Assembly: GCA_947627655.1 (NCBI GenBank)
Contig: CANQWW010000004.1
Coordinates: 1 to 46,485 of the forward strand
Source of the DNA: an uncultured Acinetobacter sp.
GTDB taxonomy: Bacteria; Pseudomonadota; Gammaproteobacteria; Pseudomonadales; Moraxellaceae
Direction of reading: 5' to 3'
Length of the DNA stretch: 46,485 bases
Each line of letters starts with the position of its first letter. The first letter of the stretch is position 1. Shown here one piece after another: positions 1-46,485 of this stretch. The position numbers were made by a program, and so were the translations under genes. The notes under the pieces are model-generated. The model saw only the letters and a list, made by a program, of their open reading frames with translations. It ran no database searches and was not told where the DNA came from.

Positions 1-5
1 AATGA

Positions 6-21
6 GTTGCGGTAACGCAAC
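6..21. other. Small perfect inverted repeat GTTGCG-GTAA-CGCAAC
   Basis: Exact 6-bp arms with a 4-nt loop, next to dif; no strong T-tract. Confidence 0.5.
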
Positions 22-49
22 TAAATTAGGGTGCTGTCGTAGAGATGTT

Positions 50-77
50 ATTTAACATAATATACATTATACGAAAT
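50..77 (-). other. dif: XerC/XerD dif recombination site (probable chromosomal dif)
   Basis: Reverse complement reads ATTTCGTATAA-TGTATA-TTATGTTAAAT: 11-bp XerC arm, 6-bp spacer, 11-bp XerD arm. Spacer and XerD arm match the E. coli dif core (TGTATATTATGTTAAAT). Confidence 0.9.
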
Positions 78-193
78 GTCATATTTTAAGTTTTTGATTT
101 AAATGGATTTTATTTGGTAAAATTTTAAAGCTAAAAACTTGCATCTGTGCACCGAACTTGGTTTGTTGCTCTGTAAATTCAATAAATTTTCAT

Positions 194-970
194 TTAAAGC
201 ACCTCAAACTCAATCCTACGATTTTTCTTTCTACCTTCAGCCGTTGTATTATCCGCTACAGGTTTGTTAGAACCCAGGCCTTCGGTATTCAATAAATGTG
301 CGGGAATATTTTTTGCTATTAAATATGTTTTGACTGCCTCTGCGCGCTGCTGACTCAATACAAGATTTTTATTGGCATCACCTGAACTATCCGTATGCCC
401 AATGATACGAACTTTTTTGCCTTCCAGCTTATTTAAAGCCATCACCATCTCATCCAGAATCTGTGTACCTGAAGCTGCTAATATCGCACTACCGGATTCA
501 AACTCAATAATCCGATTCTTTAATGCAGCATCAATAATCTGCTGTTCTGCCTGATTGACGGAAAGCTGTGTATCTAAATGATAATTCGCTGGAGTCAACC
601 CCTTGAATTTCAATGTAGTTTCCTGAATTTTCTCAGGTTTTGATACCCTACCTATCAGCTGAATATCTAAGCCGTTTATTGTTAATTTGCCCTGTTTAAC
701 TTGTTTCAGGTCTTCATTAATCACATTACTGACGGTATTTGACCAACCTGTTGGTGCGGTGACTTGACGGATCTGGATGCGATCTACCACATTTTCCTGA
801 CCATAATTTGCATATAATTTGCTTAATATTTCCTGCTTTGTGTTTTCATTGGGTACAGCACCTTCAATAATGATGGGTTGCGCATAGGCTGAAAAACTTA
901 ACAAAAAACATGGTAATACATTGATTTTAAATATATTTTCTAATTTTAAATATTTGATTTTATTGTTCAT
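194..970 (-). CDS. tagN: T6SS-associated OmpA-family peptidoglycan-binding protein (TagN-like)
   Basis: C-terminal OmpA motif (IIGHTDSSGDANKNLVLSQQRAEAVKTYL...GKKNRRIEFEV); last gene of the minus T6SS arm. Confidence 0.8.
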   Translation of the reverse strand: MNNKIKYLKLENIFKINVLPCFLLSFSAYAQPIIIEGAVPNENTKQEILSKLYANYGQENVVDRIQIRQVTAPTGWSNTVSNVINEDLKQVKQGKLTINGLDIQLIGRVSKPEKIQETTLKFKGLTPANYHLDTQLSVNQAEQQIIDAALKNRIIEFESGSAILAASGTQILDEMVMALNKLEGKKVRIIGHTDSSGDANKNLVLSQQRAEAVKTYLIAKNIPAHLLNTEGLGSNKPVADNTTAEGRKKNRRIEFEVL

Positions 971-971
971 T

Positions 972-1934
972 TTATGCTTCTATAAATGTCTGTTTAAATA
1001 ATTTGATGCCTTGAGTCAGGCTCATCTGGCGTTCACTTAAAGATTGTTCCAACGCTGCTAAACCTGCATTATTTTCTAGATATTGGTCGATCCAGGCTGC
1101 ATTAATCAGTGACACCCAATGCTGACTATCCAGATTTTCGGTAAAAATATCGCTTAAGGCTTGGATATCTGCACCTTTAAAACCAAATAATAAAAGTGGC
1201 TGATCTTTGTGTAATATCCCAATCAACAGCTCGGTATGATGATGCTGTAAAAATTGGCTAATGAGACTGACCCAGAATGCAGCGATTTCATAACAATAAC
1301 TAATATTATGTATTGGTAAAATCAGTAGCTTATTCAAGCGGTTGGTGCCTTTTTGAAGAATTGGTTGCAGCAACAAACCCAATCCAATCAGGCTCTGTGC
1401 CAGTTGATAAGCACTCAGATTCATCAATTTGGCAAAGGAATGAATCGTATGGTGTTCATAAAATACTTGTGCCTCTTCATGGCTGGACACCATAATCTGG
1501 TTACTCAGCTTGCTCAACTTATCCAGTAAAATATCAGTATCACGAATGGAACGTATTACTCGGTTACGCTGATAAAGCTCGACCAAAGCCGATTTATAAC
1601 GTAAAGGTGAATACATCATATTTTCAAACGGCTGTTCATGTTCAATCAGATGACTCAACACCATCGGAAACTGCCGACCTGAGCTGTCTTCACTGGCAAT
1701 TAAATTCGCCACTAAAAACAGCTTCTCCTGTGGATTGGCAATAAAGAAATCCAGAGATGGCAATTGTGTATAGGCCTGCTTAAACTCTACCTTTTGCATG
1801 GCACATTCCAAAGCTTCGGTAATCCATTGATCAATCAGTTGAATCAGCTGGTATTGTCCACGTGATTTGAGAAAATCACCACGTGCTGGACATTTACCAT
1901 AATATAGCGGCGTAGTTTTTAATTCATACATCAC
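972..1934 (-). CDS. tagF: T6SS-associated protein TagF
   Basis: N-terminus [16 protein letters not shown] and GRQFPMV are typical of TagF; follows tssM. Confidence 0.88.
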
Positions 1935-1973
1935 TACACCTCACCGCATGATCCCGTTTAAATAGGAAATCCG

Positions 1974-4900
1974 TCATGGTGCAGCTACTCCTGTATGGGC
2001 CAGTGCCTCAGCTGGGGCGGCTTGAATCTGATGCTGCTGTGCAGATACGGGTACACTTTGCGCCGCGACGACACGCACCGATTTATTGGAAACGACCTGA
2101 TCCACCAGTTGCAGATTGGCATAGTTTGGTTGTCCACTCATCGAATGGGTATGTTGACCACTGACCAGACGAAAGTTTACTTTGACATAAAGTTCCGGAT
2201 TTTCCGTGCTGTTCCAGAGCATTTCAAAATTATTGCCTTTCTGAGTACGTTGTGCGCGTTCAATTAAACGGTTAATGCCATACTCACCTGGCTCATCAAA
2301 AATGGTATGCGTCTTCCCTTCCAGATCTACCACGGTAATACGTGCGCCTGGAATTGTGCCTGGATTTGGCCAAACAAAATTTACCCATTGCTGTACACCA
2401 TTTTCAAACAGCATACGTTGTCCATCAATATCAAAGGTATAAGCTAAAAGCTGAGGATTTTCTAAAGGATAGAACTGGAAGTTGGACTGATTCGCGGCTG
2501 GGGCCGTAGGCTGCCCCTGATTCAGCTCACCAGTTGCTACACCATGACTCGGTGCTACATAGCTCTGGAAATTCGCCATAAAAGCCGGATTCAAACTGAT
2601 ACCGAGGTCCTGCCAAGTTTTGGAGGTTAAGGTATAACCACGACGAATCACCAATGGATCGAGATGTTCTTTCACAAAGCGTGCAATACTGCCACTTTCA
2701 CCAAAAATCTGGCTAATTTCAGGCGAAGTGGCCTGTAAAGTTGCTTGGCTGCTAAATGGATATTTCTGTGCCAGATTTTGAGTAAATGGCTGATGCGCCT
2801 GCATGATCCAGATTTTATTCATTTCATCTTGCGCCGGAATGATCAAACGCTCAAATGATTGAGTCAATGGCGCAACCAGCAATTTCTGTAGCAATTGTTG
2901 GTCTGAATCTGTAGTCCCCGCTGCCATTTTCTCGATGACAAACTTGTGAGTAGTATTGAAAATCGAGTCCTGTGCATGAATGGTCTGCTTAAGCAAAGCC
3001 ATACTTGCCGGACCAATATCGCCTGAACTCTTTAGGTCATTGAACTGACTACGAATTTTGGCCATAGATTGCATATAGCCATCTAGTAAGGATTGATTTT
3101 GCAGATCGTCACGCTGACGCACCATCTGGTAAAATACCTGAAATTCATGTGCAATCGGGCCATTCGCCAACTGGCGATTGGCTTGCTGTGACTCCTCCCG
3201 ATTGAGCACTTTGCGTTTAAACCAGCCAATAAAGCCTTTTTGTGGCACCGCCAGTTCAGCCTGAACCTGCGGGTTATCCCAACTGGTTTCTTTGGCCGCA
3301 CGCTGGATTAAGCGTCGGATTGGAGAGTTTTCAGGCTCACCCAAAATATCAATCTGCTTGATCTGCTGGTTGAAATCTTCAGCTTTGGCATAATGAACCG
3401 CATTCAGAAACTTACGCCATTCCGCAATATATTCCTGTTTATACAGTTCAGTTAGCTGTCGACGAATTTGTTCAGGACTGCCACTAAAGCTTAAGTCATC
3501 TGATTGTGTGGTATTTAATACCCAGTCTCGACTATCCGTGGAACGGGTTGCTGCCTGCTCAATCGCCTCCTGTACATAATCTTTCCAGGCCTGGTAACTA
3601 TAAACACCTGGCAAGGCATAGCTGCCCAACATGACATTCTGATGGGCTTCACCCAGAATCTGTTTTACCGTAATTGCCGGGAAACGTACCGCAGCTCGCA
3701 TTTTGATTTCGTTATAAACGCGATCACGGGCAGAAACGCCGGTGGTAATCGTTGTTAGGATCTGACGTGTCTGATCAACCAGTACAGCATCAGAATTCAG
3801 CTGAGGGAAACTATTATGTCCTGCCAATGTAATGGCATAGCTCAGAATCTGTTCAGCTTTTTGAATCATTTCTCCGCGCGGCATTTCGCCACGGCTTTGC
3901 TCCAGCCAGCCTCGCCAGAAACGTGTCACCTGATCACTCAAATGGCTAGAATCCATATACTGGCGATTGCTTAACATCAGATAGGTTTTTAGCGCATTAT
4001 AAGCATCTTGAGGATTTTGGTCTGAAGGTTCAGATGCAAGCTGGCGCGCTGGTGTCTGATGATTTATGGTCACCTGGCGATGATTTTCTTTTAGGATAGA
4101 TGCATTGGCTTTAACACGTTGCAGATATTGGCCGATCTGTTGCTGGGTCGGTTGTAGCACGAGTTGTTCAATCCCGTTCAGATATTCGCTTTTCAGAGTT
4201 TCGCGAATCTGATTACCCTGATACAAGCCAAAGCTGTATTTGAGTGGCCGATCTCTATCAAACTGATCCAGCTGCTGCAAATGACCCTGTAGAATCAGTA
4301 AGGCATCCAGCTGATGACTGAGTGAGCGGTTGGATTGTGCCTGCATCTGTACCACTTTATTTAGGTCAGCCTGAACTTCAGCAATCAGCTGCTGGTTATT
4401 ACGATAGGACCATAGCCATAAACTCAGCAAGATGGATACGCCAAGAATCGCAACCATAAAAGCCATAAACCGCTGACGTTTCTTTGTCGGGTTAATATGC
4501 TGACGGACCAGATGTTTATCTTTTAGAATCACGTTAGAAAATAGCCCTTTCAGGAAGTAACCATGATTCTGGGAAACCGATTGTTTCGGTAATCCGATTG
4601 CACTGTCATGACTACGAATCAGATGGAAATCATCCGCGATCTGTTCCGTCATCGGACTTTCAATCACGCCGTCCTGCAAAGCACTGCTAAAGTAAAATCC
4701 ACGGAAAACGGGCTTAAACTGGTAGGGATTTTCCTGGAATAATGTCGAAATAAAAGTCTTGAGAACCGGTTTCAGGCTTTTAAATTCCAGTGGAAATGTC
4801 ATGACACTTGGAGAAATATGCTGTGAATGGCGACGGCTCAGATGTGTGGTACTGACACTTTTCAGCCCATCGTACAAAATGTTGTAATGCTTCTCGAAGA

Positions 4901-5810
4901 GTTCTACTGCCTGCTCGCTAGAATTAGCGGCATACGGTAATGTAGCACCCCACACCTGATCGAATTCCTGCGCATCATAACAGTCAAAGAATTCGGTAAA
5001 TCCTGCAATCAGGTCCATTTTGGAAAAGACCAGATATACCGGAGCAAAGACTTCCAGACGTTCGGTCAGATCCTGAATACGCGCACGCAGATTTTTGGCC
5101 AGATGAATAGATTTTTCCGGACTTTGGCTGACCAGTTCGGCAATACTGACAATAACAATCAAGCCATTCACTGGCGCTTTTGAACGATGCTTCTTGAGAA
5201 TATTTAAAAAACTGAGCCATTCCGAATGGTCTTCGGCATAGACTGAATAGCGCCCTGCTGTATCCAGCAGCACGCCTTCCGTTGAAAAAAACCAGTCACA
5301 GTTACGGGTACCACTTAAACCTGAAGAGACCATTTTCTGGTGATGTTCCTCAAATGGAAAACGCAAGCCAGACTGGTAAATCGCTGAACTTTTTCCGGCC
5401 GCCGGGTTCCCAATCACCATATACCAAGGCAATTCATACAGCGCGGCATTGCCTTTACGATCTCCAAGCCTGGACTTACGAATCAGCTGAATCGACTCTT
5501 TCATCTGCTGCTGAATCAGCTGTAGTTCGTCCTTATTCTTATGTCTGTGCTGTTCAGCTTCAGTGGTACTGGCAATTGCCTCAGAAAGCTGCTCACCTTT
5601 TTGAGCATGGTGATAATGCTGAATCAGTGCATAAATCCCCCAAACCAACAGTATAAGGCTATATACAGTCACCAAAATCCAGAACACGCGGTCGGACACT
5701 GTATTTTTCATGGAAATAATCACCACAAAAAATGAGAGTGCCATAATCGCTTTTGGATTGGTGACATACTGCCAGACATATCCCAAGATCGTATAAAATA
5801 ATGTATTCAC
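1974..5810 (-). CDS. tssM: T6SS inner-membrane protein TssM (IcmF)
   Basis: 1278 aa; Walker A-like GNPAAGKSSAIYQSG; N-terminal TM helices; IcmF-like C-terminus. Confidence 0.96.
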   Translation of the reverse strand: MNTLFYTILGYVWQYVTNPKAIMALSFFVVIISMKNTVSDRVFWILVTVYSLILLVWGIYALIQHYHHAQKGEQLSEAIASTTEAEQHRHKNKDELQLIQQQMKESIQLIRKSRLGDRKGNAALYELPWYMVIGNPAAGKSSAIYQSGLRFPFEEHHQKMVSSGLSGTRNCDWFFSTEGVLLDTAGRYSVYAEDHSEWLSFLNILKKHRSKAPVNGLIVIVSIAELVSQSPEKSIHLAKNLRARIQDLTERLEVFAPVYLVFSKMDLIAGFTEFFDCYDAQEFDQVWGATLPYAANSSEQAVELFEKHYNILYDGLKSVSTTHLSRRHSQHISPSVMTFPLEFKSLKPVLKTFISTLFQENPYQFKPVFRGFYFSSALQDGVIESPMTEQIADDFHLIRSHDSAIGLPKQSVSQNHGYFLKGLFSNVILKDKHLVRQHINPTKKRQRFMAFMVAILGVSILLSLWLWSYRNNQQLIAEVQADLNKVVQMQAQSNRSLSHQLDALLILQGHLQQLDQFDRDRPLKYSFGLYQGNQIRETLKSEYLNGIEQLVLQPTQQQIGQYLQRVKANASILKENHRQVTINHQTPARQLASEPSDQNPQDAYNALKTYLMLSNRQYMDSSHLSDQVTRFWRGWLEQSRGEMPRGEMIQKAEQILSYAITLAGHNSFPQLNSDAVLVDQTRQILTTITTGVSARDRVYNEIKMRAAVRFPAITVKQILGEAHQNVMLGSYALPGVYSYQAWKDYVQEAIEQAATRSTDSRDWVLNTTQSDDLSFSGSPEQIRRQLTELYKQEYIAEWRKFLNAVHYAKAEDFNQQIKQIDILGEPENSPIRRLIQRAAKETSWDNPQVQAELAVPQKGFIGWFKRKVLNREESQQANRQLANGPIAHEFQVFYQMVRQRDDLQNQSLLDGYMQSMAKIRSQFNDLKSSGDIGPASMALLKQTIHAQDSIFNTTHKFVIEKMAAGTTDSDQQLLQKLLVAPLTQSFERLIIPAQDEMNKIWIMQAHQPFTQNLAQKYPFSSQATLQATSPEISQIFGESGSIARFVKEHLDPLVIRRGYTLTSKTWQDLGISLNPAFMANFQSYVAPSHGVATGELNQGQPTAPAANQSNFQFYPLENPQLLAYTFDIDGQRMLFENGVQQWVNFVWPNPGTIPGARITVVDLEGKTHTIFDEPGEYGINRLIERAQRTQKGNNFEMLWNSTENPELYVKVNFRLVSGQHTHSMSGQPNYANLQLVDQVVSNKSVRVVAAQSVPVSAQQHQIQAAPAEALAHTGVAAP

Positions 5811-5858
5811 TGTAATCTCTTATATTTCTTCGTTTTCTTTTAATTTATTTAAAACTTT

Positions 5859-7289
5859 TCAAGCTGCGTCTGGTTCCAGTTCCTCAAGCCTATGTGCAGG
5901 TGCATAGATAAAAAATAGCTGAGGATGTTGCCCCGAGTATCCAAATGTAATGACATCTTCATTCATGTGTATACACATAAATATTCCAAACAATGCTTTT
6001 AGCTCTTCTGCACTGCCTAGATAAGCATGGCAATATAGACCATGATGCATTTCGATCCCTACTGGATCGAGATATTGCCGCATATTTTTGACTGTACTGA
6101 TCTGAAGCGGATCATCCAGCAACAGCACAAATGATGCTTCCTGCTGCAACTGGTCGGCAAAGCAGCTATGTTTTTTCTGTAAATATTCAGTAATATTTTT
6201 GACATGTTTTAGTGTTGTGAAGTGTCTTATTTCGATTAGATTTTCCATGATGAGCTGTGCTGAAGATAGACATAAGCTTGCTGCATATTCTCCCGGCAGA
6301 TAGCGTTCCGACTGCCAGAACTGTTCTTCCAGCCATTCCTGATCTATGTCGGAGTGCGCTGTAATCACCAGACTGACCTGTTCATTCTGGTGCTGTATAT
6401 CATTGAGCAGGCTCATCCAGAGTGGATAGGCATTGCTATGCTCCACATAATGGAACTCGACATGAATCTGGCTCTGCACAATTTCATATTGTTGTTCTAA
6501 CTGTTCAATCAATTCCTGTTGCCCTTCATCTGGCCAGAGATGAATCAATGTCGCCGGCAGTAGAATATGCAAATTGAGTTTATTGAGCCGTGCAACCTGT
6601 TCGATTGGATGCTCTGTTTCATTTTCTTCTTTAATCTGTTCATTGATCCAGCCTGGATGCATACGATATTCATAGGCGGTTTCAGCATCATAAAATAGTG
6701 CCGATTTGCGCAAATGGGCTGCAATCTGATGGAGACTTTCACTATGTTGTTGCAGTTGTTGCTGAATGAGTGCTTCAATCCGTTGCACCCGCATACTGTG
6801 CAAAACTTCATCCTCTTCTGGTTCAGGTAACCAGTCATCCAGGTTTTTAATTCGATAAGATAAAATTGGCAATCCATACTGATTGAGCAATGTTTCATCC
6901 AGCTCTGGGCTTTTGAAGGCTTGCATCGCTTCAATAATTTCCTGATTTTCACCAAAACTATGAATGGCTGCAGCCGAATAAACTTTTAGAATCAGTTCTT
7001 CGACCGGTTTGTCCTGATTCTTTTCCGATTCATTGTTCTGCTGGAGACGCTTTTCTTCATTTTCCGCTGCTGCTAACTTTTGGGTTTTACCTGCCTGATA
7101 AGCTTTCAGCGATTTATAAATCAACCAAGGTGAAAGTAATAACAGGGCTGCACAGATCGGTAGAATAATGAAGAATTGCAGCATATCCGCACCGGTCGGA
7201 TCGTATTGCACATCACGCCAGTAGTAGATGACCAGACCGCTTATCATCAGGATCAACGCCAGAATGGTAGAAACAATAATCTTGATCAT
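5859..7289 (-). CDS. asaB: T6SS-associated membrane protein AsaB-like
   Basis: Two N-terminal TM segments; lies between tssG and tssM as in Acinetobacter T6SS loci. Confidence 0.7.
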   Translation of the reverse strand: MIKIIVSTILALILMISGLVIYYWRDVQYDPTGADMLQFFIILPICAALLLLSPWLIYKSLKAYQAGKTQKLAAAENEEKRLQQNNESEKNQDKPVEELILKVYSAAAIHSFGENQEIIEAMQAFKSPELDETLLNQYGLPILSYRIKNLDDWLPEPEEDEVLHSMRVQRIEALIQQQLQQHSESLHQIAAHLRKSALFYDAETAYEYRMHPGWINEQIKEENETEHPIEQVARLNKLNLHILLPATLIHLWPDEGQQELIEQLEQQYEIVQSQIHVEFHYVEHSNAYPLWMSLLNDIQHQNEQVSLVITAHSDIDQEWLEEQFWQSERYLPGEYAASLCLSSAQLIMENLIEIRHFTTLKHVKNITEYLQKKHSCFADQLQQEASFVLLLDDPLQISTVKNMRQYLDPVGIEMHHGLYCHAYLGSAEELKALFGIFMCIHMNEDVITFGYSGQHPQLFFIYAPAHRLEELEPDAA

Positions 7290-8278
7290 GCTACATTTCC
7301 CATCAGGCTATAGCAGGTTTCCTGATTGTCCTCAGTCGCTTGTAGCATTAAGAAAGCCCCCTGTCCTAATCCTGCAGTTTCAGTACCGAGCCGGATTGGA
7401 TGAATGTCTGCTTTAGTTAAAATCAGCCGGAGATCGATCATCAAAGTTGGACTGCACCAAGTGGAAATCACCTGTTTGAGCTTTTCACTATGTTTTTGTT
7501 GGGGTAGAAAATTCAGATAGTCCTGACGATTTAAAGGTCCAATCACAATTTCAACTTTTTCATCAATCTGGGTCAGGAGCTCTCCACAAAAGGTATTCAC
7601 TCCTAATAAAGCTGGATTTGACCCACCCAAGGACGCTTTTTGTGCATCTTCTAACGTAAACTGTTCGGGTAAATATTCTTTAATCTGGATCTGATGTTTG
7701 AATATGCAACCCAGCATCGTTTTGAGTACATAGGCACTATTATTCTGGCCCTGCATTAAACCTGAAAATTCAGCAAAATAATCATCTAGATGCTGCTGAT
7801 GATGCTGTTCACGTACATAGCCATTCAGCGCATGTAAAATCTCAAGATACTGGTTGTCCTGTTCAATTTCATAACGCACCGGCAAATGATAGTTAATGCA
7901 GGCCTCAATATATTTTGCCGTCAATGTATGGTTAAACAGCCCGAGAAAGTGCAGCGTTTCCTCACGTTGCTGACGCGGACTTTGCTTGATGCGATAGGTA
8001 TAGGTATAAGGCAATACCCCCTGTGTCCCGGTCAAACCAATCATCGGGCTGGTGAGCTGGATTTTCTGATCGGTCCAGGCCAGATACTCAATTTCGGATT
8101 TTGGAAAATCCAGTTTCAATGAGCTGCTAAAATTAAAACTTTTGCTCCAGTCCTGTACATGTTTCTGCTCTGGATCATGACGCAACAAACGTGTTGCCTG
8201 CACCAGTTCAAATCGGGAGGGCTGCTGATACAGCAAATCAACTACAGAAGCCTTTTTCCACCAACGTTCTGCACGCAT
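7286..8278 (-). CDS. tssG: T6SS baseplate protein TssG
   Basis: TssG-like N-terminus (PSRFELVQATRLLRHD); overlaps tssF by 37 bp. Confidence 0.93.
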   Translation of the reverse strand: MRAERWWKKASVVDLLYQQPSRFELVQATRLLRHDPEQKHVQDWSKSFNFSSSLKLDFPKSEIEYLAWTDQKIQLTSPMIGLTGTQGVLPYTYTYRIKQSPRQQREETLHFLGLFNHTLTAKYIEACINYHLPVRYEIEQDNQYLEILHALNGYVREQHHQQHLDDYFAEFSGLMQGQNNSAYVLKTMLGCIFKHQIQIKEYLPEQFTLEDAQKASLGGSNPALLGVNTFCGELLTQIDEKVEIVIGPLNRQDYLNFLPQQKHSEKLKQVISTWCSPTLMIDLRLILTKADIHPIRLGTETAGLGQGAFLMLQATEDNQETCYSLMGNVA

Positions 8279-10056
8279 TGGTATACCTCCTGTTCTGTTC
8301 GCGTATCAATCACAATCATTTCCACATAACTGTTCATTTGTACTTTCAGGTTAAAAATATGATTCAGCAGCTGGGAAAATATATACAGACTCGTGCCTCT
8401 GAACGCCTCACGATCAATCTTGACCTGTGCCCGGACCCCCCGGACAAATAGCGGTAAGGGTTTGTGGTCCAGTAATTTTTGACTTAAAGAAAAATCAATC
8501 GATTGCATCGCCTCAATTATGAGCTGGTTTTCTTTGGAGCCTGGCAAGTTATACAGTTCCAGTAATTCCTTGAGATGAGTGACGGCATCTCCTTTCATGA
8601 AGGACAGATTATTCAGTGAAAGATGCGAAATGATGCGCCACTGTTCTTTCTGGCTTTGCTTAAATAAATAAGGCAAAGATGGCCGCTTTAATAACACTCC
8701 TCGTCGTGCCAGCTGACTGTCATTTAAAGTCAGTATATTGTGATCTTTGTTATAGCTTTCATAAGGCAGATCACGGTTACAACACAACAGTTGAGTGCTG
8801 ATAAAATCAGATGAAATCTGCTGCGGTTTCAGTGCTCTAGACACTAATGAAAATTTCAGATCATTTTTCTGTGTGCCAGCCGTATCTGGCTGTAAATGAT
8901 AGTAAAATTGTGCACCTTCATGCCGATAATGACTCATGGCAAAGAAAGGTAATACCGGATAGATGACCTGTTCCTGATCACTTTTTTCACGAATCAAGTC
9001 CATCTTAGAGATAGCATATACTTGATAATATTCAGGATGATGTACATCTGCAATCAGAGGATATTCCAGCCGCTGATGATTGATTTTTTGCGGTTCTGCC
9101 TGTTTCTCAAATAAATTAACCACTGGTGTGGCAAACAGTTTGAAATTGGCTAAATCCAGTTCTGAATAATTGCGAATGGCGGCCTGATCATTCAGGTTCA
9201 TTTTAAAGTGAATCTGCAACTCAAAATTGGAGCTATCCAACTCTGCCTGATGAAGAAAACCCAGATTCAGGTTCAGGAAGTTAAACTTTTCCGGAAAGCA
9301 GAAGTATTCCATTAACAACCGGTATGCCTGATGTGTATGCTGATCGACTGGTAGTACACTCTCCTCTTCGCTGAAACCCATCAACTCAAAAGGCTGCGCA
9401 ATCTTGATGTCATGGCCATTCACTTGAATTGTAAATTGAGTTTCAGGCTGAAAAATCTGGTCTAAAACCTGTAAAGGAAAGCTGGAAATCGCGTCCAGAT
9501 AAATCGGCAGCTGGTGCTGTTGTAATAATTTCAGCTGATGATTGAAGATTTCAAAACCCAAAACCAGTGTAGCATTCCGATTCAAATGAATATGAGCCGA
9601 AGGATGGGTCTTAAAATTAACCGATTTGAGTGCTATGGGCAGTAAGCTAACATTCCGCACAGTCCGATATTCACATTGCACCCCGCGGACACTTTTCGAC
9701 TTTAAAGACGTATACTGAGGAATCGAATGTGCATTACTTAGCTGTTTGATTTTATTAATATCTTCAAAGCTAACAATCGAACAGGCTGGAAACGGTTTTA
9801 AATACTGTGGAAACATCACCTCGAAAATAGAACGGGTAAAGGTTTCATAGCTGTCATCCAGCTTTTTATCAATCCGTGCCGAGATGAGTGAAAATGCCTG
9901 AATCAGACGCTCAATATGCGGATCATCAATCTGCTCCTGATTCAAAGACAGCCGCTGAGCAATTTTGGGATATTTACTGGAAAATTCACGGGACTGCTGG
10001 CTAAATTCCTGCAGCTGCTTTTCATAATAAGGTAATAACTCTTCAATCGCGCTCAT
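8242..10056 (-). CDS. tssF: T6SS baseplate protein TssF
   Basis: N-terminus LLPYYEKQLQEFSQQSREFSSKYPKIAQRL...DPHIERLIQAFSLISARI is typical of TssF. Confidence 0.96.
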   Translation of the reverse strand: MSAIEELLPYYEKQLQEFSQQSREFSSKYPKIAQRLSLNQEQIDDPHIERLIQAFSLISARIDKKLDDSYETFTRSIFEVMFPQYLKPFPACSIVSFEDINKIKQLSNAHSIPQYTSLKSKSVRGVQCEYRTVRNVSLLPIALKSVNFKTHPSAHIHLNRNATLVLGFEIFNHQLKLLQQHQLPIYLDAISSFPLQVLDQIFQPETQFTIQVNGHDIKIAQPFELMGFSEEESVLPVDQHTHQAYRLLMEYFCFPEKFNFLNLNLGFLHQAELDSSNFELQIHFKMNLNDQAAIRNYSELDLANFKLFATPVVNLFEKQAEPQKINHQRLEYPLIADVHHPEYYQVYAISKMDLIREKSDQEQVIYPVLPFFAMSHYRHEGAQFYYHLQPDTAGTQKNDLKFSLVSRALKPQQISSDFISTQLLCCNRDLPYESYNKDHNILTLNDSQLARRGVLLKRPSLPYLFKQSQKEQWRIISHLSLNNLSFMKGDAVTHLKELLELYNLPGSKENQLIIEAMQSIDFSLSQKLLDHKPLPLFVRGVRAQVKIDREAFRGTSLYIFSQLLNHIFNLKVQMNSYVEMIVIDTRTEQEVYQCVQNVGGKRLL

Positions 10057-10077
10057 TCTAATTATAATCTTGTCTAA

Positions 10078-10566
10078 TTATGGTCTTGGCAAAATAAGGT
10101 ATTGTTGGGTGGTCGGCTTGAGTAAAGCATCAAAAACTACCGGCTCATATAAAGGATGGATATTCAAATAAGCCTGGATGCTCAAGTAAAGACTCCCCAT
10201 ATTGTTTTCATCCAGCAGCATTTCTACCCGGACATGCTTTAGTCTCGGTTCATGCGCTGAAATAGATGCTTCAATAGAACGACAAATTTTGTCGCGATCC
10301 ATCGGGTTTGCTGTTGATAATCCAACAAAATCCAGAATACCAAACTGCAAGATGGACTGCTTGACCAAAGCATAATCATCAATCATGTGATCCAGCTTGG
10401 CCATACGACTATTGAGCAGGTCTTCCAGATCTGCTGCGACTGCTTCTCGCAGTTGCTGAATTGACATGCCCTGTGTAATGGCTTCATCTGGTGGCAGTAG
10501 CCGGTCAAATAAGGTGGACCGGAATCCATAAGGATAAAGCTGATCCAGATTCATGTTCCCCATCAT
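10078..10566 (-). CDS. tssE: T6SS baseplate protein TssE (gp25-like)
   Basis: Size, RSTLFDRLLPP near the N-terminus and position downstream of hcp. Confidence 0.9.
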   Translation of the reverse strand: MMGNMNLDQLYPYGFRSTLFDRLLPPDEAITQGMSIQQLREAVAADLEDLLNSRMAKLDHMIDDYALVKQSILQFGILDFVGLSTANPMDRDKICRSIEASISAHEPRLKHVRVEMLLDENNMGSLYLSIQAYLNIHPLYEPVVFDALLKPTTQQYLILPRP

Positions 10567-10581
10567 CCATTTGGAATAGTG

Positions 10582-10617
10582 AAAAAGTAGCTAGAGGCTT
10601 GTAGCTACAAGCCTCTA
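10582..10617 (-). terminator. Intercistronic hairpin plus T-tract between hcp and tssE
   Basis: Perfect 26-bp palindrome TAGAGGCTTGTAGCTACAAGCCTCTA (10592-10617). On the minus strand it is followed by CTAC then TTTTT (10586-10582). Confidence 0.75.
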
Positions 10618-10628
10618 AACTCACAAAA

Positions 10629-11144
10629 TTAAGCTGCGTAAGACGCGGTATTATTTGATAATGACCATTTTTTGGTCACGGCACCTTTCTGTGAACCGTT
10701 GATATCCTGCTGATTATAAGTCCACTCCACTGCTGCATATTTCAGACCAAATGCTTCTGTTGGCACACCTTCGGCATTCACCGTTGGAGTCACTTGAGAA
10801 ACCAGTACATGTTTCAGTTTAATCTGCAAATACTTGATGCGCTTATCGCCATTTGCACGGTAGAAATCAATCTGCACTTCATCAAAGGTATAGCCGGCAG
10901 AACATGCTTCCCAAAGTTTCGGACTGGTTGCATCCAGATCTTTGACAAAGATCATGTCTGAATGCTCGACACGTTCAGCAGTATGTCCACCCACGCTGGA
11001 AGACGTCGCGGATTTTGGTTGGCGAATATTATGTGACCATGAATTGACTTCTAGCCAGCTCTTATGTTCAGAGTCACGTGATTCGCCATCTACTTTATAT
11101 TTGCCGCGAAATTGGACGTATATATCTTTCATTTTTATTTTCAT
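10629..11144 (-). CDS. hcp: T6SS tube protein Hcp
   Basis: 171 aa beginning KMKDIYVQFRGKYKVDGESRDSEHKSWLEVNSW; position after tssC. Confidence 0.95.
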   Translation of the reverse strand: MKIKMKDIYVQFRGKYKVDGESRDSEHKSWLEVNSWSHNIRQPKSATSSSVGGHTAERVEHSDMIFVKDLDATSPKLWEACSAGYTFDEVQIDFYRANGDKRIKYLQIKLKHVLVSQVTPTVNAEGVPTEAFGLKYAAVEWTYNQQDINGSQKGAVTKKWSLSNNTASYAA

Positions 11145-11180
11145 CCTGTTTTATAATAAATAATTAAAAATGCAACCGAC

Positions 11181-12662
11181 CTAGTGAGTCGATTGCGGCA
11201 ATTCAGTGACAAGTCTCAGGGATACTGACAGCTCATCAAGCTGAAAATGTGGTCGCAAGAAGACCACTGATTTGTAGTGTCCAGGTTCAGCTGGATTTTC
11301 TACAACCTTAATTGACGCTTCACGCAATGGATACTGAGCTTTGGCTTCCTGAGAAGCGCCGTCATCCAGCAATACGTACTGTGATAACCAGTCATTTAAG
11401 AAGGCTTCGACATTGCCTGCTGAAGCAAAACTGCCGACTTTGTCACGCATCATGGCTTTTAAATAATGTGCGATACGTGAAACGGCCATAATGTACTGAA
11501 TCTGACTGGATAGCGCTGAATTTGCATTCGCCGCGTCATTGTCATATTTTTTCGGCTTCTGGGTAGACTGTGCACCAAAGAACGCGGCGTAATCGGTGTT
11601 TTTACAATGCACCAGTGGAATAAAGCCCAGATCACTCAGTTCTTTTTCACGTCGATCAGTAATGGCTATTTCGGTTGGACATTTGAAGACCACATCACCA
11701 TCATTGGTTTTAAAGGTATGTACTGGAAGCCCTTCAACTAGACCACCTCCTTCTACACCCCGGATGGCTGCACACCAGCCATGCAGATCAAAGGCATTGG
11801 TGAGACGGGTAGCAAAAGCATACGCTGCATTCATCCACAGATATTCATTATGGTCCTCACCAGATACTTCTTCGACATAGTTAAAGCCTTCTGTCGCGGT
11901 ACCTTCTTTCGGATGATATGGCAAACGACCCAATACACGTGGCATGGTCAACGCAACATAACGTGCATCATCACTTTCACGGAATGAACGCCACTGCACA
12001 TATTCAGCGGTTTCAAAAATTTTGGATACATCGCGTGGACGATCAATATCAGTAAATGATTCCAGGCCAAGTATGTTTGGGCTGGCTGCGGAGATAAATG
12101 GTGCATGTGCCGCTGCCGCTACATGTGAAATCTGTTCCAATAGATACATGTCTGCAGGTGTGCGATCGAACTCAAAATCACCAATCAGGGTTGCATAAGG
12201 TGCACCACCAAAGGAACCATATTCTTCCTCGTAGATTTTTTTGAATAAAGTGCTTTGATCGAAATCAGTCGCGCTCTGGAAATCCTTGCTCAATTCCTTT
12301 TTGGTGGTATTCAACATCCGGATTTTGATTAAAGAATGCGATGGCGTTTCCTGACAGAAATAGTACAGGCCGCGCCAGGTCGATTCTATCTTCTGAAATG
12401 CTTCATGATGCATAATCTTGCTGAGCTGGGTTGAAATCAGGGCATCGATTTCAGCAATACGTTTGTCCAGTGCAAGTGTCATATTATCGGATACGGTGAT
12501 CGTCCCAGCCATGACTTCTCGCGCCAGTTCACCAATCAGACTTTTGGCACGATCATGTTCTTCATTGGTACGGGCAATACGGCTACGCTCGACAATGGAA
12601 TCCAGTAAAGAATACTCTGCGACATTTATATTTTCAGCAGTTGCAGCAGTTAAGTTATTCAT
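11181..12662 (-). CDS. tssC: T6SS contractile sheath large subunit TssC
   Basis: EvpB/VipB motifs (FDRTPADMYLLEQISHVAAAAHAPFISAASP). Confidence 0.97.
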   Translation of the reverse strand: MNNLTAATAENINVAEYSLLDSIVERSRIARTNEEHDRAKSLIGELAREVMAGTITVSDNMTLALDKRIAEIDALISTQLSKIMHHEAFQKIESTWRGLYYFCQETPSHSLIKIRMLNTTKKELSKDFQSATDFDQSTLFKKIYEEEYGSFGGAPYATLIGDFEFDRTPADMYLLEQISHVAAAAHAPFISAASPNILGLESFTDIDRPRDVSKIFETAEYVQWRSFRESDDARYVALTMPRVLGRLPYHPKEGTATEGFNYVEEVSGEDHNEYLWMNAAYAFATRLTNAFDLHGWCAAIRGVEGGGLVEGLPVHTFKTNDGDVVFKCPTEIAITDRREKELSDLGFIPLVHCKNTDYAAFFGAQSTQKPKKYDNDAANANSALSSQIQYIMAVSRIAHYLKAMMRDKVGSFASAGNVEAFLNDWLSQYVLLDDGASQEAKAQYPLREASIKVVENPAEPGHYKSVVFLRPHFQLDELSVSLRLVTELPQSTH

Positions 12663-13158
12663 TTTCTGCCTCCACGCTCATCTTACGAATCTGATCGGTA
12701 TTTTTTAATACGTCATCGAGCAAATCTTCGAGACGTTCATTATTGGAAATCTTGTTACGCAAATCGGTTAAACGTTCACGTGCTTCGACCAGTCGGCGTA
12801 ACGGCTCAACCTGCTGTACCACCTGCTCTGGCTTAAAGTCATCCATCGCATTAAAGTTCAGTTCTACAGACATCTTGCCACCCGCTTCAGTCAGGGTGTT
12901 ATCCACCTGAAAACTAGCCCGTGGCGCAAGAGATTGCATAACTTCATCAATATTCTCCAGGTCAACATTGATAAACTTTTTGTCTTTGAGTTTGATTTTC
13001 TCTAGTTCGGAAGCCGCAGAAAAATCCCCCAATACCCCAACCACAAATGGCAATTCCTTGACTTCACGTGCATCACCGACTTCCACATCGTAAGTCAGCT
13101 GCACACGTGGGGGGCGAATCCGCTGCAATTTTTTCTGTACACTTTCACGTTTGGCCAT
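12655..13158 (-). CDS. tssB: T6SS contractile sheath small subunit TssB
   Basis: VipA motifs (RIRPPRVQLTYDVEVGDAREVKELPFVVGVLGDFS). Confidence 0.97.
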   Translation of the reverse strand: MAKRESVQKKLQRIRPPRVQLTYDVEVGDAREVKELPFVVGVLGDFSAASELEKIKLKDKKFINVDLENIDEVMQSLAPRASFQVDNTLTEAGGKMSVELNFNAMDDFKPEQVVQQVEPLRRLVEARERLTDLRNKISNNERLEDLLDDVLKNTDQIRKMSVEAENE

Positions 13159-13182
13159 AATACTGATTCCTGTTATTTTTTA

Positions 13183-13872
13183 TTAATTATTTCGAAGTGT
13201 GCCAAATGGATTGGAGCTAGACTGAACATTACGGCTGACCACTGGCCCCGTGTTTTTGGCTGTGACCGTGCTTGTCACTGTTGCTTTGGCCTTAGCCGAT
13301 GCCGGTGTACTCGTCCGGGTCTTGACTGAGCTGGTTTTTTTATTCGCCGCTGCAACAGTCTGTTTCTTTGTGGCTGAGTTATTCTCTGCACGCACTGGAG
13401 CCACTGTCACGGGCTGAGCAAGGCGCACATTGTCATTAAAAACCTGGGTAATTGCATAGGTTTCTTCAGTCAGTGGGCGGATTTCTGTGGTGCGCATATA
13501 ATTCACTGCATTATTGGAAATCGCCACACCAGCAAGGAAACTAATATCGGTGAGCTGACGGGTGGTATAATTTTCACGACGCAACTGATCTACGGCCTGA
13601 AGCGCCTTTAAATGCAGACCACGGTCCAGATAAAGCTGAGCAAGATTAGCCTTGATACCATACTGTAAATTGAGATCTTTCTGGGCTGATTTGGCACAAA
13701 GCTGCTCATATTGTTGCAGGATTTCCAGATCGGTATCTCCGTCAGCCAAAGGATAGGCTTTTAGGCATGATTTTTTCAGGCTTGCCGCATGTGTCTGCAT
13801 AACACTCATCGTGCAGACAGCCATCATCAACACAAGTATCAAACGTATATTATTTTTCAAAATAAGCCTCAA
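13183..13872 (-). CDS. asaA: T6SS-associated secreted protein AsaA-like
   Basis: Signal peptide, Ala/Thr/Ser/Lys-rich C-terminus, directly upstream of tssB as for asaA in Acinetobacter. Confidence 0.75.
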   Translation of the reverse strand: MRLILKNNIRLILVLMMAVCTMSVMQTHAASLKKSCLKAYPLADGDTDLEILQQYEQLCAKSAQKDLNLQYGIKANLAQLYLDRGLHLKALQAVDQLRRENYTTRQLTDISFLAGVAISNNAVNYMRTTEIRPLTEETYAITQVFNDNVRLAQPVTVAPVRAENNSATKKQTVAAANKKTSSVKTRTSTPASAKAKATVTSTVTAKNTGPVVSRNVQSSSNPFGTLRNN

Positions 13873-14202
13873 TTTTTATTTTTAGTGGTCTACTTTTATA
13901 ATCAATATGATGTTTCTATATTTATATTTTGAAAATCATCTTGCGGATTTAACAAAAAATGTTCACACTAAGTCAACAACAAAAATGAAATTTTATTAAA
14001 TATTCTTTAACAATCTTTAAAAAATGTTGAAGACAACGATAATTTGGATCATTTTTTCTACGAAAAAAATATGTAACAATAGTATAAAAATGATCAGAAG
14101 AACTAATGAAATTGCAGTCATGCAAAAGATAAAAAAACAGCACAGTAATATTTTCAATTTTTCAAAATATTGTGCCTTGTAAAAATAAGTAATGAGAAAC
14201 AC
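13873..14202. promoter_or_regulatory. Divergent, very AT-rich regulatory region between the two T6SS arms
   Basis: About 330 bp between divergently transcribed asaA and tssH, with long A/T runs. Confidence 0.55.
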
Positions 14203-16869
14203 ATGAATAATCTAAAAATTTTAATTACTAAATTATCTGATCACGCACGTTTATGTCTTGAGAAGTCTGCCAATACCTGCATCAACCAGCAAAATTATGA
14301 GATCGAAATTGAACATCTGTTTGTAGAATTGTTGTCGTATCCCGAGCGAAATGATGTGCAGTTATTGCTAAAAAAATATCAGCTGTCCAAAGATGCCCTG
14401 CTACAAGACCTGCAGGAAAGTATACTACAGCTTAACAAAGGCAATTCCCGAACCCCAATTTTTGCCAACTCGATTATTCGTTTACTGGAGCAAGCCTGGT
14501 TGCTGGCCTCTGCTGATCAAGAACCGGTAATTCGTAGCGCTCATCTTCTGATTGCTCTGCTGACCGCTTCTGATTTGTATCAGATTGCAATGCGTTCATC
14601 TGCCATTTTTGAGCTGCTTCCGATTGACACCATGAAGCATAAATTCCTGAATGTATGTCAGGATAGTATTGAAAATGTATCTGCCCAAACGGGTGCTGCT
14701 CAGCCAGTAACGCCTCAACACGCTGAAACGGCTGCAAAACAAACGCCAGCATTAGCACAATACACCATTAACCTGACGCAAAAAGCGCTTGATGGCAACA
14801 TTGACCCGGTGATTGGACGTGAATTTGAAATTCGTCTCATGCTAGATATTTTGATGCGCCGTCGTCAGAACAATCCGATTCTGACCGGAGAACCCGGTGT
14901 CGGTAAAACAGCTCTGGTTGAAGGTTTGGCGTTAAAAATTGCGCAACAACAGGTACCTGACGCGCTAAAAAATGTGCAATTACATATACTGGACATGGGG
15001 CTGTTGCAGGCAGGTGCCAGTGTGAAAGGTGAGTTTGAAAATCGCCTCAAGCACGTGATTCAGGAAGTACAACGTTCCACTTATCCAATCATCCTGTTTA
15101 TTGATGAAGCGCATACCCTAATTGGCGCCGGTGGCCAGGCGGGCCAGAATGATGCAGCAAATTTACTCAAGCCAGCACTGGCCCGTGGTGAGCTACGGAC
15201 CATTGCAGCAACGACTTGGGCAGAATATAAACAGTATTTTGAAAAAGATGCCGCCTTGAGCCGCCGTTTTCAGGTGGTGAAAGTTGAAGAGCCGACAGAA
15301 GCTGTGGCAATTGATATGTTACGTGGCATGATTCCTGTTATGACTCAGCATTTCAATTTGCAGATTGATGATGAAGCCATTGTGGCTGCCGTACATAGTT
15401 CACACCGTTATATCAGTGGACGCCAGTTACCAGACAAAGCGATTAGTGTACTCGATACTGCAGCGGCCCGTGTGGCACTGACCCAGAATGCCCAACCGGC
15501 TCAACTGGATCATTTGCAGGCCCAATTACATAATCTGGAATTGGAGCATCAGTTACTGACTCAGGAAAACCAGAATCTGCCTATTCACCATGAAAGATTG
15601 AATGATCTTTCAGCCAAAATCTCCAATCTGAAAAAGCATATTCAACATCTGGAAAAGCAGTGGCAACGTGAACTGCAGATTGTGCAGAAAATCCGGGAAA
15701 TTCAGACTCAAGCGCCAGACGAGACGACCACCGAAAGAATCTTAGCTTTACGTGCCGAACAGGTCGAAGTACAAGACAAAAATCCACTCGTTTTTGAACG
15801 TGTCAATGCCACTATTATTCATGAAATCATTTCTGACTGGACGGGTATTCCGGTTGGTAAAATGGTGAATGATGAAATTAAACAGGTATTGCAGCTTGAA
15901 GACCGACTGGCACAACGTGTGATGGGTCAGGATTATGCCCTGCAACAGCTAGCGCAAGGCATTAAAACCTCAAAGGCTAGACTGGAAGATCCAAATAAAC
16001 CCCAAGGTGTATTCCTGCTGATTGGCCCAAGTGGTGTAGGTAAAACTGAAACTGCCCTTGCCTTGGCGAATGAACTCTATGGCGGTGAATCACATCTGAT
16101 CACCATCAACATGTCTGAATATCAGGAAGCGCATACGGTTTCTGCCCTTAAAGGCGCGCCTCCCGGTTATGTCGGTTATGGTCAAGGCGGTGTATTGACT
16201 GAGGCCGTTCGCCGTAATCCATATAGCGTGGTGCTGCTAGATGAAATCGAAAAAGCACATAACGATGTGCAGGAACTTTTTTATCAGGTTTTTGATAAAG
16301 GCATGCTGGAAGATGGTGAAGGTCGTCTGATTGACTTTAAAAATACCACGATCCTGCTGACCTCAAATGTCGGCTCCTCTGCCATCATGCAGGCTTGCCT
16401 GAATCAGGCAGCTGAAAAGTGGCCACAACCGGATGAACTGATCGAACAACTCAAGCCAAGTTTATATAAACAGTTTAAACCCGCATTCTTGGGGCGTATG
16501 CAGCTTGTGCCGTATTTCCCTCTGCATGATGATCTGCTGATCAGAATTATTGAACACAAACTTGGAAAAATCATGCAGCGGGTGCAAGCGCAATATAAAA
16601 CTGAAGTCACTTATAGTACTGACCTGTTAGAACTGATTTTAAGCCGCTGTACCGAAGTCGATAGTGGTGCACGTAATGTCGATCATATTTTAAATGCCAG
16701 CGTGTTGCCTGCTTTGGCAACCAAGATGTTGATCGCGCTTAGTGAAGAAAAAATCCCTGAAAAAATTATTATTGATGTCCAAAATAATGAAATTATTTAT
16801 TTGGTAGATCCACCGCAGCCTAAAGCCAAAACCAAAGGCAGTCGGAATAAGAAAGCCGATGCAGCATAA
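14203..16869 (+). CDS. tssH: T6SS AAA+ ATPase TssH (ClpV)
   Basis: Two Walker A motifs (GEPGVGKTA, GPSGVGKTE). ORF opens at 14170 (TTG) but ATG at 14203 (MNNLKIL) is the more likely start. Confidence 0.95.
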   Translation: MNNLKILITKLSDHARLCLEKSANTCINQQNYEIEIEHLFVELLSYPERNDVQLLLKKYQLSKDALLQDLQESILQLNKGNSRTPIFANSIIRLLEQAWLLASADQEPVIRSAHLLIALLTASDLYQIAMRSSAIFELLPIDTMKHKFLNVCQDSIENVSAQTGAAQPVTPQHAETAAKQTPALAQYTINLTQKALDGNIDPVIGREFEIRLMLDILMRRRQNNPILTGEPGVGKTALVEGLALKIAQQQVPDALKNVQLHILDMGLLQAGASVKGEFENRLKHVIQEVQRSTYPIILFIDEAHTLIGAGGQAGQNDAANLLKPALARGELRTIAATTWAEYKQYFEKDAALSRRFQVVKVEEPTEAVAIDMLRGMIPVMTQHFNLQIDDEAIVAAVHSSHRYISGRQLPDKAISVLDTAAARVALTQNAQPAQLDHLQAQLHNLELEHQLLTQENQNLPIHHERLNDLSAKISNLKKHIQHLEKQWQRELQIVQKIREIQTQAPDETTTERILALRAEQVEVQDKNPLVFERVNATIIHEIISDWTGIPVGKMVNDEIKQVLQLEDRLAQRVMGQDYALQQLAQGIKTSKARLEDPNKPQGVFLLIGPSGVGKTETALALANELYGGESHLITINMSEYQEAHTVSALKGAPPGYVGYGQGGVLTEAVRRNPYSVVLLDEIEKAHNDVQELFYQVFDKGMLEDGEGRLIDFKNTTILLTSNVGSSAIMQACLNQAAEKWPQPDELIEQLKPSLYKQFKPAFLGRMQLVPYFPLHDDLLIRIIEHKLGKIMQRVQAQYKTEVTYSTDLLELILSRCTEVDSGARNVDHILNASVLPALATKMLIALSEEKIPEKIIIDVQNNEIIYLVDPPQPKAKTKGSRNKKADAA

Positions 16870-16920
16870 AATGAAAAACGATGAAAGATAAAAAGAAAAT
16901 AAATAAGTTTCAGGTGAAAA

Positions 16921-18024
16921 ATGACTTTAAATATTGAACAACTGTTAGCACCGATTTCCGATCAACAATCCTGCGGTGAAGATTGTTCTTTTTCCAATGA
17001 CTTTCATGCCATTAAAAAGGCCAAAACTCAGGATGATCCTCTGCTTGATCAAGGCGACTGGATTTCGGAGCCACGTCAGGCAGATTGGCAATTTGTGCTC
17101 AACAAATCAATTGAACTGTTAAGCAATAAAACTAAGGATTTACGTCTATACACATGGTTAACAGAAGCTTGGGCAAGAACCCACGGTTTTGCAGGGATCG
17201 CACATGGCTTGGAACTAAGTCATCGCAGCATTCAGCAATATTGGCAAAACTTGCACCCTTTAGTTGAGGATGATGATCTGGACCAGCGTCTGGGGTTATT
17301 GCAAGGTTTGATCAGCCAGATTCCAGCCTTAATGAAACAGGTTCCACTGGTCAGTCAGGCACCCTTTTATCATTTAGGCAATTATGAATCTTTGTTGCAT
17401 CAGCAAAATATGCGTCTGCGTCAGAATCAGCAGGATGAAGATGATGAGGCTTCTACTGGCAATGCTGAAATGCAGCATTTTGAACAATTGTTACAGGCAA
17501 CCTCCCGAGCTGTACAAATACAAAGCTATCAGCACGTTTTAGAGATTCATCAACACTGGCAGCAGCTTAAAACGACTCTGGATGCATTACTCGGTCTGGA
17601 TGCACCGAGTTTTTCCGCGATTGATGAACAGTTGGAATCGATTATCTCTCAGATTAGTCGCTTGTATAAAATAGAACAAGAAGCCAATCAACAGGTTGAA
17701 AGTTTTACAAAATCGGGAGCAGCAATTCAGCCAGTATATGCGGATACTCCTGCTGCGTTGGCTCAAAATCAATTCAGACTGGAGCCACAAAATCATCTGG
17801 CTAACCGGGAACAGGCACTGAAAGTATTAAATGAAATTGCTGATTATTTCCAGACTCATGAACCACATAGCCCAGTCAGTTATATGCTGCAAAAAACCAT
17901 TCGCTGGAGTCAGATGCCGCTACACGAATGGCTGGCTCAAGTGATTAAAAATGAAAATCCATTGCAGCAGGTCCAAGAGTTACTGGGTGTACACGATCTG
18001 AATAATTCTAATAATGAGTGGTAA
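16921..18024 (+). CDS. tssA: T6SS protein TssA (ImpA N-terminal domain)
   Basis: LLAPISDQQSCGEDCSFSNDFHAIKKAKTQDDP...ADWQFV motif. Confidence 0.93.
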   Translation: MTLNIEQLLAPISDQQSCGEDCSFSNDFHAIKKAKTQDDPLLDQGDWISEPRQADWQFVLNKSIELLSNKTKDLRLYTWLTEAWARTHGFAGIAHGLELSHRSIQQYWQNLHPLVEDDDLDQRLGLLQGLISQIPALMKQVPLVSQAPFYHLGNYESLLHQQNMRLRQNQQDEDDEASTGNAEMQHFEQLLQATSRAVQIQSYQHVLEIHQHWQQLKTTLDALLGLDAPSFSAIDEQLESIISQISRLYKIEQEANQQVESFTKSGAAIQPVYADTPAALAQNQFRLEPQNHLANREQALKVLNEIADYFQTHEPHSPVSYMLQKTIRWSQMPLHEWLAQVIKNENPLQQVQELLGVHDLNNSNNEW

Positions 18025-18030
18025 GTCTGA

Positions 18031-19395
18031 ATGTTTAAAGCAGAAAAAGTTCTTTGGGGTGAAGGTTTATTTTTAAGACCTCAGCATTTTCAGTTACAGG
18101 ATGCCTATCATGAACAACGTCTGAATCATATGATGCAGGCCGCGTTCCCTTTTTCTTATGGGATTCAGTCGCTTGAATTTGATGAAACCCAGTTGAGCAT
18201 GAATATTCTGGCCCTGAGCCGAATTGAAATGGTTTGGCAAGATGGAGAAATTTATCGTGCACCTGCACAGGATTTATTACCTGAACCCGTGCAATTAGAT
18301 ACGCTTCATCTGCGTACAGAAATGTCGATCTATCTGGCTTTACCTATGGTTCAGGCCAGTAAGCAGAACCTGAATCAAGAAGCCAGCGCACAATCTAGCC
18401 GCTATCACTCGCATTTAAGCTCAACCCATGATCTATTTACCAATGCGGCCACGGCTGAGATTACCTTGTTACGCCGTCGTGCAGAATTTAAGGTATTTGA
18501 GGTAGATCAGGAACCAGAACATGCACTTGATGGATATTTTTATCTGCCAATTGGTAAAATAAAACGCCAAACGTCGGGTAGTTTTGAGCTGGACCATAAG
18601 TTTATTGCACCGCTTTTACATATCAAGTCATCCGACAACCTGCTGAATAATTTAAAACGCACCTTAAATATTATCCGGGCCAAGATTAAAACTATTCAAA
18701 ACAACAACCGGGAAAATGAACAGAAACTGATTGAGTTTCGTTCTGGAGATATCGTGTCTTTTTGGCTGGTGAATGTCTTGAATACAGCATATGCGACTTT
18801 GAATCATATTCTGCAATATCCCCGTATTCATCCGGAACGACTATATTCAGAATACTTACGACTGACGGGCGCCTTACTGACCTTCTCTACCGCCTATGAG
18901 GTCGATCATTTACCGCAATATCAGCACCATCATTTACAGGAAAGTTTTGGTCAATTGGATGTGATTTTACGTGAATTGCTCGATACGATTATTTCCAATC
19001 GCTATATCAGTATTGCCCTAAAAGAGACCCGGCCTTCTTACTGGGTAGGTAGTCTGGAAACTGACAAGATTTCCCGAGACACGCGGCTGTATCTCGCGGT
19101 ATCAAGCAGTGTCATGCCGGCACATGACCTGATTGCCTATGTCCCAATCCGCTTTAAGGTGGGAAGTACCATTGATGTGGAGCAACGAGTGATTGCAGCG
19201 CTGCCTGCTGTCCCAGTCCAGCACCTCATTCAGGTTCCGACTGCAATTCCAGTACGTTCAGGCGTGAGCTATTTTGAAATTGAACCGCATAATGACTTAT
19301 ATCAGCGCATGATCGAGTCGGAGACGATCTGTGTCTATATCCCGAGTGGATTTCAGGATATTTCAATTGAATTGATTGCTGTGGTGAATGGATAA
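18031..19395 (+). CDS. tssK: T6SS baseplate protein TssK
   Basis: N-terminus VLWGEGLFLRPQHFQLQDAYHEQRL. Confidence 0.97.
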   Translation: MFKAEKVLWGEGLFLRPQHFQLQDAYHEQRLNHMMQAAFPFSYGIQSLEFDETQLSMNILALSRIEMVWQDGEIYRAPAQDLLPEPVQLDTLHLRTEMSIYLALPMVQASKQNLNQEASAQSSRYHSHLSSTHDLFTNAATAEITLLRRRAEFKVFEVDQEPEHALDGYFYLPIGKIKRQTSGSFELDHKFIAPLLHIKSSDNLLNNLKRTLNIIRAKIKTIQNNNRENEQKLIEFRSGDIVSFWLVNVLNTAYATLNHILQYPRIHPERLYSEYLRLTGALLTFSTAYEVDHLPQYQHHHLQESFGQLDVILRELLDTIISNRYISIALKETRPSYWVGSLETDKISRDTRLYLAVSSSVMPAHDLIAYVPIRFKVGSTIDVEQRVIAALPAVPVQHLIQVPTAIPVRSGVSYFEIEPHNDLYQRMIESETICVYIPSGFQDISIELIAVVNG

Positions 19396-19401
19396 AAAAG
19401 A

Positions 19402-20211
19402 ATGAATAGTATAAACAATGCACCCTCGCTATTTGATGATGGACAAATTGGCACAGGTTTTACGGCCAGTTCAAATACCGATACTCATAAAATTGCAGCA
19501 ACGACCAGCCTGGTTGATCTTCTGCACGATGGATTTTATGTCGTGTTTCTGATTCGTAATCAGTATGTGCCATCTCATCCAGAATCCTTCCGCCAGGAAG
19601 TCCTGGACATGCTATCGCGGTTTGAAAATCAGGCGAGAAAATTACAGTTTTCTGCTGAAGATATGAATGATGCAAAATATGCCTATTGTGCATTATTAGA
19701 CGAAACCATTGTAACCCAGCAAGATGTACGATTTTTTGACCTGCAAAACTTCTGGATGATGAGCCCACTACAATTAAGTTTATTTGGTTCACAGCTGGCA
19801 GGTTATCGCTTTTTTGAACATCTAGAAGAAATCCGAAATAAGGACAAAGAACGTCTCGCCGTCCTTGAAGTTTATCACTACTGCCTATTATTAGGTTTTC
19901 ATGGTAAATACCGGATTGAATCGATGAGTCAACTGAACAGCCTGATTAGTCGTGTCGGGGAGCAAATTGATTATCTCAAAGGGAAAAAAGCCTTTTCACC
20001 TTTTGCGGCAATTCCAGATCAGATCAGACATATGATTCACCGTGAATTGCCATTTTTTTGGATTTTAATTTTCTGGCTGTTATTCGCATTGGCCAGTTTT
20101 TTTGGTCTGCACTATATATTGTCCAAAGACCGGAATACAGCATTTTCCCAGTATCAGAATGTGATTAGTGTTCCTGTAGAACAGGCCTATATCACGATTC
20201 ATTTACCCTAA
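19402..20211 (+). CDS. tssL: T6SS membrane protein TssL (DotU/IcmH)
   Basis: DotU-like cytoplasmic domain (YALCDE-type motif YCALLDETIV) and one C-terminal TM; no OmpA domain. Confidence 0.94.
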   Translation: MNSINNAPSLFDDGQIGTGFTASSNTDTHKIAATTSLVDLLHDGFYVVFLIRNQYVPSHPESFRQEVLDMLSRFENQARKLQFSAEDMNDAKYAYCALLDETIVTQQDVRFFDLQNFWMMSPLQLSLFGSQLAGYRFFEHLEEIRNKDKERLAVLEVYHYCLLLGFHGKYRIESMSQLNSLISRVGEQIDYLKGKKAFSPFAAIPDQIRHMIHRELPFFWILIFWLLFALASFFGLHYILSKDRNTAFSQYQNVISVPVEQAYITIHLP

Positions 20212-20225
20212 ATATTACATTTGCC

Positions 20226-20855
20226 ATGAGCTACGAAAACAATAAATACATTAGCATCTTGCAATCAGTTAAACCTGATACCCACTCTGCGCAGTTTTAT
20301 CTGCTGAGTGGATTTATACTTGGGGTGCTTTCTGTCGTTTTAATCTTACTCGGGTATTCCTATTACCAGCATCATAAAGGACAACCTACTGTACACGTAT
20401 TAGAAAAAAGCCATCACATTGAAGGACTCAGTGCAAATGAACCAGCTATGCATTTAGCTGGTACGCCGTCGGATCAAGAAAATAGAAATAATCCGGAAGA
20501 TGGCTTTGATCAAAATATTGAAAACATGTTTAAAGTGACCAAACCGGCGAAGATACTTGAATCCGAGAAGCGCACTTCACCTTTTGATTTAACATTTGAT
20601 ACTCAAAAAAATCAGGCTCCGGTCCCATTACATGACTCTAGCAAACTGGTTAAATCTAAAAATCAGATAATCTCTTCATCCGCTGAGGTATCCAGCCAAA
20701 CTCAAAAAAACGAAAAAAAATCTGTAAATATAAACATAGTCAATCAACCCATAGCACCTATAGCACAACCGGTAGAGCCTAAACCAGTAAATACATCATC
20801 TGAACAGCTTCTACCAGAGCCTCCGCAAGAAAGTCTTGGAACAGTGCAGACATAA
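20226..20855 (+). CDS. T6SS-locus membrane protein with one TM and a low-complexity tail
   Basis: Co-directional between tssL and tagX; one N-terminal TM, then polar/Pro-rich sequence. Confidence 0.7.
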   Translation: MSYENNKYISILQSVKPDTHSAQFYLLSGFILGVLSVVLILLGYSYYQHHKGQPTVHVLEKSHHIEGLSANEPAMHLAGTPSDQENRNNPEDGFDQNIENMFKVTKPAKILESEKRTSPFDLTFDTQKNQAPVPLHDSSKLVKSKNQIISSSAEVSSQTQKNEKKSVNINIVNQPIAPIAQPVEPKPVNTSSEQLLPEPPQESLGTVQT

Positions 20856-20858
20856 AAA

Positions 20859-21812
20859 ATGATTTATCTCATTTTATCTAGTTTTGTGCTATTGAGCATC
20901 AGCATGGTGCTACTGGTTTCTTATGAGTTAAGAAGCCGAATAATTAGTTTGCTTACGCAAATTTTGCCTTATAGCAAAAATCGAATGCTGATGGCTAAAC
21001 AATTGGCTGGGGAATTTAATCAGGCCGCTTCAGCAGAAAAAATCCAGTCACATTGGCATATTCAACAATGGTGGATTCTTATTGCCGCTTTGGTACTATT
21101 TATGAGTATCATGATTTTTACTTTCACCCGCCCCATTACTGCCAGTAGTTTTGAAGCCGATTATTTACGTGAAGTTGATCCGCAGATTTATACCTTACTG
21201 GATGGCCAAGTGTTAGCGCCACCGCCAGAAGTGAATGAAGATTTAATTAAAGCTGCCATGCGGGATGAAGCAATTCACTATGCCAATGTTATTTCTGCAC
21301 AAGCAGTAAATCCCTTACCTGCTGAAAAACTATATTTTCCTGACAGCCACAGTCATAGCGATATCAGTAGCGCAGACCGCAAATGGGATAAGATTAATCC
21401 GCGCTATAAACAGCGTTTGCTGATGGTATTCAAGATTATGCGTGAACAGCATGGTTATGAGCTGGTGCTGTTAGAAGGCTATCGCAGTCCAGAACGTCAA
21501 AATTCACTTTCTGCTAATCCCAATACCACGCGAGCCAAAGGCTATCAAAGTTATCATCAGTTTGGTCTTGCTGCAGATGTTGCTTTTAAACGTAACGGTA
21601 AAATCGTGATTAGCGAACGTGATCCATGGGCAATGCGCGGTTATGAACTCTATGGCCAGGTCGCAGAATCAGTAGGACTGACTTGGGGCGGTCGCTGGAA
21701 ATCCATTAAAGATTATGGACATACAGAATATCGTATGCCAGGTCTGAAAAAAACTGCTGAAGTGGCAAATCAATTGATTCATGAAGCTCAGTTACAGGCC
21801 GCTGCATACTGA
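20859..21812 (+). CDS. tagX: TagX-like T6SS peptidoglycan hydrolase (M15/VanY-type peptidase)
   Basis: N-terminal TMs; LLEGYRSPERQ, SYHQFGLAADVAF and GHTEYR zinc-peptidase motifs; end of the T6SS locus. Confidence 0.88.
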   Translation: MIYLILSSFVLLSISMVLLVSYELRSRIISLLTQILPYSKNRMLMAKQLAGEFNQAASAEKIQSHWHIQQWWILIAALVLFMSIMIFTFTRPITASSFEADYLREVDPQIYTLLDGQVLAPPPEVNEDLIKAAMRDEAIHYANVISAQAVNPLPAEKLYFPDSHSHSDISSADRKWDKINPRYKQRLLMVFKIMREQHGYELVLLEGYRSPERQNSLSANPNTTRAKGYQSYHQFGLAADVAFKRNGKIVISERDPWAMRGYELYGQVAESVGLTWGGRWKSIKDYGHTEYRMPGLKKTAEVANQLIHEAQLQAAAY

Positions 21813-21834
21813 CCTTTGTGGCCACCAGATTTTA

Positions 21835-22602
21835 CTATTGGGCATCAAGAAAGGCTTGCATCTGTTCCAGCACTTGGGCTGGTTGTTCACCATGCAACCA
21901 ATGCCCTGAATTTTCAATTTGTTCAATTTTTGCATGCGGAAATTGATGTTCAATAGCAGCAAAGTGCTCTGGTTTTGAAATATAGAAAGAATTGCTGCCT
22001 TTTAAGAAAAGCGTTGGTGTAGCCACGGGTGCAATATCATTCCAATACAGGATATCTGGATAATGTTTATATAAGGCCTGAACATTGAACAGCCACTGCC
22101 CTTTATTAAAGGATTTTAGTAAAAATTGAATCACCATTTCTTCATTTAAATATTCACGCATAATTTTGGCAGCTTCTGCGCGCGAGCTAATATTTGCCTG
22201 CTCTACAGCAAATAGTGCTTCAAAAATTTCTGCATGATGATTTTCGTGATATTGAATTGGCGTTATATCCAGAACTACAAGTTGTTCTACCCGATCACGT
22301 GCCATATCTGCCAATTGCATAGCAACTTTACCCCCCATAGAATGCCCCACCACAACAAATTTTGTGATGTTTAGACGGTCTAATGTCTCAAGTACATCTT
22401 GTGGCATCGAATCATAATCATGTTTATCCGCATGTTCAGATAAGCCATGATTGCGCAGATCTATTTGAATAACTGTTCGATGATTTGCAAAATGTCGGGT
22501 CAGCATACCTAAATTGCTCAAGCTGCCGAATAATCCATGAATAAAAATCATCGGGGTTAAGGTCGAATTATCGTGAGGCGTAATTTGATAGTTGAGGATC
22601 AT
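21835..22602 (-). CDS. Alpha/beta hydrolase
   Basis: IHGLFGSLSNLG, GHSMGGKVAM nucleophile elbow, SGHWLHGEQP catalytic His. Confidence 0.92.
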   Translation of the reverse strand: MILNYQITPHDNSTLTPMIFIHGLFGSLSNLGMLTRHFANHRTVIQIDLRNHGLSEHADKHDYDSMPQDVLETLDRLNITKFVVVGHSMGGKVAMQLADMARDRVEQLVVLDITPIQYHENHHAEIFEALFAVEQANISSRAEAAKIMREYLNEEMVIQFLLKSFNKGQWLFNVQALYKHYPDILYWNDIAPVATPTLFLKGSNSFYISKPEHFAAIEHQFPHAKIEQIENSGHWLHGEQPAQVLEQMQAFLDAQ

Positions 22603-22690
22603 TTTTGAGAATTCCGTGATTTCTTTGTTTAGTTGATGATATTGGAATTTTATTGGGAATTAATCAATTGCCAATTTTTAAAATTATAAT

Positions 22691-22738
22691 TTTGCTTAGG
22701 CTATTTTATTAGGATATATCTATTTGCTTAGGCTATTT
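22691..22738. repeat. Two copies of TTTGCTTAGGCTATTT, 32 bp apart
   Basis: Exact 16-bp matches at 22691-22706 and 22723-22738; further copies at 23126-23139 (ACTTAGGCTATTTT) and 25055-25071. Confidence 0.8.
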
Positions 22739-23002
22739 GTCAAGAGTATTTACAGTCAGGTGCTATCAAGTCACTAAACTCATGAAAAAATGAGGAATAA
22801 ATTTAAGAAGATAAATAAATGGATTAGCTGTCTTTTTATACAATTATATTTATGAAATAGAAATACTTAGGCCACTGTTGTCCCACAATTTTAACTAGGT
22901 TCGTATAAATCAATAAAAAAACGAAATATTAACTTAACTATATGGAATTTATTCATCTTTATAGTTAATCATTATACAGCCTCATCTTTTCTTTAAAAGT
23001 TT

Positions 23003-23085
23003 GAATGGGCTTGTGCAGGCAAAATCCTACTTTGGAAAGCCCCAGCAGTGCAAGGATGGGTAATGCGTGGCATCCCTGCCACATG
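23003..23085. repeat. Structured intergenic element (REP-like candidate)
   Basis: GC-richer island in AT-rich DNA containing hairpins GTGGC-ATCCCT-GCCAC (23067-23082) and GGATG...CATCC. Confidence 0.4.
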
Positions 23086-23303
23086 TATGGTAGCTTCAAC
23101 TGAATCACTTTAACTAGGGAGTGATACTTAGGCTATTTTGATTAAGTGAAGTATGAAATTCCTTCTACATTTAAATCTTTAGTTATTTTAATCAGTGATA
23201 GATTTTTTATTACTATATTCCCGGTAAAATTTCTACAAATCGCTTTTTTTATTTAGTTTTGATTCATATTTCAAAGTGAAAAATATCAGAGATTAAATGA
23301 TAT

Positions 23304-23708
23304 CTAGGGCTTTGTTTTTTCTGACTCAGCAAATTCCTCTGCCCTACTCTGACAAAATGTACTTATGGACATACCGGAACTATGCATACTCTGATTTTGA
23401 CGTTCCAGATAATTCTGTGCAATCGTCATCATCATCGCTGCCATATTTAATTGGTTATTGTCCCGGGAAGCTTGCAAAATATTCTGATAGGCTTGAATAC
23501 GGTTACAAAGTGCTTGACGTTCGTTGCTAAGACTAGGCTTGGTCTGCTCTATATGTGGTTCATCCAGAATAACTTTAGTCTCATTTACTCTAGCTGTTTG
23601 CTCAGTAATATACTGATCATATTGCTCTTGAGTCATAGTCTGAGCGACGGCGTAATTCATCACGAGTACACCGTTGACTGCAAGCAAAATAGCAAAAGCT
23701 AGCCTCAT
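23304..23708 (-). CDS. Small secreted protein of unknown function
   Basis: 134 aa with signal peptide; start overlaps the stop of the upstream gene (4 bp). Confidence 0.75.
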   Translation of the reverse strand: MRLAFAILLAVNGVLVMNYAVAQTMTQEQYDQYITEQTARVNETKVILDEPHIEQTKPSLSNERQALCNRIQAYQNILQASRDNNQLNMAAMMMTIAQNYLERQNQSMHSSGMSISTFCQSRAEEFAESEKTKP

Positions 23709-24073
23709 TCCTGCCCTTCTTTCCAGACATCTTCATAATCATCTGCATCGATCATAAAGCGAAAGCCTTGCTCCAGTGCCAGATAAGGAAGAACTTCCGG
23801 AGCAATATCCTGCAACTCACGTACAGGTAGGATTTCAAAGTCAGCATCGCTGGATACGTCTTCACCACCATAGATATACCAACTGACTTTGGTCGCTGTA
23901 TCCGCTGCTTTACGAATACCCACAATCGGGTCCTGATTCAGGGTGTGCACGGCCACTGCAATAACATCATCCCCACTCACCTCTACATATGCAGAGCCTA
24001 CTTCTTCGCATAACAATTTCTGTTCGGCTATCAGCTCTTGAAGGGGTGAAAGTTTTTGGGTGTTCTTTGACAT
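23705..24073 (-). CDS. Imm33-like (DUF2185-like) domain protein
   Basis: C-terminal pattern VSWYIYGGED...LPYLALEQGFRFMIDADDYEDVW resembles Imm33-type proteins. Confidence 0.55.
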   Translation of the reverse strand: MSKNTQKLSPLQELIAEQKLLCEEVGSAYVEVSGDDVIAVAVHTLNQDPIVGIRKAADTATKVSWYIYGGEDVSSDADFEILPVRELQDIAPEVLPYLALEQGFRFMIDADDYEDVWKEGQE

Positions 24074-24157
24074 GGTGCCATTTCTCTTCGATTTTATGCG
24101 CCCTAAGTGTAGCTTAATTTTTATAAATCTGAATGGGCTTTTATCATTTGTTGCATG

Positions 24158-24195
24158 ACATCTGTCTATAAGAATCTAGACAGATGTCGGTTTTT
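24158..24195 (+). terminator. Terminator-shaped hairpin with T-run on the + strand
   Basis: ACATCTGTCT-ataagaatct-AGACAGATGT-CGG-TTTTT; 10-bp perfect stem. Confidence 0.7.
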
Positions 24196-24207
24196 CAAAT
24201 GAATAGA

Positions 24208-24810
24208 TTATTTGAATACTTTGAAACGCTCTTCATCCGCAATAAAGTCTTTGCCATTGGCTTCACCTTCAATTGAGCCAAATACCAGTTGAGCACGCAG
24301 TTTCCAGTTGGCCGGAACATCCCATTCTGCATGAACCTGTTCATCAACAATTGGATTGTAATGCTGTAAAGATGCACCTAAGCCTTCTGTATGCAGCGCT
24401 GTCCAGGTTGCAAACTGTGCGATTGCTGTAGAATGCTCTGCCCAGACCGGAAAGTTTTCTGCATAGGATGGGAATTGTTCTTGTAGGCCTTTTACCACAT
24501 TTTGATCTTCAAAAAATAAGATGGTCCCGAAGCCTGCTGCAAAGCTTGCCATTTTCGCAGCTGTCTTTGCGGCACCTACTTCATCTTTGGCATAGCTTTT
24601 TAGTTTATCTGCCACAAAACCCCAAAATTTTTCATGTTGTCCATTGAATAGAATCACTGCGCGAGAGGATTGTGAGTTAAATGAGGATGGACTTTGTTTA
24701 ATGGCATGTTGAATCAAATCAGTTAAAAACTCAGGCGATTGTGTGACATTCTTGCCAATCGCGTAGATTGTACGGCGTTTTGTAATTAAATCTAAAAAAT
24801 GATTCGACAT
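24208..24810 (-). CDS. Nitroreductase family protein
   Basis: RRTIYAIGKNVTQSPEFLTDLIQHAIKQSPSSFNSQSSR resembles the nitroreductase FMN-binding N-terminus. Confidence 0.9.
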   Translation of the reverse strand: MSNHFLDLITKRRTIYAIGKNVTQSPEFLTDLIQHAIKQSPSSFNSQSSRAVILFNGQHEKFWGFVADKLKSYAKDEVGAAKTAAKMASFAAGFGTILFFEDQNVVKGLQEQFPSYAENFPVWAEHSTAIAQFATWTALHTEGLGASLQHYNPIVDEQVHAEWDVPANWKLRAQLVFGSIEGEANGKDFIADEERFKVFK

Positions 24811-25054
24811 TATTAAAAATCCTTGGATATATCTTCGAGAAAATTTGAACCTTCATGTAATTTTATTAAGTTTTTCTTACTAAATTAAAAAACTGGACAT
24901 AGATCACGAAAGGCCTGTATACCTTAAGAAAAAATAGCTTGAATTGCTATGTTATTTTATTGATAACCACATATTTTGTATGAATAAACCAGTTTTATCC
25001 CTTGTTTCATTTCAATGCAGCTGTATTTTTCTGGCTAATTCAAGACTATTATTT

Positions 25055-25071
25055 TTTGCTTAGGCTATTTT
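25055..25071. repeat. Copy of the TTTGCTTAGGCTATTT dispersed repeat
   Basis: Exact match to the copies at 22691 and 22723. Confidence 0.75.
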
Positions 25072-25137
25072 CTAATGGTTAAAAATAATCCCCCATTGTG
25101 GAGGATCATATTAAAGCTTAGATATTGTGTTATTGAG

Positions 25138-25629
25138 TTAGAACTTAGCATTCAGCACAGTGTTAGAAACTTTGTTTTTCCACAAATCACGTAGAACTGG
25201 CAGATAGAACTTCTCACCAACTTCTACCAATTCTGCATCAATCAACCCGTGGATATCATGCATAAATAAATAGTCCAGCTCTACAGTCGATAGCTTCAGG
25301 TGCTTTTTCTGATATTCCTTACGCTTCTGCTGTGCTTGTTTCACCAGTTGATCTGCAAAGGCTTTGTCTTTGAACTGGGTAAGTGCATTTAAACGTAATT
25401 CAATGATCCCCCAGCCTGCCAAGAACATCTGGAAAGTTTCGAAGTCAGAGGTGGTAGATTCCCATGACATTTCTTCCAAATTTTCATTTTCGGGCAATAC
25501 AGGTAACAGCAACTCCATTACACTTGGAAAAATCCTCTTAAAGTTCAGAATAAATTTAACAGGATGCTCACCTGGATAGTCCTTGAATTGCACTTTTTTC
25601 TGAACATCTGTTAAATAAATATCGAGCAT
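25138..25629 (-). CDS. Hypothetical protein
   Basis: ORF opens at 25704; ATG at 25629 (MLDIYLTDVQKKV) is the more likely start. Confidence 0.7.
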   Translation of the reverse strand: MLDIYLTDVQKKVQFKDYPGEHPVKFILNFKRIFPSVMELLLPVLPENENLEEMSWESTTSDFETFQMFLAGWGIIELRLNALTQFKDKAFADQLVKQAQQKRKEYQKKHLKLSTVELDYLFMHDIHGLIDAELVEVGEKFYLPVLRDLWKNKVSNTVLNAKF

Positions 25630-25779
25630 TGAAATTTTCCGTAGATAAAATATTGAATTACAATAATAAAAATTTTGCCTTGCAAAAATATTGCAAAACA
25701 GCATTTAAAAAAGTTGAATATCCTTATAATTATGACATTTTAATCAATGCCAAGCACGTTTTAAAAAATCCAGTTGTAT

Positions 25780-25944
25780 TTAAATGCGACATATAAAAGT
25801 GAATACAGCGCCGAGTGCCTGCTGGATTGTACTTAAAGTAGTGTTAAACTCCTTTGTCTTCGTAATTGCATCATTAGCAATTGACCCATGTAGAAGATCA
25901 TTTCTGGTTGAGATATTGTTACTTTCTCTAAAATAACAATTCAT
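25780..25944 (-). CDS. Possible 54-aa small ORF (not in supplied track)
   Basis: ATG..TAA reading MNCYFRESNNISTRNDLLHGSIANDAITKTKEFNTTLSTIQQALGAVFTFICRI. Confidence 0.35.
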   Translation of the reverse strand: MNCYFRESNNISTRNDLLHGSIANDAITKTKEFNTTLSTIQQALGAVFTFICRI

Positions 25945-26379
25945 TTATTTAATTTAGAGTTCCTAGGAAGAGAATACCGTTATCTCGACCTTGATTTTCA
26001 GCTACGGCATAAAGTGATTTACTTTGAGCGTTATAATAAGCTCCCCCTAAATACAATGATAGATATAAGAATCGTGAACAACGTTAATGACTAGACTTTC
26101 AATGCACCCTGCAATAACTTCATCAATTTCCCAGGCAATCTATTCATGGTGCCAAAGGTAGAAAAAAGTTGCCAGCCCCCTCACGGCCACCGAACAGGAC
26201 CACTGGCAGTTTCAATCAACATTCGGTGTGCAATTAAGTGAAGGTTACAATACCAATGCTTAGTACTTTTAAAATAAAAGGATTTCTTTCAATCACCCGA
26301 ACACTTCTAAATATTTTTCACTGGCCTTAATTAATGACCTTATACATGATTTCTGTAAAGAAGAATTTAAATAATCTTC

Positions 26380-26664
26380 TTAAAGGGGTACACAATAAAA
26401 ATTATAATAATTTGTGTTATTAGGTAAGGTAAAAACTCGAGTTTGATATGGTGCAAATTCCCATGTACCTATCACATTAGAGAATTTGTATCCCCAGTAA
26501 CTAACACCTGTTTCCATTAGATTGCAACGCACGAATAAACCTGTCCGATTCACACCATGTGCTGTAGAGGCACTACCGTGGTTTGCTACCGGTTTCAGGT
26601 CCACATAAGCATGAGCAACATTTGCTCCAAAACCCAAAACAGCAGATAAAAATAAACGCTTCAT
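26380..26664 (-). CDS. Small secreted protein of unknown function
   Basis: 94 aa; signal peptide MKRLFLSAVLGFGANVAHA; two mature-region cysteines. Confidence 0.7.
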   Translation of the reverse strand: MKRLFLSAVLGFGANVAHAYVDLKPVANHGSASTAHGVNRTGLFVRCNLMETGVSYWGYKFSNVIGTWEFAPYQTRVFTLPNNTNYYNFYCVPL

Positions 26665-26816
26665 AAACCCACCCTAACTTAAGACAACCTTCAAATTAGG
26701 CGACAATTCTACTAAATAATGTGATTAAAACAATAGTTATTCAAAAAAATGTGAAGTTTTTCTAAAATAAAATCCCCCCCTTAAGCTGTCACTCCATGAA
26801 AGCCCAATAAGCAAAA

Positions 26817-26900
26817 AATGGTGCTTTATTTCAGATAACAAAAAAGCCTAACCTCTGGTGAACTTATAACATTGGCACGGCGCGCAGGATCTGAACCTGC
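26817..26900 (-). pseudogene. tRNA-Arg-type relic: 3' T-arm/acceptor fragment plus a downstream 5'-end fragment
   Basis: Rev-comp of 26873-26900 is GCAGG-TTCAGAT-CCTGC-GCGCCGT-GCCA (T-arm, acceptor, CCA). 26817-26834 AATGGTGCTTTATTTCAG matches 17/18 the 5' end and flank of the tRNA-like gene at 45095-45112. Confidence 0.6.
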
Positions 26901-26935
26901 TCCTGAATGCTGGGCTTCTCGCGAATGTCAAAAAT

Positions 26936-26964
26936 AAAAAGCCCTCACTTAGAGGGCTTTTTAT
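26936..26964. terminator. Rho-independent terminator downstream of fumC
   Basis: AAAAAGCCCTC-ACTT-AGAGGGCTTTTT. Confidence 0.9.
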
Positions 26965-26981
26965 TTCTAAAGATAAATCAG

Positions 26982-28376
26982 TTATTTCGCATTCGGAGAC
27001 ACCATGTTTTCAGGTCGCACCACTTCATCAAACTGTTCTGCGGTTACTAAACCAAGTTCAACTGCGACCTGTTTCAAGGTTTTACCTTCTTTATAAGCAG
27101 TTTTGGCAACTTTAGCTGCATTCTCATACCCAATCACCGGGTTCAGTGCAGTCACCAGCATTAATGAATCATGCAGGAAGTGCTCAATCTTGTCACGGTT
27201 CGGCTCAATACCGACGGCGCAATTATCATTAAAGCTATTACATGCATCCCCAAGTAACTGGATGGATTGCAACAGATTAAAGGCTATCACGGGCATAAAT
27301 ACGTTCAGCTCAAAATTACCAGAGGCACCTGCCACATTAATCGTGGTGTCATTACCCAAAACTTGCACCACCACCATGGTCATCGCTTCACTCTGAGTAG
27401 GATTGACCTTACCCGGCATGATACTTGAACCTGGCTCATTTTCAGGAATACGCAGCTCACCAAAACCACAACGTGGGCCACTGGCTAACCAGCGAATATC
27501 ATTAGCAATCTTGTTTAGGCTAACCGCTAAGGTTTTTAAAGCACCTGAAGCAAACACTGCCGCATCTCGTCCAGCCAAAGCTTCAAACTTATTGGGTGCG
27601 GTCACAAATGGCAAACCAGTCAGCTCTGCTAAAGTTTGGGCTGCTTTTACCGCATAGTCAGGGTGTGCGTTCAAGCCTGTACCTACCGCAGTACCGCCTA
27701 ATGGCAATTCATATAAACCATGTAATGCCTGTTCTAAACGCAATAAGCCATGATCAAGTTGCGATACATAAGCACTGAATTCCTGACCCAGTGTCAACGG
27801 CGTAGCATCCTGCAAATGGGTACGGCCAATTTTAACAATGCTTGAAAACTCCTGAGATTTGGTATGCAAGGTATCACGCAGTTTTTTGACAGCTGGAATG
27901 AGCAATTCACTAATTTGCAGACTGGCAGCCACATGGATTGCCGTTGGAAAAGAGTCATTCGTCGACTGAGCACGATTGACATGATCATTGGGATGGACAG
28001 GTTTTTGCGAACCTAAAGGATTCCCCAAATTCTGGTTGGCAATATTGGCAATCACTTCATTACAGTTCATATTGCTCTGTGTACCAGAACCGGTTTGCCA
28101 GACCACCAAAGGAAACTGATCATCCCATTGTCCTGCAATGACTTCTTCTGCTGCTGCAACGATATAGCCTGATAATTCATGAGGAATCTGATTGAGCTCA
28201 GCATTGGTCAATGCAGCTGCCTTTTTAACCAAGCCCATGGCACGAATCATGGGACGTGGCAGACGTTCATTACCAATTTTAAAGTTCTGCAAACTACGCT
28301 GTGTTTGTGCCCCCCATAATGCTTCGCTGGGTACAGCCACTTCGCCCATGGTGTCATGTTCAATACGTGTTTGCAT
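26982..28376 (-). CDS. fumC: Class II fumarate hydratase
   Basis: [16 protein letters not shown] signature; 464 aa; FumC N-terminus. Confidence 0.97.
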
Positions 28377-28441
28377 ATCTAACCTCTTTATAAAGTTCTG
28401 CTATATCCTTGCTTCATTTTATGAAAAATGAAACAAAATGT

Positions 28442-28461
28442 AAATGATAATTATTATCAAT
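28442..28461. promoter_or_regulatory. Fur-box-like palindrome upstream of fumC
   Basis: AAATGATAATTATTATCAAT contains palindrome TGATAATTATTATCA, close to GATAATGATAATCATTATC. Confidence 0.7.
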
Positions 28462-28484
28462 AATTAAAATAATGTTCATTTGTA

Positions 28485-29492
28485 TTATTGCCCACGCAAA
28501 GTGTTCTGATAGAAACGCCATTCATCTTCAAGCATTTGTCGAATGGAACGCTGTGGTTGCCAGTTTAAAGTCTGCTTGGCCTTCTCTGAAAAAGCCCCAA
28601 TCTGATCCAGTTCGGCATGAGGATAATATAAGGCATCTTCCGTATTGATGGTAATTTGCGCTACTTCGCCAATTTCATCCAGCAGTTTTTGCATCGAGAT
28701 GAGTTCACCGGCAATATTAAACGCTTCACAGGCAAAATTCTGTGTACTTAACCATTGTAAACTCTGAAGCACCGCATCACAGCCATCCAGTACATGCAGA
28801 AAACTGCGCTCTACGGTTTTATCTACAGTATTGGCTTGTCTACGCAGCTCAATACTCTCACGCTGTAAAGCAGCAACCTGCATGGCCAAAGGAACAATAT
28901 TTTTCGGTAATGGTGGAACCGATTCCCCCAGTACGCCATGTTCAAAGGCACCAGCAATATTGGAAAGTCTGAGTATGGCAATTTTCCATTCATTATCAGT
29001 CAAAGAGGTATCACGGATGATTTCTTCAACCATCTGCTGAGACTTGATATAAGGATTTGGATAAGCATAATTAAACGGGATGTCTTCAGTCAGGTCGGTA
29101 CTTGACTGACCATACACGGCAAGACTGGATAAATGTACCAGTTGTCTCACACCGGTCCTTTGCATGGACCTGAGCAGGCTCATAATACAACTGACGTTAT
29201 CATTATAATATTCTAGCGGTTTAAGTACGGATTCTTCTAAAGATTTAAAGCTGGCCGTATGCACGACAGCAGTAATCGAATTTTGTTCAAAGACTTTATT
29301 TAAGGCAGGTGTATTACGTATATCAATTTTGATAAAAGGCACATACATGCCAGAAATAAACTCCAGACGTTCCAGCGTCTGCAAACTGGAATTGGCCAAA
29401 TTATCCACCACAATGACCTGTTGCCCTTGTGCAAGCAGACTTAAAGCAATATGAGAGCCTATAAAGCCTAAACCACCGGTCACTAAAATCAT
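28485..29492 (-). CDS. NAD-dependent epimerase/dehydratase (GalE-like)
   Basis: ILVTGGLGFIGSHIALSLL Rossmann motif; YxxxK-type motif YPNPYIKSQ. Confidence 0.88.
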   Translation of the reverse strand: MILVTGGLGFIGSHIALSLLAQGQQVIVVDNLANSSLQTLERLEFISGMYVPFIKIDIRNTPALNKVFEQNSITAVVHTASFKSLEESVLKPLEYYNDNVSCIMSLLRSMQRTGVRQLVHLSSLAVYGQSSTDLTEDIPFNYAYPNPYIKSQQMVEEIIRDTSLTDNEWKIAILRLSNIAGAFEHGVLGESVPPLPKNIVPLAMQVAALQRESIELRRQANTVDKTVERSFLHVLDGCDAVLQSLQWLSTQNFACEAFNIAGELISMQKLLDEIGEVAQITINTEDALYYPHAELDQIGAFSEKAKQTLNWQPQRSIRQMLEDEWRFYQNTLRGQ

Positions 29493-29561
29493 TGTATACT
29501 ACCCTTTTATTATGTAGCCCAGATCAACCGCTTGCTGTTGATCAAGCCTGTAGTGAATTTC

Positions 29562-29930
29562 ATGAGCACCTTAATTCTTATTACCTCTGCACCGACGTCT
29601 ATACATGCGTGGCATGCTTTAGGGCTTGCTAAAGCCTTGCAGCAAAAACAGGAAAATTTCCGGGTTTTCTTTTATCAAGACGGTGTGTCGGTAGCGAATA
29701 CATTGCAATGGGTTCCGGATGACCAGCGTCATCTCACCTGTGAATGGCAGTCTTTGCAAATCCGCCTGCCGGTTTGTGTGAGTGCTGCGCTTACACGTGG
29801 CATTACCGATCAGGAAAATGCACAACGTCACAATATTCCACAACCTAACCTTGCAGATCGGTTTGAACTGGTCGGTTTGGGCGAACTTGCCGATGCAGTT
29901 GAAACTGCACATCGTCTAGTTCAATTCTAG
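29562..29930 (+). CDS. tusD: Sulfurtransferase TusD (DsrE family)
   Basis: FYQDGVSVAN and CVSAALTRGI motifs; ATG at 29562; order D-C-B-E. Confidence 0.85.
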   Translation: MSTLILITSAPTSIHAWHALGLAKALQQKQENFRVFFYQDGVSVANTLQWVPDDQRHLTCEWQSLQIRLPVCVSAALTRGITDQENAQRHNIPQPNLADRFELVGLGELADAVETAHRLVQF

Positions 29931-29973
29931 TCGCTCAAAACTTTAGGTCTGTTGCATTTAAAAGGTATATTGT

Positions 29974-30324
29974 GTGAAATCTGTACTCGTTATATTAACC
30001 CAATCTAATCTGAATTCTTTGCAGGTTCATGAAAGCCTGTCTGCCACAATGGTCTTGGCCACCTTTGGCTCAGAAGTAAAAATTTTGCTCCAAGGTGCTG
30101 CGTTGAGCTTATTACGTTCAGAGCTACAATTTGACCAGCTCAAACACGCCTTCAAGATCGCATCTAATATGGTCGACAGTTTTGAGTTTTATGATCTGAC
30201 TCCGATTCTGGTAGAAAGCCAAAATCAGAACTCACCTTTTGTACAAAAGACTGAGCAAGAAGTTGAATTTGTGGAATTAAACCCAGCCTTTATTCAGGGC
30301 TTTGATCATGTGCTGTATTGGTAA
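29974..30324 (+). CDS. tusC: DsrE/TusC-like protein
   Basis: Size and position between tusD and tusB. Confidence 0.7.
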   Translation: MKSVLVILTQSNLNSLQVHESLSATMVLATFGSEVKILLQGAALSLLRSELQFDQLKHAFKIASNMVDSFEFYDLTPILVESQNQNSPFVQKTEQEVEFVELNPAFIQGFDHVLYW

Positions 30325-30335
30325 GGTTGCGCCTC

Positions 30336-30620
30336 ATGTCAAATAATACTCTTTATCTCATTCAAGCAGACTATGCAGCGACGGCGCAGGTACTGGAACA
30401 ACTTGCCAAAATCTATAGTGAAAACGACCAGGTTGTTCTCATGGGGGATGCGGTACTTGCCATTGAGCATCCTTTTTTAAGAAAACTGAAAGAGATTTAT
30501 ATTCTGGAAAATGAAGCTGAATTATTGCCTCAAACAGAAATTTCTAACCTAAAAATTATTCACTATCTCGAATTTGCAGAACTCTGCCTTGGCTTTAGCC
30601 GCTGTATTTCGATGAAGTAA
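30336..30620 (+). CDS. tusB: DsrH/TusB-like protein
   Basis: Position in tus order; 95-aa product from ATG 30336. Confidence 0.65.
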   Translation: MSNNTLYLIQADYAATAQVLEQLAKIYSENDQVVLMGDAVLAIEHPFLRKLKEIYILENEAELLPQTEISNLKIIHYLEFAELCLGFSRCISMK

Positions 30621-30643
30621 TACAGATCAATGATGGATCAATT

Positions 30644-30955
30644 ATGAATTTAGAACTAGACCAAGATGGTCATCTGGTCGATTACACCCTCTGGAATGAA
30701 GCAGTTGCCCAAGTCCTGGCTGACAGTCTGGAACTGCAACTCACACCGTGGCATTTTGAAGTACTGCAAGCGGTTCGTCAGTTTTATCAACAATTCGGCC
30801 ATTCCCCAGCAACACGGCCTTTAATCAAATTTTTGATGAAAACCGTAGGGCCAGAGATCAATAACGCTGTGCTACAGGAAAAATTTAATACCGGTCTTGT
30901 CGCGCGACATTTAAGCCGTCTGGCGGGCATTCCTAAGCCAGCAAACTGTCTTTGA
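30644..30955 (+). CDS. tusE: TusE/DsrC family sulfur relay protein
   Basis: DQDGHLVDYTLWNEAVAQVLA and C-terminal ...RLAGIPKPANCL with terminal Cys. Confidence 0.93.
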   Translation: MNLELDQDGHLVDYTLWNEAVAQVLADSLELQLTPWHFEVLQAVRQFYQQFGHSPATRPLIKFLMKTVGPEINNAVLQEKFNTGLVARHLSRLAGIPKPANCL

Positions 30956-31039
30956 ATAATTCCCGATGTCATCCCCTACTAATCTCCCCCATACTCAAGC
31001 AGCTTAGCTGTCTGAGTAGAATAATTGAAATCGACCAAT

Positions 31040-31066
31040 AAAAAGCCCAATATTTTGGGCTTTTTA
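31040..31066. terminator. Bidirectional terminator between tusE and TonB receptor
   Basis: AAAAAGCCCAATATTTTGGGCTTTTT. Confidence 0.9.
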
Positions 31067-31083
31067 TGCGCTACATTAAATAC

Positions 31084-33849
31084 TTAGAAATTGACTTTCA
31101 GGTTTAAATAATACTGACGCAGGCGTGGATCAGAGTACTTGCTGATATACGTTTGTGACATATCCTCTTCATAGTCACTAAATAGGTTCTTGATCCCAAA
31201 GGTGAATTCTGGTGATCCAAACTTCGCCGCTTTCCCTCCATTCATACGATAACGGGCAAAGACATCATGGTACATCTGCGCATCTACCGTATCTTTGCCT
31301 TGTAGTTTGATTGCGGTTTCATTTTTCAGATCATACTTGCCATAGTACTGCATCCCCCAACCAAAGCCCCAGGCATCCGTTGCCTGTAAAAATGCCGAAG
31401 CATTAAAGCGATGTTTTAACGGACCATTGCTATCCGAGTTTGGATCATTGAGATAACTGGTTGCTGGACTGTCTAAACTTTCTTTTTGCAGGAATTTTTC
31501 GGTCCACGTATAACCTGCATTCAGGTTCAGATCCCCCATCAAGGTATCTATGGCATAGGAAATCTGTGTGTCAATCCCGCTGGTTTCCATCCATAAGGCA
31601 TTAAACGGCGTAACAATTACAGTATTCAGCGATCCATCTGCATTGCGAACCACACGGTCACCATATAGATCCTGCTGTGCATTCAAATCCAGAATGCGCT
31701 GCGCACCGAGTGAGGTAATATTATTATTTTTCTGGATATTAAAATAATCTACAGACATACGTAGATTAGGTACGGATTCTGGCGTAAAGACCAAACCTAC
31801 CCCAAAAGTTTTGGCTGTTTCCGGCTCCAAACTTGGATCACCACCACCGGTGGTATAAATATCCTGTGTTGCACCTGTCAGAGGATCCGTAACGGAGGTT
31901 AATGAAGAAGACAGTACCGGCTCGTCCAGTTGTGCTGCCGTTGGCACGATAAAACCTTCGCTATAGGAAGTCCGCAGCATCCAGCTGTCATTTGGAGCAA
32001 AACGCAAACCGACTGTCGGTGAAGTCTGGCTAAAGCTTGCACCATTGGTTTTAATATTAAAGTTTTCATAACGTGCAGCAAGCTGCAGGTCTAATAATTT
32101 TGCCCAAGCAAATTCCTGTTTTGGCGAAATAAATGGAATATTGAGTTCAGCATAAACAGCTTGAGTGGTGGTTTCTTTATGGGTAAACGGCGCATCTGGA
32201 TTATTAAATGAAGTCGTTTCCGAACGGCTACGGCTTTCCCAGTCAGAATGACCTACACCTGCGGCCAGCATAATATCGCCCGCGTACCAGTTATACACTG
32301 GGCCATGTGCACGTACGTTAAATTCTCGGGTGGTCTGATCTGTTAAGTTTTGTGCCACGCCCCAATAACCACGATTCAGATCAATACCATGAGTAGTGAC
32401 ATCATTTAGCGGATTTAAAGCACCAGAAGCCAGGTCTTCATTAAACTTGGTGGTCCCCACAGTGGGACGACGTTGATAAGTAATGGTCTTAAAGGTATTT
32501 GTCCAGGAATAATCCCCCAGAATTTGCCAGTCTTCTGTGGGCTTAAACTCGAAACCTCCAGCTAAACGGCGAGATTTAGCATACATTTCACGGTTACGTA
32601 ATGCCAAACCATCGGCATAGTCTGGAGAATAAGTCACCAGAATGTCCTTACCAAAGGGATTATTTGGATTATCCTTACTGAGGGTCACCGTACCAAAACC
32701 ATGATAGTTGCCGGCACTTTCCACAAACTGTTCTTCATAGCCACCTTCAGCATAGATATTCAGCTTATCGCTAAAATCACGGTTAATGCTGACACTAAAG
32801 GCTTCATTATCTTTGGCTCCCACCAGGTTCTGCGCTCCAGAATCGCCCCCAATGCCATTTGCCAGTCCTAAAGCATACTGACCTACAGTTTCATTAAATG
32901 GCTGAACACCATCACTGGTTTGATAGCCTTTGGGTACATAGGCATAACTTGGACCACTATTGCCAATGAGAGCAGAACCATCTACGGTACGGATATTGGT
33001 TAAATGTCCCATCGGTGGATTGACTGACTGAGTTTGTCCCTTAGAAACCGTAGTACCGTAATATTGGTCTGGATTATTTTCCAGAATGCGTTGCCGCTCT
33101 TTTAACTTAAATGGACGATCTTTCGCTTTCAGCCCATTGCCTTCCTGTTTTTGTGCGGTAAATAAGACTTGCGTACGTCCATCTTCCAAGGCAAAACCGG
33201 AAGTCAGATTGACCGTTTTTAATGCGGTATCTGAATTGACACTATTGTCATAACGCACATTCACTTCAGTACCGACATAATCTCGACGCAGAATCACATT
33301 AATCACGCCACCCAAGGCATTACTGCCATACAGTGCAGAAGCTGAACTTGGAAGAATCTCAATACGTTCAATCGCAGAAAGCGGGATACTGTTAAGATTC
33401 TGCTGGTCGGTCATTTCTGACACGCCACGGCCACCCACTCCAGCCCCCTTACGGCCATTAATCAGCACCAGTGTATGCGAAGCACCTAAACCGCGTAAAT
33501 TGATTTGACTGGTATTGCCAGTCCAGCCGCCTGCCGTTTCTGCCCCGACTGAAGTCGTTGCCGTCGATACTTTCTGCAATAACTCATCCACTGTGGTGGC
33601 ACCAGAATTCTCAATTTTTTCACGTGTGATGATCTGATAAGCTTGCGTGTCATTTTCACTACGAACCAGATCCATATTGCCTGAAAAAGCTTTCTGCTCA
33701 GCAGCTTGGACTGAAATAGTGGGCAATACGGTTGCCTCATCAGCATAGGCTGCTGCCACTCCTCCACTTAAAGCCAGTAAAATTGAATGTTTTAATAATT
33801 CTGCAAATCTATTCTTGTGAAAATGCACAGTGCAATCGATAGGAGGCAA
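31084..33849 (-). CDS. TonB-dependent outer-membrane receptor
   Basis: Plug domain (ISQINLRGLGASHTLVLINGRKGAG-like, IERIEILPSSASALYGSNALGGVINVILRR), C-terminal beta strand ending NF. Confidence 0.95.
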   Translation of the reverse strand: MPPIDCTVHFHKNRFAELLKHSILLALSGGVAAAYADEATVLPTISVQAAEQKAFSGNMDLVRSENDTQAYQIITREKIENSGATTVDELLQKVSTATTSVGAETAGGWTGNTSQINLRGLGASHTLVLINGRKGAGVGGRGVSEMTDQQNLNSIPLSAIERIEILPSSASALYGSNALGGVINVILRRDYVGTEVNVRYDNSVNSDTALKTVNLTSGFALEDGRTQVLFTAQKQEGNGLKAKDRPFKLKERQRILENNPDQYYGTTVSKGQTQSVNPPMGHLTNIRTVDGSALIGNSGPSYAYVPKGYQTSDGVQPFNETVGQYALGLANGIGGDSGAQNLVGAKDNEAFSVSINRDFSDKLNIYAEGGYEEQFVESAGNYHGFGTVTLSKDNPNNPFGKDILVTYSPDYADGLALRNREMYAKSRRLAGGFEFKPTEDWQILGDYSWTNTFKTITYQRRPTVGTTKFNEDLASGALNPLNDVTTHGIDLNRGYWGVAQNLTDQTTREFNVRAHGPVYNWYAGDIMLAAGVGHSDWESRSRSETTSFNNPDAPFTHKETTTQAVYAELNIPFISPKQEFAWAKLLDLQLAARYENFNIKTNGASFSQTSPTVGLRFAPNDSWMLRTSYSEGFIVPTAAQLDEPVLSSSLTSVTDPLTGATQDIYTTGGGDPSLEPETAKTFGVGLVFTPESVPNLRMSVDYFNIQKNNNITSLGAQRILDLNAQQDLYGDRVVRNADGSLNTVIVTPFNALWMETSGIDTQISYAIDTLMGDLNLNAGYTWTEKFLQKESLDSPATSYLNDPNSDSNGPLKHRFNASAFLQATDAWGFGWGMQYYGKYDLKNETAIKLQGKDTVDAQMYHDVFARYRMNGGKAAKFGSPEFTFGIKNLFSDYEEDMSQTYISKYSDPRLRQYYLNLKVNF

Positions 33850-33892
33850 TTTTTATTACTCAAGTTAACTAAAACCGCACACACCATAATAT

Positions 33893-33919
33893 AAATGATA
33901 ATTATTTTCATTATTATTT
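33893..33919. promoter_or_regulatory. Fur-box-like sequence upstream of TonB receptor
   Basis: AAATGATAATTATTTTCATTATTATTT matches GATAAT repeats of the Fur consensus. Confidence 0.7.
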
Positions 33920-34167
33920 AATAAATATATGTTATTAGCTCCAGTGATGAGCGGATCTAAAATGTTTATAATTTAACCAGAGATTGCCATCAATTCGGCT
34001 GAGAGATTCTGCTAAACATTATTCCTTTATGATTCAACGCGATGTATAAAGAGATGATCAGTGGTAACGGATTAAAGATCTATGATCCTGACCCGCAGCT
34101 ACTACGAGAATAAAAAATTAAATATAAACTTTTGTTTTTTAAAAAATATTGTATTTATCCCGCTTAG

Positions 34168-34551
34168 GTGTTTCATGGCGAGTCTGGCCAGAATGCTTTG
34201 GCAATTTTAGCGTTGTATATACCCACTTTAACCATTGGGCTAAAACAGGTATGTAGCATTATGAATAGTCAAATCGTGCTGCCAGCCAAAAGCCATACCA
34301 TTCATCCACATCAAGAAGATGCCCCATATCTTGATCAAGCAAGACATCTAATTGACAACTTTTTGTTCAAATTCAAGCATTATCATGCTATTGCTACTAG
34401 TTCTAATCCATTGGCTCGGAACGCTTGTCAGCAAGCTACTTTACCTCTACTCAGTTCTGGCTTAATTGATGACACGCCTTATATTCCGGTATATCTTGCT
34501 TTTAGTTTGGCACTCGCCCGCTTCAGTTCGTATTGGTATTCAGGCAAATAG
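34168..34551 (+). pseudogene. IS5-like transposase C-terminal remnant
   Basis: YLDQARHLIDNFLFKFKHYHAIATSSNPLARN resembles the IS5-family C-terminal DDE region (RHxIENxFxKLKxYRAIATRYDKxARN); no N-terminal domain. Confidence 0.65.
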
Positions 34552-34964
34552 GCCTGTAACAGCCGAATATTTGCTTGTGCTTCATCCTGTTTCAAGTGGC
34601 TATTTTCCAGCATTTTTTGTTGTCTATTAAGCATACTGATCAGCTGTAGGTATTTGGGTTTCCTGCCATGCTGGATGGAACTTAACATATTGGAAAGATC
34701 GACAGAAAATTGATAGCGTTCATGAATAAAGGGCTGAAACTGCTCTAACGCATCCCCTTTACGCTGCATGACCTGACTGACGCTTTCACTGTCTTGCATT
34801 CGAACCAGGTCTGTCTGATAATGATGGAAAGATAATACTCCCTGCTGTATATAGTTAAGCTCTAGGTCTTCCCGGTAGATTTCACGATGCATCTGGTAGC
34901 CAATCAGCCACAATAATAAAAACAGACTGACGATACTCAATAGATAATTGCCCCTTTCAATCAT
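34479..34964 (-). CDS. Membrane-anchored coiled-coil protein of unknown function
   Basis: One N-terminal TM then helical sequence; GGAGG upstream of the ATG. Confidence 0.65.
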   Translation of the reverse strand: MIERGNYLLSIVSLFLLLWLIGYQMHREIYREDLELNYIQQGVLSFHHYQTDLVRMQDSESVSQVMQRKGDALEQFQPFIHERYQFSVDLSNMLSSIQHGRKPKYLQLISMLNRQQKMLENSHLKQDEAQANIRLLQAYLPEYQYELKRASAKLKARYTGI

Positions 34965-35055
34965 GCTGTACCTCCAGAGAACTCACGTACAGGAAGTAGC
35001 GATTGAAAAAACACAGCAATAAACCAATCACACAATATGCCGTAACGATGTTCAT
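34957..35055 (-). CDS. Possible 32-aa membrane micropeptide (not in supplied track)
   Basis: ATG..TGA reading MNIVTAYCVIGLLLCFFNRYFLYVSSLEVQHD; GGAG upstream; stop overlaps the start of the 161-aa ORF (ATGATTGA). Confidence 0.5.
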   Translation of the reverse strand: MNIVTAYCVIGLLLCFFNRYFLYVSSLEVQHD

Positions 35056-35160
35056 GAGCAATGCTCCAATTTTTTTATTGTTATTTTTTTATTATTAAAG
35101 TCACTTCAAGTGTCTTTGCATAAAAACAATATACAAACACAAAAAATTGTGTAGTGCTTT

Positions 35161-35211
35161 CCGACCAAAAGAAAGTCCCAGAATTGCTACTGGTCGGTAA
35201 TTCCGGGACTT
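35161..35211 (-). other. Interleaved inverted repeats (pseudoknot-capable) downstream of ybaK
   Basis: CCGACCA (35161-35167)/TGGTCGG (35191-35197) interleaved with AAGTCCCAGAATT (35173-35185)/AATTCCGGGACTT (35199-35211). Confidence 0.55.
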
Positions 35212-35239
35212 ATTCAGGTCGTCTGAATTCCATTACTTT

Positions 35240-35707
35240 CTATGCATCAATGATGTCTACAAAAGCTGCGCCGAGTACACGTGCCAGATCTGTAGGTTTT
35301 AAGCCAATATCCAGACCACGCTTGCCCCCACTGACATACATTTTTTGCAAGTCTTCTGCAGAAGCATCAAGCACGGTTTTAAGACGTTTCTTTTGCCCAA
35401 CCGGACTAATCCCACCCACCAGATATCCGGTTAAACGCTCTGCCTGTTTCGGATCTGCCATTTGCAGTTTTTTACAGCCAAATGCCTGGGCAACCTTTTT
35501 CAAATTGAGCTGATGATGCACCGGAAGAACAGCGACATAATAATTTTTTTCGTCAGTCACCATTAAGGTCTTAAAGACTTCATGCCCATCCAGTCCCAGT
35601 TTTTCCGCAGCTTCAAGACCAAAACTTTTCGCATTGGCATCATGTTCATATTCGTGAATGCTGTATTCGATTTTATTGGCTTTCAAAAGTTTACATGCTG
35701 GGGTCAT
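35240..35707 (-). CDS. ybaK: Cys-tRNA(Pro)/Cys-tRNA(Cys) deacylase YbaK
   Basis: [40 protein letters not shown] motifs; probable start MTPACK at 35707. Confidence 0.92.
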
Positions 35708-36491
35708 GAGCTTGGCTCTTTTGTTTTCGATCGCTTCATTATAGGGAATTCTAACTTCATCCGAACTTGAAATTGAATAAAATTCCCACAAATAGAGCAC
35801 ACCCTGCATATTCCGGATGAGACGGTATCTACTGACAAGATCGATAAACCCTCAAAAGGGCACACTTTTGCCAATTTGGAATATTCTTCATTGTATATAA
35901 TCTAGCCTACTGCATACCAGATCATGAACATTTCAGTCAGTCCCTGCTTTAATCTGCATCTGCCCCATCTATAGCCTGATGAACGTGCTTTCCAACAGTA
36001 TTTCAATGCTTATTCTACTGACAAAATATAGAGGATTTCGACGAATGCAGCTCCTGAGCACCGCAGTATTGCAAACCCTAGAAAGCTTGAGAATCATAGA
36101 TAATATTTATTAAATTCAAATACTTAATAATTAAATATAGTTATATATACTCAGAGGGCTGAATTTCAAATATCTTCATGCATTTTTATAGGAGAAAATA
36201 AACCGGCCTGTTCGATAGTCCAATCATTAAAATCCCAGAACACTCCCACATTTATCGTCTTTTGATCAAAAAATAGTTGACTTCTTTGCCCTATCTAAGC
36301 AATGTTACATAAACATTCTTAACTCATTTCGCCAATCCGGCATACAATGTAAAAAATCGACATACTTTGCATAAATGTCATTTTTTAACATTGTCATTTC
36401 CTTGCAAAGTTCTCATTATAGAGCCCGCAATCAGGCACATGCTTTCTACACCAATTCAAACAAAATTTTTAAAATTTGTAGAATTTCATGC

Positions 36492-36558
36492 CATAATGAA
36501 TGAAGTTTGCTGAGATCTTGCAAACTTTTTTCGAAACTTTTGAATTGGAGCAAGCTGA
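36492..36558 (+). promoter_or_regulatory. Putative -10 and leader hairpin upstream of aroQ-accBC
   Basis: CATAAT at 36492-36497; hairpin AAGTTTGC-TGAGATCTT-GCAAACTT followed by T-run (36503-36531). Confidence 0.5.
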
Positions 36559-37014
36559 ATGAGTTCGACCATTTTGGTCATTCATGGACCGAATCTAAAT
36601 TTGCTAGGACAGCGAGAGCCAGAAGTATATGGTTATTTAACTCTTGATGATATCAATCAACAGCTTATCGTCCAAGCGAAAAATGCTTCTGTAGAAATAG
36701 ACACTTTCCAAAGTAATTGGGAAGGTGCCATTGTCGACCGAATTCATCAAGCACAACAAGACGGCGTTAAATATATCATTATTAATCCTGCAGCACTTAC
36801 CCATACCTCTGTTGCGGTACGTGATGCTTTACTGGGTGTTGCAATTCCCTTTATTGAAGTCCATTTGTCCAACGTCCATGCACGTGAAGCATTCCGACAT
36901 CATTCGTATTTATCCGACAAAGCGATCGGTGTAATTTGTGGCTTGGGCGCAAAAGGCTATGCAGCTGCTCTCGACTACATTATTGAAAAAATTCAATCTT
37001 CTCAGCAATCTTAA
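36559..37014 (+). CDS. aroQ: Type II 3-dehydroquinate dehydratase
   Basis: [39 protein letters not shown]-type motif. Confidence 0.96.
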
Positions 37015-37030
37015 TTAGGAATACTGTCTC

Positions 37031-37447
37031 ATGGATATCCGTAAAATCAAGAAACTCATCGATTTAATGATTGAGTCTGACTTACAGGCGATCGAAGTTA
37101 AGGAAGGTGATCAATCCATCGCTCTTACTCGTCGCAATCCAGTGGTTGCAGCAGCTGTTCCTGCAATGCCTGCCCCTGCAGCAGATGTACCTGCAGCTAA
37201 ATCACCACGTGGTGCGGTAGAAAAATCACCAATGGTTGGTGTGTTCTATGCAGCACCAAGTCCAGGTGAAGCGCCGTTTATCAAAGTCGGTCAAACGGTT
37301 TCTGCTGGTGAAACCTTGGGTATCATCGAAGCGATGAAAATCATGAACCCGATCGAAGCAACACAAAGCGGCGTAATCGAAGAAATTCTAGTGAAAAATG
37401 GCGAAGTGATTCAATTCGGTCAACCACTTTTCCGTTACCGCGCTTAA
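37031..37447 (+). CDS. accB: Biotin carboxyl carrier protein of acetyl-CoA carboxylase
   Basis: Biotinylation motif EAMKIMN. Confidence 0.97.
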   Translation: MDIRKIKKLIDLMIESDLQAIEVKEGDQSIALTRRNPVVAAAVPAMPAPAADVPAAKSPRGAVEKSPMVGVFYAAPSPGEAPFIKVGQTVSAGETLGIIEAMKIMNPIEATQSGVIEEILVKNGEVIQFGQPLFRYRA

Positions 37448-37465
37448 TCACTTCGGGGATTCATC

Positions 37466-38836
37466 ATGTTGCAAAAAGTTTTAATTGCAAACCGCGGTGA
37501 GATTGCCCTGCGCATCACCCGAGCTTGCAGAACTTTAGGAATTAAAACCGTTGGTGTCTATTCTGATGCTGACACAGACCTGATGCATTTACGCTTCTGT
37601 GATGAAGCGGTATGCATCGGTCCGGGTGCGAGTAGCGATAGCTACCTCAATATCCCTGCCCTGATTACTGCGGCAGAAATCACGGGTGCAGATGCCATTC
37701 ACCCTGGCTATGGCTTCCTGTCAGAAAATGCTGAATTTGCTGAGATCGTTGAAAGCTCGGGCTTTATCTTTATCGGCCCACGCCCTGAACATATCCGTTT
37801 AATGGGCAATAAGGTTTCTGCGATTATTGCCATGAAAAAAGCCGGCGTACCAACCGTACCAGGCTGTGATCATGCAGTGACTATTCATAATGCACTGGCT
37901 GAAGCCAAAGAAATTGGCTTTCCACTGATCGTAAAAGCTGCTTCTGGTGGTGGTGGTCGTGGTATGCGGATTGTCGAGCGCGTGGATACCCTGCTCGAAT
38001 CTGTACAGGCCGCACAGCGTGATGCTGAAATGTGGTTCGGTGATGATACCGTTTACATGGAACGCTTCCTGCAAAAACCTCGTCACGTAGAAGTACAGGT
38101 TTTAGGTGATGGTAATGGTCATGCAGTGCATCTTTATGACCGTGACTGTTCTTTACAGCGCCGCCATCAAAAAGTTCTGGAAGAAGCGCCAGCACCAAAC
38201 TTACCTGAAAAAGCACGTGCTGACATTCTGGAAGCTTGTGTTAATGCCTGTAAGATGATGCAATACCGTGGTGCGGGTACTTTTGAGTTCCTGTTTGAAG
38301 ACGGCGAATTCTTCTTTATTGAAATGAATACGCGTGTTCAGGTTGAACACCCAGTTACTGAGATGGTGACGGGTATTGATATCATCGAACAGCAGCTCCG
38401 TATTGCAGCCGGTCTGGGTCTGGATATCCAGCAGGAAGATGTTCAAGTCCAAGGCCATGCCATTGAGTGCCGTATCAATGCCGAAGATCCATCGACCTTT
38501 ATGCCATCGCCCGGCAAGATCGAGAGTTTCTATGCGCCAGGTGGGGCCGGTATTCGTCTAGATTCGCATATCTATCCGGGCTATAGCATTCCGCCGTATT
38601 ATGATTCCATGATTGCTAAACTGATTGCGCATGGTAAAGATCGTGAAACCTCGATTGCCCGCATGAAAAATGCCTTAGAAGAAACCATCTTGACTGGTAT
38701 CAAGACCAATATTCCATTGCATAAAGATCTGATCTTACAGGATAAGAATTTCTGTGCTCAGGCCATGGATATTCACTATCTTGAAAAGCATTTGCTTAAA
38801 CAGTTAGAAGGTGCTGAAGAACAGGCTCAAGCTTAA
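37466..38836 (+). CDS. accC: Acetyl-CoA carboxylase, biotin carboxylase subunit
   Basis: [37 protein letters not shown]. Confidence 0.98.
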
Positions 38837-38854
38837 GCGTCTGGCTCAAGAAAT

Positions 38855-38886
38855 AAAAAACCGCTGTTTATACAGCGGTTTTTTAT
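38855..38886. terminator. Rho-independent terminator after accC
   Basis: AAAAAACCGCTGTTTATACAGCGGTTTTTT. Confidence 0.92.
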
Positions 38887-38908
38887 TGACAGTTATTTAA
38901 TCGACGCG

Positions 38909-39397
38909 TTAAGGCAAAACTCGTCTTAAAGTGGCAAAACACTGTTCTGCTTTTTCTCCAGCACAGAAGTTAATGGTGTTTGGATTCTGCCATTTTACAA
39001 AATACTGGGTGACCTCACCGGACTGGTCTTCCTTGTTACCCGAGCAATCAATCTGATTATTGTCATACTTGACCTGTAAAATTAATGCCGGTACTTGCGC
39101 CGTTATATCTTGAGGAATCTGGTAATCATAAATCCCGGATGACCATTCTTCACCACTTTTGATAATCACGTTGTTATTACTTTTAAAATTGTAATATTCA
39201 ATACATTTCTTATTATTTGGAATTTCCATCCCCCATAAACCGAGAATTTCTGGACGGGTTACCACACGATAGGTATTGGCAATTTCCACAACTGGGGTGT
39301 TCATCGCAGTTGCCTGCGGGCTATTTTTATTTACATCTGCTGCCATCGTCCAAGTGGACAAACTCAGCAGCATTAGACCTATACCGGTTGTCTTCAT
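38909..39397 (-). CDS. Secreted hypothetical protein
   Basis: Signal peptide MKTTGIGLMLLSLSTWTMAAD; 162 aa. Confidence 0.8.
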   Translation of the reverse strand: MKTTGIGLMLLSLSTWTMAADVNKNSPQATAMNTPVVEIANTYRVVTRPEILGLWGMEIPNNKKCIEYYNFKSNNNVIIKSGEEWSSGIYDYQIPQDITAQVPALILQVKYDNNQIDCSGNKEDQSGEVTQYFVKWQNPNTINFCAGEKAEQCFATLRRVLP

Positions 39398-39670
39398 ATT
39401 TAAACATCATTCCTTCAATTGACTCTAACTTAACATATTTTTATTCAGTCAGCGTAGGGGGAAAATACTTTTCATCTACTGGTCTAAAAATAGCAGTCAA
39501 ACACATAATAGTTATTTCAATTCAATACGATTTTGTTTATATTTTGTTCTTATTAAAATTAAATGGTTTATCTCTAAAGATAGACGAACAACTACAAGAA
39601 AACTCACAAGCTCATCCACCCCATAACAGCACGTGATTTTTCATTATAAATTGATTAGGGTAATTTTATT

Positions 39671-41098
39671 TTGCGATTGGCTGCTTTTAAAGAAAAACAA
39701 CTGGATGCAGAAAGCTCTGCCTATATTATGAGTGCATTGCTGATACTGATTTGCAGTTTTATTGGTATTGCGACACGTCCAACAGAATATCTGGCCTTTT
39801 TATGGCCAGCGAATGCCGCACTGCTCGCCTTTTTCTTGCGCTTCCCGACATTAAATAATCGCGGTGGCTGGTTAGGTGCCTTTTGTGCCTATATGTTTGC
39901 TGACCTTTTGACCGGCACTCATTTTATGCAGAGCCTGTTTTTAACCCTTGCTAATCTGCTTAGTACCATTGTTTCCTTATTTTGCATCCGTTATTTCAAG
40001 ATCAATTATAAGTATTACAACAGTGGTTTTACCTTTATTCACCTGTTTGGTATTTTTGCCTTCGCAGGCTGCATGGTCAGTGCTGCTTTTGCGGTGCTGA
40101 CGCTGGTCAATCTGCCTGGCTCATTTATTACCCCAGACAATATGTGGATCGACTTTTTCCTGTGGTGGACAGGAGAAATGGTCAACTACATTATTATCCT
40201 ACCTTTAGTGCTGGCCTTTCCCCGGGCGAAGGATATTCGCAATTTCACTCAAAACCGTCGTAAAAAGACTTATACGTTCAGTTATTTTTTCCCCATGCTG
40301 GCCGTGATTATTTGTGTGGTACTCACCCATATTTTTGCTGGACCGGGTGCCCTGATTTATCCACTCGCCGCATTGATCTGGGCAGCGTTGACCTACCGGA
40401 TTTTTACCATTTCCATTATCAATATGCTGGTCCTGTTATTTACCTATAACAGCCTGACCCAGATCTATCTGGCTGATGACACCCTAACGAACTCTACCAC
40501 CTTTATTTCTTTACGTATTGGCCTGTTTATGCTGGCTTTAGCGCCGTTAATTCTGTGTATCATTAGTCAGAACCGTAATGAACTGTATAAGCACGTATTA
40601 TATCTGGCCAATTATGACAGCCTGACGCGTACCATGAATCGGCACTTTTTCTTTCAAGAGAGTGAAAGTTTATTAAAACAGACTCGCAAGTTGCCTTTTT
40701 CATTGATTATGCTGGATATTGACTATTTTAAGCGCCTGAATGATGAATATGGCCATCATGCGGGTGATGCCGTGTTAAAACAGTTTTCCGAGCTGGTACG
40801 GAGCAATTTACGCAGCTATGACCGATTCGCCCGGATTGGGGGTGAAGAGTTTGTCATATTGATGTGGGATACTGAACATGGCGAAGCACAATTGATTGCC
40901 GAGCGTATACGCGATATTGTTGAGCATACGCCGATTTACCTCGATTATGGAAAAAGCGTCAATATTACCGTGAGCTTGGGAATTACTCATCAGCAGATGC
41001 CACAGCATATGGACCTACAACAGTTAATTAATATTGCCGATCAGGCACTCTATCGTGCCAAGCATCTTGGCCGTAATCAGGTGGTTCTCGCCTCTTAA
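39671..41098 (+). CDS. MASE1-domain diguanylate cyclase
   Basis: MASE1-like LWPANAALLAFFLR...; RIGGEEF active site with RxxD (RSYD) upstream. Confidence 0.92.
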   Translation: MRLAAFKEKQLDAESSAYIMSALLILICSFIGIATRPTEYLAFLWPANAALLAFFLRFPTLNNRGGWLGAFCAYMFADLLTGTHFMQSLFLTLANLLSTIVSLFCIRYFKINYKYYNSGFTFIHLFGIFAFAGCMVSAAFAVLTLVNLPGSFITPDNMWIDFFLWWTGEMVNYIIILPLVLAFPRAKDIRNFTQNRRKKTYTFSYFFPMLAVIICVVLTHIFAGPGALIYPLAALIWAALTYRIFTISIINMLVLLFTYNSLTQIYLADDTLTNSTTFISLRIGLFMLALAPLILCIISQNRNELYKHVLYLANYDSLTRTMNRHFFFQESESLLKQTRKLPFSLIMLDIDYFKRLNDEYGHHAGDAVLKQFSELVRSNLRSYDRFARIGGEEFVILMWDTEHGEAQLIAERIRDIVEHTPIYLDYGKSVNITVSLGITHQQMPQHMDLQQLINIADQALYRAKHLGRNQVVLAS

Positions 41099-41124
41099 AA
41101 TTCAAGTGAATCATAGGGAAAATA

Positions 41125-42615
41125 ATGCATTATCAGGAATACTTAGCTTACGATGGTTTAGGACTGGCAGAACTGGTTGCCAAAAAGGAAATTCATGCTT
41201 CGGAGTTGCTCAATACTGCCCTAGAACGCAGCCATCAAGTGAATCCTGAGCTGAATGCGATTATTATTCCCATGCATGACTATGCCATGAAGCGAACCCA
41301 GTCTCAGCTCAGCGGACCTTTTGCTGGTGTGCCTTTTCTGGTCAAAGACCTGTTTCAGGAATATGCCGGTTATCCTACCTCTTATGGTTGTGAAGGCTTT
41401 AAACGCATCGGTTATGTGGCAGATACCAATGCGGAAATTGTCAATCGCTGGGAAAAATCCGGGATTGTGACCTTTGGTCGTACCAATACCCCAGAATTTG
41501 GAATCAAAGGCATTACCGAGCCAGATGCTTGGGGGAGCTGTAAAAACCCGTGGAATTTAAGCCATAACAGTGGCGGCTCATCTGGCGGTTCTGCTTCTGC
41601 CGTGGCTGCTGGGATCGTACCGATTGCCGGCGCAGGTGATGGTGGAGGTTCGATTCGTATCCCGGCTTCTTATTGTGGCTTATTCGGTTTGAAACCAAGT
41701 CGTGGACGTACCCCTTGGGGGCCGCAAATGAGCGAGGCCATGCACGGCGCAGCCATTCAGCATGTGCTCACCAAAACGGTGCGTGACAGTGCTGCCATGC
41801 TGGATGCGACGCATGGGGAAGATCATCATTCGATGTTCAAAATTGAGCGTCCACAGGGTCATTATCTGGATGCGATTCAACAGCCGCCTAAAAAATTAAG
41901 AATTGCTTTGAATACCAAATCTCCAATTGGGACCAAAGTTTCACAGGATGCCATCAAAGCGGTTGAGCACACAGCCAAACTGCTGGAGTCCTTAGGTCAT
42001 GAAGTGGTTGAAGACCATCCAGCGATTGATGGCATGCAACTGGCCAAAGACTTTATCACCACCTGGTTTAGTCAGTTTTCGTATATGCTGGAAGAAATCC
42101 GCAGCCAATATAAAGCCAAATCGACTGACTTTGAGCTGGATTCACAGGTTTTATCTGCCTTTGGCGCCAAAACTACAGCAATTGAATATATTCAAAACCT
42201 GAATAACTGGGGGATTTACGTTGCCCAGATGAATCACTTCTTTGAAAAATATGATCTTTACCTCACCCCTGCAACGGCATCTGTAGCACCACGTAATGGA
42301 GAAGTAAAAACTCCCGCTTGGCAGAAGCCGATCCTGAAAGCTTTATTAGCCACAGGTAAAACGCATTTATTGGCACAAGGTAAACTGATAGATCAGATTG
42401 TGAAAGAAAACCTAAAATGGGTGCCATTCACTCAACTTTCCAATATTACCGGTTTACCCGCGATGTCAGTGCCGCTGTACTGGAATGACCAAAATCTACC
42501 TTTAGGCTCCCAGTTTATTGCCCCGTTTGCCCGTGAAGATCTGCTCTTGCAACTAGCGGCCCAATTAGAGCAAGCCCAACCTTGGTTTGACCGTTATCAG
42601 GAGATTCAAATCTAG
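41125..42615 (+). CDS. Amidase (amidase-signature family)
   Basis: SGGSSGGSASAVAAG...GDGGGSIRIPASYCGLFGLKPSRGR. Confidence 0.96.
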   Translation: MHYQEYLAYDGLGLAELVAKKEIHASELLNTALERSHQVNPELNAIIIPMHDYAMKRTQSQLSGPFAGVPFLVKDLFQEYAGYPTSYGCEGFKRIGYVADTNAEIVNRWEKSGIVTFGRTNTPEFGIKGITEPDAWGSCKNPWNLSHNSGGSSGGSASAVAAGIVPIAGAGDGGGSIRIPASYCGLFGLKPSRGRTPWGPQMSEAMHGAAIQHVLTKTVRDSAAMLDATHGEDHHSMFKIERPQGHYLDAIQQPPKKLRIALNTKSPIGTKVSQDAIKAVEHTAKLLESLGHEVVEDHPAIDGMQLAKDFITTWFSQFSYMLEEIRSQYKAKSTDFELDSQVLSAFGAKTTAIEYIQNLNNWGIYVAQMNHFFEKYDLYLTPATASVAPRNGEVKTPAWQKPILKALLATGKTHLLAQGKLIDQIVKENLKWVPFTQLSNITGLPAMSVPLYWNDQNLPLGSQFIAPFAREDLLLQLAAQLEQAQPWFDRYQEIQI

Positions 42616-42634
42616 ACTTGTCAGATCAATGCCA

Positions 42635-43801
42635 TCAGGTGGACTGTGCTTCCACCTGATTTGGCAAACCGGCTAAAAATGCCAATCCAAAAAGGGTTGA
42701 AGCCGCCGCAACGATAAAAATCGTGGCACCCCCGAACTCATCCCAGTATTGTCCAGCCAAAATACTCCCACCTGCAACGCCCAATCCCCACATGGTGCTA
42801 TACAAAGCCTGACCACGTCCCTGCAGACCTGCCGCGAAGTTCTGGAAGATCACTCGCATGGCAACCATATGAAACAGGCCGAAACTGAAGGCATGAATAC
42901 TTTGTGCAAGAAGTTGAGCACTAAAGGATGAAGGTAATAATCCAACCATCAGCCAGCGTACGCCAGTCAGCACCAAACAGATCATGACCAATGTCCGCCA
43001 CGACCAGCGCTGGAAAAATACAGTGGCATAGGCAAACATAATGATTTCTGCAAGCACGCCTACTGACCACAGAAAGCCAATTTGGCTGGTAGCAAAACCA
43101 TGTTGGCTCAGGAAGTTACTATAGAAGCTATAAAATGGTGCATGGGAAAACAGCATGATCAGCTCGATGAGGAAAAAACTATACACCACCGGCCGTTTAA
43201 GCACTGGACCTAAAGGTTGCAGCTGTTGTTGTGCCATGGGTGCAGCTGAAGGCTCTTTAATACTAAAAGACCAGATAAATGCCAGAAATGAAATACATAA
43301 CAATAATACCGGCAACATACTTAGCGGAATAATTTCAAAAATTGCCCCGATTGCAAATACACCGACAATAAAACCGACAGATCCCCATTTACGTACTTTG
43401 CCATATAATTCAGCGCGTTTCTCTCCCAGCCAAAACAGGGTCACGCCTTCGAATTGTGCCAGAATGGCATTTTGAAAAAAGCTGAAAATCAGCATTAGTA
43501 AGGCGACGGACTGAAAGCTATTAGGCACAATAAAAATTATGAACCAGATACAAGCTTCCATCCAGGTGGCAATCCGTACCAACAACATGCGTTTGCCAGA
43601 TTTGTCGGCAATCCAGCCCCAGATCATCGGTGCAAAGAAGCGGGTTATAATCGCAATTGAAGATAAAATGCCGATTTCGGCATAGCTAAAGCCTTGATCT
43701 TCTAGATATAAGCTCCAGAATGGCATGAATGCCCCAACGATGGCGTAATAAAAAAAGTAGAAACCGCCGAGTCGTGACTGAATGGGAAGGTTGAACATCA
43801 A
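42635..43801 (-). CDS. MFS transporter (HcaT/LacY-like)
   Basis: Multiple TM helices; YFFYYAIVGAFMPFWSLYLEDQGFSYAEIG N-terminus. Confidence 0.88.
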   Translation of the reverse strand: MMFNLPIQSRLGGFYFFYYAIVGAFMPFWSLYLEDQGFSYAEIGILSSIAIITRFFAPMIWGWIADKSGKRMLLVRIATWMEACIWFIIFIVPNSFQSVALLMLIFSFFQNAILAQFEGVTLFWLGEKRAELYGKVRKWGSVGFIVGVFAIGAIFEIIPLSMLPVLLLCISFLAFIWSFSIKEPSAAPMAQQQLQPLGPVLKRPVVYSFFLIELIMLFSHAPFYSFYSNFLSQHGFATSQIGFLWSVGVLAEIIMFAYATVFFQRWSWRTLVMICLVLTGVRWLMVGLLPSSFSAQLLAQSIHAFSFGLFHMVAMRVIFQNFAAGLQGRGQALYSTMWGLGVAGGSILAGQYWDEFGGATIFIVAAASTLFGLAFLAGLPNQVEAQST

Positions 43802-44209
43802 AAGGTTTCGCCTGATTGGTCATGGTTGAGAATCACTTATCAGGGCATTGTATCGCATTCATTTATTTATCATTACACTTCGAGCATTTATACCTCTTGT
43901 GTTTTGGATGAGTTTTGATGATTGCTAAAAAAAATTAAGTATCAACCATTTATAGGCCCTTGGCATTTATATTTACGTCGCTTAGCCTGACTTACGCCAT
44001 TTGAGTTCTGATTTATACCGTGATGATTGAGTATATCGCATGGTGGTTGCTCATGAATTTAAGCTATCGGTAACACGACCCATTGAATCACTAAATACCC
44101 TTGATCCAAGTGAGGCTAATACCATCACGTGGCTTAATCGACTCAGAATCATATTGTAATCTCGAAAAATAAAACCTCGATATAAGCCCAGCTCTATTAC
44201 AAAGTGAGC

Positions 44210-44464
44210 TTAAATTTCATGCCTTATATACTTATTAATAACATTGTCTTTTAAGGAGGCTTTGTTATTCCAAATATAGAAATCAATCCTATCTGTTGTA
44301 TATAGATAGTACGCATCACAAGGCTTTTTTATAGCACTCAACTCTTTTGCAGTAAGCGAATAATAATCCCTATGATCTTCTGCGCTTATTGGTATGTAGG
44401 TTGTTGATCGAAACTCAACCTCCTTCCCACTTAAAAAACCACCAACACAATATATCCTGCTCAT
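44210..44464 (-). CDS. Hypothetical small protein
   Basis: 84 aa with plausible ATG; no family recognised. Confidence 0.45.
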   Translation of the reverse strand: MSRIYCVGGFLSGKEVEFRSTTYIPISAEDHRDYYSLTAKELSAIKKPCDAYYLYTTDRIDFYIWNNKASLKDNVINKYIRHEI

Positions 44465-45025
44465 ACAAAACCTATAAGTCTAAAATTTAGTTTTTATCAT
44501 GCCACAATAAAAGTAAAAATCAATTTAACCTATTGATAATGCTATATTTATATCATTATAAAGCAGCAAACCAATGAATTATTTACTCATATTTTCTGAA
44601 ATAAAATTCAGTCAGTAGAAAAAATTTAAAACCGCTAATATTTAGTATGTAGCAGCGTCTCGTATGTCGTAATCCGTCCAGTGAATTATTTGTACTTTCC
44701 ACACTTTCAACATTCGATCTGAGCGAATAGATTAGACTCATAGTCGAAGTGGTGACGGCAGAATAATCATTTTAGGAATTAGAGCATGAATTTTCTCTTG
44801 ATAAAAAACCTGCTTAGCTGGAGGGCTAATCAGGCCGGGGGACGCTATCTTCTACTTGTTATTGTGAAGTTTTAGGAATGGGGACAAGATACCATTTGCT
44901 CACTACAACTAAGTATTAGAAATACATAGGGAATGTTTTAACATGTAATAATTAAGTTATATTTATTAATAACTTGATCATCAATTAACCCTTAAGATCA
45001 GTTAATAATCAACTTGTTTTTAGTC

Positions 45026-45102
45026 TGGCACGCCATACAGGATTCAAACCTATATTAGTCACACTAGAATTATGATGTCTTATCCAATTAGATGAATGGC
45101 GC
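45026..45102 (-). tRNA. tRNA-Arg(TCT)-like gene, degenerate
   Basis: Rev-comp folds as a 77-nt cloverleaf: acceptor GCGCCAT/ATGGCGT, D-arm ATCT/AGAC, anticodon arm TCATA-ATTCTAG-TGTGA (anticodon TCT), T-arm ATAGG-TTTGAAT-CCTGT, GCCA end. T-loop is TTT rather than TTC and pair 10-25 is A-C. Confidence 0.6.
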
Positions 45103-45232
45103 TTTATTTCAGGCAAAAAAAACCTTGTTAGAACCCATTTAAAGTGTCTATATCCTCATCAATAAAAATGTCCGCTTTTAGAATATGCGCTTTTGCAATT
45201 TCCTTAGCGGACGGTTTGATATGTTGGTGTCT

Positions 45233-46423
45233 ATGTCAGATAAAGAACTTAAACAATTGCCGGTCTTGCAAGAAATCTGTGATCAACGCATAACTCAATC
45301 CCAGGCCGCTCAGCTACTCCATCTTTCAGAACGTCAGATCAGACGCTTACTACAAAAATACAAAGCTCAAGGCCCAGCTGCATTAGCTCATGCTGCACGT
45401 GGCCAAACCAGCAATTCTAAAATTCCAGAAGAAATCAGACTCAAGTGCCTCAATCTTGTCGCCGAGCAATTCCATGGTTTCGGACTGACTTTAGCGCATG
45501 AAAAGCTCACCACTATTCATAAATTCGATATTTCAGTGGAAACACTGCGTTCCTGAATGATTGCAGCCGACCTATGGATTCCTCTTTCCAAACGCCTGAA
45601 ACGCCCGTATCAACCTCGATATAACCGGGATTGTTACGGTGAACTGATCCAAATTGATGGCTCTCACCATGACTGGTTCGAAGGACGTGCAGCTAAATGT
45701 TGTCTGTTGGTGTTTATTGATGATGCCACAGGAAAATTGCAGCACTTACGCTTCTGTGAATCAGAATCAACCTTTGATTATATGATTTCAACACGTCTGT
45801 ATGTTGAACAGCATGGTAAGTCCTTAGCATTCTACAGCGATAAACATTCAGTATTCAGGGTCAATCAAAGCAGCAAGAAAGACACCAAGATTACCCAGTT
45901 TGGACGTGTACTCAGCACCCTGAATATCGATATCATCTTCGCCAATTCACCACAGGCCAAAGGCCGTGTAGAATGCGCGAACAGGACTCTTCAGGACCGT
46001 CTAATAAAGGAAATGCGCCTTGAAGGTATAAGTTCGATTGCAGATGCAAATAAATGGTTGCCCTGCTTTATTGAGCAATTTAATCGTAAATTTGCCAAGA
46101 TGGCCTTGAATCCGAAGGATCTACACCGGACTGTCACTGAAACCGCTGATGAGTTAGATGATATTTTTACCTGGCGTGAACCCCGCAGAGTCACGAATAG
46201 TCTGACCATTACTTATGATAAATGTGTCTATCTGCTAGAGAATACAGAAGAAAATCAGAGGCTCATGGGTAAATATATTGAGTTTCTAGAATACCCGGAT
46301 GGTACGGTTGCAATTGAATATCAGGGTCAAAAAATCACTTACAGTATCTTCGATAAATTAAGTCAGCTGAACCAGCGAGAGATCGTTGAGAATAAGCGTT
46401 TAGGGGCTGGTAATCCCCCCTAA
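45233..46423 (+). pseudogene. ISNCY-type (IS1202-like) transposase interrupted by an in-frame TGA
   Basis: HTH N-terminus (ITQSQAAQLLHLSERQIRRLLQKYKAQG) and DDE region (GELIQIDGSHHDWFEGR, LVFIDDATGKL, ANSPQAKGRVE). Same frame either side of TGA at 45554-45556. Confidence 0.88.
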
Positions 46424-46485
46424 AAATAAAAGGATCTAAAAGTAGAATTTTCTCTTAAGATACAAGCAGGAGATTCTGCATGAAA

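Follow-up and report, generated by a model that had tools for sequence, protein, structure and literature searches.

A 32-codon open reading frame overlapping an orphan membrane protein gene in Acinetobacter is probably the stub of a deleted beta-propeller gene and may serve as a translational leader

Whether a short open reading frame (ORF) with its own ribosome-binding site encodes a protein, or is the remainder of a gene that has gone, is the question raised by a 46,485-nucleotide stretch of DNA from an uncultured Acinetobacter (the window; genome G000, 80% complete). On its minus strand, an ORF of 32 codons carries TTGGAGCATTGCTCATG at its start, with a GGAG site just 5' of the ATG, and its 3' end runs into the start of a 161-aa ORF as ATGATTGA, a spacing of -8 nt in which the stop/start junction reads NTGNNTGA (Table 1). 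The original prediction described both ORFs correctly and went on to propose a transmembrane (TM) micropeptide, translationally coupled to the 161-aa protein and forming with it a two-part envelope module. Relatives of the locus were sought in 176 Acinetobacter genomes.

Table 1. Positions of the features discussed, numbered from the first nucleotide of the window
Feature	Position	Strand	Description
Plasmid-matching DNA	34176..34481	+	Matches unannotated stretches of Acinetobacter plasmids; abuts the 3' end of the coil gene
161-aa orphan 'coil' protein	34479..34964	-	N-terminal TM helix and helical C-terminal domain; relative of the gene found 3' of the propeller elsewhere
32-codon stub/leader ORF	34957..35055	-	ATG at 35055, stop at 34957, translation MNIVTAYCVIGLLLCFFNRYFLYVSSLEVQHD followed by the stop; begins at the former start codon of the proposed deleted beta-propeller gene; overlaps the coil gene start by -8 nt
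Initiation block ATTGGAGCATTGCTCATG	35053..35070	-	Shine-Dalgarno (SD) sequence and start codon; holds the inverted repeat GAGCA-T-TGCTC
Promoter/operator-like box TCGGAAA-N20-TTTGTATATTG	35127..35164	-	Common to the propeller gene upstream region
YbaK-type Cys-tRNA(Pro) deacylase gene	35240..35707	-	TIGR00011, 196 bits, above cut-off; upstream synteny anchor, present in all related loci

The 161-aa 'coil' protein does look membrane-anchored and helical, as had been predicted. An AlphaFold2 model built from three sequences has a mean pLDDT of 70, with most of residues 81 to 150 near 90. The genus search returned five orthologues at 54-56% identity plus many distant ones, and A. schindleri CIP 107287 and Acinetobacter sp. 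HR7 are two of the species that carry the gene. Eleven family members share the invariant residues G100, P103, Q115, E128-A129 and L140-P141-E142, and purifying selection still acts on the gene in relatives (dN/dS about 0.09-0.20, where dS is measurable). Sequence searches of Pfam, NCBIfam and the PDB with the coil protein gave no family or relative, and a fold search with the three-sequence model gave no hit reaching E<=0.001, its weaker matches all being generic helical bundles.

The small ORF behaves differently. Its five relatives (30-34 codons) have an ATG at the equivalent place and end in an overlap with the coil gene, of -8 nt in G187, G188, G154 and G123 and of -4 nt in G169, where a 1-nt insertion shifts the frame of the small ORF, the kind of change that the original prediction had itself set against a micropeptide. 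The encoded peptides (e.g. MNVVMLHNVNFVFQKFTVFQFLNLNRVNLEVAYE and MNIVIRLNAVRPFLSFGDPLLYGFNLEVADE) resemble each other little outside the first four or five codons and an EV encoded by the downstream SD, and at ~50% DNA identity between clades no other stretch of the locus is as poorly conserved as the ORF. A clearly hydrophobic core occurs only in the window (max KD15 2.59) and in G123 (2.27); the peptides of G187, G188, G154 and G169 are not clearly hydrophobic. Identity between G123 and G169 is 82% in the small ORF versus 93-95% in the upstream DNA, the coil gene and ybaK, and dN between G154 and G123 is 0.166 in the small ORF, 0.076 in the coil gene and 0.027 in ybaK; the dN/dS of the ORF itself (0.30-1.36) is uninformative with so few codons. 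Thus neither of the marks of a micropeptide, a conserved peptide under purifying selection and a conserved hydrophobic segment, is found: the initiation site is kept and the encoded peptide is not.

Nor is an open frame of this length rare by chance, since, when the spacer is dinucleotide-shuffled, the frame stays open into the overlap in 28% of shuffles for the window and in 10-52% for the five relatives. Counted within the 46-kb window only, SD-led overlapping small ORFs of 15-60 codons number two, this one included; the other, at 1924-1977 (17 codons), also overlaps by -8 nt and precedes the ORF at 972-1934. What goes beyond chance is the conservation of the SD/ATG block across six species.

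Comparison with more distant Acinetobacter genomes suggests where the ORF came from. The same chromosomal slot in G108, G033, G166 and G140 holds a gene whose ~417-aa product combines propeller repeats of the YVTN/PQQ type with a signal-like segment at the N-terminus; a coil homologue follows after a spacer of 58-64 nt (58-70 nt overall). The 130 nt 5' of the small ORF align with the 130 nt 5' of these propeller genes, start codon on start codon, with z-scores of 6.8-15.8, and the score is reached by 0 of 300 shuffles in any of 16 comparisons. An intact gene therefore stands at the equivalent syntenic position in relatives, with matching upstream DNA and start codon, and the distance from the ATG of the small ORF to that of the coil gene (88-97 nt) is compatible with the propeller-coil spacer of 58-70 nt plus about ten codons. 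The box TCGGAAA-N20-22-TTTGTATATTG is present in exactly two copies in the window's own genome, one before the small ORF and one before an intact propeller-coil pair on contig C97, and it also lies 5' of propellers in other species. The small ORF is thus probably what is left of the 5' end of a beta-propeller gene that was otherwise deleted.

As reconstructed from these comparisons, the ancestral locus would have read ybaK, an exported YVTN-type beta-propeller (~417 aa) and a single-TM helical coil protein (~160 aa); in the ancestor of the six species, a deletion would have removed the propeller body and fused what remained, the promoter, SD and start codon, to the coil gene. In a tree built from eleven neighbouring proteins, concatenated, a split with 0.993 support sets the six genomes with the stub apart from the others, which makes a single deletion most likely; ybaK, a short gene, did not by itself resolve the split. 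The ORF body resembles neither the 5' nor the 3' end of the propeller gene clearly more than shuffles do, so the deletion junction cannot be placed; fewer than ~30 nt are expected to remain, in a fast-evolving stretch. Loss of the propeller would probably have been tolerated because of a second pair at the lon/zapA locus: in the window's own genome the intact pair lies between lon/5-FCL and zapA (contig C97, L041). G169 has no propeller at its lon locus either.

The two partners are otherwise tightly linked. Of the 176 genomes, 42 have a coil gene or a propeller and 40 of these have both (Fisher p=2.5e-37, uncorrected for relatedness); G169 has the coil gene only, and G153 the propeller only, in broken form. 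In its usual setting, this co-occurrence suggests, the coil protein probably anchors or assists the exported propeller. The envelope module that had been proposed is unsupported; the usual partner of the 161-aa family is an exported beta-propeller that is missing from the locus. The propeller itself is old: 29 further genomes of the order carry relatives at 43-51% identity. None of the 11 loci examined in other genera has a coil homologue beside the propeller, and a literature search on the propeller in Acinetobacter found nothing relevant. Decay of the pair may be under way in several other lineages: frameshifts split the propeller at different places in G096 and G098, and a TAG interrupts the coil gene of G100 (L081, L082, L023). 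The propeller-coil spacers (L037 5012-5072, L038, L039, L040 and L041) hold inverted repeats of varying sequence, such as AAAAGACAGC...GCTGTCTTTTT in L037, which are possibly attenuators or partial terminators.

If the peptide has no constrained sequence, the remaining question is why its start has been kept. A 17-nt core, TTGGAGCA(T/C)TGCTCATG, precedes the ATG in all six orthologous loci. Between the three clades, 17 of 20 columns are invariant in the SD/ATG block, 14-16 of 20 in the promoter box and mostly 1-8 of 20 in the ORF body. From this retention we infer that ribosomes still start at the stub and reach the coil gene. The ORF has its own ribosome site (GGAG, ATG), a conserved initiation site and a stop within coupling distance of the coil start, and the chances are about even that it works as a translation-coupled, sequence-indifferent leader for that gene. 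Ribosomes would still initiate at the stub start, read about 30 codons of unconstrained sequence, terminate on the coil gene start and feed the coil gene by termination-reinitiation. For a leader indifferent to its peptide, a frameshift such as that of G169 would be tolerable as long as the ORF still ends on the coil start. The fuller version of this reading is somewhat more tentative: selection across the clade may have kept the promoter, ribosome site and start codon of the lost gene as a bicistronic leader of natural origin in which the peptide does not matter, with the orphaned partner inheriting the expression of the lost gene. At the level of sequence, stub translation, coupling and any benefit to the coil gene are all putative.

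The translational coupling of the original prediction is plausible, in that the six loci agree in where the small ORF starts and in a stop that overlaps the coil gene, by -8 nt in five of them and -4 nt in the other, even though the predicted micropeptide is not upheld, the peptide being about half unalike between clades and clearly hydrophobic only in the window and G123. Stop/start spacings of -4, -1 and -8 are enriched in bacteria (review PMC12548453). The -8 overlap is partly explained by the fact that the coil protein has an invariant Glu3 codon, which makes it weak evidence of selection for coupling, and the 161-aa ORF has a strong SD of its own (CTGGAGGTACAGCATG) at its start, 34964, so it need not depend on coupling.

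A serious rival, if a rather unlikely one, is that the ORF is a passive scar on which no selection acts: it may be translated but would play no part in expression of the coil gene, for which only the promoter would matter. The fast-evolving body, the strong SD of the coil gene and the tolerated frameshift all fit such a scar; the conservation of the ~25-nt block around the stub SD and ATG, which is at least that of the promoter box across clades whose ORF bodies are ~50% identical, argues against it and for the leader. An improbable third reading is a regulatory upstream ORF or hairpin, in which the GAGCA-N-TGCTC repeat or ribosome behaviour would tune coil translation on a signal. The repeat lies over the SD in all six loci, is absent from the propeller loci and is predicted to form a 4-bp stem there, but its pairs are invariant across the six loci and thus give no covariation support, an Rfam search over the region gave no match, and the ORF has no conserved codon run on which ribosomes could stall. 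The SD/ATG block was also considered as a repeated operator and rejected: the exact copy occurs just once in its own genome, and the one match of the 17-nt core elsewhere among the 176 genus genomes, in G061, has no homologous gene nearby. A functional membrane micropeptide acting with the 161-aa protein is highly improbable, for although the ORF, its SD and the overlap recur in all six loci and two peptides have a hydrophobic stretch, the peptides are dissimilar, four of six lack a clear hydrophobic core, one is frameshifted, and the ORF changes faster than the DNA and genes around it.

The leader would have parallels among known systems. Like translationally coupled upstream ORFs (PMC12548453; Huber et al. 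2019, PMC6728339), it has a stop that overlaps the downstream start at enriched spacings, -8 nt in five species and -4 nt in G169; unlike them, the upstream ORF is an apparent deletion stub with a non-conserved peptide, and its coupling is putative. Bicistronic design (BCD) expression leaders (e.g. PMC5995908) likewise place a short cistron, equipped with an SD of its own, before the main gene. In the Acinetobacter stub locus, the SD of the main gene sits inside the first cistron. Unlike BCD leaders, the putative leader is natural and would have arisen by gene loss. The deleted partner belongs to the YVTN/YncE-type beta-propellers (TIGR02276 repeat, PF21783, TIGR03866), of which an intact copy remains on C97; propellers P0001 and P0002 score below the full-length cut-offs of PF21783 and TIGR03866. 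Unlike loci of that type, the window no longer encodes a propeller. The locus illustrates how small-ORF screens can mistake an SD-led, hydrophobic, overlapping short ORF for a micropeptide, and how a cross-species comparison of the locus tells a protein from a leader or scar. It offers a candidate natural example in which the start of a lost gene may be reused as a translation lead-in, and it brings to light an uncharacterised propeller-coil gene pair with very tight co-occurrence in Acinetobacter.

Downstream, the surroundings of the coil gene differ between the window and its relatives. In the five orthologous loci, convergent genes follow that we take, from their sequences, to be tusE/tusBCD-like, and beyond them presumably galE and then fumC-like genes. 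The gap between the coil gene and the tusE-like gene is 3.5 kb in the window versus 124-271 nt in seven related loci, so that the region 31084-34481 looks like an insertion. It contains a TonB-dependent receptor gene (31084-33849, minus strand) and the plasmid-matching stretch, which by appearance is an IS5-like transposase remnant (weak NCBIfam IS5 hit, E=0.1). At 34479-34490, the plasmid-like DNA starts at the 3' end of the coil gene and seems to have replaced its last codons, the protein ending in ..RYTGI in the window versus ..RYA, also terminal, or the continuing ..RYSYYET.. in relatives.
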